A stretch of 64,000 nucleotides of DNA, taken from the NCBI GenBank assembly GCA_004010935.1, contig CP026511.1, forward strand, positions 4,216,001 to 4,280,000. Direction: 5' to 3'. Position numbers and translations under genes: made by a program. The notes below the pieces were generated by a model. It had not been told where the DNA came from and ran no database searches. It was given only the letters and a program-made list of their open reading frames with translations. Positions 1 to 64,000 of this stretch are shown here, in pieces (the first letter of the stretch is position 1; each line of letters begins with the position of its first letter). This stretch comes from Pseudomonadaceae bacterium SI-3 (lineage in GTDB: Bacteria > Pseudomonadota > Gammaproteobacteria > Pseudomonadales > Pseudomonadaceae).

Positions 1-587
1 AACAGGGTGTCGGCGCTGAGCGGCAGCACATAGACAAACCGGTAGCCATCCTGCTGAGCGACGCTGGCGTCCATGATGATCGGCTCCAGCAAGCCGTGCG
101 GCTGATGCAGGCGTAGTTCCTGGCCAAGGAATTTCTGGAAGCCCAATGCCAGCTGATCGCTTCGACGTACCCCTCGGCCGTCGATTACCGCGCCAGCCCG
201 CAACACTTTGCCGCACGCCAGCCGCACCTGCCGGGGCTCTACCTGCGTGACGGTGGCGTTCAGACTTACGCCGTCAGCCAGCTCCGACATCAGCAACTGA
301 TGGAAGCGATGGGAAAAGATGCTGGCATAGCCGCTGCCCAAACGGCGTTGAAGATCCGGGAAAATCACCTCGTAGCCAGGCCAGCGATTGCCCACCAGCG
401 GCTCCAGCCAGGTCTGTTGGGCTGGCGTCAGGTCGTGCTCATGAAAGGACCAGGTATGGTTGCCGCCGAGGGTTTCGCCCTGCTCGATGACCAGCAACCG
501 CAAATCTGGACGCGCCTGCCGCAGGCGCAGGGCCAGCAGCCCGTTGGCCAGGCCGCCGCCGACGAGGATCAGGTCCGCATCAGCCAT
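1..587 (-). CDS. crtY: Lycopene beta-cyclase CrtY (3' part outside window)
   Basis: Cyclises the ends of lycopene to beta-ionone rings, giving beta-carotene. Translating the minus strand from the ATG at 587 gives MADADLILVGGGLANGLLA, the FAD/NAD-binding start typical of bacterial CrtY, then a GGNHTWSFH motif near residues 47-55 that is characteristic of the family. About 195 of the usual ~385 residues are visible; the frame runs off the left edge with no stop, so the gene is cut by the window and not shown to be broken. The start overlaps the last 8 bases of crtX, which suggests translational coupling in an idi-crtX-crtY transcript. crtI and crtB would be expected further left. Confidence 0.93.
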   Translation of the reverse strand, partial: MADADLILVGGGLANGLLALRLRQARPDLRLLVIEQGETLGGNHTWSFHEHDLTPAQQTWLEPLVGNRWPGYEVIFPDLQRRLGSGYASIFSHRFHQLLMSELADGVSLNATVTQVEPRQVRLACGKVLRAGAVIDGRGVRRSDQLALGFQKFLGQELRLHQPHGLLEPIIMDASVAQQDGYRFVYVLPLSADTL

Positions 588-1869
588 GTTCGGCCCTCTG
601 CAACGCCGGCGATTCGACGCCAAGTGCTGCCTCGATCAGCTGCGCTGCCCGCGGCGCCCCACCGGCAGCACGAACCTCATTGCCCAGAAGTCGGGCACGC
701 TGAGCGAAATCGGACTCGCGCAACAATCGACGCAGGCCCTGCACGATCCGTCGGCGACTGGCCAGACGCGGATCGAGCTTCAAGCCAACACCTGCATGCA
801 CCACCCGAGCGGCTACGCCGGGCTGATCGAAGGCAATCGGCAACGCCAGGCTCGGCACACCCGCTTCCAGCGCGTCGAGTACGGTGTTGAGCCCGGCATG
901 GGTGACTACGGCATCGGCTCGCGCCAGCACTGCACGCTGGGGTGCGAAATCGGTGACCCAGCTGGCGCCGGCCTTGAGTAGTCGTTGCTCCTGGCGCCGA
1001 TCAAGCCGCCCACAATGCGCGATCAGCAGTTGTACATCGAGGTCGCGGCACGCCTCGGCTATCCGCTGGAACAGGCCGAAGCGATCGCCTTGCAGGGTGC
1101 CCAGCGAGGCGAACACGAATGGCCTGCCGGTAGCGACCGGAATAGCCATCGCTGGTTCGTCAGTCAACGCCGAGCGCAGCGGGCCGATGCCGTGGAAGTA
1201 GTCAGGCAGGGCGGAACGTGGAAAATCGAAACTGGGTGTGGTCTGGCTCAACTGCAACAAAGGCGACAGGCATTCATCGAGGCGCTGCCGAGGTGGCAGA
1301 CCGAACGCGGCTGCATGGCGCGAGATAACGCTGGCGTGCGCCTGCATCGCCCGGTCATAGACGCCACTGCTGTGCAGATTCAACTGCTCGCCCCAGGGCG
1401 TCGCACGATAGCGCCAAGGCATGACCGGCAGCGGCACCAGCGCCTCACGGTTGACTGGCAAGGCACAGGCCACCGACACGAACGGCAGCCCCAGGTACTC
1501 GGCGACAAGCCCACCACCCGGCTCCATCTGGTCTGCAATGACGCAGTCTGCGCCGATGGAGCGAAGCACGGCAGGTGCCTCTCGGCAAAACATATCGGTT
1601 GCCGAAGCCATATCGGCGATCACCCGGCGTATGCCCCAGGGCCCGCCGGGGCGTGCCGCACGGTCGATCACCGCCCTGAGCGAGCCAGGCGGATGCGAGC
1701 CCGCGCCGACCTGGGCAAAACCCAGTCGAGGGTGGCGCAATATTCCGGCCACATCGGCCTGCTGCACGACTGTCACACGGTGCCCGCGCGCCAACAACTC
1801 AGAGGCGAGCGCTTCCATCGCCCGCACGTGGCTGTGGAAAGGCGGTGCGATCACGGCGAAATGAGTCAT
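580..1869 (-). CDS. crtX: Zeaxanthin glucosyltransferase CrtX
   Basis: GT-B fold glycosyltransferase (429 aa) of the UGT/macrolide-transferase type, expected to add glucose from UDP-glucose to the hydroxyl groups of zeaxanthin. The start MTHFAVIAPPFHSHVRAMEA matches the CrtX N-terminus. The C-terminal donor-binding region contains a VVTHAGLNTVLDALEAGVP stretch (about residues 315-335), the bacterial equivalent of the UGT signature. A longer frame begins 15 codons upstream, but the ATG at 1869 has GAGG nine bases before it and gives the family-like N-terminus. It lies 46 bases after the isomerase gene and overlaps crtY by 8 bases. Its presence implies that the end product of the cluster is a glycosylated xanthophyll, so a crtZ hydroxylase should exist elsewhere. 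Confidence 0.9.
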   Translation of the reverse strand: MTHFAVIAPPFHSHVRAMEALASELLARGHRVTVVQQADVAGILRHPRLGFAQVGAGSHPPGSLRAVIDRAARPGGPWGIRRVIADMASATDMFCREAPAVLRSIGADCVIADQMEPGGGLVAEYLGLPFVSVACALPVNREALVPLPVMPWRYRATPWGEQLNLHSSGVYDRAMQAHASVISRHAAAFGLPPRQRLDECLSPLLQLSQTTPSFDFPRSALPDYFHGIGPLRSALTDEPAMAIPVATGRPFVFASLGTLQGDRFGLFQRIAEACRDLDVQLLIAHCGRLDRRQEQRLLKAGASWVTDFAPQRAVLARADAVVTHAGLNTVLDALEAGVPSLALPIAFDQPGVAARVVHAGVGLKLDPRLASRRRIVQGLRRLLRESDFAQRARLLGNEVRAAGGAPRAAQLIEAALGVESPALQRAEHG

Positions 1870-1915
1870 TGAAACGAACCTCGCCGGCTGGCAGAGCAGC
1901 AAACCTGACGACACA

Positions 1916-2965
1916 TCACAGCTTGGACGGGTCGAACGGGGTCAGGAGCGGCGCTTTGGCCAGCTCCGCCAGATTGGCCGAGCCCGTACAGAAGCAGGCA
2001 ATGCGCAGCTGCTCGATCAGCACCTGGAAATGCTCGACCACGGGTTCCGGCCCGATCAGCGCTGCGTCCAGCACGCCGGCAGCCTGCCCCACCAGGTTGG
2101 CGCCCAGACGAATCGCCTTGGCCGCATCTATGCCGTCACGAATGCCGCCTGATGCGATGAGCTGAGCAGCGGGGCAGGCGCGGCGAACAGCCGAAATCGC
2201 CTGCGCGCTGGGTATGCCCCAGCCGGTGAACGCTTTGGCAATGGCGCGCTGCTGCGGATCCAGGGTTCGTTCGGCCTCTACCGCCGCCCAGCTGGTACCG
2301 CCGGCACCGGCGACGTCGATTACCGACACGCCGGCATCGAGCAATCGCTGCGCCACGCTCGGAGAAATGCCCGCACCCACCTCTTTGGCTACCAACGGCA
2401 CTGGCAAGCGCAAGGCCAGCGCCTCGAGCGCCGCGTACACGCCTATCCAGTTGCGATCACCGCCAACCTGCACTGCTTCCTGCAACGGGTTCAGATGGAT
2501 GATCAGGGCATCGGCCTGAATCATGTCGACGGCGCGCTGCGCCTCATCCAACCCGTAGCCGGCAACCAGCTGCGCCGCTCCGAAATTGGCCAGCAAAGGG
2601 ATCGACGGCGCGAGTTCGCGCAACTGCCGGGTCAGCCCCTGATCTGCGTCGGTTTCCAGTGCGATTCGTTGCGAGCCCACCGCCAGGGCAATCCCCAGCA
2701 CCTCGGCCGCCTCGGCCAGGTTTCGATTGATCTGGGTCGCCCGCGCCGCGCCGCCCGTCATCGAGCTGATCAGCAGCGGGGCTGAGAGGGGTCGTCCGAA
2801 CAGCACGGCGCGAATATCGATGTCGTCGAGACGCAACTCCGGAACCGCGCAGTGCTCGAAAGTCAGGGCAGCGTAGCCTGGATCGACGGCGGAACAGGCG
2901 CGGCGCGGGTCGAGAACGATGTCCAGGTGGTCGTTCTTACGTTCCGCAATAGTTTCTTTAGTCAT
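1916..2965 (-). CDS. fni: Type 2 isopentenyl-diphosphate isomerase (Fni)
   Basis: FMN- and NADPH-dependent isomerase (349 aa) that interconverts isopentenyl and dimethylallyl diphosphate, feeding GGPP synthesis for carotenoids. Family marks are the N-terminal [10 protein letters not shown], the SSMTGG flavin-site motif near residue 68, the GSQRIALE segment, and the late IASGGIRDG and GANLVGQA phosphate/FMN-binding loops. The length is usual for type 2 enzymes. This is the unrelated flavin enzyme and not the Nudix type 1 IDI. The ATG at 2965 has GAGG six to seven bases upstream. It is the first gene of the minus-strand crt unit and is divergent from crtE across about 118 bases. Confidence 0.93.
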
Positions 2966-3022
2966 GCAGCGCCTCGTTCGATGACCTTATGTGGACGGTA
3001 GTGGTCATTAAAAGTGCCAAGA

Positions 3023-3050
3023 CTTATACACTCTGTACAGGTATTGTCAC
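3023..3050 (-). promoter_or_regulatory. Sigma-70-type promoter for fni-crtX-crtY with internal TGTACA motifs
   Basis: Read on the minus strand there is a -35 GTGACA (3050-3045), a 16-base spacer and a -10 TATAAG (3028-3023). The spacer contains the palindrome TGTACA (3034-3039), and TATACA lies at 3025-3030, overlapping the -10. A TnTACA core is known from operators of LitR/CarH-type MerR regulators that control carotenoid genes. Assigning such a regulator here is an inference; none is encoded in this window. Confidence 0.5.
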
Positions 3051-3083
3051 GATATCTAACGAAAAACGATACAGGAGGTCGTC

Positions 3084-3989
3084 ATGGCCATCGCTTTGCC
3101 GGACACGCACCACGACTTCGGACGGACAGTCAGTACGCTGCGTGCACAGGTTGACGAGCGGCTTGGCCAGTGGCTACCGCTAGCGCCTCCGCAAGATGCC
3201 ATCGCCACCGCCATGCGTGAAGGCACACTCGCGCCGGGCAAGCGTGTCCGACCATTGCTGCTGCTATTGACCCTCAAAGATCTGCAGCAGGACGCGACGG
3301 CCTTCGATGCCGGCCTCGACCTGGCTTGCGCCCTGGAGATGGTGCACGCCGCCTCACTGTTTCTTGATGACATGCCGTGCATGGACAACGCCGAGCTGCG
3401 CCGTGGCCGGCCGACCATTCACCGTGAGTTCGGCGAAGACGTCGCGGTCCTAGGCTCGGTCGCCCTGCTCAGCCAAGCATTCAGCATAGCCGCCTCGACA
3501 GCCAGCATCGACGCGTCGACGCGCAATCAACTGGTGCGTCTGCTGTCGCAAGCTACCGGCGCGCAGGGCCTGGTTCGCGGCCAGTTTCACGATCTGCGTG
3601 AGGGGCAACGCGCGCGCCCGCTCGAAGCCATTGCCCATACCAACCGCCTGAAGACCTGCCCGCTTTTCACGGCTGCGGTGGAGTCCGCTGCGCTGCTGGC
3701 CGATGCCAGCGCGAGCTGCACGCGCCATCTCAACGGTTTTGCCACTGAACTCGGGCTTGCCTTCCAGCTCCTCGACGATCTGGCCGACGGGCTCAGCCCT
3801 CAGCAGATCGGCAAGGATTCCGGCAAAGACGCCGGAAAAAGCACCGTAGTCGCCCTGCTCGGCCCCGAGGCGGCGCGCCAGCACATCGAAGAACATCTGG
3901 CACGTGCCGAACAGCATTTGATCGACGCCGGTATCGGCGACGGTCACCTGGCACAGCTACTCGAATATTTCTGCGCGAAGCCACACTAA
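3084..3989 (+). CDS. crtE: Geranylgeranyl diphosphate synthase CrtE
   Basis: Trans-prenyltransferase (301 aa) that makes GGPP from IPP and allylic diphosphates, the entry step to phytoene. The first aspartate-rich motif DDMPCMDNAELRRGRPT lies at about residues 95-111, and the second at LLDDLADG near residue 230, where the last Asp of the classical DDxxD is replaced, as is common in this family. GKRVRP near residue 52 is the IPP-binding segment. A strong AGGAGGT (3073-3079) sits five bases before the ATG. The gene points away from fni-crtX-crtY, unlike the single-direction crtE-X-Y-I-B order known from Pantoea. Confidence 0.92.
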   Translation: MAIALPDTHHDFGRTVSTLRAQVDERLGQWLPLAPPQDAIATAMREGTLAPGKRVRPLLLLLTLKDLQQDATAFDAGLDLACALEMVHAASLFLDDMPCMDNAELRRGRPTIHREFGEDVAVLGSVALLSQAFSIAASTASIDASTRNQLVRLLSQATGAQGLVRGQFHDLREGQRARPLEAIAHTNRLKTCPLFTAAVESAALLADASASCTRHLNGFATELGLAFQLLDDLADGLSPQQIGKDSGKDAGKSTVVALLGPEAARQHIEEHLARAEQHLIDAGIGDGHLAQLLEYFCAKPH

Positions 3990-4109
3990 GGCCGCCCAGG
4001 CAACCCCTAAAAGACGCTGCTGTGTCGACCCATCACTCGAATGTATGGTGCTAGGCAGCCGTCTCGCCGGCTCCTTAGACTCGAGTGCATGTAAACGGAG
4101 GATTTTTCC

Positions 4110-5912
4110 ATGCCCGAGACTCTGCTCTGCCCGCGTAACCTGGCATTCGAACTCTACGAAGTACTCGACGCCGAAGGCTTGACCCAGCGCGAACGCTTTG
4201 CCGACCACAGCCGCGAAACCTTCGACGCGGCCATCGACACCGCCCGCAGCATTGCCGAGAACCTCTTCGCCCCGCACAACCGCAAGGCAGACGAGAACGA
4301 GCCGATCTACAAGGACGGCGAAGCGGTGCTGATTCCGGAAGTGAAGCCTGCTGTCGATGCGTTCATCGAGGCCGGCTTTCACAACGCGTCGCGCAGCTTC
4401 GAAGATGGCGGCATGCAGCTGCCCAATCTGCTTTCACGGGCCTGTTTCGCTCACTTCCAGTCGGCCAACATCGGCACCTCGTCATACCCGATGCTGACCA
4501 TGGGCGCGTCGCACCTGATTGAGGTGTTCGGCAGTGATGAACAGAAACAGCGCTTTCTCCAGCCCATGCTTGAAGGCCGCTTCTTCGGCACCATGGCGCT
4601 GACCGAGCCGCACGCCGGTTCATCCCTGTCCGATCTGCGTACCCGCGCCGAGCCGGCCGGCGACGGTAGCTATCGCCTGAAGGGCAACAAGATCTTCATC
4701 TCCGGTGGTGATCATCCGCTGTCGGAAAACATCATGCACATGGTCCTGGCCAAGCTGCCCGACGCCCCGCCCGGTGTGAAAGGCATCAGCCTGTTCATCG
4801 TCCCCAAGTTCCTGGTCAACGACGACGGCTCGCTGGGCGATCGCAACGATGTGATCCTGGCCGGGCTGTTCCACAAGATGGGCTGGCGCGGCACCACCTC
4901 CACCGCGCTGAACTTCGGCGATAACGGCAACTGTGTCGGCTACTTGGTCGGTGAGCCGCACAAGGGCCTGTCGTACATGTTCCAGATGATGAACGACGCG
5001 CGCATCGGCGTAGGCATGGGCGCGATCATGCTCGGTTACGCCGGCTACCTGTACTCGCTCAACTACGCGCGGGAACGGCCACAAGGCCGCCTGCCAGACG
5101 GCAAGAACCCGGCATCGTCGCAGGTTCCGATCATCCAGCACACCGACGTCAAACGCATGCTGCTGATGCAGAAAGCCTACGTCGAAGGCGCCTTCGATCT
5201 CGGCCTCTATGCCGCGCGCATCGTTGACGAAGAGCAGACCGCAGGGACCGAGGAAGAGCGCAAGAGCGCCCACGAGCTGCTGGACCTGCTCACCCCGATC
5301 GTCAAATCCTGGCCTTCGGAGTACTGCCTTAAAGCCAACGAGATGGCCATTCAGATCCTGGGCGGCCATGGCTACACCCGTGAGTACCCGGTTGAGCAGT
5401 ACTACCGCGACAACCGATTGAACCCGATTCATGAAGGCACGCACGGCATCCAGTCACTCGACCTGCTGGCACGCAAGCTGACGCAGAACGGTGGCGCCGG
5501 ACTGCGCCAGTTGCTCGGTCTGATCCAGAGTACCTGCAAGCGGGCGGGCGAGTTCAGCTCGCTGGATGCGCTGCGTCAGCCGCTGGAGCAGCTCCTGGCG
5601 CGCCTGACCGAGGTCACCCAAGCGCTGCTCGGCGACCTGATGGCTGGCAAGATCAACCAGGCACTGGCTAACTCGGCCCTGTACCTCAAGGTATTCGGTC
5701 ACGCCGTGATCGGCTGGCGTTGGCTGGAACAGGCGATTCACGCCGAGCAGGGGCTGGCGAAGGGCAACGAGGCGGACGTCGATTTCTATCGCGGCAAGTT
5801 GCAAGCTGCACGCTACTTCCTGACGTGGGAAGTGCCGAGCTGCCACCACGAACTGGATCTGCTGGCCGGTCGTGACGACACCTGCCTGACCATGCAGGAA
5901 GACTGGTTCTGA
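4110..5912 (+). CDS. Acyl-CoA dehydrogenase, 600-residue DmdC-like class
   Basis: FAD enzyme that introduces an alpha,beta double bond into acyl-CoA thioesters. The domain order is the small N-terminal segment, helical N domain, middle beta domain (MALTEPHAGSSLSDLRTRAE around residues 157-176), C-terminal helical domain with the AIQILGGHGYTREYPVEQYY signature near 413-432, then a C-terminal extension of about 130 residues. The catalytic Glu is expected in NPIHEGTHGIQ at about residue 442. Length and extension match the group that includes 3-methylmercaptopropionyl-CoA dehydrogenases and long-chain fatty acyl enzymes of Pseudomonas; the substrate cannot be told from sequence. The RBS is CGGAGG. 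It is a single gene followed by hairpins. The 120 bases before it contain no other gene. Confidence 0.88.
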   Translation: MPETLLCPRNLAFELYEVLDAEGLTQRERFADHSRETFDAAIDTARSIAENLFAPHNRKADENEPIYKDGEAVLIPEVKPAVDAFIEAGFHNASRSFEDGGMQLPNLLSRACFAHFQSANIGTSSYPMLTMGASHLIEVFGSDEQKQRFLQPMLEGRFFGTMALTEPHAGSSLSDLRTRAEPAGDGSYRLKGNKIFISGGDHPLSENIMHMVLAKLPDAPPGVKGISLFIVPKFLVNDDGSLGDRNDVILAGLFHKMGWRGTTSTALNFGDNGNCVGYLVGEPHKGLSYMFQMMNDARIGVGMGAIMLGYAGYLYSLNYARERPQGRLPDGKNPASSQVPIIQHTDVKRMLLMQKAYVEGAFDLGLYAARIVDEEQTAGTEEERKSAHELLDLLTPIVKSWPSEYCLKANEMAIQILGGHGYTREYPVEQYYRDNRLNPIHEGTHGIQSLDLLARKLTQNGGAGLRQLLGLIQSTCKRAGEFSSLDALRQPLEQLLARLTEVTQALLGDLMAGKINQALANSALYLKVFGHAVIGWRWLEQAIHAEQGLAKGNEADVDFYRGKLQAARYFLTWEVPSCHHELDLLAGRDDTCLTMQEDWF

Positions 5913-5918
5913 CCTGGC

Positions 5919-5943
5919 GCCCGACACGTTGTACGTGTCGGGC
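5919..5943 (+). terminator. Perfect 10-bp hairpin after the acyl-CoA dehydrogenase
   Basis: Arms GCCCGACACG (5919-5928) and CGTGTCGGGC (5934-5943) with loop TTGTA, six bases after the stop codon. No U-tract follows, so it may protect the 3' end or need help to terminate. Confidence 0.55.
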
Positions 5944-5995
5944 GGCCACAATCAATCAAGACGCCGTTTATCGGCGCCACCTCCTTATCCGAAAC

Positions 5996-6020
5996 GCCCG
6001 TCGCTCCGCCGGGCTTTTTT
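5996..6020 (+). terminator. Rho-independent terminator before nhaP2
   Basis: GCCCG (5996-6000), nine-base loop, CGGGC (6010-6014), then six T. It is a short stem with a clear T-tract and is the likely end of the acyl-CoA dehydrogenase transcript. Confidence 0.65.
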
Positions 6021-6103
6021 GACAGCACGTCAAAACCGCGGGTTAGAATCGCTGGCATGCAGCCTGCATGCTTGCCAGCAGCACTAACCTTCGGAGAGCG
6101 CGT

Positions 6104-7849
6104 TTGGATATCGGCAACATCAACCAACTGTTCTTTGTCGGTGCTCTGTTGGTTGCGGCGAGCATCCTGATGAGCTCTTTGTCGACACGCCTCGGCGTGC
6201 CTATCCTCGTCATCTTTCTCGCGGTCGGCATGCTTGCGGGCGTCGACGGTATCGGCGGCATCGTCTTCGACGACTACTCGCTAGCATTCCTGATCAGCAA
6301 CCTGGCCCTCGCGATCATCCTGCTCGATGGCGGCATGCGCACCCGCGCCGCCACCTTCCGCGTCGCACTCTGGCCGGCGTTTTCGCTGGCTACAGCAGGG
6401 GTGGTTGTCACGTCCGGCCTGACCGGTCTAGCTGCAGCCTGGCTATTTGATCTACCCATGATGCAGGGCTTGCTGATCGGCGCCATCGTCGGCTCGACGG
6501 ATGCCGCCGTGGTGTTCAACCTGCTGAACGGCAGGGGGCTCAACGAACGGGTCGGCTCAACATTGGAAATCGAGTCGGGCAGCAACGACCCGATGGCGAT
6601 GTTTCTCACCGTCGCGCTGATCGACATGCTCGCCTCCGGCCAGACCGGGTTCGGCTGGGGCTTTTTCATCAGCCTGCTGCAGCAGTTCGGTATCGGTACC
6701 CTGCTAGGACTTTCTGGAGGCTGGCTGCTGCTGCACCTGATCAACCGCCTTTCTGTCGCGGACGGGCTCTACCCGCTGCTGGCCGTCGCTGGCGGCATCA
6801 TGATTTACGCGCTGTCCGGCGCCATCGGCGGCAGCGGCATTCTGGCGGTCTACGTCTGTGGCCTGCTGCTGGGCAACCGCCCCATCCGCAACCGTCATGG
6901 CATCCTGCACATGTTCGACGGCCTCGCCTGGCTCAGCCAGATCGGCATGTTCCTCGTGCTCGGCCTGCTGCTCACGCCCAGTCAGCTGTTGCCCATCGCC
7001 CTGCCGGCGCTGGCCCTTTCACTGTGGATGATCCTCTTCGCCCGCCCACTCGCAGTGTTCATCGGGCTGGCACCGTTTCGCAGCTTCCACCTGCGTGAGC
7101 GCCTGTTCATTTCCTGGATCGGGCTGCGCGGCGCGGTGCCGGTGATTCTCGCGGTATTTCCGCTGATGGCAGGGCTGGAAAACGCCCAGCTGTTTTTCAA
7201 CGTGGCGTTCTTCATCGTGCTGGTTTCGCTGCTCCTGCAAGGCACCACCCTGACCTGGGCCGCGAAGAAGGCCAAGGTCGAGGTGCCGCCCTCGCCGCTG
7301 CCGATCTCCCGCGCCGGGTTGCAGATTCACACGACCAGTCAGTGGGAACTGTTCATCTATCGCCTGACCGCCAAGAAGTGGTGCATCGGCGCCGCGCTGC
7401 GCGAATTGAAGATGCCCACTGGCACACGCATCGCAGCCCTGTTCCGCGGTAAGGCACTGCTGCACCCGTCGGGCAGCACGCGCCTGCAAGTCGACGACAT
7501 CCTTTGCGTCATCGGCCACGAAGAAGACCTCCCGGCGCTTGGCAAGCTGTTCAGCGAAGCCCCGCAGCGCGGCCGAGACATGCGTTTCTTCGGAGACTTC
7601 ATCCTAGAAGCCGAGGCCGAGATGAGCGCCCTTGCGGCCCTGTATGGCCTGAAACTGGGTGAAGTCGACGGCAGTCAGCAGATCGGCGACTTCATGGCCG
7701 AACGCGTCGGCGGCAAGCCGGTTACGGGCGATCAGATCGAATGGAACGGCCTGACCTGGACCATCGCCGCGATGGAGCATGGCCAGGTGCGCAAGGTTGG
7801 CCTGAAGTTTCCCGAGGGCAACAAACCGGGTCCATCGCTGCATTTCTGA
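6104..7849 (+). CDS. nhaP2: Potassium/proton antiporter NhaP2 (CvrA)
   Basis: Inner-membrane K+/H+ antiporter of the CPA1 family (581 aa) that exports potassium and limits cell volume and alkaline stress. About 12 membrane helices fill residues 1-390, with [12 protein letters not shown] and the ESGSNDPMA ion-site motif near 140-175. A TrkA_C-like domain follows at roughly 405-485 and a CorC/HlyC-like domain at the end. The N-terminus [20 protein letters not shown] aligns with E. coli NhaP2 when translation begins at the TTG at 6104, which has GGAG seven bases upstream; an in-frame ATG 12 codons earlier lacks such support. It is followed by an MscK-type channel, another osmotic and ion protein, on the same strand after 103 bases. 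Confidence 0.88.
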
Positions 7850-7952
7850 AGCGCTGTACAGCCGCGACGCACCGAGCCAGAGCGTTCCGATCTATGGGCT
7901 CGCCTCGGCCTTCTGCAGCCCTTAGACTCCGCACTCTTTTCTTCACTCGATA

Positions 7953-12802
<4,850 letters not shown>

Positions 12803-12811
12803 GCCATCGCG

Positions 12812-12831
12812 CTGCGCAGAATGCTGCGCAG
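12812..12831 (+). terminator. Possible hairpin downstream of selO
   Basis: CTGCGCAG (12812-12819) is repeated at 12824-12831 after AATG. Each copy is itself palindromic, so the pair forms an 8-bp stem. There is no T-run directly after. It may end the selO transcript. Confidence 0.35.
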
Positions 12832-12904
12832 GCTTTGGCTTGGGGCGATCGACCTGTAGTTGTGAAGCGAACAATGACGGGTGCTAGAGACACATGCGCC
12901 AAAT

Positions 12905-12936
12905 GTTGCGCAACTGCGGGCAGGATGTTGCCCAAC
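12905..12936. promoter_or_regulatory. Tandem GTTGCSCAAC dyads upstream of hcp
   Basis: GTTGCGCAAC (12905-12914, perfect palindrome) and GTTGCCCAAC (12927-12936) have centres 22 bases apart, two helical turns, about 90-115 bases before the sigma-54 element. This is the layout expected of an upstream activator site for a bacterial enhancer-binding protein. The identity of that activator is unknown. Confidence 0.55.
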
Positions 12937-13020
12937 TAAATGTGAGCGATGGCGCAGAGCAGACGGTCTCGACCTCAGTGGATACGTCTAACCAATTGAA
13001 ACGTAAGGATTAAATATAAC

Positions 13021-13035
13021 TGGCACGCGCCTTGT
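13021..13035 (+). promoter_or_regulatory. Sigma-54 (RpoN) promoter of hcp
   Basis: TGGCACG-N4-TTGT matches the -24/-12 consensus TGGCACG-N4-TTGC at every conserved base but the last. GG and the GC position are correctly spaced. It lies 48 bases before the hcp ATG. RpoN control of hcp/vgrG sets by enhancer-binding proteins is known in Vibrio and Pseudomonas. Confidence 0.7.
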
Positions 13036-13083
13036 ACTTATTCTGCTGCCATTCTGGCATTCAACAAGGCAAGGAGAGCGTTC

Positions 13084-13602
13084 ATGCCAACACCCGCGTA
13101 TCTGTCCCTCGAAGGCACCAAGCAAGGCCTGATCACCGCAGGCACTTTCACCGAGGACTCGGTCGGCAATATTTTCCAGGAAGGACACGAAGACCAGATT
13201 CTGGTGCAGGCTTTCCAGCACCAGGTGATCATCCCGCGCGACCCTCAGTCCGGCCAACCCACCGGCCAGCGCGTGCACAAACCCCTGATGATCACCAAGG
13301 TGTTCGACAAGTCGTCGCCGCTGATCTTCAACGCTCTGACCTCGGGTGAACGCCTGAACAAGTGCCGCCTGGAGTGGTACCGCACCTCCTCCACCGGTAC
13401 TCAGGAGCACTACTTCACCATCGAACTGGAAGATGCGGTGATCGTCGACGTGCAGTCGCGCATGCCCAACTGCCAAGACCCGAACATGTCCCACTTCACC
13501 CATCTGGAAGACGTGTACTTCACCTACCGCAAGATCGTCTGGACCCACGAAGTCTCCGGTACTTCTGGCTCCGACGACTGGCGTACCCCGATCTCGGCAT
13601 AA
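13084..13602 (+). CDS. hcp: Type VI secretion tube protein Hcp
   Basis: 172-residue Hcp-family protein that forms hexameric rings stacked into the T6SS inner tube and can carry effectors. The N-terminus MPTPAYLSLEGTKQGLITAG, the VHKPLMITKVFDKSSPLIF segment near residues 69-87 and the HLEDVYFTYRKIVWTHE ending near 142-158 are characteristic of the family. The RBS is AAGGAGAG. It is preceded by a sigma-54 promoter and followed by a strong hairpin before vgrG. No sheath, baseplate or ClpV gene is present in the window, so this is an orphan hcp that must work with an apparatus encoded elsewhere. Confidence 0.93.
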   Translation: MPTPAYLSLEGTKQGLITAGTFTEDSVGNIFQEGHEDQILVQAFQHQVIIPRDPQSGQPTGQRVHKPLMITKVFDKSSPLIFNALTSGERLNKCRLEWYRTSSTGTQEHYFTIELEDAVIVDVQSRMPNCQDPNMSHFTHLEDVYFTYRKIVWTHEVSGTSGSDDWRTPISA

Positions 13603-13636
13603 GCCTCGATCAGGCCTCGCGGCTACGGTTAATCCA

Positions 13637-13662
13637 CATCGGCCAGGTTTACCTGGCCGATG
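13637..13662 (+). terminator. 11-bp perfect hairpin between hcp and vgrG
   Basis: CATCGGCCAGG (13637-13647), loop TTTA, CCTGGCCGATG (13652-13662), starting 34 bases after the hcp stop. The following bases CGTTTCC are not a clean T-tract. It is a likely partial terminator or 3' stabiliser that would keep hcp mRNA in excess over vgrG. No separate vgrG promoter is evident to me. Confidence 0.55.
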
Positions 13663-13860
13663 CGTTTCCAGCTGACGCATTCGGCAAACAACGTAGTGCT
13701 TCACACGGATATTTCGCCAAAAGGGCGAGAATAGCTGCCAGATTTCTGCGGAACTGGATGACTCTCCAATCCGCGCTACGGCACGCCAGAAATACAGACG
13801 ATGCCGCCTTGCGAGCCATTACCGGCTCGCCGCCATGGACTGGTTACAAAGGAACAGGGA

Positions 13861-16029
13861 ATGTTCAATCCGGCTAACGACACGCACTTCAGCCTTGCGA
13901 TTGAAGGCGCTCAATATGACTTGCAGGTACTCGAATTCAAGGGTCGAGAGGCCATCTCGCAGCCCTTCGCGTTCGACCTCGAACTGGTCAGCGAGCGCTC
14001 CGATATCGACCTGGAAAGCCTGCTACATCAGCGCGCCTTTCTAGCCTTGTCGCCTGCCGGCAAGGGTATCCATGGCTTGATCTACAGCGCAGCGCAAGGC
14101 AACTCCGGCAAACGCCTGACGCGCTATCGCGTCACCTTGCGTCCACAGCTAGCCTATCTATCTCACCGCACCAACCAGCGTATCTTCCAGCACCTTTCGG
14201 TACCGCAGATCATCGCCAAGGTGCTAGAAGAGCACGGCATTCTCGCCGGCGACGGCCACCGCTTCGATCTTGGCCCGGTGGTCTATCCCAAGCGGGACTA
14301 CTGCGTTCAATACGATGAAACGGATCTTCAGTTCATCCAACGCCTCTGTGAGGAAGAAGGCATTCACTACCACTTCCGGCACAGCGATGCCGGCCACATG
14401 CTGGTCTTCGGTGATGACCAGACGGTATTTCCGACACTTGCCTCGGTTGCCTATCAGCAGGACAGCGGTCTGGTTGCCGATGAGCCGGTCATCAAGCGTT
14501 TTGGCGTGCGCGTCGAGACCCGCACCGGCCGCGTCACCCGCCGCGATTACGATTTCGAGAAGCCCCGTCTGACCATGGAGGCGGCGGTTAGAAGCAACAC
14601 CCAGCCCGACCTCGAGGTTTACGACTATCCCGGCCGCTTCGTCGACCGCGAGCGAGGCAAGCACCTATCCCGGCGCGCGCTGGAACGCCATCGCCACGAC
14701 TTCGAACTGGCTGAGGGAGAAAGCGACCAGCCGCTGCTGGTCAGCGGCCACTTTCTATCACTCAGCGATCATCCGCGCAGCGACTGGAATCAGCTCTGGC
14801 TGCTGACTGAAGTTTTCCACGAAGGCAAGCAACCTCAGGTGTTGGAAGAGTCCGTCACCGATTCTTCAGACATCGCCGCGCTGACGCCCTTTCCCCTAAT
14901 TGGCAGGGAAAGGGAAGTCCGGCTAAGGGATGAGAGGTCCCTTGCCAACAACGACTTCACCCAAGGCTACCGAAACCAGTTCACTGCGACCCCTTGGGCT
15001 GTCCCCTTCCGCCCCGCACTTCGCCACCCCAAACCACGCATCCTCGGCAGCCAGAGCGCGGTCGTAACCGGCCCGGCCAGCGAAGAGATCCACTGCGACG
15101 AATACGGCCGAGTGAAGGTGCAGTTTCTCTGGGACCGCGAAGGCAAAGCCGATGAGCACACGAGCTGCTGGCTGCGTGTCAGCTCAAGCTGGGCCGGCGA
15201 CCGCTATGGCGGAATCGCCATCCCGCGCGAGGGGATGGAAGTACTGGTGACCTTCCTCGAAGGCGACCCCGACCAGCCCCTGATCACCGGCTGCCTGTAC
15301 CACAAGGAAAACGCCGTTCCCTACGAGCTGCCGGCTAACAAGACCCGCAGCGTCTTTAAGACCCTGAGCAGTCCGGGCGGTGGCGGTTACAACGAACTGC
15401 GCATCGAAGACCGCAAGGGCGCCGAGCAAATCTACCTTCACGCCCAGCGCGACTGGGACGAGAACATCGAACACGACCAGAAGGTCCGCGTCGGACACGA
15501 ACGCCACGACACCGTCGAGGCCAACAGCTACAGCGAATTCCGCGCCGAAGAACACCGCACCACGCATACCGACCGCCGCAGCGAAGTCAAAGCAGACGAC
15601 CACCTGACAGTCGGCAATAACCAGCACGTCAAGATCGGCACCGGCCAGTTCGTTGAAGCCGGCAACGAAATCCACCTCTCCAGCGGCCTGAAAGTGGTCC
15701 TCGAAGCCGGCAGCGAGCTGACCTTCAAAGCCGCGAGTAGCTTTATCAAACTCGACGGTAGCGGCATCACGATGGTCGGGCCGATTATCAAGATCAACTC
15801 CGGCGGTGGACCGGGCGGCGGTTCGGGGGCGGCTCCAGTGTTACCGATCATTCCCAAGCCCGCAGATACCGCACCGACCGGCGATAAGACCGGCCAAGCC
15901 AATATCAATCCGCTGTTGCCGCTGGCAAGCCTAGGTCAACAAGGGCCACAACAGCTGATCGTCGATGTATGGGGCGACCCGGCCTTGGGCGGCCAAGTAC
16001 AACTGCTCGACCCGGAGGAGGAAGCATGA
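13861..16029 (+). CDS. vgrG: T6SS spike protein VgrG
   Basis: 722-residue VgrG trimer subunit that forms the tip of the secreted needle and delivers cargo. The N-terminal gp27-like part has YVSERSDIDLESLL-type and VYPKRDYCVQYDETDLQFIQ segments (about residues 140-160). The gp5-like OB fold is marked by CDEYGRVKVQFLWDR near 410-425 and SWAGDRYGGIAIPREGMEV near 443-461. A beta-helix follows, then a Gly/Pro-rich linker (about 640-690) and a short unique tail. The frame is open 60 bases further up, but the ATG at 13861 has AAGGAACAGGG before it and gives the usual MFNPANDTHFSL start. It ends in an ATGA overlap with the effector gene, which suggests that the pair functions together. Confidence 0.93.
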   Translation: MFNPANDTHFSLAIEGAQYDLQVLEFKGREAISQPFAFDLELVSERSDIDLESLLHQRAFLALSPAGKGIHGLIYSAAQGNSGKRLTRYRVTLRPQLAYLSHRTNQRIFQHLSVPQIIAKVLEEHGILAGDGHRFDLGPVVYPKRDYCVQYDETDLQFIQRLCEEEGIHYHFRHSDAGHMLVFGDDQTVFPTLASVAYQQDSGLVADEPVIKRFGVRVETRTGRVTRRDYDFEKPRLTMEAAVRSNTQPDLEVYDYPGRFVDRERGKHLSRRALERHRHDFELAEGESDQPLLVSGHFLSLSDHPRSDWNQLWLLTEVFHEGKQPQVLEESVTDSSDIAALTPFPLIGREREVRLRDERSLANNDFTQGYRNQFTATPWAVPFRPALRHPKPRILGSQSAVVTGPASEEIHCDEYGRVKVQFLWDREGKADEHTSCWLRVSSSWAGDRYGGIAIPREGMEVLVTFLEGDPDQPLITGCLYHKENAVPYELPANKTRSVFKTLSSPGGGGYNELRIEDRKGAEQIYLHAQRDWDENIEHDQKVRVGHERHDTVEANSYSEFRAEEHRTTHTDRRSEVKADDHLTVGNNQHVKIGTGQFVEAGNEIHLSSGLKVVLEAGSELTFKAASSFIKLDGSGITMVGPIIKINSGGGPGGGSGAAPVLPIIPKPADTAPTGDKTGQANINPLLPLASLGQQGPQQLIVDVWGDPALGGQVQLLDPEEEA

Positions 16030-19000
16030 GCGAGCTGAAGGGCCAGCCCATCAAGCAGGGCACCCGCAAGCGCGCGGAATACGACAATGCGCGCCGTGCG
16101 CGGCTCGCGCTGAATATCGGACGCGCCGACGGCGGCGAGCTGCAGATCCCGGTCGAAGTAGATATGCGCAGCAATGAGGAAGAAGAGAATATTCAGCAGA
16201 ATACCTTCCTCGCAGTCATGCCGATGGCGCGCTTGCCGGGCTACGATCGCTACGACGAGGCCCCCAAGGGCGGCTTGCTTAGAGCAGGAAGACTGTACGT
16301 GTTCCGGCAAGGGAAACTTTGGCGCGAGCTGGAAAGCGACGGCCATGGGCAATTCTTCGAAGTGGATATAGTCCATTGGCGAAAGACGGCCAAGGCAGGC
16401 GACAATGCGGATGAGCGCAAGCCCGTCGGCGTCAAGCAGTATCTGATCCTTTTGCCGATGCTGCTGAAAGGTCGTTTCGTTGGGGACGAATTCTCCATGG
16501 CCTACAGTGAGCTGCCCTGGACCTGGGAATATATACAGTGGCTGGAGGCCAGTTCCGGGCGCATCAAGCAACGCTGTCAGAACGTAGCGCCCGCCTGGGC
16601 CGCTGCCGTGGTAGGCCCCGAGCAATGGAAAGCCACCCAAGCGATGCCGGTCATCCCGATCACACGCATCAGTAAAGGCATGTGTGCCCGCGAACTGCAC
16701 CTTGAAACCCTGCTCGAAGATCCCTTGCTACTCAATACCGGCCTTACCGAGTTGCCCGCCGCCTCGCTGGTTAAGCAGCTCGAACAACGGCAAAAAGAGT
16801 TGGCTGGCTTTATGCGCACTGCGCCACCTGATCCTCTGCCAGTATTGCCGGCAAACAAAGACCTGCTCAACGAATACCAGTTGCGCGACTATCCGCAACT
16901 GGTCGGGGTGATGCTCGACGACCCCATCTTCGCCCTGCGCCATGCCGTCGCCCAGTCGCGGCTATGCGCGGAACTGCTGCAAACCCTCAACGCCCTGGTG
17001 CCGCACCAACCCTTCGGCCGTTATGCCGAGTTGCTCTACAAGGAGGCCATGCCAGCTGATGGACCTCTACAAGAATTTAAACGGCATATCGATATTGCAG
17101 CGCTAAAAAAAGCCACCCTGCACAGCGAACGCGAACAAGCCCGCGAACAGCTTTACCATCAGCAGGAGCGCATGCTTGAGTTGGTTAAACGCCTGCCAGC
17201 AGTGTGGAACGATTTCCTCCACAGCCACGACGAACGTCTGCTGGAGCCTTATGCCCAACTGACCGAACTGCTAGAGGTCCTCAACCGCTCGCCCAAGGGG
17301 TGCGATCCGCGCTGTATCGAAGCGCAGGATATGAAAGTCAGTGCGGCCGTGGACAAACTCAGTCGCCAACTGGTCGAGGCCACCCATGCGCTGACAAGAG
17401 GCTTGTTGGCCAATGCCCAAAACGAGTTGCCAGAAGCCGCCAAACGTCTACAGGCCCTTGCGGCCAGCGGTATCGCCGTCAAGCCGGAGCGCTTGGGCCT
17501 GAGTGCGCTGAGCTTTCTCAACAATGCCTATATCGGCCAGAACCTGATGATGGCAATGGATGAACTGCTCAACCATGTCGCCTTGGCCAGTGCGCTGGCG
17601 GTCAAGCGCATCAGCGAAAACACCAGCGTTACCCAAGTTCAGCTGCACCGCAGCTTCGCCCCAACCTTCGATGTGCTGAAAAAGCTGCATAGCCAAGCGA
17701 AAGGGCTGAAACTGCTGACCCAAGGCGAAGCTCTGGCCAAAAATATGGTGGTGCTGGGCGTGCATGGCGACGGCTTCAACTTTGGCATCACCGACGCCGA
17801 GCGCATCACCCTGACCCGCGACAACTACCTGTATGCCAGCCTGGAAAAGAACAATGGCCAGGTACTCGCCACCAGCAGCGGCAAGCTGGCCGAGCGCCTG
17901 AACTTTGCCCGTAAAGACCTGGGCCAGGTCATGGTGGTGGCTGCCGAAGCCAACGATCCCCTGGTCGCCGACTATAAGCAGTGGCGCACCGGCGCCGCCC
18001 ACCTGAACACCGCCAAGGCCCTCGCCAATAGCAAGACGTTGCCCGTACTGGCGACTGTGTGTGCGGGGTTTAGTTTGTATGCGAATCTATGGGGAGCAAA
18101 AGACTTAATCAGCCAAGGCGAGGTAGAACGATGGACCATTGGCGCAATGGGCGCTACAGCAGATCTTGGGTTAGCCAGTAATAACGTTGCGCTCAAATTG
18201 CTAACCGATGCCAAGCGTAGCGGCAACCCATGGCATGTGTTCTGGGAGCGAGGCCGCTTTCAAACCTCAGGCTTCTGGGCCGAAAACCTGCTAAAGCGTA
18301 CTGGCAGCACATGGCTAAATGTGTCGCGTGTCGGCTCGGCTGTGGCCATGGGAGTAACGGCTTTCTTGTTTGCGTGGGACGCCGGACGCGCCCTGCGTGA
18401 CGGCGACGACGATGTCGCCATGGCTAATATGATCGCCGCCAGCGGCTCGGGTATCTGGGCGCTCTATACCGTTGGTCTGCTAGCCAGCCCCTGGTTGCTG
18501 GGGCTGGGGATCGGTCTGCTGGTGGCCGGTGTGATTGGCACCGTATTACTAGCCGATGGCGCGGTGGAACAGGCCATCAAGCACGGCCCCTTCGGCACCA
18601 AGCAGCGCCTGCCGCAGATGAACAACCCCTTGCAGGCTTACCAGCAACTGCTGGGGGCTCTGGGCGAGCCCCGCGTCCATATTGAGCGGCTACAGTTCTG
18701 GCAGGACAAGGCCAGTGCGGCGGACAACGCTCGCCTGCTCGATGCGCAAACAAGCGCGCGTGGTTACCTGGCACGGCAAGACTGGGTGGTCGAACTGAGC
18801 ACCCCGCTGCTGGGCCAGTTCCGCAATGGCCTCGACTTCCGCCTAATCGCCAAGGAAGTGCTGCGCACCCGTGGTCATACCTCGGGTTGGACCTACCGTT
18901 ACCAGCCTATCCCCAAGGAAAAGCTTGGCGCTGTGGTGCTCGACGGTAATCGCTTGCTCTTTGTGCTGCCTGCACAATTTGTTGTGGCCTCGGCAGATGA

Positions 19001-19235
19001 CCCGCTGCGCTACAGGCAAGCCATCGAATACAGCCTTAAGGTCTGTGGGCAGTTCGAACTGGGCGAAACTATGTGCCACGCGGACGATCCCTTCCCAGGC
19101 TATAACCGCATCACGCTCCCCCAGCCAAAGCCGCGTAGCTGGCAAGCGTTTGCAGCGCAGATGCCCACAGACGGCGACAATGCCGATGACGTGGCCTACT
19201 GGCTGATTACACAACGGGACTTTGCCAAAATATGA
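16026..19235 (+). CDS. Large VasX-like membrane-acting T6SS effector (predicted)
   Basis: 1069-residue protein encoded directly after vgrG, with its ATG inside the vgrG stop (ATGA) and a strong GGAGGAGGA RBS. Residues of about 45-120 (QIPVEVDMRS, FLAVMPMARLPGYDRY, GGLLRAGRLYVFRQGKLWRE) resemble the N-terminal region of VasX-type toxins: a short domain with an L-R-x-G-x-L-Y-V-F motif. The middle is helical and coil-rich. Hydrophobic helices occur near 670-690, 767-785 and 805-845 (ASPWLLGLGIGLLVAGVIGTVLL), separated by charged loops, which fits a colicin- or VasX-like pore-forming toxin. No catalytic motif is seen. No DUF4123 chaperone gene lies between it and vgrG. Family assignment is by visible resemblance and needs a profile search; the role as a toxin is inferred from position. 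Confidence 0.7.
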   Translation: MSELKGQPIKQGTRKRAEYDNARRARLALNIGRADGGELQIPVEVDMRSNEEEENIQQNTFLAVMPMARLPGYDRYDEAPKGGLLRAGRLYVFRQGKLWRELESDGHGQFFEVDIVHWRKTAKAGDNADERKPVGVKQYLILLPMLLKGRFVGDEFSMAYSELPWTWEYIQWLEASSGRIKQRCQNVAPAWAAAVVGPEQWKATQAMPVIPITRISKGMCARELHLETLLEDPLLLNTGLTELPAASLVKQLEQRQKELAGFMRTAPPDPLPVLPANKDLLNEYQLRDYPQLVGVMLDDPIFALRHAVAQSRLCAELLQTLNALVPHQPFGRYAELLYKEAMPADGPLQEFKRHIDIAALKKATLHSEREQAREQLYHQQERMLELVKRLPAVWNDFLHSHDERLLEPYAQLTELLEVLNRSPKGCDPRCIEAQDMKVSAAVDKLSRQLVEATHALTRGLLANAQNELPEAAKRLQALAASGIAVKPERLGLSALSFLNNAYIGQNLMMAMDELLNHVALASALAVKRISENTSVTQVQLHRSFAPTFDVLKKLHSQAKGLKLLTQGEALAKNMVVLGVHGDGFNFGITDAERITLTRDNYLYASLEKNNGQVLATSSGKLAERLNFARKDLGQVMVVAAEANDPLVADYKQWRTGAAHLNTAKALANSKTLPVLATVCAGFSLYANLWGAKDLISQGEVERWTIGAMGATADLGLASNNVALKLLTDAKRSGNPWHVFWERGRFQTSGFWAENLLKRTGSTWLNVSRVGSAVAMGVTAFLFAWDAGRALRDGDDDVAMANMIAASGSGIWALYTVGLLASPWLLGLGIGLLVAGVIGTVLLADGAVEQAIKHGPFGTKQRLPQMNNPLQAYQQLLGALGEPRVHIERLQFWQDKASAADNARLLDAQTSARGYLARQDWVVELSTPLLGQFRNGLDFRLIAKEVLRTRGHTSGWTYRYQPIPKEKLGAVVLDGNRLLFVLPAQFVVASADDPLRYRQAIEYSLKVCGQFELGETMCHADDPFPGYNRITLPQPKPRSWQAFAAQMPTDGDNADDVAYWLITQRDFAKI

Positions 19236-20509
19236 ATGCCTCCGTTAAACCGACAGCAACTTATGCCGATTCGGCCTACTGCAGCAACGCCATTCCGGTT
19301 CAACCACCGCATAAGTGGCCGCAGGATGCCGACCGTACTGGCCCGACTCGGACGCAATTGCGCTGGGGGCACTATGCCAACCTAGTGCCTTCGCAGGATG
19401 TAGATGCACAGTTGCAGCCCGGTATGCGTGACTATCTAGACAAAAAAAAAGAAAATGACCTTTATATTAATCAAAAGCGCTGGAACTTCGATAACACCAG
19501 CAAGTGGATGATTCTGATTCCCTATTTAAAATATGCGTCAATGCTTTTTATACCGTGGATGCTGTGGGGGGTTATGACTACAGAAGCTCTCGCTGTAACT
19601 ATAGCGTGGGCGGCAGAAATAAATAGCGCCAACTCATATGTCGTCATTGGCTTTCTCTCCATTATAGTATCTTTTTTATTTATGGGTCTTAGTGCTTGGT
19701 ATGTGTGGGGCGGCGATAATCCGCGCTATAAACAATATCTAATCCATGTTGCATCTGGCTTTTTAGTGGCGCTAATAGCCTCTCTAGCAACCTTTGAGGA
19801 CTCCTCGTCCGGTACAGATATGTTCTGGCTTTGCGCTGGCATGGCCCTTAGTGTCTTTATGGGCCTAATCGGCTGGGATTACTTACAAGACCTTTACCTG
19901 CGCGTATTCGCTCACGATGACAGCGGCTTTAACCGCCAGACCGGCATGCTCACTATTGGCAGGCGCTTTCAAAAACCCTTTAGCGCACCGCTCTATGAGT
20001 TCGATGCCACCCTGGAATTCCGCCCCGGCCCGCACGGCAACAGCGGCTTCGCAATTTGGATGCACCACCGCTACACCTCGGTCGAGGTGTTTCTCGGCGC
20101 TAAAATCCAATCCCTGGGCATGAACCTGGAAGAAGCTCTGGCGTTCTGGGATACGCTGCAGCGCTATATGGACGTGACCCAACCCTTACCCGAACTGCCG
20201 ATTCTCGAACAGTTCCGCCACCTCGACCCGACTACCGCCGAACACGACCGCCAGAGCAAGCGCGACCCGCGCCGTTGGCGTGATATGCCTTACCGGGCCT
20301 GGGAGCGCCGTGGCCGTGCGGAAATGATAAAGCGCAACCGCGACTACAAATGGCAGGAACAACCCTGCATCATCCAATCCAAGATCGACCCCGGCCTGAG
20401 CATCGAAGCCTACTACCGCAGCCAGGAAGCCAAGGGCATCCAGGCCACGCCCAAGAGCGACGACTTCGATGACGTCCATCAGCATCACATCGGCACCGAA
20501 CGCAGCTGA
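19232..20509 (+). CDS. Four-helix membrane protein, DUF6708-like; candidate immunity or accessory protein
   Basis: 425-residue protein starting in an ATGA overlap with the effector. There are four hydrophobic helices at about 92-118, 135-160, 170-190 and 198-222, and no signal peptide. The C-terminal soluble half has FNRQTGMLTIGRRFQKPF, LYEFDATLEFRP and EALAFWDTLQRYMD, which resemble the DUF6708 family often seen beside T6SS genes; this is recognition from memory. The segment around 19440-19910 is clearly poorer in GC than its neighbours, with runs such as caaaaaaaaagaaaa, as is common for rapidly exchanged immunity genes. Position after a membrane-active effector suggests that it protects the producer, but a second effector or chaperone role is possible. 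Confidence 0.6.
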   Translation: MNASVKPTATYADSAYCSNAIPVQPPHKWPQDADRTGPTRTQLRWGHYANLVPSQDVDAQLQPGMRDYLDKKKENDLYINQKRWNFDNTSKWMILIPYLKYASMLFIPWMLWGVMTTEALAVTIAWAAEINSANSYVVIGFLSIIVSFLFMGLSAWYVWGGDNPRYKQYLIHVASGFLVALIASLATFEDSSSGTDMFWLCAGMALSVFMGLIGWDYLQDLYLRVFAHDDSGFNRQTGMLTIGRRFQKPFSAPLYEFDATLEFRPGPHGNSGFAIWMHHRYTSVEVFLGAKIQSLGMNLEEALAFWDTLQRYMDVTQPLPELPILEQFRHLDPTTAEHDRQSKRDPRRWRDMPYRAWERRGRAEMIKRNRDYKWQEQPCIIQSKIDPGLSIEAYYRSQEAKGIQATPKSDDFDDVHQHHIGTERS

Positions 20510-20794
20510 CGAAAAATGGAGCGCTGCTGGCAGCAAATACCGCTAATGACCGGAAAGGTGACAGTATTTGGTGCTGAACGCCGCCTGCGCCGTACCGCCG
20601 TTATTAACACGGCCCGACGACCATGGCGCCCGATATCGTTGAGACCGATCTGCCACCATTCAGGCGTTACTCCGCTGCCCAGGTAGGCTGACCAAGCGTA
20701 ACCCTGCATACGCTCTGGTCTCGGCAAATCTAAAACCGCCCCGCTGCACGCCGGAGGTTAATCCTACAAACAGACCAGCGAATCAGCATTCGCC
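20510..20794. other. Intergenic region with no recognised gene
   Basis: 285 bases between the T6SS island and the GntR gene, which converge here. I see no supported reading frame, no clean terminator and no known repeat. It could be the decayed end of the island. Confidence 0.5.
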
Positions 20795-21511
20795 CTACTC
20801 CGGCACCTCCACACACACATGAATCGCATCATGCCGCCAATACTCCACGTCGCAGTCAATGATCCGCTCATGCTGATCGCGGTTCAGACGGGTGATGCGC
20901 AGGGCTGGGCTACCGGGGGCGGTGCGCAGGGTTGATGCGGCTTCCGGGTGCAGGGCAGTGGGGACCATGTCGAAGCGGACGCAACCGTAATGGATGCCGT
21001 ATTCGCTGGCGTACAGCTCGGTAAGTGAGCAGGTCAGGTCGTACTTCAGGATGCCGGGAAAGTGGACTGGGTTCAGGTAGTGCTCGACGTAGAGTACAAG
21101 GCGGCCGTCGATGCGGCGTGCGCGGCGTATCTGGATGACGCTCGATAACGCTGCAAGCTCCAGGCGCGAACAAATCTCCGCAGTAGCGGGCTGCAGCCTT
21201 GCCGACAGCACCTCGGTAGCAGGCAAACGGCCCTGTTCGCCCACCATCGCGTGGAAATGGCTCCGCACCAGTGGGTTGTAGAGCACCCGAGGTGGCGACA
21301 CGAACCAGCCACGGCGGTCTTCGCGATAGATCATGCCGAGGGATTCCAGCTGCCCCAAGGCTTCGCGTAGCGTGATGCGTGTGGTGGCGAACAGCTCACT
21401 GAGCTTTCGCTCGGACGGCAACTGCCCGCCCGGCTGCAGCAAGCCATGACGGATCTGCTCCTGTAGCGAGCTACAGATCGCCGTTACCGTCCGCGGGACT
21501 TCATAGCGCAT
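20795..21511 (-). CDS. GntR-family (HutC/UTRA) transcriptional regulator
   Basis: 238-residue repressor-type regulator. The winged helix-turn-helix spans residues 1-75 (QPGGQLPSERKLSELF, TRITLREALGQLESLGMIYR), and a UTRA ligand-binding domain covers about 90-235 (VIQIRRARRIDGRLVLYVEH, then PALRITRLNRDQHERIIDCD). It is PhnF-like in layout. It is divergent from the ABC/phosphatase genes to its right with 349 bases between. A site fitting the GntR/HutC operator pattern lies just before its own start and a second lies before the binding-protein gene, so autoregulation and control of the transporter are likely. The ligand is unknown; UTRA proteins bind small metabolites such as sugar phosphates, histidine derivatives or phosphonates. 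Confidence 0.88.
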   Translation of the reverse strand: MRYEVPRTVTAICSSLQEQIRHGLLQPGGQLPSERKLSELFATTRITLREALGQLESLGMIYREDRRGWFVSPPRVLYNPLVRSHFHAMVGEQGRLPATEVLSARLQPATAEICSRLELAALSSVIQIRRARRIDGRLVLYVEHYLNPVHFPGILKYDLTCSLTELYASEYGIHYGCVRFDMVPTALHPEAASTLRTAPGSPALRITRLNRDQHERIIDCDVEYWRHDAIHVCVEVPE

Positions 21512-21524
21512 CGTCTTTTCTCAC

Positions 21525-21536
21525 TGGACTATACCA
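21525..21536. promoter_or_regulatory. Predicted GntR/HutC operator before the regulator gene
   Basis: TGGACTATACCA matches the TGGTCTAGACCA-type dyad of HutC/UTRA regulators at 10 of 12 positions. It lies 14 bases upstream of the regulator ATG and overlaps a TATAGT -10-like element on the minus strand, which fits autorepression. Confidence 0.55.
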
Positions 21537-21824
21537 AGGACCAAAGCGGGGCACGGGCTGCCGTCTTTTCCCAGTTGATGGCGCGTAACGCTAGAGCGTA
21601 ATGATGACTGTCGCATGACAATGCAGCGGCAAAAACAGCCCGCGGACCGTATAGATAACGCGGTGCACTACGGACAAAAAAACTGTGCAGGCCTTTTCAG
21701 GCAGGGTTTTGCGCGTGCGCTAGGCTTGTTACGGCACTCCTGTCGCAGTGTCGCCCGTTACGGCGACGGCGGAGGCAACGACATCAAACTGTCACTTGCG
21801 CCCCCTAGTTTGGTTGCATCGAAC

Positions 21825-21836
21825 TGATCTAGACCA
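21825..21836. promoter_or_regulatory. Predicted GntR/HutC operator before the ABC transporter genes
   Basis: TGATCTAGACCA matches the same dyad at 11 of 12 positions and shares the wider pattern ACTGnnCTAnACCAA with the site at 21525. It sits 25 bases before the ATG of the binding-protein gene, where bound repressor would block initiation or early elongation. Confidence 0.6.
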
Positions 21837-21860
21837 ACCGACCTGCGAAAGGAGCTTCGA

Positions 21861-22919
21861 ATGAAACGACTGCTGCTGGCTTCACTACTGGGATCAGCCA
21901 TCGCCCTGGCGACATCGGCGAACGCTGCACAAACGGATCTAAAAGCGCTCGAAGAGGCGGCTCGCGCGGAAGGTGAGGTCAATAGCGTCGGCATGCCGGA
22001 CAGCTGGGCCAACTGGAAGGATACCTGGCAGGATCTGGAAAAGAAGTACGGTCTCAAGCATATGGACACCGACATGAGTTCGGCCCAGGAGATCGCTAAG
22101 TTCGCCGCCGAAAAAGACAATGCCACGGCCGACATCGGTGACGTCGGCGCCGCCTTCGGACCGATCGCCGTTCAGCAAGGTGTTACCCAGCCATATAAGC
22201 CCACCACATGGGACCAGGTTCCCGAATGGGCCAAAGACAAGGACGGGCACTGGATGCTGGCCTATACCGGCTCCATCGCCTTCATCGTCAACACGCAGCT
22301 GGTCAAGGATGTGCCGACCTCCTGGGCCGAGCTGAAGGATGGTCAGTACAAAGTCGCCATCGGCGATGTCAGCGCTGCTGCACAAGCGGTCAATGGCGTA
22401 CTGGCCGCGGCCATCGCCAACGGTGGGGACGAGACGAACATCCAGCCGGGCCTGGATTATTTCGCCGACATCGCCAAGCAGGGCCGCTTGTCGCTGTCGA
22501 ACCCGACGATCCAGACACTGGAACGCGGCGAAGTGGAAGTGGGTGTGGTCTGGGACTTCAATGGCCTGTCGTACCGCGACCAGATCGACCCCAGCCGCTT
22601 CGAGGTCGTGATTCCGTCAGATGGCTCGGTGATTTCCGGCTATACGACCATCATCAACAAGTGGGCCAAACACCCCAACGCCGCCAAGCTCGCCCGCGAA
22701 TACATCCTCTCCGATGCCGGGCAGATCAACCTGGCCAAGGGCAACGCCCGGCCGATCCGCGCCGAGCACCTGACACTGCCCGCCGAGGTTCAGGCCAAGC
22801 TGCTGCCGAACGAGCAGTACGTCAAGGTCAAGCCGATCGAGAACGCCGATGCCTGGGAAGCAACTTCCAAGGCTCTGCCGCAGCAGTGGCAGGAAAACGT
22901 GATCATCGAAATGGAGTGA
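21861..22919 (+). CDS. ABC transporter periplasmic substrate-binding protein
   Basis: 352-residue exported binding protein of the cluster that includes iron, polyamine and phosphonate binders (PBP type 2). A signal peptide MKRLLLASLLGSAIALATSA is cleaved near residue 23 (ANAA). The mature fold has GEVNSVGMPDSWANWKDTW at about 38-56 and MLAYTGSIAFIVNTQLVKDV in the hinge region near 132-151. The RBS AAAGGAG is eight bases before the ATG. It is the first gene of the predicted importer and is followed by composite repeats before the hydrolase gene, which could lower expression of the downstream genes relative to this one. The substrate is not readable from sequence; the phosphatase genes downstream suggest a phosphorus compound. 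Confidence 0.85.
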   Translation: MKRLLLASLLGSAIALATSANAAQTDLKALEEAARAEGEVNSVGMPDSWANWKDTWQDLEKKYGLKHMDTDMSSAQEIAKFAAEKDNATADIGDVGAAFGPIAVQQGVTQPYKPTTWDQVPEWAKDKDGHWMLAYTGSIAFIVNTQLVKDVPTSWAELKDGQYKVAIGDVSAAAQAVNGVLAAAIANGGDETNIQPGLDYFADIAKQGRLSLSNPTIQTLERGEVEVGVVWDFNGLSYRDQIDPSRFEVVIPSDGSVISGYTTIINKWAKHPNAAKLAREYILSDAGQINLAKGNARPIRAEHLTLPAEVQAKLLPNEQYVKVKPIENADAWEATSKALPQQWQENVIIEME

Positions 22920-22987
22920 TCGGCTGCCAACCGACAGGATCGTAAGGTGGTGAGCGGCGCCCCACTTCAGCCCGCCAGTACGCAGGC

Positions 22988-23137
22988 GGTGGGCTGAAGC
23001 CCACCCTACGACGCGCACCAGGTGTGCCGGAAGACGGATTGGGTCGGGTTTTTGTAGGGTGGGCTTTAGCCCACCAGAGAAAGTCCCGCAGAAGAAACGG
23101 TGGACTGAAGCGGAGCGCCGGCCGGCCCACCCTACGG
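22988..23137. repeat. Composite palindromic repeat (BIME-like), copy 1
   Basis: Contains GGTGGGCTGAAGCCCACC (from 22988), then 44 bases later GGTGGGCTTTAGCCCACC (to 23075), each next to GTAGGG/CCCTAC, and further partial copies up to a CCCACCCTAC near 23130. Each unit can fold into a strong hairpin. The same arrangement recurs at 25702-25832. Confidence 0.8.
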
Positions 23138-23168
23138 CCCACTGCTGATGCTGATAAGGAACAGTCCC

Positions 23169-23972
23169 ATGGGCAAAGCCATCCTCGTTGTGCTCGACGG
23201 CCTCAGCTATCAGGTCGCGGAGCACGCGCTCGGTCATCTGCAGGCCTATTGCGTGGCCGGCCGGGGAGCGCTGTACCGCTTGGAATGTGAATTACCCGCG
23301 CTGTCACGCCCCCTTTATGAATGCATCCTGACCGGCGTGGCACCAATCGACAGTGGCGTGGTGCATAACGACGTGGTGCGGCTATCCACCGAGCGCAGCA
23401 TCTTCCATTACGCCCGCGACGCTGGTTTGAGCACGGCGGCCGCGGCCTATCACTGGGTCAGCGAGCTCTATAACCGCGCGCCCTTCGTGGCAGCACGCGA
23501 TCGTCATAGCGAAACGCCCGAACTGCCGATCCAGCACGGTCACTTCTATTACGAGGATCACTACCCGGACTCGCATCTGTTTGCTGACGCTGAAAGTCTG
23601 CGGCTGCGGTTCAGTCCCGACTTCCTGCTGGTGCATCCGATGAACATCGACGACGCCGGCCACAAGCACGGCCTGGACTCATCCCAGTACCGCAACGCCG
23701 CGCGCCGCGCCGATATCCTCCTCGCTGACTACCTGCAGCGCTGGCTGGACGATGGTTACCAAGTGTTGGTGACGGCCGATCACGGCATGAATAACGACCG
23801 CTCCCACAACGGCCTATTGTCCGAAGAGCGCGAGGTGCCACTGTTCGTTCTGGGTTCAGCATTCAGCCTCGACCCAGGCGCACGGCCGAAACAGACCGAG
23901 TTGTGCGGCACACTATGCGAGTTGCTCGGCGTGGCCCATGACAAACCACTGTGCCAGGACCTGCTGAAATGA
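23169..23972 (+). CDS. Alkaline phosphatase superfamily hydrolase (nucleotide pyrophosphatase/phosphodiesterase-like)
   Basis: 267-residue metal-dependent phosphohydrolase with no signal peptide, thus cytoplasmic. Metal-ligand motifs of the superfamily are VVLDGLSYQ (Asp near residue 9), the nucleophile segment PALSRPLYECILTG (Ser near 46), NIDDAGHKHG (about 160) and TADHGMNND (about 205). It is shorter than phosphonoacetate hydrolase or classical NPPs and probably represents a minimal core. The ATG at 23169 follows AAGGAACAG; the frame opens seven codons earlier without an RBS. It overlaps the next permease gene by ATGA, which ties it to the importer. The inferred job is to cleave a phosphate or phosphonate ester after uptake. 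Confidence 0.8.
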   Translation: MGKAILVVLDGLSYQVAEHALGHLQAYCVAGRGALYRLECELPALSRPLYECILTGVAPIDSGVVHNDVVRLSTERSIFHYARDAGLSTAAAAYHWVSELYNRAPFVAARDRHSETPELPIQHGHFYYEDHYPDSHLFADAESLRLRFSPDFLLVHPMNIDDAGHKHGLDSSQYRNAARRADILLADYLQRWLDDGYQVLVTADHGMNNDRSHNGLLSEEREVPLFVLGSAFSLDPGARPKQTELCGTLCELLGVAHDKPLCQDLLK

Positions 23973-24880
23973 GCGCGCCGCTTGAAGACAACCTCAAGAC
24001 CGCCGCCATTCGAGACGGTGCTGTGCCTGGAATCGCAGACCGTCGGGCGCCGCGCCGCAAATGGCTGGCCCTGCTCTGCCTGCTGCCGTTCGCCGTGTTC
24101 TTTTTCGCCTTTCAAATTGCTCCGCTGCTGTGGGTCACACTCAACAGCCTGAACACGGCGGACGGCTGGAGCCTGGCCAATTTCGAGAAAGTCTTCGGCT
24201 CCAAGTTCTATCTACAGGCTATCAAGCACAGCTTGCAGATCGCCTTCTGGTCGAGTCTGTTCGGCATCGTCATCGCCATCCTTGGCAGCTACTCGCTGCG
24301 CCAGGTCGATTCGAAGTTGCGCGACTTCGTCATGGCCTTTTCCAACATGACCAGCAACTTCGCCGGGGTACCGCTAGCGTTCGCCTTCGTCATTCTGCTC
24401 GGTTTCAACGGGGCACTGACGATCCTGCTCAAGCAGGCCGGCATCATCGAGGACTTCAATCTCTACTCCAAGACCGGCCTGATCGTGCTCTACACCTACT
24501 TTCAGATCCCGCTGGGCGTGCTGCTGCTCTACCCCGCCTTCGATGCACTGCGCGAGGATTGGCGCGAGTCAGCCTCGTTGCTGGGTGCGGGCACCTGGAG
24601 CTACTGGCGTTATATCGGCCTGCCGGTATTGACGCCGGCACTGCTGGGCACCTTCGTCATCCTGCTGGCCAATGCGCTGGGGGCCTATGCCACGGTCTAT
24701 TACCTCACCACCGGGAATTTCAACGTGTTGCCGATCCGCATCGCGGCGATGATTTCCGGCGACATTTCCCTCGATCCGAACATGGCGAGCGCACTGGCGA
24801 TGGTGTTGGTTGGGCTCATGGGCGTGATCACCGTGGCGCATCAGCTGCTGCTCAGGAGGAGCTACCATGCGGGCCGCTGA
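23969..24880 (+). CDS. ABC transporter permease (first subunit)
   Basis: 303-residue inner-membrane permease with about six helices between residues 30 and 290. The EAA loop is seen at DWRESASLLGAGTWSYWRYI near 205-224, where the ATPase docks. The family is that of spermidine/iron/phosphonate-type importers (BPD_transp_1). Its ATG lies in the stop of the hydrolase gene (ATGA). The stretch before the first helix has an unusual 25-residue charged N-terminus. It forms a heterodimer with the next gene product. Confidence 0.86.
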   Translation: MSAPLEDNLKTAAIRDGAVPGIADRRAPRRKWLALLCLLPFAVFFFAFQIAPLLWVTLNSLNTADGWSLANFEKVFGSKFYLQAIKHSLQIAFWSSLFGIVIAILGSYSLRQVDSKLRDFVMAFSNMTSNFAGVPLAFAFVILLGFNGALTILLKQAGIIEDFNLYSKTGLIVLYTYFQIPLGVLLLYPAFDALREDWRESASLLGAGTWSYWRYIGLPVLTPALLGTFVILLANALGAYATVYYLTTGNFNVLPIRIAAMISGDISLDPNMASALAMVLVGLMGVITVAHQLLLRRSYHAGR

Positions 24881-25664
24881 AGCCAAGCGCGGTGCGCTGT
24901 ACCACCGCATGGTGGTGTGGCTGCTTTTCTTCATCCTGTTGCTACCCCTGGCAGCGACCTTTCTCTACTCGATCTCAAGCAGTTGGTCAGCGACCATCCT
25001 GCCGGACGGGCTGACGTTCAACTGGTATGTGCAGCTCTGGAGTGAAGAGCGCTTTCTGCGGGCGTTCGCCCAGTCGCTGCTGGTCTGCCTCGGGGCGCTG
25101 ACCCTGGCGGTGGTGCTGATCCTGCCGCTGCTGTTCGTGGTGCATTACCACTTTCCCAAGCTCGACGGGCTGATGAACATCCTGATCCTGCTGCCGTTTG
25201 CCGTGCCGCCGGTGGTGTCCTCGGTCGGCCTGCTGCAGCTCTACGGCTCGGGGCCGCTGGCGATGGTCGGCACGCCCTGGATCCTCATTGGCGCCTACTT
25301 CACCATAGCGCTGCCGTTCATGTACCGGGCGATCAGCAACAACCTGCAGGCGATCAATCTGCGCGACCTGATGGATGCGGCCCACCTGCTCGGCGCCAGC
25401 ACCTGGAAAGCGGCGTTTCTGGTGGTGCTGCCGAACCTGCGCAAGGGGCTGATGGTGTCGCTGTTCCTGTCGTTTTCGTTTCTGTTCGGCGAGTTCGTCT
25501 TCGCCAACCTGCTGGTCGGCACCCGCTACGAAACCTTGCAGGTCTATCTGAACAACATGAAAAACAGCAGCGGCCATTTCAACAGTGCGCTGGTGATCTC
25601 CTACTTCTTCTTCGTACTGGTATTCACCTGGGCGGCGACCCGGTTGAATCGGGAGAAGCCCTGA
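24867..25664 (+). CDS. ABC transporter permease (second subunit)
   Basis: 265-residue permease with six hydrophobic helices and an EAA loop at NLRDLMDAAHLLGASTWKAA near residues 166-185. The start at 24867 overlaps the end of the first permease by 14 bases and has AGGAGG in the correct place. The gene is followed by 267 bases holding the second composite repeat before the ATPase gene, so ATPase supply may be tuned separately. Confidence 0.86.
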   Translation: MRAAEAKRGALYHRMVVWLLFFILLLPLAATFLYSISSSWSATILPDGLTFNWYVQLWSEERFLRAFAQSLLVCLGALTLAVVLILPLLFVVHYHFPKLDGLMNILILLPFAVPPVVSSVGLLQLYGSGPLAMVGTPWILIGAYFTIALPFMYRAISNNLQAINLRDLMDAAHLLGASTWKAAFLVVLPNLRKGLMVSLFLSFSFLFGEFVFANLLVGTRYETLQVYLNNMKNSSGHFNSALVISYFFFVLVFTWAATRLNREKP

Positions 25665-25701
25665 GGGGCAGTGTTTGCAAGAAGGCCTGGCTAGTTTGCT
25701 C

Positions 25702-25832
25702 GGTGGGCTGAAGCCCACCCTACGTGACTCACCGGGCGTACCGGAAGGCGTGCTCAGCGGGTTTTGTAGGGTGGGCTTTAGCCCACCAGAGAGAGCCCCG
25801 CCGAAGAATCGGCGGGCTGAAGCCCATCCTAC
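25702..25832. repeat. Composite palindromic repeat (BIME-like), copy 2
   Basis: GGTGGGCTGAAGCCCACC (from 25702), 42 bases later GGTGGGCTTTAGCCCACC (ending 25787), then a third unit GGCGGGCTGAAGCCCATC (25811). Order, spacing and linker bases (for example AGAGA, CCCCGC, GAAGAA) match copy 1 at 22988, so the two are related insertions or duplications. They lie on either side of the hydrolase and both permease genes. Confidence 0.8.
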
Positions 25833-25931
25833 GGAATAGCAGCGTGGCGCTGAAACGGAGCACCGCCTGGCCAACCCTTTTTTACGACAGGCCCCGGCCA
25901 ACGCTGCGGCTATTCGAGACAGGAACACTCC

Positions 25932-26933
25932 ATGAGCTACCTTTGCGTTCGTAACCTGCACAAAGCCTATGGCGACACCCAGGTCTTCAGCGATATCGAT
26001 TGCGAGATCGCCAAGGGTGAGCTGATTACATTGCTTGGCCCCTCAGGCTGTGGCAAGTCCACGCTGCTGCGCTGCATCGCCGGTCTGACCGAGGTCGACG
26101 GTGGTCAGATCTTGCTGGATGGCGAGGATCTAGTGCCAATCTCACCGCAAAAGCGCCAGATCGGCATGGTCTTCCAGAGTTACGCACTGTTCCCCAACAT
26201 GACGGTGGAACAGAACGTCTCCTTCGGCCTGCGCATGCAGAAGATTGCCAGAGATGAAAGCGCCACTCGGGTGGCCGAGGTGCTGGCGATGGTCGAGCTT
26301 GGTGAGTTCGCCCACCGCTACCCGAGCCAGCTCTCGGGCGGACAAAGCCAGCGTGTGGCTCTGGCGCGCTCACTGGTCACCCGCCCTCGCCTGCTGCTGC
26401 TGGACGAACCCCTGTCGGCCCTGGATGCGCGCATCCGCAAGCACCTGCGTGAACAGATCCGTGCGATCCAGCAGGAGCTGGGACTGACCACCATCTTCGT
26501 GACCCATGATCAGGAAGAAGCACTGACCCTGTCCGATCGCATCCTGCTGATGAACGCCGGCCGCATCGTCCAGAGCGCCGATGCCGAGACCCTGTACACC
26601 GCGCCCGTGAGTGCCTTCGCCGCTGGCTTTATCGGCAACTACAACCTGCTCGACGCCGATGTCGCCTCACGACTGTTGCAACGCCCTGTCCATTCGAAAG
26701 TGGCGATCCGACCGGAAGCCATTGCCCTGGTCAATTCATCAGGAAGTAACGAGGGGATCGCGGCGGTCATCAAGAGCCATAGCCTGCTGGGCAATGTGAT
26801 CCGCTACCGCGTCGAAGCGCGTGACGTCGACCTGATGGTGGACGTGCTCAACCGCTCTGCCGCCGATCTCTATCCCCACGGCCGCCAGGTAAGCCTTACC
26901 ATCGACGCTTCGGCAATTCACGAGGTGGCTTGA
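25932..26933 (+). CDS. ABC transporter ATP-binding protein
   Basis: 333-residue importer ATPase. Walker A GPSGCGKST is near residues 37-45, Q-loop VFQSYALFP near 80, signature LSGGQSQRVALARSL near 135-149, Walker B LLLLDEPLSALD near 155-166, and the H-switch in FVTHDQEEALTL near 188. A TOBE-like C-terminal domain (about 240-333) places it with the polyamine/iron/phosphonate group. The start is ATG 25932 after a weak GGAACA. The stop TGA shares its A with the ATG of the HAD gene (TGATG), so the two are translationally coupled. Confidence 0.9.
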   Translation: MSYLCVRNLHKAYGDTQVFSDIDCEIAKGELITLLGPSGCGKSTLLRCIAGLTEVDGGQILLDGEDLVPISPQKRQIGMVFQSYALFPNMTVEQNVSFGLRMQKIARDESATRVAEVLAMVELGEFAHRYPSQLSGGQSQRVALARSLVTRPRLLLLDEPLSALDARIRKHLREQIRAIQQELGLTTIFVTHDQEEALTLSDRILLMNAGRIVQSADAETLYTAPVSAFAAGFIGNYNLLDADVASRLLQRPVHSKVAIRPEAIALVNSSGSNEGIAAVIKSHSLLGNVIRYRVEARDVDLMVDVLNRSAADLYPHGRQVSLTIDASAIHEVA

Positions 26934-27586
26934 TGGCACTGGCAATTTTTGATCTGGACGAAACCTTGATCGATGGTGATTGCGCCAGCCTATGGGCGCA
27001 CGAAATGGCCAAGATCGGCTGGGTGGACGGGGAATCCTTTCTGCGCAAGGACGCCGAGCTGATGGCCGAATACGCCTTCGGCACGCTGGCAATGGAAGAC
27101 TACATGGCCTTCAGCCTGACGCCGCTGGTGGGCCGTACGGCTGAAGAAGTGGCTCATGTTGTCGAGCCCTTCGTTGAAGATGTGATCGAGCCGCTGATCT
27201 ACAGCGATGCCATGCGCCAGGTCGCTCAGCACCGCAAGGCGGGTGACCGCATCCTGGTGATCTCCGCTTCGGCAGCGTTTCTGGTCGAAGCAGTGGCCAG
27301 CCGACTCGGCATCGGGGATGTGCTGGCGATTCAGTTGGAAGAACAGCACGGTTTCTACAGTGGCAACACCCGTGGGGTGCTCACTTACCGAGAAGGCAAA
27401 GTCAGTCGGTTGCGCGAGTGGGCTGAAGCTGAGGGTGAATCGCTGGAAGGGGCGTATTTCTACTCCGACTCGATCAACGATCTGCCGCTGCTCGAGCAGG
27501 TGTCGCACCCACACGTGGTGAATCCTGATCCGCTGTTGCGCGAGCAAGCGGAGGCCAAGGGCTGGCCGCAACTGAGCTGGGCCTGA
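26933..27586 (+). CDS. HAD-IB family phosphatase
   Basis: 217-residue haloacid-dehalogenase phosphatase of the SerB-like IB subclass. Motif I is IFDLDETLIDGD (nucleophile Asp near residue 8), motif II VISASAAF (Ser near 104), a conserved Lys near GKVSRL (about 156), and motif IV YSDSINDLPLL (about 176-186). A helical cap lies between I and II. It is coupled to the ABC ATPase gene by TGATG. With the alkaline-phosphatase-type hydrolase it gives two successive phosphohydrolases in one transport unit, as expected if a phosphodiester is first cut and the monoester then dephosphorylated. That scheme is inferred. Confidence 0.85.
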   Translation: MALAIFDLDETLIDGDCASLWAHEMAKIGWVDGESFLRKDAELMAEYAFGTLAMEDYMAFSLTPLVGRTAEEVAHVVEPFVEDVIEPLIYSDAMRQVAQHRKAGDRILVISASAAFLVEAVASRLGIGDVLAIQLEEQHGFYSGNTRGVLTYREGKVSRLREWAEAEGESLEGAYFYSDSINDLPLLEQVSHPHVVNPDPLLREQAEAKGWPQLSWA

Positions 27587-27604
27587 GTTTCGCCCGGGGC
27601 CGCC

Positions 27605-28801
27605 TCAGGCTCCGGCGTTCAGCGGCAGCAGAACACGGAACAGCGCGCCCTTTCCCTCTTCGCTCTCGACCTGAATGAGTCCGCTGTGCGCCTTGATGAT
27701 CTGCTCGGCGATGAACAACCCGAGCCCAAGTCCGGCGCTACTCTCGCTACCTTCAGCTCGCTCGAACTGACAGAAGATTCGCTCCAGACTCTTCTGGCTG
27801 ATGCCGATGCCGTGATCGCGCACCTCGATGCAGGCGCCCGCTGCGGTAGTACTGACGTTCACCTGCACCGGTTGGCCGGCGCCGTAACGCATGGCATTGG
27901 TCAACAGGTTCGCCAACACCTGCTCGATACGAAACTCGTCCCAAAGGCCGATCACCGGCTCTGGACGCTGGAACAGCAGTGTGCAACCGCTCGCTTCCAT
28001 CTGCGGGGCGAAATTCTCCACCACGCTGGCTACGAGCTTTCCCAGATCCACCTGCGTCGGCCGAATCGACAGTTTGCCGGTACGGATCCGCGAGACATCG
28101 AGCATGTCATCGATCAGCCGGATCAGGCTCTGGATCTGCCGTTCATCCTTGTCGACCATCTGTTGCAGCTTGTCCTCGCTGAACGCAGCAAAGTTCTTGC
28201 GGCCAAGCTGCAGCTTGCGCAACTGCACTTCGAGGATGAGGGTGTTGAGCGGCGTCTTCAGCTCATGGGAAACGATGGACATGAAGTCATCGCGCATACG
28301 CACCGCATTCTCTAGCTCGACCTTGGTACTGCGCAGCTCGTCGAGCAACACTTCCTGCTCGCGGCGACTGCGCTCCAGCTGTTCAAGCTGACGCGCCAGG
28401 CGCTTGCGATTGCGATACAGGTCGACGAACACGCTGACCTTGCTGCGCACTGCATGGGTATCCAGCGGCTTCTGCATGAAGTCGACGGCGCCGCTCTCGT
28501 AGCCCTTGAATGCGTAGTTGAGCTCACGTCCGGCAGCGCTGACGAAGACGATCGGAATCTGCTTGGTACGCTCGGTGCTGCGCATCAGTTCGGCCAACTG
28601 AAAGCCGTCCATGCCAGGCATCTGTACGTCGAGTATGGCCAGCGCGAACTCATGGCGTAGCAGCAACTCGAGCGCCTGCTCAGCCGACTCAGCCTGATGC
28701 ACGTGGATGCCTGGGCCTTTCAGCAGCGCATCCAACGCCAGCAGGTTCTCAGGTAGATCATCGACTATCAGCAGATTCGCTTCATCGGTGTGTTCGAGCA
28801 T
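27605..28801 (-). CDS. Response regulator fused to histidine kinase
   Basis: 398-residue cytoplasmic protein. A receiver domain spans residues 8-125 (LLIVDDLPENLLALDALL; phospho-acceptor Asp in AILDVQMPGMDG near 58), followed by a coiled coil of about 40 residues, a HisKA domain with VSHELKTPLNTL (His near 178) and an ATPase domain at about 250-395 (GLGLGLFIAEQIIKAHSG). It has no membrane helices, so it probably takes phosphate or input from the large hybrid kinase at the head of the operon. It starts three bases after cheB and is the last of four same-strand genes. Confidence 0.9.
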   Translation of the reverse strand: MLEHTDEANLLIVDDLPENLLALDALLKGPGIHVHQAESAEQALELLLRHEFALAILDVQMPGMDGFQLAELMRSTERTKQIPIVFVSAAGRELNYAFKGYESGAVDFMQKPLDTHAVRSKVSVFVDLYRNRKRLARQLEQLERSRREQEVLLDELRSTKVELENAVRMRDDFMSIVSHELKTPLNTLILEVQLRKLQLGRKNFAAFSEDKLQQMVDKDERQIQSLIRLIDDMLDVSRIRTGKLSIRPTQVDLGKLVASVVENFAPQMEASGCTLLFQRPEPVIGLWDEFRIEQVLANLLTNAMRYGAGQPVQVNVSTTAAGACIEVRDHGIGISQKSLERIFCQFERAEGSESSAGLGLGLFIAEQIIKAHSGLIQVESEEGKGALFRVLLPLNAGA

Positions 28802-28804
28802 GGG

Positions 28805-29407
28805 TCACTCCAGTTCACGCAACAGTCGATGGATATCGCGCAAGGGCAAAATGTAATCCGGCGCGAAGCGCTGGAGTGCTGCACGTGGCATGGTCGGGAC
28901 CTCGGCTTCGCCAGGGTCCTGAACAATAGTGAGGCCGCCGGCCTGCTTGATCGCCTCGAGACCGGCGGCGCCGTCCTCGTTGGCACCTGTCAGAAGAATC
29001 CCGGCGACACGCCCGCCCCAGGCATCAGCCGCCGACTCGAAGAGCACGTCGATTGAGGGCCTGGAGAAATGCATCGCATCATCCTGGCTAAGCGACAGGC
29101 TCATGTCCGCCTCGACCAACAGGTGATAACCCGGCGCTGCGAAGTAGAGCGTGCCGCCGCAAATGGGCTCCTTGTCGCCCGCTTCCTTTACCGCCAGATC
29201 GGTTTTGCGTTGGAAGATTTCTACCAGCTGCGTCGGCCCGGTTGCCGGCACGTGCTGAACCATCAGCAGCGGCAAGCGATAGGTTCGAGGCAACCCGGTC
29301 ACCAACGCGCTGAGCGCAGCCAACCCGCCGGCGGACGCACCGATCACCACGGCATCTACAGGACGGTCGAGGGGTTGAGAAAAGGCTTCGGCGGCAGTGA
29401 GCGTCAT
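28805..29407 (-). CDS. cheB: CheB-type protein-glutamate methylesterase without receiver domain
   Basis: 200-residue protein made only of the CheB catalytic domain, which removes methyl groups from (or deamidates) receptor glutamates/glutamines. The triad is visible: Ser in VVIGASAGGLAAL (near 24), His in LLMVQHVPATGP (near 50) and Asp in LTGANEDGAAG (near 146). Canonical chemotaxis CheB has an N-terminal receiver that is missing here, so control must come from partner proteins such as the adjacent REC/kinase. Its ATG overlaps the cheR stop (ATGA). Confidence 0.9.
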   Translation of the reverse strand: MTLTAAEAFSQPLDRPVDAVVIGASAGGLAALSALVTGLPRTYRLPLLMVQHVPATGPTQLVEIFQRKTDLAVKEAGDKEPICGGTLYFAAPGYHLLVEADMSLSLSQDDAMHFSRPSIDVLFESAADAWGGRVAGILLTGANEDGAAGLEAIKQAGGLTIVQDPGEAEVPTMPRAALQRFAPDYILPLRDIHRLLRELE

Positions 29408-30222
29408 AGTTTGCGGAACACCCTTTCCGGCTTGTCGAACGCCTCGAACTGCTCGGCATAGCCGGAAAACTCAACGGTTTCCTTGCTGCCAAGACCGAGA
29501 AATCCCCGGTGGCAGAGCGAGTCGTAGAACAGGCCGAAGGCACGGTTCTGCAGCGGCTTGTTGAAGTAGATCAGCACGTTGCGGCAGGAAATCAACTGGG
29601 TCTCGGCGAAAACGCTATCGGTCGCCAAACTGTGATCGGCGAACGTTATGTTTTCTTTCAAGGACTTATCCATGATTGCCGAGTCATAGGCCGCCGTATA
29701 GTAATCGCTCAGGCTGTGCTTGCCACCGGCACCTTGATAGTTACTGGTGTACTGACGCATGTTGTCGATGTTGAAGATGCCCTGGCGCGCACGTTCGAGT
29801 GACCTTGGATTGATGTCGGTCGCGTACAAGATTGTGCGATCGAGCAAACCTTCTTCTTTGAGCAAGATGGCCATCGAGTAGACCTCTTCGCCCGTGCTGC
29901 AGCCGGCAATCCAGATCTTCAATGACGGATAGGTGTACAACACCGGTATCACTTGCTCACGCAACGCCAGGTAATAGCTGGGGTCGCGGAACATCTCGCT
30001 CACCGGAATGGTGAGAAACTGCAGCAGCTCCATGAACGCCTGCGGATCGTAGAGAATCCGGCGCTGGAGCTCCGAGATGTTCTCGCACTGCATCTGCTTG
30101 AGCGCCAGCAGCACGCGGCGCTTGAGCGAAGCACTGGAGTAGTCGCGAAAATCGTAGCTGTAGCGCAGGTAGATCGCTTCGATCAGCAGCTTCAGCTCGA
30201 TGGCCTGGTTGCGGTCCGGCAT
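29404..30222 (-). CDS. cheR: CheR-type protein-glutamate methyltransferase
   Basis: 272-residue SAM-dependent methyltransferase. The N-terminal helical part has FRDYSSASLKRRV near 22-34. The catalytic part has PVSEMFRDPSYYLALR near 78-93 and the SAM loop WIAGCSTGEEVYSMAI near 111-126, then YFNKPLQNRAFGLFYDSL near 222-239. The reading frame is open 11 codons upstream, but the ATG at 30222 lies one base after the stop of the large kinase gene, which suits coupled translation. No receptor gene is in this operon; target proteins are unknown. Confidence 0.9.
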   Translation of the reverse strand: MPDRNQAIELKLLIEAIYLRYSYDFRDYSSASLKRRVLLALKQMQCENISELQRRILYDPQAFMELLQFLTIPVSEMFRDPSYYLALREQVIPVLYTYPSLKIWIAGCSTGEEVYSMAILLKEEGLLDRTILYATDINPRSLERARQGIFNIDNMRQYTSNYQGAGGKHSLSDYYTAAYDSAIMDKSLKENITFADHSLATDSVFAETQLISCRNVLIYFNKPLQNRAFGLFYDSLCHRGFLGLGSKETVEFSGYAEQFEAFDKPERVFRKL

Positions 30223-30223
30223 G

Positions 30224-33200
30224 TCACAGCAGCTCCACTTTCGGCAGCCAGACACGGATCAGCGAGAACAGACGGTCCAGATCGATGGGCTTGGCCAGGT
30301 AATCGTTGGCACCCGACCGCAGGCAGCGATCCTGATCGTCTTTCATCGCCTTGGCGGTCACTGCGATGATCGGCAGTTTGGCGAAGCGCGGGTCCTTGCG
30401 GATCTCCTGCATGGCGGTGAATCCGTCCATCTCCGGCATCATGATGTCCATCAGCACCAGATCGATGTCGCCGACATTCTGCAACTGAGCGATGGCTTCA
30501 TGACCGTTGCGGGCGATCTCGATCAGCGCGCCCTTCTGCTCCAGTGCGCTGGTCAAGGCGAAAACGTTACGCACGTCATCGTCGACCACTAGGATCTTGC
30601 GGCCCTCGAAAGCTTTTTCTCGGCTGCGCACGCTTTTGAGCATCTTCTGCCGCTCCGGCGGCATATCGGATTCGACCTTGTGCAGGAACAACGTGACTTC
30701 GTCGAGCAGCCGCTCCGGCGACCGTGCGCCCTTGATGATGATCGAGCGCGAGTATTTCAGTAGCGCACCCTCTTCGTCGCGAGTCAGGTTGCGTCCGGTA
30801 TAAACAATGACCGGAGGGAAGGAGCAGATGTCTTCACGCGCCATGCGTTCGAGCAGCTCGTGGCCGTCCATGTCCGGTAGCTTGAGGTCGATGATCATGC
30901 AGTCGAACACAGTGGAACGCAGCAGCTCCAGGGCCTGCTCGCCGAACTCCACGGCGGTGATCTCGATGTCGACGTCCTCGATCAGCCGCGACACGCTTTC
31001 ACGCTGACGCGCGTCATCTTCGACCAGCAGGATACGTTTGACCTTCTGCTCCAGCTTGGCTTCGAAGAGGCCGAACACGGCCTTGAGATCCTCACGGGTC
31101 GTCGGCTTAGTGGCGTAGCCGATGGCTCCCATCTGCAACGCAGCTTCCTTGCGGTCTTCCACCGACACGATATGCACTGGAATGTGCCGTGTGATGGGAT
31201 TTTCCTTGAGCCGTTCGAGCACCGTAAGACCGGAATGGTCCGGCAGCCGCATGTCCAGCAGGATCGCATCGGGACGGTACTGCACAGCCGTGTCGAAACC
31301 GCGATCAGCGTTCTGTGCGATCAGACAGCTGTACTTCAGTTCGTGGGCCAGATCGCGAAGGATGCCGGCAAATTGCGGCTCGTCTTCGATCACCAGCACC
31401 GAACGCTCGAACGGGAAGCGCTCGCGGTCGTCCGTAAGCGTCGCCACGCCCTGCTCCGGCACCGGCACCGGTCTCGGCGTCGCGGCGATCGGCGTCGCAA
31501 CCGGTGCCGGCGCGTCCGGGATATCGAACGACTTCGGCTCAGGCAAAGGCTCGGGGTCCTGCTCGACCACCGGGGCGCTGTAGTTCTCCGGAACGATCAA
31601 TGTGAACACACTGCCGGCCCCCGGTTCGCTACTGACTTCAATGGTGCCGCCGAGCAACTGGGCCAGCTCACGGGAGATGGACAAGCCCAGCCCGGTGCCG
31701 CCATAACGCCGGTTGGTGGTGCCATCGGCCTGACGGAAGGCTTCGAAGATGACTTCCTGCTGGTCGGCGGGGATACCGATTCCGGAATCACGCACGGCAA
31801 AGGCTATCTGTTGGTCGTCACGGCGCGTGACCCGAAGTTCTACCGAGCCCTTCTCGGTGAACTTGAAGGCATTGGACAACAGGTTCTTGAGAATCTGCTC
31901 CAGCCGCTGGCGGTCGGTATAGAGGCTCGGCGGCAAGTCCTCGGCCAGCTCGACATTGAACTGCAGCGACTTTTCCAGCGCCTGGGCGAGAAACAGGCTC
32001 TTCAGGCCATCGACCAGTCGCGTGAGAATCAACAGCTCGGGATGGACATCCAGCTTGCCGGCTTCGACCTTCGAGATATCCAGAATGTCGTTGATCAGAT
32101 TGAGCAGATCGTTGCCCGCCGAATAGATCGAGCGCGCAAACTGCACCTGGTCTTCCTGCAGATTGCCGTGCGGATTGTCGGCCAGCAATTTAGACAGAAT
32201 CAGCGAGCTGTTCAGCGGCGTGCGCAGCTCGTGGGACATGTTGGCGAGGAATTCCGATTTGTAACGACTGGCGCGCTGCAACTCATCGGCGCGCTCTTCG
32301 AGCATCAGCTGCACCTCATGCAGGCGATGGTTCTTCAGGTCCATTTCATCGCGCTGCTGCGCCAGCGCCTGGGTCTGTTCGGCGAGCTGCTCGTTGGTCT
32401 GCTCCAGCTCGGCCTGCTGCTCTTCCATGTGCGCCTGTGACTCGCGCAAGGCGTTGGATTGCTCCTCAAGCTCTTCGTTGGCCGCGCGAAGCTCTTCTTG
32501 CTGGACCTGTAACTCTTCGTTGAGCTGCTGGGTTTCAGCAAGCATGCGCTGCAGCCGCTGGCGATAGCGCGCAGCCTCGATGGCCGAGCCGATATTTTCG
32601 CTGACCCGCCGCAGCAACTCATTGTCCTCGTCACGCAGGGGTCGCAAGAAGCCGACTTCCAGCACGGCGTTGAGCATGCCGCTGTCTTCCACCGGGAAGA
32701 TCAGTACGGACGAGGCGGCGGCGCTGCCCAGCGCCGAACTCACGTTCAGATAACCCTGCGGCACGTTGTCGAGCTGCATTACGCGACGCTCCAACGCCAC
32801 CTGGCCCACCAATCCCTCGCCCAGCTCAAGATTGCGGCCGGCATGCAACCGGTCCCGATCCCAGCCGAATTCCGCGACCCGCTGCAGTTTGCCTTCCTGG
32901 GTGACATACAGCGCCCCGACCGCAACGCCGAGGTAGCGGGCCAGGAAACCAAGCACGTTCTGGCCCAGCGTCGGCAAGGCCTGCTCGCCGATCATCGACT
33001 CGCTGAGCTGGGTCTGACCGTTTCGATACCAAGCCTGCTTTTCCAGTGCGGCGGCATGCGCCTGTTGCTGTTGGAGCGACTCCGAATAGCTATCCGACAA
33101 ACTGATCAGGTCGCGCCGCCCGAAATAGACCAGCAGGCCGCTGAAAATCAGACTGAACAGCAGAAACCCGCCGATCAAAGCGGTGGTGATCGTTTCGGAC

Positions 33201-33733
33201 GTATCGGTACGATCGGCTCGGATTTGTCGTTCGTAGGCAATGAACTCGTTGAGCAGCCGACGCTGTTCTTCCTTCAGCTTCAACCCTTCCTGACTGCGCA
33301 CATACTCAACAACGGATTCGTTCCGAGCCCTGCGGGCGATCGCCTCCTCGGAAAACGCGATCCATTGCTCATGCAGCCGACCAAGGCGCTCGACACGATT
33401 CAGCTGTACCGGATCATCGGCGGCGTAATCAGCAATCAAGTCGAACTGGCTTTCGAATACGGGCAGTTCGTTTCGGTAGGGTTCGAGAAAAGCATCGTCC
33501 CCGGCAATCAGATAGCCTCGCATCGAGGCTTCCAGGTCACCCATCACTTTCAGCATGTCGTGAGCGTAAGCAACGCCCACCACGGAGCGCTCGACCCAGT
33601 GACTGACGTTGAGCAGGAAGTAGACGATGGCGCTGAAGAAAAACGCGCTGAGGAAACCGAAACCGAGGGGCACCGCCACGTTGCGGTTGAGGATTCGCTT
33701 GAAGTGATTCTGATCGATGAAAGAGTCGCCCAT
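30224..33733 (-). CDS. Membrane hybrid histidine kinase with CHASE3, GAF, HisKA, HATPase and three receivers
   Basis: 1169-residue sensor. TM helix near 17-39, CHASE3-like periplasmic domain to about 180, TM helix near 183-205, GAF domain about 255-390, and a long Q/E-rich coiled coil about 390-490. HisKA follows with [14 protein letters not shown] (His near 500), then HATPase ([20 protein letters not shown]) to about 690 and a Pro-rich linker. The three receivers have acceptor Asp in [12 protein letters not shown] (near 826), [12 protein letters not shown] (near 948) and [12 protein letters not shown] (near 1094). A GTG further upstream opens the frame, but the ATG at 33733 has AGGAAGGA before it and starts just ahead of TM1. 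It is the first gene of the kinase-cheR-cheB-REC/kinase operon. Confidence 0.92.
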
Positions 33734-33901
33734 CTGGTTCCTTCCTGGGTACTGTGCGAGCAACAGCGACCCACGGCCATGCGGGCGGCTGCGTCGCCAC
33801 CAGCGAACGCCTCCGATCCCGACAAGTTCTTGATGACTCGCGCGAGATGCCACAACGCGCGCAGTCGACCGCGGACTCTACACCGCCTCGCTTGCAAGCA
33901 C

Positions 33902-33927
33902 AAAAAAGCCCGGCCGAATGGCCGGGC
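33902..33927 (-). terminator. Rho-independent terminator of the Pmp3 gene
   Basis: On the minus strand GCCCGGCC (33927-33920), loop ATTC, GGCCGGGC (33915-33908), then six T (33907-33902). It is a strong terminator that separates the small Pmp3 gene from the kinase operon. Confidence 0.88.
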
Positions 33928-33949
33928 CCTGTTGCTCGCTGATCAACCC

Positions 33950-34108
33950 TCAGCGACGGGCGATGATCCAGACTGCGTGAATGATGCCGGGGATGTAGCC
34001 CAACAGCGTCAGCAGAATATTCAGCCAGAAGGCGCCACCCAGGCCAACTTGCAGGAACACCCCTAGCGGCGGCAGCAATATAGCGATGATGATGCGAATC
34101 AGGTCCAT
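33950..34108 (-). CDS. YqaE/Pmp3-family small membrane protein
   Basis: 52-residue protein that I translated from the minus strand; too short for most gene callers. It begins MDLIRIIIAILLPPLGVFLQ and includes the family motif LLPPLGVFLQVG and the second helix LNILLTLLGYIPGIIHAVW, so it has two membrane helices with short tails. Pmp3/YqaE proteins are small stress-linked membrane hydrophobins in plants, fungi and bacteria. The start ATG has GGGGAACC just before it. It is followed by a strong terminator and is therefore a single-gene unit. Confidence 0.88.
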   Translation of the reverse strand: MDLIRIIIAILLPPLGVFLQVGLGGAFWLNILLTLLGYIPGIIHAVWIIARR

Positions 34109-34497
34109 TGTGGTTCCCCCTCAGTCTGGTTTTGGCCAATTGGCTTACTGTGAATCGACCGAATCGCCGGAGAGGGGTTCCTTTCCGGCGGGAATCAGGG
34201 GCTGGCAGGGCCACAGGACCCGGGAGTTCGATGGAACAACCACAACCGAGACGGCAGTGATTTCAAGCATCCGGTAGCGACCGTTTGAGTCGCCAGGGGC
34301 ACCCAAAGGGTGCACGAGAGAGAGAACGCGGCTGGCCGTGGAATTGGGTCAGCTGAATGCGCAGATGCCGCCTGCCTTGTGAGCCGCGCGCAACGCCGAG
34401 CAGTATCGCTTCAGCCGGCGGACTATCGCAGATACATCAGGCCCGTCGCCATACGCGAAAGGTCGAACATGACAACCGGATTCCCGAGCCAGTGCCG
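34109..34497. other. Intergenic region, no gene recognised
   Basis: 389 bases containing the upstream region of the Pmp3 gene and the 3' side of the small membrane protein gene. A short hairpin GCACCC-AAA-GGGTGC lies near 34300. Reading frames present lack an RBS and resemble nothing I know. Confidence 0.5.
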
Positions 34498-34716
34498 CTA
34501 ACGGTGCCTTGGCGGTTCAGGCCTGTTGCGCTTGCGCCGGATGTTGATCCACGACAGCACGGCCAGCGCCAGCATCAGCCCGGTCATGTTGAAGTTGCCG
34601 ATCACTGCGTAGCCCAACGCCGCCAGCGAACAGGCTACCAAACCGACCCACCTCACGTAGCCCATCATGGTGCGCACCGCGCCTCCGACGCGATCATCCT
34701 CTGGCTGCCCCATCAA
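34498..34716 (-). CDS. Small hypothetical membrane protein after the MBL hydrolase
   Basis: 72-residue protein with a charged N-terminus (MMGQPEDDRVGG), two probable hydrophobic helices at about 22-40 and 43-58, and a basic tail (RRKRNRPEPPRHR). I do not recognise the family. Its ATG overlaps the stop of the MBL-fold gene by four bases (ATGA), which is good evidence for a real, co-translated gene. Confidence 0.6.
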   Translation of the reverse strand: MMGQPEDDRVGGAVRTMMGYVRWVGLVACSLAALGYAVIGNFNMTGLMLALAVLSWINIRRKRNRPEPPRHR

Positions 34717-35546
34717 ACCGACCTCGCCCGCATGCGTTCAAGCTCCTTGGCATCATGGCTGCAGAACAGCGTCACCTCGTCCTTGTGCTCCAGCGACAGG
34801 GTCCAGAGCCGATGCTGGTTTGCCAGGCGTGCCGTGCGATCGGTCTCCATCATGCGCTGATAGAAGCGCAGCCCCGGCGTGCAATGACGTTTGGTCTGGC
34901 CGACTTCATCGCGGTAGAAATAGGCGTCACCGGCGTGCAGCAGCCAACCGTGACCGGTATCCAGCGCGACACCAGCGTGGCCATGGGTGTGCCCGGTGAG
35001 CGGGATCAGCAGGATCTCCGGCGGAAGGCCACGTAGTTCCCGTACCGCCTGAAAACCGAACCAGGTGTCCCCGCCCGGCTCGTAGAACTGCCAGTGGCGC
35101 ACCTCATCCCATTGCTGGTGGCGATAGCGGCGGTGGCCGAGGAAGCTGTGAGTTGAGCGCGCCGCGTCCATCTCGCGCTGAAGCACGTGGACCTGGGCAT
35201 TGGGAAAGTCCGCGAGCCCACCGGCATGGTCGAAATCCAGATGGGTGAGCACGATGTGCTGCACGTCATCCGCGCTGAAACCCAACTGCCGAACCTGCTC
35301 CAGCGCCGTGAAGCGACGCTCGAACTTGATGTTGTTGAAGGCAATGAAGAACGAACTGAGTCGCTTGCGTGGCTCCAGCACATCGCAGCTGCCAAAGCCG
35401 GTATCGACCAGCACCAGCCCATGCCCATCGGTCTCGATCAACAGACAGTGGCACACTAAGCTGGCGGTCAGCCCGCTGCTGAAGCCGTCGAACAGCTTGC
35501 CGCCGACCGGGCACATACAGCCGCAATTGAGATGATGAATGCGCAT
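34713..35546 (-). CDS. MBL-fold metallohydrolase, lactonase-like
   Basis: 277-residue cytoplasmic zinc hydrolase. Metal-binding motif LTHLDFDHAGG (HxxxDH variant HLDFDH) is near residues 101-111, with further ligands in LTGHTHGHAGVAL (near 192), HAGDAYF (near 208) and FCSHD (near 263). The overall pattern resembles AHL lactonases (AiiA/AttM class) and related MBL hydrolases; N-acyl homoserine lactone cleavage is possible but not shown. The N-terminal CGCMCP cluster is a notable feature. It heads a two-gene unit with the small membrane protein and is divergent from the NfeD operon. Confidence 0.78.
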   Translation of the reverse strand: MRIHHLNCGCMCPVGGKLFDGFSSGLTASLVCHCLLIETDGHGLVLVDTGFGSCDVLEPRKRLSSFFIAFNNIKFERRFTALEQVRQLGFSADDVQHIVLTHLDFDHAGGLADFPNAQVHVLQREMDAARSTHSFLGHRRYRHQQWDEVRHWQFYEPGGDTWFGFQAVRELRGLPPEILLIPLTGHTHGHAGVALDTGHGWLLHAGDAYFYRDEVGQTKRHCTPGLRFYQRMMETDRTARLANQHRLWTLSLEHKDEVTLFCSHDAKELERMRARSV

Positions 35547-35786
35547 GGAAATCTCCTCAGGAGCGGAGCATCACGCAACGGAACGCTGCGCCGTCGAGCC
35601 CCTTTGTTCAGCCTCGTATAGGTTGTGAGGCTCGCCTACTGCGCAGAGTTCAGGTGCCGGCGCCATTGACCGATGACCTGAGGCAAGGCCCCGCACGATG
35701 GAGAGGAACCTGCGGCCGGCTGGACTATCCTCCGAGGACTGCCTCGATCAATCACCGGCTTGCCGTCGACCTGGGAGTCACAGCTG

Positions 35787-37151
35787 ATGCATCGTCGCTT
35801 CACTCAACGATTCGCCTGGCTGCTTGGCGTGCTGCTGGCCTTCGCCAGTGCTGCACATGCGGCCGACCCGGTCATGGTGCTGCGAGTAGACGGGATTATC
35901 GGCCCGGCCAGCGCCGACTACGTCATCCGCGGCATCCAAAGGGCGCAGGACGCTGATGCGCAACTGCTGGTGCTGGAGCTGGACACGCCCGGCGGGCTGG
36001 ATAGCTCGATGCGCGCCATGATCAAGAAGATCCTCGCCAGCCCGGTGCCTATAGCCACCTATGTCACGCCCAGCGGCTCGCGGGCGGCCAGCGCCGGCAC
36101 CTACCTGCTCTACGCCAGCCACATCGCCGCCATGACCCCCGGCACCAACCTGGGCGCCGCGACTCCGGTGCAGATCGGAGGCGGTGGGGGCCAACCGGTG
36201 CCTTCGCCGGATGCCGAGAAGGGAAATGAAAACAGCGGCGACGCCATGAGCCGCAAACAGGTCAACGACGCAGCAGCGTACATTCGTGGTCTGGCGCAAC
36301 TGCGCGAGCGCAATGCCGAATGGGCCGAGCGGGCGGTACGAGAGGCCGTCAGCCTCTCGGCAGCCGAGGCGCTGGAGCAGAACGTGGTCGACTACCTGGC
36401 CAGCGATCTCGATGACCTGCTGACCCAGCTGAATGGCAAGACGGTCGAGACCCGCGCAGGCACGCGCACGCTGCAGACTGCCGACGCCACTCTCGAGCGC
36501 CATGACCCGGACTGGCGGGTGCGCCTGCTGGCCGTCATCACCAACCCCAGCGTGGCGCTGATCCTGATGATGATCGGCATCTATGGACTGGTCTTTGAAT
36601 TTTCCAACCCGGGCACCGGTGGTGGTGGCGTCATCGGCGGGATCTGCCTGCTGCTGGCGATGTTTTCGCTGCAGATGCTGCCGGTCAACTATGCGGGCGT
36701 CGCACTGATCCTGCTGGGCCTGGCGTTCATGATCGCCGAGGCCTTCGTTCCCAGCTTCGGCGTGCTCGGCCTCGGCGGCGTGGCCGCCTTCGTCACCGGC
36801 GCGGTGATTCTGATCGACACCGAAGTGCCGGGCTTCAGCATCCCGCTGGCGCTGATCGGCACGCTTGCTGTCATCAGCGCGTTGCTGGTCTTTGGCATCG
36901 TCAGCATGGCGCTGAAAGCCCGGCGGCGACCGATAGTCAGCGGCGATGCCGACCTGATCGGCACCCTGACCCAGATTACCGGCATCAAACCAGATGAGCC
37001 GGGCACCGGTTGGGTTCAGCTACACGGTGAACACTGGCAAGTGCATGGAACCGGGCCACTGCAGGTGGGTCAGCAGGTCCGCGTGGTGGCACGGCATGGC
37101 TTGCAACTGGATGTGACTGCGGCCGACAGGCCGTCAACCGAGAAGAGGTGA
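35787..37151 (+). CDS. NfeD/ClpP-class membrane serine protease (stomatin partner)
   Basis: 454-residue membrane protease of the NfeD family. A signal peptide or anchor ends near AHAADP (residue 30). The ClpP-like protease region at about 30-230 includes LELDTPGGLDSSMR (oxyanion part) and SGSRAASAGTYLL, where the second Ser should be the nucleophile (near residue 109). Four or five membrane helices at about 250-390 follow, then a soluble OB-like NfeD C-terminal domain. The ATG at 35787 gives the signal peptide directly; the frame opens nine codons earlier without a clear RBS. It is encoded three bases before a slipin gene. NfeD proteases are known to cut stomatins. Confidence 0.88.
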   Translation: MHRRFTQRFAWLLGVLLAFASAAHAADPVMVLRVDGIIGPASADYVIRGIQRAQDADAQLLVLELDTPGGLDSSMRAMIKKILASPVPIATYVTPSGSRAASAGTYLLYASHIAAMTPGTNLGAATPVQIGGGGGQPVPSPDAEKGNENSGDAMSRKQVNDAAAYIRGLAQLRERNAEWAERAVREAVSLSAAEALEQNVVDYLASDLDDLLTQLNGKTVETRAGTRTLQTADATLERHDPDWRVRLLAVITNPSVALILMMIGIYGLVFEFSNPGTGGGGVIGGICLLLAMFSLQMLPVNYAGVALILLGLAFMIAEAFVPSFGVLGLGGVAAFVTGAVILIDTEVPGFSIPLALIGTLAVISALLVFGIVSMALKARRRPIVSGDADLIGTLTQITGIKPDEPGTGWVQLHGEHWQVHGTGPLQVGQQVRVVARHGLQLDVTAADRPSTEKR

Positions 37152-37154
37152 AGC

Positions 37155-37916
37155 ATGGGTCTTGAAATGAGTTTTATCGTCGTCGCGGTGCTGGTGATTG
37201 CACTGCTGGCTTCGACGTTCCGCATTTTGCGTGAATACGAGCGCGGCGTGGTGTTTCAGCTGGGCCGCTTCTGGAAGGTCAAGGGGCCGGGGCTGATCCT
37301 GATCATTCCCGGCATCCAGCAGATGGTCCGGGTCGACCTGCGCACCTTGGTCCTGGACGTTCCAACCCAGGACGTAATCTCGCGCGACAACGTCTCGGTG
37401 AAGGTCAATGCGGTGGTCTACTACCGCGTGCTGGATGCTGAAAAGGCGATCATTCAGGTCGAGGACTACCACTCGGCCACCAGCCAGCTGGCGCAGACGA
37501 CGCTGCGTGCGGTGCTCGGCAAGCACGATCTGGACGACATGCTGGCCGAACGCGAGCAGCTCAATAACGACATTCAGCAAGTGCTCGACACGCAGACCGA
37601 CGCCTGGGGCATCAAGGTCGCCAACGTCGAAATCAAGCATGTGGACCTCGACGAATCGATGATCCGCGCCATCGCCCGGCAGGCCGAGGCGGAACGCGAG
37701 CGTCGCGCCAAGGTCATTCATGCAGAAGGCGAGCTGCAGGCCTCGGAAAAACTTATGCAGGCCGCCGAAATGCTCGGGCGCCAACCCGGAGCCATGCAAC
37801 TGCGCTACATGCAGACGCTGAGCAACATCGCTGGCGACAAGAATTCGACCATCGTCTTCCCGCTGCCTATGGAGCTGCTCCAAGGCCTGGGCAACCTCAC
37901 CAAGAAAAATGAGTAG
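37155..37916 (+). CDS. Slipin/stomatin-like SPFH membrane protein
   Basis: 253-residue SPFH protein with one N-terminal helix ([14 protein letters not shown]), then [20 protein letters not shown] and the conserved [18 protein letters not shown] segment near 72-89, and a C-terminal coiled coil with [19 protein letters not shown] near 175-193. Slipins oligomerise in the membrane and are substrates or partners of NfeD proteases. It lies directly after the NfeD gene and six to nine bases before a lipoprotein gene. Confidence 0.92.
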
Positions 37917-37925
37917 AGACCTTAT

Positions 37926-38426
37926 ATGCCCCTGCGCTCAGCCGTACCCGTTGTTCGCCTGCTGTCGGTCTGCCTGCTGGCACTGACGCTCACTGCCTGC
38001 GCGGCTTTCTTCGACCACGACCCGCTCAACGTACAGGTGGCCGGCATCCAACCGCTGCCCGGGGAAGGGCTGGAGCTGCGCATGGCGGTGAAACTACGGG
38101 TGCAGAATCCCAACGACCGCCCGCTGGATTACGACGGCGTAGCGCTGGAGCTGGAAATCAACGGACGCAACCTGGCCAGCGGCGTCAGCGACGCAAGCGG
38201 CACCATCCCACGCTTCGGCGAAACCGTATTGAGCGTGCCGATGACCATCTCGGCATTCTCTGCCGCGCGGCAAGCGCTGGGTCTGGCTGAGCACATCGGC
38301 ATGGATGAAGTGCCCTATGTGCTGCGCGGGAAACTGGCGGGCGGGAGGACGTTCGGCACTCAGCGGTTCATCGAGAAAGGCACCCTGAATCTGGAAGGCG
38401 CGTTGCCAAGCCCGTATCGGCGGTGA
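37926..38426 (+). CDS. LEA14/WHy-domain lipoprotein
   Basis: 166-residue predicted lipoprotein. The signal peptide ends in the lipobox LTAC (Cys near 24). The mature part is a single LEA type 2 (water stress and hypersensitive response) beta-sandwich: LRMAVKLRVQNPNDRPLDYD (about 51-70) is the hallmark NPN segment. Bacterial members are of unknown function but are tied to desiccation or envelope stress. It closes the NfeD-slipin operon. Confidence 0.82.
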   Translation: MPLRSAVPVVRLLSVCLLALTLTACAAFFDHDPLNVQVAGIQPLPGEGLELRMAVKLRVQNPNDRPLDYDGVALELEINGRNLASGVSDASGTIPRFGETVLSVPMTISAFSAARQALGLAEHIGMDEVPYVLRGKLAGGRTFGTQRFIEKGTLNLEGALPSPYRR

Positions 38427-38501
38427 ATCGCCAGGTTTCGCAGCTGGCAGACGCGCTCTGGCAAGCGGATAGCTAGGCCAGCGGTATCTCCGAACGCCTC
38501 A

Positions 38502-38563
38502 CGAGCAAGCTCGCTCCTACAAAGGCATCTACCGCCTCGCCGAGTAGCGCGCGCTTGCTCGCA
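38502..38563. repeat. Pseudomonas-type REP element pair
   Basis: CGAGCAAGCTCGCTCCTACA at 38502-38521 and the inverted GCTTGCTCGC near 38554-38563 form the head-to-head REP arrangement common in Pseudomonas intergenic DNA. It lies between the convergent LEA14 and trehalase genes, where it may act as a bidirectional transcript end. Confidence 0.75.
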
Positions 38564-38612
38564 AATGGCAGGCCTGCCGGCCCGCTCCAGTTGCGGTGGC
38601 TGTCCGCCCGGT

Positions 38613-40211
38613 TCATTCCACCCGGCAGCGACCGGCTCGGCAACGGTGGGCTTCGTGAGACGGGTCGGCCTGCATCAGTTTGCGGGTCACGCCATTGGTC
38701 CAACCGAAGCCATCCTGCAATGGATACTCACCGCCGCCAGCGTGCTCGGTGCAGGGCCGCAGCACGTACTTCTCCACCAGCTTGCTCTCGCTTTCAAACA
38801 GCAGCGAGACGATCTTCAGCCAGCGCTCTTCGATCTGCAGTGCCAGTGCATCGTGACCATAGTGTTGCAGCCCACGGATGCCCATCCATTGCAGCGGCGC
38901 CCAGCCGTTCGGGCGGTCCCACTGCTCACCACTGCCGCCGACCTCGGTGGTGGACAGACCGCCAGGAGCGAGCAGCCGTTCGCGAACCACTTCAGCCACC
39001 CGCGCCGCCTGCTCGGCACTGGCAAGCTTGACGAACAGCGGCGTCAGGGTGGCAGCGGTAAGGTTGTCCCTAGGTTTTGCGAGGCACCAGTCGTAGTCGA
39101 AATAGGCGCCGTGCTGCTCGCTCCACAGGTAATGATCGATCGCAGCCAGACGCTTTTCGGCACGCTGACGGAACGCCTCGGCACAGTCATGTTGGCCCTT
39201 GGCGCGGCTGAGACGGGCGATCTGTCGCTCAAGGTTGTAGAGAAAGCTGTTCAGGTCCACCGGAATGATCTGCGTGGTGCGAATGCTCGACAGCCGCTGA
39301 GGATCGCCCAGCCAGCGCGAACTGAAATCCCAGCCGGACTCGGCACCGGCTCGCAGGTCGCGATAGACCTCATGCGCAGGCCGGCTGGATGAACGCGCCG
39401 TTTCGACGTCTTCGAGATAGGACTCCTCGCGCGGCGTGTCCCGCTCATCCCAATAGCGATTGAGTACGCTGCCATCGGCCAGACAAACGCAGCGACGATG
39501 GGATTCTCCGGGCCGCAACTGATCGTCCCCATCGGTCCAGAACGCGTGCTCCTTCCGCAACTGCGGCAGGTAATCGTTGGCGCGATGCACGCCGGACTCC
39601 TCGAACAGGTCCGTCATCAACGCGAAAACCGGCGGCTGCGAGCGGCTCAGGTAATAGGAGCGGTTGCCATTGGGCACATGGCCGTAGGTATCGATCAGGT
39701 AGGCGAAGTTGTCCGCCATTGATCGCAGCAACTCGCAATGCCCACTCTCATCCAGGCCGAGCATGGTGAAGTAGGAGTCCCAGTAGTACAGCTCGGTAAA
39801 ACGACCGCCCGGCACCACGTAGTCGTGGGGCAGCGGCAGCAGCGAGGAGAATTCCGGGTGCTGACGCGGGTGGCGGGTCAGCACTGGCCAGAGCCGGTCG
39901 ATGTGCTCATCCAAGGTATCGTCGGGGTTGGCGACGAACTCGGTTGGCTGTCGCTGGTAGACCTCGAAGTGCTCCAGCACAAATCCACGTAGATCGAAGC
40001 CGGGCTGGCTATTCTGCGCCCGATAGGCTTCGAGAATGCGCTCCGGATGCTGTCGCGGGGCGCAGTCGACGAAGGTCTTGCTGTCAGCAAACACCCGCTG
40101 CATCTGCACCGCCACGAACAGTTCCTGGTACCGGTCCGCGGGGGTCAGGGTATCGGCGGCCGAAACCGCGCGAGTGTCGTAATCGAAGTCGCTCGAAGGG
40201 ATATCGGTCAT
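38613..40211 (-). CDS. treF: Cytoplasmic trehalase (TreF-like)
   Basis: GH37 alpha,alpha-trehalase of 532 residues that splits trehalose into two glucoses. Signature 1 PGGRFTELYYWDSYFTMLGL is at about residues 135-154 and signature 2 at EQWDRPNGWAPLQW near 430-443 (Arg replaces the usual Tyr). No signal peptide is present, so it acts in the cytoplasm as TreF does. The frame is open six codons further upstream, but the ATG at 40211 forms an ATGA overlap with the preceding dehydrogenase gene. The C-terminal 15 residues after NGVTRKLMQ are Arg/His-rich and not typical. Confidence 0.87.
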   Translation of the reverse strand: MTDIPSSDFDYDTRAVSAADTLTPADRYQELFVAVQMQRVFADSKTFVDCAPRQHPERILEAYRAQNSQPGFDLRGFVLEHFEVYQRQPTEFVANPDDTLDEHIDRLWPVLTRHPRQHPEFSSLLPLPHDYVVPGGRFTELYYWDSYFTMLGLDESGHCELLRSMADNFAYLIDTYGHVPNGNRSYYLSRSQPPVFALMTDLFEESGVHRANDYLPQLRKEHAFWTDGDDQLRPGESHRRCVCLADGSVLNRYWDERDTPREESYLEDVETARSSSRPAHEVYRDLRAGAESGWDFSSRWLGDPQRLSSIRTTQIIPVDLNSFLYNLERQIARLSRAKGQHDCAEAFRQRAEKRLAAIDHYLWSEQHGAYFDYDWCLAKPRDNLTAATLTPLFVKLASAEQAARVAEVVRERLLAPGGLSTTEVGGSGEQWDRPNGWAPLQWMGIRGLQHYGHDALALQIEERWLKIVSLLFESESKLVEKYVLRPCTEHAGGGEYPLQDGFGWTNGVTRKLMQADPSHEAHRCRAGRCRVE

Positions 40212-40975
40212 TGCTCGCTGTAATTCCATAGCAGTCCACCATCTATCACCAGTGTAGTGCCGGTGACGTAGTCGGCGTCGTCCGAGGCGAGAAAGGCCAC
40301 TGCACCCGCCACATCGTGCGGCTGCCCCAAACGCTTGGCCGGGATGTTCTCAAGCAGCCCGGCGAGTTTTTCCGGTTCGTTCATCAGCGTCTGATTGATT
40401 GGCGTCTCGATCGCGCCGGGCGCGACGTTGTTGACGGTGATCCCCAGCGGTGCCAGTTCGATCGCCAGGTTGCGCGTCAGCATCTTCAGACCGCCCTTGC
40501 TGGAGCAGTAGGCACTGAAATTGGGAAATGGCAGCTCCTCGTGAACCGAGCTGTTGTTGATGATCCGCCCGCCTCGCCCGGTGTCACGCAGGTGGCGGGC
40601 AAACGCCTGAGACAGGAAGAACGGGCCGCGCAGATTGACGCTCAGCACCTGGTTGTAGTCCGCCTCGCTCACATCGAGAAAGGCGTCGTGTTTCTGCACC
40701 CCGGCGTTATTGACCAGAATGTCCAGGCGGCCCATCTGCTCGACGGCTTGCTCAACCAGCCGATAGCAATTGGCAGGTTCTGCAACATCCGCGGCGATAA
40801 AGCAGACCCGATGCCCTTGGGCCCGCACCTGCTCGAGTGTTTCGCGCGCCTGGTCGTCGTCATGTCGCCCATTGATAACCAAGTCGGCGCCTTCCTTCGC
40901 CAGGCGTATGGCTATGCCGCGGCCGATGCCCTGGGTGCTGCCGGTAACCAGGGCGACCTTATTCTGCAGTTTCAT
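40208..40975 (-). CDS. Short-chain dehydrogenase, glucose 1-dehydrogenase-like
   Basis: 255-residue SDR. The NAD(P)-binding loop TGSTQGIGRG is near residues 11-20, NNAGVQ near 88, the catalytic Ser in INNSSVHEELPFP near 140, and YCSSK with Tyr/Lys near 154-158. The SSVHE-xxPxPxFxxY..SKGG pattern and APGAIETPIN match the Bacillus glucose dehydrogenase branch of the family. GAGG stands seven bases before the ATG at 40975. Coupling to trehalase (ATGA overlap) suggests oxidation of the released glucose to gluconolactone; that link is an inference. Confidence 0.82.
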   Translation of the reverse strand: MKLQNKVALVTGSTQGIGRGIAIRLAKEGADLVINGRHDDDQARETLEQVRAQGHRVCFIAADVAEPANCYRLVEQAVEQMGRLDILVNNAGVQKHDAFLDVSEADYNQVLSVNLRGPFFLSQAFARHLRDTGRGGRIINNSSVHEELPFPNFSAYCSSKGGLKMLTRNLAIELAPLGITVNNVAPGAIETPINQTLMNEPEKLAGLLENIPAKRLGQPHDVAGAVAFLASDDADYVTGTTLVIDGGLLWNYSEQ

Positions 40976-41173
40976 CGAACACCTCGTGTGGCTGTCGAGT
41001 CGCAGCGGCGACCCCGAGTCGTCCACTTTGAGACGGGCTGCAGGCGGGCGCGTTCAACCTCGGGTGTTTGCGAATGCTTCCGGAACGCACCCGGGACGGT
41101 TTGCGCAGCAGACAAATGCCTGCACCAGAGCGCAAAATGGCCGGCTCTCCGCCGCCCCGCTTTCAGGACAGCC

Positions 41174-42067
41174 ATGGCCACCGCCGATCTGCGCAAGGGT
41201 TACCTACTGGGTCTGATGACCTTTTCCATCTGGGGCCTGTTCCCGCTCTACTTCAAGTCCATCGAGCAGTACGCGGCGCTGGAAATCGTTACTCAAAGGG
41301 CCATCTGGTCAGCGCTGTTCGGCACGCTGGTGCTGAGCCTCTGGCGCCACGCAGGCTGGTGGCAGGAGTTGCTTGCCCATCCGCGGCGGATCGGTGTGCT
41401 GATGATTTCCAGCGTGCTGATCGCCAGCAACTGGCTTATCTACGTCTGGGCGGTGAACCACGACCACATGCTCGAGGCGAGCCTGGGCTACTACATCAAT
41501 CCGCTGGTCAATGTGCTGCTGGGGCTGATCGTGTTGCGAGAGCGCCTGCGCCCGCTGCAATGGTTGGCCGTGGCGATGGCGGCTGTCGGCGTGCTGCTGC
41601 AGCTGGTCACCCTCGGCGACTTTCCATGGGTGTCGATCGCGCTGGCGCTGAGCTTTGGCAGCTATGGTCTGTTGCGCAAGCAGGCGCCGGTCGCCGCCCT
41701 GCCGGGCTTGGTGGTGGAAACCTGGCTTCTGTTGCCGATCGCGCTGGGCTGGCTGTTTTTCTTCGGCAGCGGCCCAAGCACTGAATGGTCGTTCTGGACA
41801 GAGCCGCAGGCGCTGTGGCTGGTAGCTGCCGGGCCGGTCACGCTGCTGCCGCTGCTGTGCTTCAACGCAGCGGCCAGGCATCTGCCCTACTCGACCCTGG
41901 GCTTCCTGCAGTACATCACGCCCACGTTGCTGCTGCTGCTCGCGGTATGGGTGTTCGACGAGCCCTTCCCGGCCGATCGCCAGCTGGCCTTTGTCTGCAT
42001 ATGGGCGGGACTCGCCGTGTACAGCTACGACGCCTGGCGCGTGATGCGTAAAGGCGCCACGCGTTAA
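41174..42067 (+). CDS. rarD: EamA-family transporter RarD
   Basis: 297-residue inner-membrane protein of ten hydrophobic helices in the RarD branch of the drug/metabolite transporter superfamily. The N-terminus LRKGYLLGLMTFSIWGLFPL and RAIWSALFGTLVL are family-typical, as is GYYINPLVNVLLGLIVLRER near residues 107-126 and YSTLGFLQYITPTLLLLLAV near 239-258. The start at the ATG at 41174 is set by homology; the long upstream frame is a shadow of the SDR gene. The substrate is unknown; E. coli RarD was named from a chloramphenicol phenotype. Confidence 0.88.
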   Translation: MATADLRKGYLLGLMTFSIWGLFPLYFKSIEQYAALEIVTQRAIWSALFGTLVLSLWRHAGWWQELLAHPRRIGVLMISSVLIASNWLIYVWAVNHDHMLEASLGYYINPLVNVLLGLIVLRERLRPLQWLAVAMAAVGVLLQLVTLGDFPWVSIALALSFGSYGLLRKQAPVAALPGLVVETWLLLPIALGWLFFFGSGPSTEWSFWTEPQALWLVAAGPVTLLPLLCFNAAARHLPYSTLGFLQYITPTLLLLLAVWVFDEPFPADRQLAFVCIWAGLAVYSYDAWRVMRKGATR

Positions 42068-42074
42068 CGGCAAG

Positions 42075-42593
42075 TCAATCGGCAGGCTGCAGTTTCAACT
42101 CCACCATCAGGTCGTCGGCCAGCGTTTCCAGGTGTTCCTGCAGCTCGTCCAAGGACAGTTCACTCGGCACGGCCAACCGCGCATCAGCCCGGAACAGCAA
42201 CTCGTTGGTCATCGGCGCGGGCAGAACGTCGGTGTCCAGACTTTCCAGATTGACGCCGTGACGGGCAAGCAATTGAGTGATATCACGGACGATGCCCGCG
42301 CGATCGTTGCCCACCAGCTGCAGCTGAATCATCTGCCAACGCCGTTCTGGCTCCGCGCCGCTTTGTGCAACGAGGACCCGGATACCCTGTTGCTCAAGCT
42401 GCTGCAGGGCTTCGCTGAGATCGGCGTGGGCCTGAGCCGGCACCGCGACCCGCAGAATTCCGGCGAACTGGCCGGCCATACGCGACATGCGGCTCTCCAG
42501 CCAGTTGCCCCCATGTTCGGCGATGCACTTGGCCAGGCATTCGACGAGCCCCGGCTGGTCCTCGGCAATCACGGTAAGAACGAGATGATCCAT
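42075..42593 (-). CDS. gcvR: Glycine cleavage system regulator GcvR-like protein
   Basis: 172-residue protein of two ACT domains. The first starts MDHLVLTVIAEDQPGLVECL and the second WQMIQLQLVGNDRAGIVRDI near residue 82. In E. coli GcvR binds glycine and blocks GcvA, lowering gcvTHP expression; a similar role is assumed. AAAGGAG lies six bases before the ATG at 42593; the longer frame upstream has no RBS. It converges with rarD (seven bases apart) and is divergent from glcB. Confidence 0.85.
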   Translation of the reverse strand: MDHLVLTVIAEDQPGLVECLAKCIAEHGGNWLESRMSRMAGQFAGILRVAVPAQAHADLSEALQQLEQQGIRVLVAQSGAEPERRWQMIQLQLVGNDRAGIVRDITQLLARHGVNLESLDTDVLPAPMTNELLFRADARLAVPSELSLDELQEHLETLADDLMVELKLQPAD

Positions 42594-42837
42594 CTGTGGC
42601 TCCTTTAATAGAGAAATACGGCAAGCGGCGTTGGCCGTGCGACTGCTGAGAGTAATGGACCGCTCCCGTGGCGTGCGACTCCATAGGTATAGAACAAACG
42701 TCGCCAACGCCGTATTAAAGAGGCCGGTACGCAGCGTGCCGACTGCCGGATGAGCGACATCCAGGGCCTTGAGCTTGCGCCGTGTGGCGGACTGATTTTC
42801 CGAACGGCTTCATGTAGTATCCGTCGACCCGGACTAC

Positions 42838-42870
42838 AAGAAGAAACTGTCCGACGGATTTGAAGAAGAA
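42838..42870 (+). promoter_or_regulatory. Two CA motifs (AANAANAA) in the glcB leader
   Basis: AAGAAGAA occurs at 42838-42845 and again at 42863-42870, about 42 and 17 bases before the malate synthase start. AANAANAA near a ribosome binding site is the known target pattern for Hfq/Crc catabolite repression in Pseudomonas. Function here is predicted only. Confidence 0.45.
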
Positions 42871-42886
42871 CCAAGTGAGGCGAGTA

Positions 42887-45067
42887 ATGACTGAGCGCGT
42901 TCAAGTCGGTGGCCTGCAGGTCGCCAAAGTCCTGTACGACTTCGTGAACAACGAAGCGATTCCTGGTACCGGCGTTGATGCCGATGCCTTCTGGGCCGGC
43001 GCTTCCAGCGTCATCCATGACCTGGCGCCAAAGAATCGCGCGCTGCTGGCCAAGCGTGACGACCTGCAAGCCCAGATCGACGCCTGGCACCAGGCGCGTG
43101 CCGGTCAGGCCCACGATGCCGCGGCCTACAAAGCCTTCCTGCAGGAAATCGGCTACCTGCTGCCGGAAGCCGAAGACTTCCAGGCCACTACCCAGAACGT
43201 TGACGAAGAAATCGCCAGCATGGCCGGCCCGCAGCTGGTGGTGCCGATCATGAATGCGCGCTTCGCCCTTAACGCCGCCAATGCGCGCTGGGGCTCGCTG
43301 TATGACGCGCTCTACGGCACCGATGTGATCCCCGAAGAAGACGGCGCCAGCAAAGGCCCCGGCTACAACGAAGTCCGCGGCAACAAGGTCATCGCCTATG
43401 CCCGCGCCTTCCTCGACGAAGCCGCTCCGTTGGAAACGGGCTCGCATGCCGACTCCACTGGTTACCGCATCGATGCTGGCAAACTGGTCGTCTCGTTGAA
43501 GGATGGCAGCACCACCGGCCTGCAGAACCCAGCGCAACTGCGCGGCTTCCAGGGCGACGCCAACGCACCGATCGCCGTGCTGCTCAAGCACAACGGCATC
43601 CACTTCGAAATCCAGATCGATCCGTCCAGCCCCATCGGCCAGACCGATGCAGCCGGCGTGAAGGACGTTCTGATGGAGTCGGCACTGACGACCATCATGG
43701 ACTGCGAAGACTCGATTGCTGCGGTCGATGCCGATGACAAGACCATCGTCTACCGCAACTGGCTCGGCCTGATGAAGGGCGATCTGGCCGAGGAACTGGA
43801 CAAAGGCGGCAAGCGCATCACCCGTGCCATGAACCCTGACCGCGTCTACACCCAGGCCGACGGCAACGGTGAGCTCACCCTGCACGGCCGTTCCCTGCTG
43901 TTCATCCGTAACGTCGGTCACCTGATGACCAACGATGCCATTCTCGACAAGGACGGCAACGAAGTCCCGGAAGGCATCATGGACGGCCTGTTCACCAGCC
44001 TCGCCGCGATCCACAACCTCAAGGGCAACACCAGCCGCAAGAACACCCGCACCGGCTCGATGTACATCGTCAAGCCGAAGATGCACGGCCCGGAAGAAGT
44101 GGCTTTCGCCACCGAACTGTTCGGTCGCGTCGAAGACGTCCTCGGTTTGCCGCGCAACACTCTGAAAGTCGGCATCATGGACGAGGAGCGTCGCACCACG
44201 ATCAACCTCAAGGCCTGCATCAAGGAAGCGCGCGAGCGCGTGGTGTTCATTAACACCGGCTTCCTCGACCGCACCGGCGACGAGATCCACACTTCCATGG
44301 AAGCCGGCCCGGTGGTACGCAAGGCTGCGATGAAGTCCGAGAAGTGGATCAGTGCCTACGAAAACAACAACGTCGACGTGGGCCTGGCTTGCGGTCTGCA
44401 AGGCAAAGCGCAGATCGGCAAGGGCATGTGGGCCATGCCTGACCTGATGGCCGCGATGCTCGAGCAGAAGCTCGGCCACCCCATGGCCGGTGCCAACACC
44501 GCCTGGGTACCGTCGCCGACCGCCGCCACCCTGCACGCCATGCACTACCACAAGGTTGACGTGCAGGCGCGTCAAGTCGAACTGGCCAAGCGTGAAAAAG
44601 CGTCCATCGACGACATCCTCACCATCCCGCTGGCGCAAGACACCAACTGGACCGAGGAAGAGAAGCGCAACGAGCTGGACAACAACTCGCAGGGCATCCT
44701 CGGCTACATGGTTCGCTGGGTCGAACAGGGCGTCGGCTGCTCCAAGGTGCCGGATATCAACGACATCGCGCTGATGGAAGACCGCGCCACCCTGCGCATC
44801 TCCAGCCAGCACGTAGCCAACTGGATGCGTCACGGTGTGGTAACCAAGGATCAGGTGGTCGAAAGCCTCAAGCGCATGGCGCCTGTGGTCGATCGTCAGA
44901 ACCAAGGCGACCCGGTATACCGCCCGATGGCGCCGGACTTCGACAACAGCGTGGCCTTCCAGGCTGCCCTGGAGCTGGTCCTCGAAGGCACCAAGCAGCC
45001 CAACGGCTACACCGAGCCGGTCCTGCACCGTCGTCGTCGCGAGTTCAAGGCCAAGAACGGCCTGTAA
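42887..45067 (+). CDS. glcB: Malate synthase G
   Basis: 726-residue enzyme that condenses glyoxylate and acetyl-CoA to malate, the second step of the glyoxylate shunt used on acetate and fatty acids. Characteristic segments are [20 protein letters not shown] at the start, [20 protein letters not shown] near 264-283, GILDEE-like [20 protein letters not shown] near 426-445, [20 protein letters not shown] near 452-471 and QGLLGYM-like [20 protein letters not shown] near 603-622. Length and order match GlcB, not the shorter AceB type. The ATG at 42887 has GTGAGG before it; the frame opens nine codons earlier. It is a single gene followed by a strong terminator. Confidence 0.96.
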
Positions 45068-45090
45068 CCCGCAACGCTGCGGCACAAAGA

Positions 45091-45114
45091 ACCGCCCTTC
45101 GGGGCGGTTTTTTT
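45091..45114 (+). terminator. Terminator of glcB
   Basis: ACCGCCC (45091-45097), loop TTCG, GGGCGGT (45102-45108), then seven to eight T. Almost the same sequence recurs at 48506. Confidence 0.93.
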
Positions 45115-45267
45115 ATGGGTGTTTGCCGCCCAATGGCGCTCAAGTTCCGCCTGCGACATCCGATAACGTGACCGGATTTCCAAAATAAGTCACAATTTAT
45201 CCGACAGATGGCAATGCGCCTCTAGTGGCCATTACGTAGTATCCGCCACCCACTGTGGAGTCGATGC

Positions 45268-46890
45268 ATGTTCAAGAATTTCTCGCTTACTGCGAAGCTG
45301 TCGCTGGTCCCCGCCGTCGCCCTGCTCGGGCTGATTCTGTATGTCGGCTATACCTCGCTGCAGCTGTCTGCGACGGATTCGCGCCTGGTCAGCATCGAAA
45401 CACAAAGCTATCCCACGCTGGAAAAGGCTGACGCGGTGATCTTTCAGTTCTCCCGTATTCCCGGCCTGTTGAACAATGCCGTGGCCGCCGGAGAGTCGGG
45501 CATTCTCGGCGAAGCGCGCGAAGGGCTCAGTGAAATCGATGCGCAGCAGCAGGCGCTCGCCACGCTTCTGAACACCCAGCCGCAAAGGCTTCAGGCGCTC
45601 AACGACTGGCGCAAGGCGGTCAAGGCGTACGCCGACAACGCGCTCGACGCTTCCGCCAAGCTGATCGACGGCAGTGCCTCGTTCGATGATCTACGCCCGA
45701 GCCTGGATCGTATGGCCAGTGACCTTGCCCAAGCGCAGAAACTGGCCACTGACTTCCGCACCGGCGCGTACCAGGATTTCCAACAGACCCTGGCCGAAAC
45801 CCGCGAAGCCAACAAAAACACCACTCGACTGGGAATCATCCTGAGTCTGGTGCTGATCGTGATTGTGGGCCTCGGCGCCTGGCTGGTGATTCGCAGCGTG
45901 ATGTCAAACGTACGCGGCGTGATCGCCTCTCTGCAGTCCATCGCACGTGGAGACGGCGACCTGACCCAGCGCGTTAATGTCGAGTCGAACGATGAGATCG
46001 GCGCCATGATCGAGCTGTTCAACGGCTTTCTCGACAAGCTGCAGCGCACTATCCGCCAGATCATCGAAGCTGCCAGCCCCCTGGGCCAGGTCTCCAAGGA
46101 ACTCTACAACCTGACTCAGGGTTCGGAAGAGAACGCCAAGTCGCAGCAGCACCACACCGACTCCATCACCCGCGACATCCTCACCATGACCGGTAGCATC
46201 CAGGAGGTCGCGCATCGCTCGCAGCAGGCCTCGGACGAAGCCAACTCGGCCGCGCGCCAGGCCGCCACCGCGCGTGAGCACGTTGGCAGCCTGTCGACCG
46301 GTATCAGCGACCTGGGCGACAGTGTGATGGGCGCAGTCAAGGCCATGGAGCAGCTGGAAGAGGAAACCCAGGAAGTCGGCTCGGTGCTCACCGTGATCCG
46401 TAGTATTGCCGAACAGACCAACCTGCTCGCATTGAACGCCGCCATCGAAGCCGCCCGCGCCGGCGAACAGGGTCGCGGCTTCGCCGTAGTGGCTGACGAA
46501 GTACGCAACCTGGCGCAGAAAACCTCCGCCTCCACTGCAGAGATTCAGCAGATCATCCAGCGACTGCAAAGCAGCGCCAACACCGTGCTCAATGTGATGA
46601 ACAGCAATGGCGAGAAATCGCGCGCCAGCATCGAACGCTCGGTCGAAGCGACCCAGTTGCTCGAAACCATTGCCCGCACCGTCAACCAGATCGACGAACT
46701 CAATGCCGGTATCGCTCAGTTCACTCAGGAGCAGATCGGCCTGTCGAGTTCCATCCAACAAGAAACCCAAGTGTTGCAGCAGGACGCACAAGCAACCGCA
46801 AACGGCGCCGAAGCCACCGCCCGACTGGGCGAGCAACTGGTCAGCACGGGCGATCACCTGCGTGCGGCCACGGCCCAATTCCGCGTTTAA
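45268..46890 (+). CDS. Methyl-accepting chemotaxis protein
   Basis: 540-residue receptor. TM1 at about 10-30, a helical four-helix-bundle periplasmic domain of about 155 residues, TM2 near 190-212 ([20 protein letters not shown]), HAMP to about 265, and a signalling domain with the invariant hairpin tip [20 protein letters not shown] near 386-405 and [16 protein letters not shown]. There is no C-terminal CheR-docking pentapeptide (it ends TAQFRV). GGAG lies seven bases before the ATG. A porin gene follows 21 bases later and a small phosphate-binding-like protein after that, so all three are probably one unit. Confidence 0.93.
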
Positions 46891-46911
46891 ATTGATTTTA
46901 GGAGCACCCTG

Positions 46912-48072
46912 ATGACCGCAGTACGTGTTATCGGCCTGGCAGCCGTCTGCCTGGCGACCACTCAAGCCTTCGCCCTCGAGCAAGGCGAGCACCGCTTCAA
47001 CGGTTTCGGCACCGTCGGTTTCACCCATCTGGGTGGTGAAGACGATGGCCGCAGCTATGGTGTTCAAGGCCAAACCAACGATTCTTGGCGCGGCGACCAA
47101 CTGTCCAAGTTCGGCGCCCAGCTGACCTACGGCATCACCGACACCGTCGGCGTGACCGTTCAGGCCACTGCCAAGGCACAGCAGGATGAGTGGAAAGCCA
47201 ACCTGGAGTGGGCCTACCTCTCGTGGCAGACCACCGATCAACTGATGCTCCGCGCCGGCCGCCTGCGCAGCCCGGTCTACATGTATTCCGAAAGCCTCGA
47301 CGTCGGCTACAGCTACCCTTGGCTGCGCCTGCCTGACGAGGTGTACAGCCAGGTCCAGGTGACCAATTACGAAGGCGTCGATGCGGTCTATACCGTACCG
47401 CTGTCCTACGGCTCGGTGACCATCCAGGTCGCGGGTGGTCAGGCCAAGAATCGTGACTACTACGCCTATGACGAGCAGTTCGATATTGACTACGGCAACC
47501 TGTTCGGCGCCAGCGTCAGCCTGGCCACCAATGATTTCGGTACGCTGCGCGTCGGCTATGTCGAAGCGGATATCAAGACGGATATCAACGGCACGGTCAC
47601 TGTGGCGCCGGGCGTCAGGGCTCCACTGAGCCTGCTCGCTCTGGACAAGGAAAAAGGTAAGTTCACCTCGATCGGCTACCAGTACGACAACGGCGTCTGG
47701 GTCAGCAGCAACGAATGGACCTCACGCATGATCGAGAACGACAACATGGAGTCGATTGATTCCTTCTACTTGATGGGTGGCCGTCGCTTCGGTGATTTCC
47801 TGCCGCACGTGACTTATGCACAGCTGGACGACAACGGTGGTCGTCAGTCCTCCTGGACGCTGGGGCTGAACTACCAGGCCGCCCCGACCGTCGTGGTCAA
47901 GGGGGAGTACAAGCGCGTGGACACCAAAAATGGTTATGACGGTGTGTTCACCCGCAACGCCCAGGAAGTCTTCAACAACGCAGTGTATGACCTCAGCGCT
48001 GGCACCCGTGGCGCCCCCGCCCGCAACTACGACGGCGACATCGTTTCCGTCGGCGTCGATTTCGTATTCTGA
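46912..48072 (+). CDS. Outer-membrane porin
   Basis: 386-residue beta-barrel. The signal peptide is cut near TQAFALE (about residue 23). The barrel starts HRFNGFGTVGFTHLGGEDD and ends with the terminal aromatic VSVGVDFVF required for BAM assembly. A constriction-type LRAGRLRSPVYMYSESLDVG segment lies near residues 104-123. It resembles the Gram-negative porin group and not OprD or OprP, judged by eye. The RBS AGGAGC is eight bases before the ATG. It is in the middle of the receptor-porin-PstS-like unit; the solute is unknown. Confidence 0.82.
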   Translation: MTAVRVIGLAAVCLATTQAFALEQGEHRFNGFGTVGFTHLGGEDDGRSYGVQGQTNDSWRGDQLSKFGAQLTYGITDTVGVTVQATAKAQQDEWKANLEWAYLSWQTTDQLMLRAGRLRSPVYMYSESLDVGYSYPWLRLPDEVYSQVQVTNYEGVDAVYTVPLSYGSVTIQVAGGQAKNRDYYAYDEQFDIDYGNLFGASVSLATNDFGTLRVGYVEADIKTDINGTVTVAPGVRAPLSLLALDKEKGKFTSIGYQYDNGVWVSSNEWTSRMIENDNMESIDSFYLMGGRRFGDFLPHVTYAQLDDNGGRQSSWTLGLNYQAAPTVVVKGEYKRVDTKNGYDGVFTRNAQEVFNNAVYDLSAGTRGAPARNYDGDIVSVGVDFVF

Positions 48073-48083
48073 GGAGCGTCTAG

Positions 48084-48488
48084 ATGAAAACATCCCTTCG
48101 CATTCTCGGCAGCGCAGCCCTGCTCGGCATGGTTTCCATGGCTCAAGCTGAAGTCGCGGTCATCGTTAATCCCGGTGCTTCCAAGGCGCCGTCGCAGTCC
48201 GACGTAGCCAACATCTTCCTGGGCAAGGACAAGTCCATGAAAGGCGTCGACCAAGCCGGCTGGACTCCCGCCAAAGAGGCTTTCTATTCAGGCGTCACCA
48301 ACAAGAACGAGTCGCAGCTCAAGTCGTACTGGTCCGGGCTGATTTTCACCGGCAAGGGCCAGCCACTGCCAAGCGTCGCCGACGACGCCGCGATGGTCGC
48401 CAAGGTTGCCGCCGAAGCCGACGCCATCGGTTATGTCGACAGCGCCGCGGTCAACGATTCGGTCAAGGTGCTGTTCACCCTGCCGTAA
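48084..48488 (+). CDS. Small periplasmic PstS-like protein
   Basis: 134-residue exported protein. The signal peptide ends at SMAQA (about residue 22). The remaining ~110 residues cover little more than one lobe of a phosphate-binding-protein fold, with VIVNPGASKAPSQSDVANIF and LGKDKSM near the start and ADAIGYVDSAAVNDSVKVLF at the end, the latter matching the usual GYV ending of PstS. Full PstS proteins are over 300 residues, so this is a minimal single-lobe type and not a broken copy: it has its own RBS (GAGGAG), stop and terminator. It lies 11 bases after the porin gene. It may hand a ligand from porin to receptor. Confidence 0.75.
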   Translation: MKTSLRILGSAALLGMVSMAQAEVAVIVNPGASKAPSQSDVANIFLGKDKSMKGVDQAGWTPAKEAFYSGVTNKNESQLKSYWSGLIFTGKGQPLPSVADDAAMVAKVAAEADAIGYVDSAAVNDSVKVLFTLP

Positions 48489-48505
48489 TCGAACGCACCA
48501 CCAGA

Positions 48506-48529
48506 ACCGCCCTACGGGGCGGTTTTTTT
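48506..48529 (+). terminator. Terminator after the PstS-like gene
   Basis: ACCGCCC (48506-48512), loop TACG, GGGCGGT (48517-48523), then seven T. Only one loop base differs from the glcB terminator over about 25 bases. Confidence 0.93.
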
Positions 48530-48670
48530 ATGCGCGCAAAATCCTGCTACAACCCAGCCCGCTCAGCTGACCCGTGTCAGCCCGATGCAGCCTGCCCGCG
48601 ACTAGACTTACGTCCAATGTGCCCCACCGGACCCACAGCCCACCATTGGGCGCAAAAATGGAACCGAACC

Positions 48671-50605
48671 ATGAGCAAAGCCGATGCTTTCGCCGAGGCA
48701 GGCAAAACCGCCGTACTGCAGAACATCCACGGAACCATGGAGTTTCTGCGCAAGTACCCGCCGTTCAACCAGATGGAGCCCGGCCATCTGGCTTATCTGG
48801 TTGAAAACTGCCAGCTGCGCTTTTACAGCGAAGGCGATTGCATCATTTCGCCTGATGACGGCGTCGTCGAGCACTTCTACATCATCAAGCAGGGCCGGGT
48901 TCATGGTCAGCGCCCACACACCAGCAAGCGCGGCACCGACACAACCTTCGAGGTGATCGTCGGCGAATGCTTTCCGATGGCCGCCTTGATGGGCGAGCGT
49001 GCCACCCGCACCGGGCACTTCGCCGCCGAAGACACCTTCTGTTTTCTGTTGAACAAGCCCGCCTTCGTCAAGCTGGTCTCCAAATCCGCGGCATTTCGTG
49101 ACTTCGCCATGCGCGGCGTCAGTAGCCTGCTCGACTTGGTCAATCAGCAGGCGCAGATGCGCGCGGTGGAGAGCCTTGGCGAGCAATACTCGCTAGAGAC
49201 GCGCATCGGCGAGCTCGCTTTGCACCATCCGGTCTCTTGCCTGCCATCAATGCCACTGGCCGATGCGGTGGCCCTGATGCACGAAAACAACACCGGCAGC
49301 GTGGTGATTACCGACCTCGAATTTCACCCGCGAGGCATCTTCACCTTGCGCGATCTGCGCCGCGTGATCGGCACCGGTACGACCGACCTGTCCGCCCCGA
49401 TTGCCGAATTCATGACGCAGGATCCATTCCATCTCCCGCCGGATGCAACAGCCTTCGATGCCGCTATCGCCATGACCGAGCGTCACATCGCTCACGTCTG
49501 CGTTGTCGATAAAGGCCTGCTGAGCGGGGTGATTTCCGAGCGCGATCTGTTCTCGCTGCAGCGCGTCGACTTGGTTCATCTGGCGCAGGCGATTTCGCAC
49601 GCCGACAGCGTCGAGACGCTGGTGATCATCCGCAGCCGGATCTTGCAGCTGGTCGACAATATGCTGGCGCACGGCGCCTCCTCTACACAGATCACACACA
49701 TCATCACGCTGCTCAACGACCATACGGTTTGCCGCGTGATCGAACTGGCCATCGAATTGCTCGGCGACCCCGGCATCCCTTTCACCTGGCTGTGCTTCGG
49801 CAGTGAAGGGCGCCGCGAGCAGACCCTGCATACCGATCAGGACAACGGCATGCTCTTCGAAGCTGCTGACGCAGCCGAAGCCGCTTCTATCCGGGGCCGC
49901 CTGCTGCCGCTTGCAGAGCGCATCAACCACGATCTGGACACCTGTGGCTTCACCCTGTGCAAGGGCAACATCATGGCCAGCAACCCGCAGCTGTGCCTTT
50001 CACGACTCGAATGGCAGCGGCGCTTCAGCGCCTTCATTCGGGAATCGACACCGGAAAATCTGCTCAGCAGCACCATTTATTTCGACCTGCGCGCGATCTG
50101 GGGTCCCAGCGAGGGGTGCGAGCAGCTGCGCAGCAACATGCTTGAGGAGGTCGGCGACAGTCGGTTGTTCCAGCGCATGATGGCGGAAAACGCGCTACGT
50201 CATCGCCCGCCCGTAGGACGTTTTCGCGATTTCGTGGTGACCCGTAAAGGCGACGGCAAAGCGACCCTGGATCTTAAAGTGCAGGGCCTGACACCCTTCG
50301 TAGACGGCGCGCGACTGCTGGCGCTGGGCCACGGCATCACAGCGTGCAATACGTTGGACCGATTGCGCCAGCTGGTCGAAAAAGATGTCATCGACGGAAA
50401 GGATGGTGCTGCCTATGAAGAGGCCTACCATTTCATCCAGCAGACCCGCATGCAGCAGCACCAGCAGCAGGCACGCGACGGAAGGCCTTACTCGAACCGG
50501 CTCGACCCGGACACCCTCAATCACCTGGATCGGCGTATCCTGCGCGAATCCTTTCGCCAAGCCCAGCGCCTACAGAGCAGTCTGGCGGTCCGCTACCAGT
50601 TATGA
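48671..50605 (+). CDS. Cyclic-nucleotide-binding/CBS/DUF294 nucleotidyltransferase-like protein
   Basis: 644-residue cytoplasmic signalling protein. A cNMP-binding-like domain (about 20-150), two CBS repeats (about 165-290; VVITDLEFHPRGIFTLRDLR), a DUF294 nucleotidyltransferase-like domain with WLCFGSEGRREQTLHTDQDN near 371-390 and a DUF294 C-terminal helical domain near 490-630. The GSxGR..xxxxxxDxD pattern is that of GlnD-type transferases, whose substrate here is unknown. The ATG at 48671 has a weak GGAA before it; the frame is open 47 codons upstream but that part is not protein-like. It overlaps the exonuclease gene by ATGA. In other pseudomonads I recall the pair next to the ActP symporter, which lies 7 kb further here. 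Confidence 0.85.
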   Translation: MSKADAFAEAGKTAVLQNIHGTMEFLRKYPPFNQMEPGHLAYLVENCQLRFYSEGDCIISPDDGVVEHFYIIKQGRVHGQRPHTSKRGTDTTFEVIVGECFPMAALMGERATRTGHFAAEDTFCFLLNKPAFVKLVSKSAAFRDFAMRGVSSLLDLVNQQAQMRAVESLGEQYSLETRIGELALHHPVSCLPSMPLADAVALMHENNTGSVVITDLEFHPRGIFTLRDLRRVIGTGTTDLSAPIAEFMTQDPFHLPPDATAFDAAIAMTERHIAHVCVVDKGLLSGVISERDLFSLQRVDLVHLAQAISHADSVETLVIIRSRILQLVDNMLAHGASSTQITHIITLLNDHTVCRVIELAIELLGDPGIPFTWLCFGSEGRREQTLHTDQDNGMLFEAADAAEAASIRGRLLPLAERINHDLDTCGFTLCKGNIMASNPQLCLSRLEWQRRFSAFIRESTPENLLSSTIYFDLRAIWGPSEGCEQLRSNMLEEVGDSRLFQRMMAENALRHRPPVGRFRDFVVTRKGDGKATLDLKVQGLTPFVDGARLLALGHGITACNTLDRLRQLVEKDVIDGKDGAAYEEAYHFIQQTRMQQHQQQARDGRPYSNRLDPDTLNHLDRRILRESFRQAQRLQSSLAVRYQL

Positions 50606-51306
50606 ATATGCCCTGGTTCAAACGTCGCGGCCCTATCCTCGAACTCGAACAACTGCAACGGCGTGATCAGCTTGTGCCGCCTGCTGCCCTGGACCTTTGT
50701 CCGCTCGACGTGCAGCGCATGGTGGTGCTTGATCTTGAAACCAGCGGTCTCGACATGCGCCGCGATATCGTCCTTTCCATTGGCGCAGTGGTTATCGAGC
50801 GAGGCGGCATCCAACTGGGGGACCAGTACGAGTCGACGCTGTTGCGCCGGGCGCAAAAGGTCAGCGAAAGCGTGCTGATCCACGGGATTGCGCCAAGCGA
50901 ACTCGAAGCGGGCGAAGACCCGGCCGAAGCGCTTCTGGATTTGATGGAGTTCATTGGCGACAGCCCGATTCTGGCATTCCACGCCGGTTTCGATCAGCGC
51001 ATGCTCACCCGCGCGTTAAAACAGACGCTAGGCTACAAGCTGCGCCATCCATTCATCGACATTGCCGAAGTTGCACCCATGCTTTGCCCCGACAACCGAC
51101 CGAGGCAAAACGGTCTGGATGACTGGTGTAGCCATTTCGGACTTCAAGTTCTGCAACGCCATCACGCCAGCGCAGATGCACTGGCCACTGCTGAGCTGGC
51201 GTTGATCCTGTTCAGCAAGGCGCGTCGACAGGGCGTGGACAGCCTTGAGGCGATGAGCCAACGATTGGCCAACTGGCGCAAACGGCAGCAGGCTCAGTTC
51301 ATGTAA
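50602..51306 (+). CDS. DEDDh 3'-5' exonuclease (DnaQ-like)
   Basis: 234-residue nuclease of the DNA polymerase III epsilon type. Exo I VVLDLETSGLD (near 41-51), Exo II ILAFHAGFDQRML (near 122-134) and Exo III HHASADALATAEL (near 188-200) contain the DEDD residues and the His of the DEDDh class. It is too short and divergent to be the replicative epsilon subunit. The start lies in the stop of the DUF294 gene (ATGA), so the two proteins are made together. Confidence 0.88.
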   Translation: MNMPWFKRRGPILELEQLQRRDQLVPPAALDLCPLDVQRMVVLDLETSGLDMRRDIVLSIGAVVIERGGIQLGDQYESTLLRRAQKVSESVLIHGIAPSELEAGEDPAEALLDLMEFIGDSPILAFHAGFDQRMLTRALKQTLGYKLRHPFIDIAEVAPMLCPDNRPRQNGLDDWCSHFGLQVLQRHHASADALATAELALILFSKARRQGVDSLEAMSQRLANWRKRQQAQFM

Positions 51307-51427
51307 TAGGGCTTGCCGGGTTCCTGATCGAACGGCGCAACATCCTCGTTGCACCGCTGCCGGCAACTTGCGATCATGTGCGAATAGTTCTCGTTATTGG
51401 CCGAGGTGTCGGCCTTGGAGCATTCGC

Positions 51428-51943
51428 TTGTCGGCTGGGTCGACCCATCAACAGTTCGTGGGCTCGCTGTATCGCGATCATCGCGATTGGCTGTTGAACT
51501 GGCTCCGCCGCCACCAGGCGTGTCCTCATCGCGCCGAGGACCTGAGCCAGGACACCTTCCTGCGGCTGCTCAAGCGTGACGATATAGGCGATCTTCGTGA
51601 GCCGCGCACTTTGCTGGCGACAATCGCTCGTGGCCTGTTGATCGATCATTTTCGTCGCAGCGCGCTGGAGCGCACCTATCTCGATGAGCTGGCACTGCAG
51701 CCGGAAGACACGCAACCCAGCGCCGAGGATCAGCTGCAAGTGCTCCAGGCATTGCGCGAAGTGAACCTCATGCTCGGTGCGCTCTCGGCTAATGCACGTG
51801 CAGCCTTCTTCTATAACCGCCTGGACGGCCTGACCCACGCCGAAATTGCGTCGCGCCTCGGCGTCTCCGTTCCACGCGTAAGACAGTACCTCGCCCAGGC
51901 TCTGCGCCAGTGTTATATCGCCGTTTACGGTGCGCCTAGATGA
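51428..51943 (+). CDS. FecI-like ECF sigma factor
   Basis: 171-residue extracytoplasmic-function sigma factor. Region 2 shows FVGSLYRDHRDWLLNWLRRH and AEDLSQDTFLRLL near 30-45; region 4 has LDGLTHAEIASRLGVSVPRV near 134-153 as the -35-binding helix-turn-helix. The frame can be opened from 51368, but the TTG at 51428 has GGAG seven bases before it and gives the usual FecI length (about 173). Its stop overlaps the fecR start (ATGA). It is expected to transcribe the TonB receptor gene downstream when the siderophore signal arrives. Confidence 0.85.
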   Translation: MSAGSTHQQFVGSLYRDHRDWLLNWLRRHQACPHRAEDLSQDTFLRLLKRDDIGDLREPRTLLATIARGLLIDHFRRSALERTYLDELALQPEDTQPSAEDQLQVLQALREVNLMLGALSANARAAFFYNRLDGLTHAEIASRLGVSVPRVRQYLAQALRQCYIAVYGAPR

Positions 51944-52923
51944 GTGTGGACCGGCAGCCGGTATCGGCCCGTGTGCTCGATGAGGCTATCTCCTGGCAGC
52001 TGCGTCTTGGCGACGGTGGCGCGAGCCCTCAGGTCCGAAAGGCGCTACAAAGCTGGTTGAGTGAAAGTGCCGAGCACGCCAAAGCCTGGGCACAACTGGG
52101 TGGCATCGATCAGCAACTCGGCACCATTAATTCCCCATCCGCGCGAAGGGCGTTGCAGATCAGTGCTCACTCCGGACGGCGGACAGTAGGTCGTGCGCTT
52201 CTCGGCCTGGCATTGCTGTGCACGCTGGGCATGGGAATCGCACTGCAATCGCAGCCGCTGCCGGTGTGGTTAGCTGACGAACGCACCGGCGCCGGAGAAC
52301 AGCTGAGCGTTACGCTGGCTGACAATAGCCACATACAGCTAAACAGCCGCAGCGCACTGGATATTCACTTCGATCAGCAAGAGCGCCGGCTGTTTCTGCA
52401 CAGCGGTGAGGTGCTCGTTGAAACCGCACCGGGCAATGACCCAAGACCCTTTGTCGTCGAAACCGAACAAGGCGATCTACGCGCGCTCGGCACGCGATTC
52501 ATCGTTCGCCGAGAAGGTGATGCGACCCGCCTGGTCGTACTCCGATCCGCTGTGGCCGCGCTTCCCGGCGGCCTACAGGCGGGTCGCACCGTGCAGGCTG
52601 GCGAGCAGCTACTGATGCACCGCGACTATCTCGACGACAATCAGGCAGCACCGGTTGCGGCAGACGCCTGGAGCCGGGGCATGCTCGTGGTAGAAGATCT
52701 GCCGTTGAGCGAGCTGCTAGCCATACTCGGTGAGTATCGCCGTGGTTACCTCGGCCTCGATCCGAGCCTCGAGTCCCTGCGCATCAGCGGTAGTTTTCCG
52801 CTGCACGACACCGACCGCGCGCTGGCGGCCCTGCCACCCAGCCTACCGGTGCAGATCGAGCGGCACACTGATTGGTGGGTCAAGGTCGTTCCGGCGCAAC
52901 CTGCCAGCGATTCGCACAAGTAA
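51940..52923 (+). CDS. FecR-like anti-sigma/sigma regulator
   Basis: 327-residue single-pass membrane protein. N-terminal cytoplasmic DUF4880-like part (AISWQLRLGDGGASPQVRKA, LQSWLSESAEHAKAWAQL), membrane helix near 85-105 (LLGLALLCTLGMGIAL), and a periplasmic FecR domain (LADNSHIQLNSRSALDIHFD near 127-146, VETEQGDLRALGTRFIVRRE near 172-191) with an STN-like tail. It relays the occupied state of the receptor to the FecI-like sigma factor. It follows that gene with an ATGA overlap. Confidence 0.9.
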   Translation: MSVDRQPVSARVLDEAISWQLRLGDGGASPQVRKALQSWLSESAEHAKAWAQLGGIDQQLGTINSPSARRALQISAHSGRRTVGRALLGLALLCTLGMGIALQSQPLPVWLADERTGAGEQLSVTLADNSHIQLNSRSALDIHFDQQERRLFLHSGEVLVETAPGNDPRPFVVETEQGDLRALGTRFIVRREGDATRLVVLRSAVAALPGGLQAGRTVQAGEQLLMHRDYLDDNQAAPVAADAWSRGMLVVEDLPLSELLAILGEYRRGYLGLDPSLESLRISGSFPLHDTDRALAALPPSLPVQIERHTDWWVKVVPAQPASDSHK

Positions 52924-53052
52924 CTGCAGCGCACATCGCAGCGGTGGCTCCAGGCCCTATAAAAAATATTTTCAGCTGCCCCTATCACTTTTCATTTCTC
53001 CTCCGGCCTCATGAATAACTGAGACATATTCCTATTCGGGAGTTATTCACAA

Positions 53053-55497
53053 ATGCCATCGCTTTCACTGTTCCGCCCCAGCCTTCTGGCCGTTGCTATT
53101 GCCGTCGCGCCACTGCCACTACTGGCCCAGACCTCCAATGGCGAAACGGCTGCTGGCGAGGTTCGCGAGTACTCCCTGCCCGCCGCGCCTCTGGCTTCGA
53201 CGCTGAATCGCATCGCCGCCGAAGCAGGGCTGGTGCTCAGTATTGATCCTGCTCTGACTCGCAACCGCATGGCCGAGCCGGTACAAGGTCGCTTCGATGG
53301 CCAGGGGGCGCTGTACGAAGCGCTACGAGGAACCGGGCTAGAGCTGCGACACACCGATTCGGGCAGTTACAGCCTTCAGCCGGGGGCAACCTTCAGTTCC
53401 GCTGAAGCCATGGTTCTGCCAGGAGTAGTGATTACAGGCAGCGAGACCGTCGCAGACGCCTGGGGCCCTGCGGATGGCTATCTGGCGAATCGCACCGCTG
53501 TTGGCAGCAAAACCGACACCCCGATACTTGAAGCCCCTCGCTCGATTTCAGTGGCCACCCGCGAGCAAATGCAAGACCGCAATGTGCAGAGCCTCGACGA
53601 CGCGGTGCGCTACATGCCGGGCGTCATCGCCAGCAGCTATGGCAGTGACAGTCGCGCCGACTGGATGAAAATTCGCGGCTTCGAACCTATTCAGATGCTT
53701 GATGGCCTGCCACTGATCAAAGGCACCTATGCCATGCCCAAGCTGGAAACCTGGAGCTTGGAGCGCGTAGCCATCCTGCGCGGCCCGGCCTCTTCGGTCT
53801 ACGGACAAACGCCCCCGGGCGGCCTGGTGGACGCCGTCAGCCGCCGTCCGCAAGCTGAGAGCAGTCGCGAGGTGGAGGTGCAGGTCGGTAACTACGATCA
53901 CAAGCAGATCAGCTTCGACACCACCGGTCGTATCGACGACGAGGGCCGCTTTCTCTATCGCTTCAGCGGCGTCGGTCGCGACAGTGGAACCGTCATCGAA
54001 CACATGGACGACCAGCGCTTCAACCTGGCACCAAGTTTGACCTGGAACATCAGCAACGACACCACGTTGACCTTCCTGAGCCAGTTCAACCGCGACGATA
54101 CCGGCGCCACCAGCCAGTTCCTGCCACTTCAGGGCACCAAGCTGAGCACACCCGCAGGGAAAGTCGACTACAACGAGAACCTGGGCGATCCAAGCTGGGA
54201 GTTCTACGACAAGCGCTACTACGCCCTGGGCTATGCCTTCGAGCACCGCATCAATGATGTCTGGCAGTTCCGGCAGAATCTGCGTTACAGCAAGATCGAC
54301 TTGGAAGCCCAGACGATCACCGCAGGCGGATGGGCTTTTGCGGTTGCGGACGACGGCACGGTGCAGCGTGGCGCCAACGTATACGACGAGGACATCAGCC
54401 ACTTCGCCGTGGATAACAACTTCCTGGCGGATTTCAGCACGGGCGTCATTGGCCATACCGTGCTGCTGGGTCTCGATCATCAGCGCGTGAATACAAACTA
54501 CCGTTGGCAGTACGGCGCAGCGCCTGCCAGCAACATCATCAACCCTGTCTACGACCAAGACTTTAGCGGCGTCGCCTACGCTGCTTTCCAGGACTACAAC
54601 CAGAAACGCCGTAACACTGGCGTATACCTGCAAGACCAAATGTCCATCGATGCCTGGCGCCTGACGCTAGGCGGCCGCTGGGATCGGCTAGACACCGACT
54701 CGGTGTTCTACAACGCTGGCAACGCCCAGGACAGCCGCCGCGACAGCGCTTTCAGCGGTAACGCGGCTCTGAGCTATGTGTTCGAATCTGGACTGGTTCC
54801 CTATGTGTCCTATGCCGAGTCCTTTCAGGCCGAAGCAGGCGGAACCGCCGGACAGACCTTCCGGCCGAGCACTGGCAAGCAATATGAAGCCGGTATCAAG
54901 TATCAACCCAACGGTAGCGAGCTGCTGCTCAGCGCAGCTGTTTATGACCTGACGCGCCAGGACATCATCAGTACCAACACCAGCGGCGTGACAGCCCCAG
55001 TCGGCGAAGTACAGGTTCGCGGCCTGGAGCTAGAGGCGACGGGTAGTGTCACGGACAATCTCAAATTGACGGCGTCCTATACCTACGCCAACAGCAAGAT
55101 GACGAAAGTCGGCGACCCCCTGGACCAGAACCGTCCATTGCCGCTGACCCCCGAGCATCAAGCAGCGATCTGGGCCGACTATGACTGGGCAACAGGTCCG
55201 CTGGCCGGCTTTGGGGTTGGTTTTGGCGCGCGTTACGTCGGCGCCACCGACAACATTGCGGTAGGGAGCGTCGGCTTCGTGCGTGATGAATCGGACGGCC
55301 ATTCAAGCGCGTACACAGTCTACGACGCTGCTGTTCGCTATGACCTCGGCCAGGTCGACAGCAGCCTCCGCGGCGCCAGTGTCGCTATCAACGCTAACAA
55401 TGTGTTCGACAAGGAATACCTAGCCACCTGCGACGGCTTCTACTGCTATGCCGGCGACCCGCGCCGCGTAACGGCTAGCCTAAGTTACGCTTGGTGA
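53053..55497 (+). CDS. TonB-dependent siderophore receptor with signalling (STN) domain
   Basis: 814-residue outer-membrane transporter. A signal peptide ends near LLAQ (residue 26). The STN domain at about 30-108 (PAAPLASTLNRIAAEAGLVL) contacts FecR. The plug covers about 150-270 (APRSISVATREQMQDRNVQS, GPASSVYGQTPPGGLVDAVS) and the barrel follows to the terminal aromatic SLSYAW. The NVFDKEYLATCDGFYCYAGD ending resembles the FhuA/FiuA/FoxA hydroxamate-siderophore group, so a ferrichrome- or ferrioxamine-type ligand is plausible. The RBS is GGGAG. The 129 bases upstream, AT-rich at 52960-53010, should hold the promoter read by the FecI-like sigma. Confidence 0.9.
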   Translation: MPSLSLFRPSLLAVAIAVAPLPLLAQTSNGETAAGEVREYSLPAAPLASTLNRIAAEAGLVLSIDPALTRNRMAEPVQGRFDGQGALYEALRGTGLELRHTDSGSYSLQPGATFSSAEAMVLPGVVITGSETVADAWGPADGYLANRTAVGSKTDTPILEAPRSISVATREQMQDRNVQSLDDAVRYMPGVIASSYGSDSRADWMKIRGFEPIQMLDGLPLIKGTYAMPKLETWSLERVAILRGPASSVYGQTPPGGLVDAVSRRPQAESSREVEVQVGNYDHKQISFDTTGRIDDEGRFLYRFSGVGRDSGTVIEHMDDQRFNLAPSLTWNISNDTTLTFLSQFNRDDTGATSQFLPLQGTKLSTPAGKVDYNENLGDPSWEFYDKRYYALGYAFEHRINDVWQFRQNLRYSKIDLEAQTITAGGWAFAVADDGTVQRGANVYDEDISHFAVDNNFLADFSTGVIGHTVLLGLDHQRVNTNYRWQYGAAPASNIINPVYDQDFSGVAYAAFQDYNQKRRNTGVYLQDQMSIDAWRLTLGGRWDRLDTDSVFYNAGNAQDSRRDSAFSGNAALSYVFESGLVPYVSYAESFQAEAGGTAGQTFRPSTGKQYEAGIKYQPNGSELLLSAAVYDLTRQDIISTNTSGVTAPVGEVQVRGLELEATGSVTDNLKLTASYTYANSKMTKVGDPLDQNRPLPLTPEHQAAIWADYDWATGPLAGFGVGFGARYVGATDNIAVGSVGFVRDESDGHSSAYTVYDAAVRYDLGQVDSSLRGASVAINANNVFDKEYLATCDGFYCYAGDPRRVTASLSYAW

Positions 55498-55552
55498 GCC
55501 TCTCAGTAGTACCGGAGGCCGCTGACGCGGCCTTTGGCATTCTGGAGTCATG

Positions 55553-56677
55553 ATGAAAAGCAAAACCATCCGCCGCTGGTCCTTCGTCCATACCTGGACC
55601 AGCCTGATCTGCACGCTGTTTCTACTCTTACTGGCGGTCACCGGATTGCCGTTGATCTTCCATCACGAACTGGAACATCTGCTTGGCGAGGCGCCTGAGT
55701 TGCGTGAGATGGCACCCGATACGCCGCATCTCGATCTGCAGCAGTTGGTGACAGCCGCCGAGCGGCACCGCGAGGGTGAGGTGGTGCAGTATTTCGGTTG
55801 GGAAGCGGACGAGCCTAACGGTGTTGTGGCGATTACCGCTGCAACAGCCGGCACCGAACCCAACTCTTCCTACACCTTCATGCTCGATGCCCGTAGCGGC
55901 GAAGCGGTCGAAATGCCGGCGGCTAACGGCGGCCTGATGATGTTTTTCCTGCGCATGCATGTCGACATGTTTGCAGGGCTGCCCGGCAAGCTGTTCCTGG
56001 CCTTCATGGGCCTGCTGTTTATCGTGGCAATCATTTCAGGCGTCGTGCTTTATGCGCCATTCATGCGTCGGCTTCAGTTCGCTCAGGTACGTCACGGTCG
56101 CTCCAACCGGACTCGCTGGCTGGATCTGCACAACCTGATCGGTGTGGTAACGCTCAGTTGGGCGCTGGTAGTGGGTATTACCGGCGTGGTCAGCGCCTGC
56201 GCCGACCTCGTGATCGAGGCTTGGCGCGCCGACTCGCTCGCGTCAATGCTCGCGCCCTACCGTGATGCGCCAGCGCTGACGTCGCGCGCCCCGGCAAGCG
56301 ACCTTCTGCAAATCGCCGCCCAAGCAGCACCGGGTATGCAGCCGGACTTCATCGCCTTTCCGGGCACGCGCTTTTCCAGCGAGCATCACTACACCATATT
56401 CATGAATGGCAGCAGCCATCTGACCTCACACCTGCTTACCCCCGTACTGATCGATGCGCAGACACTGGAGGTCACAGCCGTTGGCGAGCGGCCTTGGTAC
56501 ATGGATGCCTTGGGCCTGTCACAACCACTGCACTTCGGTGACTACGGCGGTCGGCCGATGCAGATTCTGTGGGGAGTGCTTGATGTGCTGACCATCATCG
56601 TACTGGGTAGCGGGCTTTATCTATGGTGGGTTAGGCGCCACGGCGGGCGAGTGGCCGCTCGAGAGGTGTCGGAATGA
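55553..56677 (+). CDS. PepSY-domain membrane protein, probable siderophore-linked reductase
   Basis: 374-residue inner-membrane protein with four helices (about 12-35, 138-162, 190-215, 335-355) and PepSY-type periplasmic segments (LQQLVTAAERHREGEVVQYF near 60-79). Conserved His residues occur at helix ends (VHTWTSL, FHHELEH, RMHVDMF, LDLHNLIG, PLHFGDYG), as in the PiuB/FpvG group that reduces iron in siderophores. Two ATGs are adjacent; GGAG is five bases from the second (55553), which I take as the start. The stop overlaps the next small gene by ATGA. The iron-reductase role is inferred from family and position. Confidence 0.82.
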   Translation: MKSKTIRRWSFVHTWTSLICTLFLLLLAVTGLPLIFHHELEHLLGEAPELREMAPDTPHLDLQQLVTAAERHREGEVVQYFGWEADEPNGVVAITAATAGTEPNSSYTFMLDARSGEAVEMPAANGGLMMFFLRMHVDMFAGLPGKLFLAFMGLLFIVAIISGVVLYAPFMRRLQFAQVRHGRSNRTRWLDLHNLIGVVTLSWALVVGITGVVSACADLVIEAWRADSLASMLAPYRDAPALTSRAPASDLLQIAAQAAPGMQPDFIAFPGTRFSSEHHYTIFMNGSSHLTSHLLTPVLIDAQTLEVTAVGERPWYMDALGLSQPLHFGDYGGRPMQILWGVLDVLTIIVLGSGLYLWWVRRHGGRVAAREVSE

Positions 56678-56883
56678 GCTGGCGCAAATCGACCTTCTTG
56701 CTGCCGGGATTGATAGCCGTGCTCGGCCTAGCCGGTCTTTTCGCTGCGTTGCTGGGGGATGGCTGGTGGGATGCACTTGCCTGGCTCGGCCTAGGCCTTC
56801 CGGCAGCGCTCGGCGCATGGCCGCTGCTGCGCTGTCGGATGGCAGCATCCGCCAGAACTGCGCAGCCTGTAATCAAGGATTGA
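56674..56883 (+). CDS. Small membrane protein of the iron-uptake unit
   Basis: 69-residue protein with two hydrophobic helices (about 8-28 and 32-52) and a basic tail. Its start overlaps the PepSY gene stop (ATGA). I do not recognise a family. A tiny membrane partner after a PepSY reductase is a familiar layout in pyoverdine-type gene sets. Confidence 0.65.
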   Translation: MSWRKSTFLLPGLIAVLGLAGLFAALLGDGWWDALAWLGLGLPAALGAWPLLRCRMAASARTAQPVIKD

Positions 56884-57000
56884 GTTCCTGAAAGCCTCGG
56901 CCGGCCGCCCGACCTAGACTGGCCAGACGTTGCCTCCAACGCAGCGCTGCGCCCCAGCAACGGGCTCAGCGGCGTGATGGATCCAATCTTCCGCCGAGGC

Positions 57001-57522
57001 TTAACGCGAATCGGCACCGCAGATGCGTTGAAACAGCGGCGAATCGGCGTCCAACTCGGTCAAGGTTTCGGCTTTGGCCTGACCCGCCTCGTTCAGCCTG
57101 AACATGGCCTTTTCCGCGCATATCAGCTGATAACGTCCACTGACTACGGTGGACATCAGGTGCTGTTTATCGAAGCGATACAGGACAAAGCGTGCAATGC
57201 GGCCCTGATTCGTATCCTGGATCTGCGCGTTTGCCTGATCGAGCACCGTGTAGCTCAAGGGCATCGGGTACATCATGGTCCAGGGGCGCCACAACATTTC
57301 CCCCTCTTCGCTCGAAACAACCACGGTCCCTTCCGGTAAGCGGGCCTGTTTGGTTTCGAACCAGGTGTATTCGTAATGGATGGTGTAACTCAGCATTCCC
57401 AGACCTGCACAGACAGGAATGATCCATTTCGGCACTCGCTTGCGCGTCAGTGAGCGCAGCAGCAGCCCGATGCCTGCACCCGCTACACCAGCGACGATTG
57501 CCGCGATTAGATGCCAGAACAT
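57001..57522 (-). CDS. Conserved hypothetical membrane-anchored protein
   Basis: 173-residue protein with an N-terminal helix (MFWHLIAAIVAGVAGAGIGL), a basic loop, a second short hydrophobic stretch (WIIPVCAGLGMLSYTIHYEY) and a C-terminal soluble part of about 110 residues with no known motif. I do not recognise the function. The ATG at 57522 has GGGGAG six bases before it; a TTG two codons earlier is too close to that site. It lies directly downstream of the actP terminator on the same strand, with no room for a normal promoter. Confidence 0.7.
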   Translation of the reverse strand: MFWHLIAAIVAGVAGAGIGLLLRSLTRKRVPKWIIPVCAGLGMLSYTIHYEYTWFETKQARLPEGTVVVSSEEGEMLWRPWTMMYPMPLSYTVLDQANAQIQDTNQGRIARFVLYRFDKQHLMSTVVSGRYQLICAEKAMFRLNEAGQAKAETLTELDADSPLFQRICGADSR

Positions 57523-57535
57523 ATACAACTCCCCT

Positions 57536-57566
57536 AAAAAAATCGGGCTTCCATATGGAAGCCCGA
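57536..57566 (-). terminator. Terminator of the actP operon / attenuator before the next gene
   Basis: TCGGGCTTCCAT (57566-57555 when read on the minus strand) is followed immediately by its complement ATGGAAGCCCGA (57554-57543), a 24-base perfect palindrome, then seven T. The T-run is followed at once by AGGGGAG, the RBS of the hypothetical gene. Confidence 0.88.
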
Positions 57567-57619
57567 CTTGTACCTCAACCTTGTGCCAGAACGAGTCTGA
57601 CGTCCGGCTGCATTATCAG

Positions 57620-59389
57620 TTAGTGATCAAGCGCAACGCCAGCACCCTTAGGAGTACGAACGCTCTCGACCAGATCCTGAATCTCCTGCGGCGGAGCCTC
57701 GGTAGCCATCGACACAGCGTAGGCAACAGCGAAGTTCAGCATCGCACCTACCGCACCGAAGGCCTGCGGCGAGATGCCCATCCACCACTGATCAGGCGTG
57801 TTGGGGATGCTTGCAGTGCCAGGGATGAAGAACCAGCCCAGGTACAGGAAGATGTACACGGCGGTGGAAACCACACCAACCAGCATTCCTGCGACAGCGC
57901 CCTTGCTGTTCACACGCTTGGAGAAGATACCCATCATCAGCGCCGGGAACAGACTCGCTGCCGCAAGACCGAACGCCAGGGCGACGACCTGAGCCGCAAA
58001 GCCCGGAGGATTCAGGCCCAGCCAAGTCGCCAGCAGAATCGCTGCGGTCATGGCTAGACGGGCGGCCAGCATTTCGTTCTTCTCACTGATCTTTGGATTG
58101 ATCAGTGTCTTGATCAGGTCATGACTGATAGCAGAGGAGATCGCCAGCAGCAGACCCGCAGCAGTTGAGAGCGCAGCAGCGATAGCACCGGCAGCGATCA
58201 GACCGATGACCCAGCCCGGCAGGTTGGCGATTTCCGGGTTGGCCAGAACAATGATGTCGTTGTTCACGGTCAGCTCGTTGCCATTCCAGCCACGCTCAGT
58301 AGCAGTCGGGGTGAAGGCGGCGTTGGTGTCGTTGTACATCTGCACACGACCGTCAGCGTTCTTGTCTTCCCAAGCGATCAGACCAGTCTTTTCCCAAGTC
58401 TGGATCCACTCTGGACGATCTTCGTAGCGGATCGCTTCGGCCTGTGGACCTTCCGGATAGATGGTCTGTACCAGGTTCAGGCGTGCCATGGAGGCAACAG
58501 CCGGCGCGGTGAGGTACAACAGAGCGATGAAGATCAGCGTCCAGCCAGCGGACCAACGGGCGTCAGCCACCTTCGGCACGGTGAAGAAGCGGATGATCAC
58601 GTGTGGCAGACCAGCGGTACCGATCATCAGCGACAGGGTGAACAGGAACATGTTCAGCTTGTTGTCGACGTCCGCAGTGTAAGCGGCGAAGCCGAGGTCA
58701 GTGACCACCTGGTTCAGTTTCTCGAGCAGCGGCATACCGGATTCGGTATGGGTGCTGAACATGCCGAACATCGGGATCGGGTTGCCCGTCAGCTGCATGG
58801 CAATGAACACGGCCGGAATAGTGTAGGCAATGATCAGAACCACGTATTGCGCCACCTGGGTGTAGGTGATGCCCTTCATGCCGCCGAATACCGCATAGGC
58901 GAACACGATCACAGCAGCAATCCAGATACCGGTGGAGTTGCTCACTTCGAGGAAGCGAGAGAACGCCACACCGGCACCAGCCATCTGGCCGATTACGTAT
59001 GTTACGGAGATCAGGATAAGGCAGACGACTGCAGTCAGGCGCGCACCACGGCTGTAGAAACGGTCACCGATGAAGTCCGGAACCGTGAACTTGCCGAACT
59101 TGCGCAGGTAGGGCGCCAACAGCATCGCCAGCAGCACGTAGCCACCGGTCCAGCCCATCAGGTACGCCGAAGTGGCATAACCGCCGGAGGCGATCAGACC
59201 TGCCATGGAAATGAAGGAAGCTGCAGACATCCAGTCTGCCGCCGTTGCCATGCCGTTGGTTACCGGGTGAACGCCACCACCAGCGACATAGAATTCTTTG
59301 GTCGAACCGGCGCGGGCCCAGATCGCGATCCCGATATAAAGCAGGAAGGACGCGCCCACGAACGACATGTTGATCCAATATTGGCTCAT
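57620..59389 (-). CDS. actP: Sodium:solute symporter, ActP-like (acetate and short carboxylates)
   Basis: 589-residue SSS-family transporter with about 13 helices. Segments GGVHPVTNGMATAADWMSAA (about 38-57) and SFISMAGLIASGGYATSAYL are typical of ActP/DUF4212-linked symporters. It carries an unusual polar insert of about 80 residues around 310-385 (YPEGPQAEAIRYEDRPEW to WNGNELTVNNDI) between helices, known in the VC_2705 subfamily. It is encoded five bases after a DUF4212 gene, its regular small partner. Import of acetate fits the malate synthase gene elsewhere in the window. It ends in a strong terminator. Confidence 0.88.
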   Translation of the reverse strand: MSQYWINMSFVGASFLLYIGIAIWARAGSTKEFYVAGGGVHPVTNGMATAADWMSAASFISMAGLIASGGYATSAYLMGWTGGYVLLAMLLAPYLRKFGKFTVPDFIGDRFYSRGARLTAVVCLILISVTYVIGQMAGAGVAFSRFLEVSNSTGIWIAAVIVFAYAVFGGMKGITYTQVAQYVVLIIAYTIPAVFIAMQLTGNPIPMFGMFSTHTESGMPLLEKLNQVVTDLGFAAYTADVDNKLNMFLFTLSLMIGTAGLPHVIIRFFTVPKVADARWSAGWTLIFIALLYLTAPAVASMARLNLVQTIYPEGPQAEAIRYEDRPEWIQTWEKTGLIAWEDKNADGRVQMYNDTNAAFTPTATERGWNGNELTVNNDIIVLANPEIANLPGWVIGLIAAGAIAAALSTAAGLLLAISSAISHDLIKTLINPKISEKNEMLAARLAMTAAILLATWLGLNPPGFAAQVVALAFGLAAASLFPALMMGIFSKRVNSKGAVAGMLVGVVSTAVYIFLYLGWFFIPGTASIPNTPDQWWMGISPQAFGAVGAMLNFAVAYAVSMATEAPPQEIQDLVESVRTPKGAGVALDH

Positions 59390-59394
59390 TCTAG

Positions 59395-59661
59395 TTACTC
59401 CTCAACCCCGAATTCCTTGTCCAGTTTGTTCAGCCGCCACGCGTAGTGGAAGATGATCAAAATGAACGTAATGATGGAACCCTGTTGAGCGAACCAGAAC
59501 CCCAGGTCAGTTCCCCCGACCGGGATACCCGCCAGCAAAGGGCGCAGAAGAATGGCGAAACCATATGAGACAAGAGCCCAAACTACCAAGCTCCATGTTA
59601 TGAGGCGAACATTCGCCTTCCAGTACGCATCAGCATTTTTTTTGTCGTCGTCGTCGGCCAT
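59395..59661 (-). CDS. DUF4212 small subunit of sodium/substrate symporter
   Basis: 88-residue membrane protein with an acidic N-terminus (MADDDDKKNADAYWKANVRL) and two helices (about 22-45 and 55-78). WKANVRLITWSLVVWALVS and FWFAQQGSIITFI are the hallmark pattern of DUF4212, encoded immediately upstream of ActP-type symporters. The ATG at 59661 has GGAG seven bases upstream; a 14-codon longer frame lacks an RBS. Confidence 0.92.
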   Translation of the reverse strand: MADDDDKKNADAYWKANVRLITWSLVVWALVSYGFAILLRPLLAGIPVGGTDLGFWFAQQGSIITFILIIFHYAWRLNKLDKEFGVEE

Positions 59662-59673
59662 GACGTTCTCCGT

Positions 59674-59686
59674 CTTATTTTTATTA
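59674..59686 (-). promoter_or_regulatory. CA motif at the DUF4212-actP translation start
   Basis: On the minus strand TAATAAAAATAAG fits AANAANAA and lies just before the Shine-Dalgarno of the DUF4212 gene, the usual position of Hfq/Crc sites in Pseudomonas. Confidence 0.5.
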
Positions 59687-59703
59687 CGGGTGAAGGGAAC
59701 CAC

Positions 59704-60304
59704 ATCGTGAATTTAGCAAGGATGTGTCGTGAAAAGATAGCCCCGACTTTAGTCTGACGGGCTCTAGAACAAGCGCTAAAACGACACCCCAACCGTCGCC
59801 TGACCGTCCCATATCCTCCCCGCAGGCCATATGCCAGCGCACTAGTAGTGCCTGAAGACACGCGACCCTCAAGCCATACACTGAGCGCTTCTGCCAACAC
59901 CTCAGCGAAATGGAACCCAATCTTTCGAGCCGCTTGCCGCGCGCAGAGGATCATTATTACCTGACCCAGCGGTCACGAAACAAAACAAGCGTTGAACTAA
60001 GGTTTGTAATCGCCGAATACTAGTTATTAAACAGAGACCGGAAATGATAAAGCGTGAGACGACTTATATTTATCGCTCACATATGGCACGAAAATAAGTG
60101 CACCAATAAAGATGCGCAAATTAAATAACACCCCAAGATTATGCTTTGATTACAAGCCGACTCAGGCTCGTCGACGATATAGTCGTTAATACGCATCGCT
60201 AAGTGCGAATCTGATTGCGACAAACCATAGGGGTCAAATGGGTGCGTCGGGCGCGGGAGGCTATTACCATCCGCGCCCGCTTGGCTCGCAGGAAGCGAGC
60301 CGAA
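59704..60304. other. Long control region of actP with AT-rich core and two hairpins
   Basis: About 600 bases without a supported gene. Bases 59985-60180 are strikingly AT-rich and probably contain the promoter of the DUF4212-actP genes. At the right end are a 9-bp stem CGGGCGCGG / CCGCGCCCG (60248-60279) and GGCTCGC-AGGAA-GCGAGCC (60283-60301), the latter next to the stop of the minus-strand protease-like gene and so likely its terminator. An unannotated small RNA cannot be excluded. Confidence 0.55.
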
Positions 60305-60826
60305 CTAGCAGGTGGGACGCCCAGCCGTATACTTCTGGGCAGGGTCAATTGCCGCTTCCAGGTCGCGAATCGCCGTCGCACCTATCAATAGCGGATAGCG
60401 GAAGTGGCTACGGTCGGTCAGGTTGACCTCGGTTTCGCGTAGCTGGTCACCGATGCATAACTGCATCTCGACAACCGGCCGCTCGGCTACATCTGGCCCA
60501 CGCTCCACATCGGTGTCGTCGTCCGGGTCGACCGCCTCTTCTTTGCGGGTCTTGATTTCGGCGATTCGCGCCAGCCGATGCTCATATAGCGTGTCGTCAG
60601 CGCCTTCGACTGCCAGGCGGAATCTCACCCAGTCTTCACCATCTCGCTCGAATCGTTCGATATCACGTGCCGACAGCGAAGCCGTCATGGCACCGGTGTC
60701 CATCTTCGCCTTGAGGGTCTTGCCGAGGTCTTCGATCTTGATCTGCTCATAGCGGCCGAACAGCGTTGGCTCAGCGGCAACGGCGGGAAGGGTTAAAGCG
60801 CTCAATAGCAACAACAAACGGGACAA
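60305..60826 (-). CDS. RimB-like ATP-dependent zinc protease family (retropepsin-like) protein
   Basis: 173-residue predicted periplasmic or membrane-attached protein. A signal-like segment (SRLLLLLSALTLPAVAAEP) is followed by FGRYEQIKIEDL and the motif AKMDTGAMTASLSA near residues 42-55, whose DTGA is the aspartic-protease-like signature of this family, and by YPLLIGATAIRDL near 148-160. The frame is open to 60949, but the TTG at 60826 is five bases after AGGAGG and begins the signal peptide, so I set the start there. Family members are found near RimK-type ligases; none is in view here. Confidence 0.78.
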   Translation of the reverse strand: MSRLLLLLSALTLPAVAAEPTLFGRYEQIKIEDLGKTLKAKMDTGAMTASLSARDIERFERDGEDWVRFRLAVEGADDTLYEHRLARIAEIKTRKEEAVDPDDDTDVERGPDVAERPVVEMQLCIGDQLRETEVNLTDRSHFRYPLLIGATAIRDLEAAIDPAQKYTAGRPTC

Positions 60827-60970
60827 AACGGCCTCCTGACTCTGTATTGACTTCAGTGGGACCGGCTGTCGCCGCGATCCGTTCCGCCCGTGGTGCCGGG
60901 CCATCGGCAGCACGCGTGGATGCGGGCCGCCTGTTAGACTGCGCCTCACTTTTTCTAGCAGATCAATACC

Positions 60971-62350
60971 GTGCCCAGTTCAGCCTTCGCCACCCTGCCC
61001 CTCAGCCCTGCAACGCTGGCCAACCTCGACGCGCTCGGCTATGCCGAAATGACGCCGATTCAGGCGCAAAGCCTGCCGGTCATGCTTAAAGGTATGGACC
61101 TTATCGCGCAGGCGAAGACCGGCAGCGGCAAGACCGCCGCCTTCGGTATTGCCCTGCTGGAACCAATCAACCCGCGCTATTTCGGTTGCCAGTCACTGGT
61201 TCTTTGCCCGACTCGCGAACTGGCCGATCAGGTCGCCAAGGAGCTGCGCCGACTAGCGCGCTCGGCAGACAACATCAAGATCCTGACGCTTTGCGGCGGC
61301 GTGTCCATCGGCCCGCAAATCGGCTCGCTGGAACATGGCGCCCATGTCATCGTCGGCACGCCTGGGCGCGTTCAGGAACACTTGAAGAAGGGCTCACTGA
61401 AACTCGACGGCCTGAACAAGCTGATCCTCGACGAAGCCGACCGCATGCTCGATATGGGTTTCTACGATGCGATTGCCGAGATCATCGGGCAGACTCCGAC
61501 CAAGCGGCAAACCCTGCTGTTCTCGGCAACCTACCCCACCGGCATCAAGCAACTCGCATCGACCTTCATGCGCGATCCGCAGCAGGTCAAGGTCGAAGCC
61601 CTGCATGACGACACCCAAATCGAGCAGCGCTTCTACGAGATCGATCCCGAGGCGCGCATGCAGGCGGTTATTCGCATCCTCGCCAGCTTCCGACCCGAGA
61701 CCTGCGTGGCCTTCTGCTTTACCAAGCAGCAGTGCCAGGAATTGGTCGACGCCCTCACCGAAAAGGGTATCTCTGCCATGGCGCTGAACGGCGATCTGGA
61801 GCAGCGCGACCGCGATCAGGTGCTGGCGATGTTCAGCAACCGCAGCCTGTCGGTGCTGGTCGCGACCGATGTGGCGGCCCGCGGATTGGATATCGACGCG
61901 CTGGACATGGTGATTAACGTCGAGCTGGCGCGTGATTCCGAAATCCACATCCACCGGGTTGGGCGTACCGGTCGCGCCGGCAAGAAAGGCATCGCCATCA
62001 GCCTCGTCGCCCCGGCCGAAGGCCACCGCGCCCAGGCGATCGAGGACCGGCAGAAAGCGCCGCTCAATTGGCAGCCCCTGAGTGATCTGAAAGTGCAGCC
62101 AGGCGAACCGCTGCAGCCGCCAATGGTGACGCTGTGCATCGGCGCAGGCCGCAAGGACAAGCTGCGGCCCGGCGACATCCTTGGTGCACTGACAGGCGAT
62201 GCGGGGATTCCCGGCAAGCAGGTGGGCAAGATCGCGATTTTTGACTTTCAGGCGTTTGTCGCCGTCGAGCGCGACCTGGCCAAGCAAGCAATGAATCGCC
62301 TGAACTCCGGCAAGATCAAGGGGCGTTCATTGAAGGTCAGGCAGCTTTAA
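60971..62350 (+). CDS. dbpA: ATP-dependent RNA helicase DbpA
   Basis: 459-residue DEAD-box helicase that remodels 23S rRNA around hairpin 92 in large-subunit assembly. Q-motif FATLPLSPATLANL with GYAEMTPIQAQ near 29-39, motif I AKTGSGKTAAFG near 48-59, motif II LDEADRMLDMGF near 156, motif III FSAT, motif V VATDVAARGLDI near 297 and motif VI HIHRVGRTGRAGK near 324. The C-terminal 75 residues (TLCIGAGRKDKLRPGDILGA, GKIAIFDFQAFVAV) are the DbpA RNA-binding RRM. The start is GTG at 60971. It is a single gene. Confidence 0.95.
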   Translation: MPSSAFATLPLSPATLANLDALGYAEMTPIQAQSLPVMLKGMDLIAQAKTGSGKTAAFGIALLEPINPRYFGCQSLVLCPTRELADQVAKELRRLARSADNIKILTLCGGVSIGPQIGSLEHGAHVIVGTPGRVQEHLKKGSLKLDGLNKLILDEADRMLDMGFYDAIAEIIGQTPTKRQTLLFSATYPTGIKQLASTFMRDPQQVKVEALHDDTQIEQRFYEIDPEARMQAVIRILASFRPETCVAFCFTKQQCQELVDALTEKGISAMALNGDLEQRDRDQVLAMFSNRSLSVLVATDVAARGLDIDALDMVINVELARDSEIHIHRVGRTGRAGKKGIAISLVAPAEGHRAQAIEDRQKAPLNWQPLSDLKVQPGEPLQPPMVTLCIGAGRKDKLRPGDILGALTGDAGIPGKQVGKIAIFDFQAFVAVERDLAKQAMNRLNSGKIKGRSLKVRQL

Positions 62351-62357
62351 GCTGAAT

Positions 62358-62423
62358 GTAGGGTGGATCACGCTTCTCCGATCCACCGGCGACGGCGGAC
62401 GTAAGAAGCGACGTCCACCCTAC
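62358..62423. repeat. 66-bp inverted-end intergenic repeat
   Basis: Begins GTAGGGTGGA (62358-62367) and ends with its exact complement TCCACCCTAC (62414-62423). Inside there is a second pairing of GGTGGATC with GATCCACC (62362-62388 region). It lies between dbpA and phoX, which converge. It shares only the GTAGGGTGG end with the repeats at 22988 and 25702. Confidence 0.7.
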
Positions 62424-62436
62424 AAACTAAACAAGT

Positions 62437-62458
62437 CCGATCAGCTCCTTCTGATCGG
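62437..62458 (-). terminator. Hairpin downstream of the PhoX gene
   Basis: CCGATCAG (62437-62444) and CTGATCGG (62451-62458) with a six-base loop, 18 bases beyond the stop of the minus-strand gene. Only a loose T-rich run follows. Probable terminator. Confidence 0.55.
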
Positions 62459-62475
62459 GCTCATCAGAACTGGAC

Positions 62476-63957
62476 TTACAGCGAACCGCGAGCCCAGGGA
62501 CCCCAGATGGCAAAGGTGATGCCGGGGGTCTGGATGTTGACGAACAGGAAGTGTCCGGTCGGATCGAAGCAGGCGCCGCAGAATTCACGGTTGCGGTAGT
62601 CGCCGCCCGAAGCGTTCTTCCCGGCCGCAGCGGCCTGGACGTCATCGAACACCACGTTGTTCTTGGCGAAGATGTACGCCTCCCCCGCGGTGGTCAGGCC
62701 CAGCAGGCGTTCGCCAAAGCCGAAAGCGTCCTGCACACCACCACCGTCTTCGCACAGAAGCACACCGCCGCGCGGGCTGACCGTAATGTTGTCCGGGTTG
62801 TTGGCGATTTCGGCGTCGGTGGACGCGAAGATGCAGGTCAAGCGGTCGTTCGCCAGATCGTGCACCCACACCGCCCCACGGCCGTAACCGGGGCGGCCCT
62901 GACTGTCGGTACCGGCACTGGTGTCGACAATGTAGAGCTTGCCCTCGCTGTACCAAATCCCTTCGCCGCGGCTCATGCTCAGGCCGCCGGCCTGACGCGC
63001 CTGAACATAAGGGCCGCTGCCTTCGGGCTGAGGCTCGAGGTCCGGATTCGATATTTCCACCCATTCCAGCTGATAGCTGTCGCCCTGCTTCGGCGCATGC
63101 AGGTCGATCAACGCACGATTACGCACCCGAGCGGCTTGCAGTATTCCACCCGAGGCAAGTGAACCTGGCTGCTGGCTCGCATCAGTGGGGATATAGCGGT
63201 AATAGCCGGATTGGTTGCGGGCGTCTTCCGTCAAATAGACATAGCTGTTACGCGGGTCCACTGCGACCGCTTCGTGGCGGAAGCGACCCATCTGCACGAT
63301 CGGCTGGCCAGTGGTCAGCGCCGGGTCGGCCGTCACCTCAAACACATAGCCGTGGGCGCGACCACCCACGCTGCGGTAGTCAGAGGTGTTCTCTTCACAG
63401 GTTAACCAGGTGCCCCAAGGCGTGACACCGCCGGCGCAGTTGGTACGGGTTCCGCCGAGGCTCGGCAGGGTGCGTACCGGCTGCATGATGTCGCGGGAGA
63501 CATAAAGGTTGGTGGTGCCGCCGGCCGGACGCTGGCCGTTGGACAGGGTCACGTCATCGTAGATGCCGGTGGCGTCGATCAGCGGGCCGGTGCTGGCTTC
63601 ATGGTTACGCACCAGCACGATTTCCGGGCCATGCTGGCCGCGACGTACCTCGATAACGCCCATGCCGTCATGCGACGTGGGTACAGGCTGGCCGTTTTCC
63701 ATCAGGTCGCCAGTCCATGAAAAGCTCTTGTACTGGAACCCGTCGGGCAGCTGGAGCAATTCCAGACCGGTGCTCAGATCCTTGGTTGGACGCAACGGGC
63801 CGTAGCTGCTGCGAACCAGGCCGGCGCCGCGACCTTGTGCGTTACGTGCAGCGAAGGCTTCGAGCGTGCCGAGAAACGGCGTGCTGGCGACGACGGCGGC
63901 GGTGATAGCGCCACCTTTTAGCAGGCTGCGGCGGCTGGCATCGTGTTCACGGTTCAT
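62476..63957 (-). CDS. PhoX-family (DUF839) phosphatase, Tat-exported
   Basis: 493-residue protein with a twin-arginine signal (SRRSLLKGGAITAAVVAS, residues 9-26), so it is folded in the cytoplasm and exported by Tat. The mature beta-propeller shows CAGGVTPWGTWLTCEENTSD near 176-195, RFRHEAVAVDPRNSYVYLTE near 228-247 and GGVLLCEDGGGVQDAFGFGE near 400-419, typical of PhoX proteins that use Ca and Fe cofactors. Alkaline phosphatase activity is likely, but some DUF839 proteins are uncharacterised. AGAGGACA lies before the ATG at 63957. No Pho box can be judged because only 43 bases upstream are in view. Confidence 0.85.
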   Translation of the reverse strand: MNREHDASRRSLLKGGAITAAVVASTPFLGTLEAFAARNAQGRGAGLVRSSYGPLRPTKDLSTGLELLQLPDGFQYKSFSWTGDLMENGQPVPTSHDGMGVIEVRRGQHGPEIVLVRNHEASTGPLIDATGIYDDVTLSNGQRPAGGTTNLYVSRDIMQPVRTLPSLGGTRTNCAGGVTPWGTWLTCEENTSDYRSVGGRAHGYVFEVTADPALTTGQPIVQMGRFRHEAVAVDPRNSYVYLTEDARNQSGYYRYIPTDASQQPGSLASGGILQAARVRNRALIDLHAPKQGDSYQLEWVEISNPDLEPQPEGSGPYVQARQAGGLSMSRGEGIWYSEGKLYIVDTSAGTDSQGRPGYGRGAVWVHDLANDRLTCIFASTDAEIANNPDNITVSPRGGVLLCEDGGGVQDAFGFGERLLGLTTAGEAYIFAKNNVVFDDVQAAAAGKNASGGDYRNREFCGACFDPTGHFLFVNIQTPGITFAIWGPWARGSL

Positions 63958-64000
63958 GCGGTGTCCTCTTTTATAGGAATGGGAGGGGGCGGCATGAATG

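Follow-up and report, generated by a model that had tools for sequence, protein, structure and literature searches.

The locus considered here raises the question of how an hcp gene is controlled when it lies far from the main T6SS cluster of its genome. The gene was found in a stretch of 64,000 nucleotides (the window) from Pseudomonadaceae bacterium SI-3, whose genome is one contig of 4.84 Mb; among named genomes, the closest hcp is that of Stutzerimonas xanthomarina. In the window, hcp lies downstream of selO and heads a series of genes read from the plus strand:

13084-13602, plus strand: hcp/tssD (Pfam T6SS_HCP, 1e-36; TIGR03344, 8.5e-69)
13801-16029, plus strand: vgrG/tssI, spike protein (family searches)
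15969-19235, plus strand: 1088-aa protein, possible T6SS cargo (VasX_N match below threshold, E 0.011, 16.3 bits versus a cut-off of 27)
19232-20509, plus strand: 425-aa protein adjoining the possible cargo (no accepted family)

The last two genes may form a T6SS cargo pair. The main T6SS cluster occupies ∼310-338 kb on the minus strand, where TssC was confirmed by search and tssA (336875-338449) and a ClpV-like neighbour were named by eye; by eye, too, this core cluster begins beside the apparent 16S end of an rRNA operon at ∼338.5-339.6 kb. By both protein search and Pfam family search, no hcp was found in the main cluster, and the gene in the window was the sole Hcp gene found in the genome. 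The island had been called an orphan in the original prediction, which understates the case; since no other Hcp gene was found, the "orphan" promoter should govern the supply of tube protein to the entire T6SS.

We consider it probable that this sole hcp gene has a sigma-54 promoter with three 18-bp activator operators, an IHF-like site, and, as its likely activator, an Sfa/VasH-like protein, an explanation in which we infer RpoN dependence, binding by the Sfa-like protein, and IHF binding. At the RpoN promoter of hcp, the activator would bind three TGCGCAA-N4-TTGCGCA repeats, DNA bending at the IHF-like site would bring activator hexamers to RNA polymerase, and expression of the main cluster would supply the activator and so switch on tube, spike, and cargo. 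The elements upstream of hcp are as follows:

12813-12830, no strand assigned: operator O1, TGCGCAG-AATG-CTGCGCA, 2 mismatches, fully symmetric (comparison of hcp loci)
12895-12912, no strand assigned: operator O2, TGCGCCA-AATG-TTGCGCA, 1 mismatch (comparison of hcp loci)
12917-12934, no strand assigned: operator O3, CGGGCAG-GATG-TTGCCCA, 4 mismatches (comparison of hcp loci)
12989-13001, minus strand: IHF-like site TAACCAATTGAAA, 1 mismatch to YAANNNNTTGATW, between operators and promoter
13021-13035, plus strand: sigma-54 -24/-12 element TGGCACGCGCCTTGT (sequence)
13071-13076, plus strand: ribosome binding site AAGGAG (sequence)

The original prediction had placed a near-consensus -24/-12 element before hcp and, upstream of it, two 10-bp dyads, GTTGCGCAAC (12905-12914) and GTTGCCCAAC (12927-12936), 22 bp apart. 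All letters and distances were correct, including the 48 bases between the -24/-12 element and the hcp ATG at 13084; the -12 of the window ends in GT, not GC. By number alone, neither single 10-bp words nor a single -24/-12 consensus is unusual: at up to 2 mismatches the consensus occurred 23 times in the window, versus a shuffle mean of 34, and was thus not commoner than expected by chance (two sites, at 13021 and 43815, had 1 mismatch), and GTTGCSCAAC occurred 30 times forward and 28 times in reverse across the 4.84 Mb, versus 30 and 23 for a backward control. Conservation was taken as decisive for the reality of the promoter, and it was assessed in loci that are all related by descent. The window and 80 hcp loci from named genomes, 81 in total, were compared with their upstream DNA anchored on the -24 element; 15 loci with at least 80% ungapped identity were dropped, and 66 non-redundant Pseudomonadaceae loci were kept. 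A -24/-12 element with no more than 2 mismatches lay 40-110 bp upstream of hcp in 65 of the 66 loci, versus 0.16 in base shuffles, so that the -24 GG and the -12 G(C) are conserved at hcp with fixed spacing. Shuffles for the -24/-12, IHF-like, and DnaA-box-like words preserved base content only, and those for the operators preserved dinucleotides.

Comparison of the same loci revised the extent and number of the dyads. The conserved unit is an 18-bp inverted repeat of 7-4-7 form, TGCGCAA-N4-TTGCGCA, present in three copies before hcp. The two dyads stand where they were predicted, 22 bp apart, but they are right halves of this repeat (O2 and O3 each include eight of the ten bases of the dyads at 12905-12914 and 12927-12936, respectively), and there are three operators rather than two, the copy at 12813-12830 having been overlooked. 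As complete dyads the 10-bp words were ruled out because columns 18-19, which hold the "AC" that they need, are poorly conserved (0.43 and 0.30 bits); the seven left-half columns carry 0.95-1.84 bits, and the right-half columns 1.13-1.81 bits in six of seven, with column 15 at 0.37. No column outside the repeat reaches 0.9 bits except column 25, the first G, present in 94% of loci, of a GTGA conserved ∼7 bases past O3 (12942-12945 in the window). Two of the four mismatches in the window's O3 are a symmetric C/G exchange.

At up to 3 mismatches, the repeat was matched 186 times in the 66 loci, overlaps counted, versus a mean of 3.15 in dinucleotide shuffles, and the matches clustered at approximately -200, -117, and -95 from the -24 GG. 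The best site in the expected interval had no more than 3 mismatches in 58 of the 66 loci for O1, 58 for O2, and 51 for O3. The centres of O2 and O3 were 22 bp apart in 50 of the 66 loci, 21 bp in 14, and 20 bp in two, whereas O1 and O2 were separated by 82-84 bp in 54 of 66, most commonly by 83 bp in the relatives and by 82 bp in the window. The dyads are thus repeated within 80-250 bp upstream of the promoter and helically phased, as in an enhancer (UAS), and because O2 and O3 are about two turns apart and O1 is another 82 bp (some eight turns) upstream, all three operators could face one side of the DNA. The prediction of a sigma-54-type promoter before hcp, with activator-type sites in enhancer geometry, is therefore supported by conservation in orthologous regions, where the dyads are present. 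Just past O1, ∼184 bp before the -24 element, a word resembling a DnaA box (minus-strand TTATNCACA, appearing as TGTGGATAA) was found in 29 of the 66 loci, versus 0.06 in base shuffles (e.g., loci L073, L109, and L127), and a second similar word follows in some; in the window the word was not found. Between the operators and the promoter, the IHF-like site was present with up to 1 mismatch in 54 of the 66 loci (base shuffles gave 6), most often 32-33 bases upstream of the -24 element.

The suggestion that the activator might be encoded with the main T6SS gained a candidate, since an enhancer-binding protein of Sfa/VasH layout (518 aa, 327209-328765) was found in the main cluster. Its accepted domains are sigma-54 interaction, AAA-lid, and Fis-type HTH, and it carries GAFTGA; its own GAF matches, for the sensor domain, fell below the cut-off, and a GAF-type domain is listed for many of its relatives. 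The name Sfa is given here solely from this domain layout and from the place in the cluster; among the NCBIfam matches listed, only generic activator names were obtained, all below cut-off. The recognition helix ELGLPRRTLLYR was invariant in 12 of 12 relatives, hand-picked from 120 listed, which fits one operator across the family. Among 56 same-genus genomes, hcp was found in 51 (the copies of G050 being only 56-57% identical), an sfa match (E ≤ 1e-150) in 42, and TssC in 43, and the sfa and TssC sets differ by a single genome, G009. Of the 42 sfa matches, eight contain one in-frame stop (G027, G008, G047, G035, G030, G034, G011, and G013). We regard the Sfa/VasH-like protein of the main cluster as the likely activator, one that would bind O1-O3.

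Searches beyond the comparison set were used to see where else the operator occurs. In the window's own genome, 6 sites matched the 18-bp repeat with up to 1 mismatch, the other five all inside long open reading frames, and 83 sites matched with up to 2, versus 19 for a backward control; seven of these were viewed in context. Backward patterns are a poor control here, TGCGCA being frequent in these genomes in its own right, so reliance was placed on shuffles, position, and the downstream gene. The tandem O2-O3 pattern alone (24 fixed bases, up to 3 mismatches) was then sought in 298 Pseudomonadaceae genomes, some of which may belong to species already represented in the comparison set, and was found in 85 of them, from 8 of 19 genera, versus 0 for the backward control among the matches listed; the window's genome was missed by this strict pattern because its O3 is degenerate. 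Thirty loci were inspected, one from each of 30 of the 85 genomes. An hcp start lay 147-174 bp downstream of the tandem pair in 23 of the 30, and in 10 of these 23 Hcp was only 72-76% identical to that of the window, so that these 10 lie outside the first comparison set. Four further loci were cut by a contig end, three of them with a -24/-12 element at 84-86 bp; one (L316, G544:C5) had a perfect tandem pair and a -24-like TGGCATAGCCCTTGA before a non-hcp gene, possibly another T6SS gene; and two had 3-mismatch sites near a tatD-like gene that look like chance. As a marker, the tandem pair comes close to being diagnostic for hcp among the loci read.

More distant hcp genes were matched in 23 of 274 class-wide genomes. 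Seven of these 23 genomes matched at 46% identity or higher, two of the seven being in the window's genus. Seven promoters, from five of the genomes, were read, with no shuffle control. One (L275) had a perfect operator and a 3-mismatch one, another (L293) had one operator with 3 mismatches, and a third (L274) had two related 7-4-7 repeats (4 mismatches) upstream of -24/-12; in the other four (L272, L276, L277, and L294), nothing nearer than 4 mismatches to the operator was found.

The original prediction had also proposed a search of the genome for further GTTGCSCAAC pairs before T6SS genes. The window pair was the sole such pair within 100 bp in the genome list, but the 18-bp operator does recur at the core T6SS promoter of relatives. 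The tssA region was taken from 38 of the 42 sfa-bearing genomes, with tssA placed by a short protein motif, and 36 were scored, the window's included. Operators with up to 2 mismatches preceded tssA as two or three copies in 23 of the 36 genomes and as one copy in two; eleven had none, among them the window's genome, where, as in several relatives, only a remnant half-site is seen. In the 23 genomes, a TAGGAT, preceded at ∼17 bp by a TTG hexamer (TTGAAN in most), begins 22-25 bases before the first operator, and the two hexamers together make up a sigma-70-like core promoter. No -24/-12 element with up to 1 mismatch was found within 700 bp of tssA on either strand in 17 loci, 8 of the 23 included, and the four 2-mismatch sites in these 17 loci had no consistent place. 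Operators just downstream of a sigma-70-like core promoter imply that a bound regulator would hinder that promoter, and this arrangement in 23 of 36 genomes suggests autorepression.

Reports on this point differ. In P. aeruginosa, expression of the H2-T6SS core was 3.7-fold higher without Sfa2, an effect that was RpoN-dependent and called indirect, according to PMC3804575, whereas Sfa2 is described as an activator of H2-T6SS genes in PMC8855297. In P. syringae, Sfa2 is reported to activate all three operons of the T6SS cluster (PMC7283901), which argues against autorepression there. Tentatively, and with rather more doubt than confidence, we propose that one enhancer-binding protein reads one operator in two roles, as a sigma-54 enhancer at hcp and as a repressor of the sigma-70 core promoter that limits the machine and its own synthesis. 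The two or three core operators, ∼16-19 bases downstream of the -10, would then block synthesis of both machine and activator. Such dual action would explain why Sfa2 has been reported as both activator and repressor of H2-T6SS genes, and, if true, would make hcp the sole remaining switch where the core operator is absent or survives as no more than a half-site, as in the window's genome and several relatives.

An alternative that we judge improbable, though the strongest of those considered, accepts sigma-54 dependence and assigns the operators to another enhancer-binding protein of the genome or to a global regulator, not to the T6SS-encoded Sfa. The genome offers candidates, with 16 strong Sigma54_activat matches (E 2.6e-60 or better), and the operators are not confined to genomes that carry the activator: nine of the 50 same-genus genomes with orthologous hcp have neither TssC nor sfa (G017, G018, G022, G025, G031, G049, G053, G054, and G055; G022 is only 71% complete), and all nine keep -24/-12, O1, and O2. 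In eight of these nine (G022 left out) and in five further sfa-less genomes, sfa gave no match even at E ≤ 1e-95. Mean mismatches for O1, O2, and O3 were 1.33, 1.78, and 3.44 in the nine, versus 1.10, 2.59, and 2.17 in the 41 sfa-bearing genomes, and the O3 medians were 4 versus 1. A weak O3 (at least 3 mismatches) was seen in six of the nine, and since 12 of the 41 sfa-bearing genomes, that of the window included, share this weak O3, it is not readable as decay. Operator decay in genomes lacking sfa, considered as proof of Sfa binding, was accordingly rejected: -24/-12, O1, and O2 show none, and the weak O3 is shared. The hcp genes of the sfa-less genomes differ from the nearest of seven sfa-bearing ones by 0-36 synonymous and 0-2 non-synonymous codons, and retention of the operators may reflect recent loss of the machine or another binder or activator. 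In all nine the hcp frame is open, and a vgrG match lies downstream in the six checked (G017, G025, G031, G049, G053, and G055), each read as a named locus whose upstream DNA is the same; these genomes look like carriers of hcp-vgrG islands without a machine.

Against this alternative, hardly any tandem pair in the loci read lies elsewhere than at an hcp promoter, and the core T6SS promoter of relatives has copies of the operator as well, both of which point to a T6SS-specific regulator. Dependence of hcp on Sfa2 or VasH is, moreover, published for other species. According to PMC8855297, RpoN occupies the hcp2-vgrG promoters of P. aeruginosa and Sfa2 is needed for the orphan clusters; without Sfa2, P. 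syringae has little or no Hcp2 (PMC7283901), and VasH is needed for hcp in V. fischeri (PMC9972734). A result that counts against Sfa as the activator at hcp is that, in the Sfa2 ChIP-seq of PMC8855297, where background was high, no cluster other than the core one gave a clear peak.

It is considerably less probable still that the repeats are sites of CueR, a MerR-family copper regulator and repressor of the H2-T6SS hcp2 of P. aeruginosa. CueR is reported to have shifted an hcp2 fragment (-208 to -159) in vitro, and loss of cueR to have raised Hcp2 (PMC6907878); this fragment includes two operators (0 and 3 mismatches) 21 bp apart, so that CueR may also contact these operators, unless the assay detected something different. 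The authors themselves state that the sequence of the fragment differs from known CueR sites, and the tssA2 fragment of the same study contains no such operator (best match, 9 mismatches). A set of three sites, 96-200 bp upstream of the -24/-12 element, is what would be expected of an enhancer-binding protein; regulators of the MerR type generally work from a position between -35 and -10. No sigma-70-like promoter was found in the window at 12780-13900. The reading of the signals as chance or as something else, with O1 as the selO terminator and O2 and O3 as accidental palindromes, is highly implausible: a hairpin scanner flags 12812-12831, overlapping O1, and TGCGCA words are common in the genome, but O1 is kept (up to 3 mismatches) in 44 of 51 loci with no upstream selO match, which rules it out as simply a terminator, the spacing is fixed across the 66 loci, and the other close sites of the genome all lie inside long open reading frames.

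The sigma-54 promoter with operators for an Sfa/VasH-like activator thus remains the preferred explanation, and an 18-bp operator defined this precisely, with conservation across those Pseudomonadaceae hcp promoters that were examined, makes the question of VasH/Sfa recognition testable. With it, DNA sequence could be enough to locate hcp islands; it also provides an alternative view of the CueR-bound hcp2 fragment (PMC6907878) and suggests a route to reconciling the accounts of Sfa2 as a repressor (PMC3804575) and as an activator (PMC8855297). The binding sequence of VasH was described as "not yet determined" in 2018 (PMC5963220). Among the open-access papers listed by the searches, none was recognised as defining an Sfa or VasH operator, and in the accessible text of a P. 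aeruginosa ChIP-seq paper of 2026 (PMC13086498) Sfa2 appears only in the reference list. We regard the 18-bp operator as newly resolved, although part of the motif may be contained in supplementary figure S9 of PMC8855297.

The closest known counterparts are the H2-T6SS hcp2-vgrG islands of P. aeruginosa, which likewise have a sigma-54 promoter, an hcp-vgrG pair away from the main cluster, and an activator encoded in the main cluster, as the candidate is here, with "conserved or inverted repeats" noted upstream (PMC8855297). They differ in that P. aeruginosa has several hcp copies, whereas a single hcp was found here, and the operator sequence, its three-site layout, and the copies at the core promoter of relatives are absent from the accessible text of that article, figure S9 aside. 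By published description, the hcp-vgrG loci of V. fluvialis, V. cholerae, and V. fischeri share the VasH-type activator and the -24/-12 element (PMC5963220, PMC9972734), and the hcp promoters of V. fluvialis and V. cholerae have an IHF site, TAACTTATTGATT, just upstream of the -24 (PMC5963220), where the IHF-like site of the promoter here also lies. That RpoN and a T6SS-encoded activator act at hcp islands is already known. In NtrC-type tandem enhancers, roughly two helical turns separate the dyads, which lie ∼100 bp upstream of -24/-12; the pair before hcp has the same tandem geometry with a different half-site and spacing, and is distinguished by a third conserved operator about eight turns further upstream.
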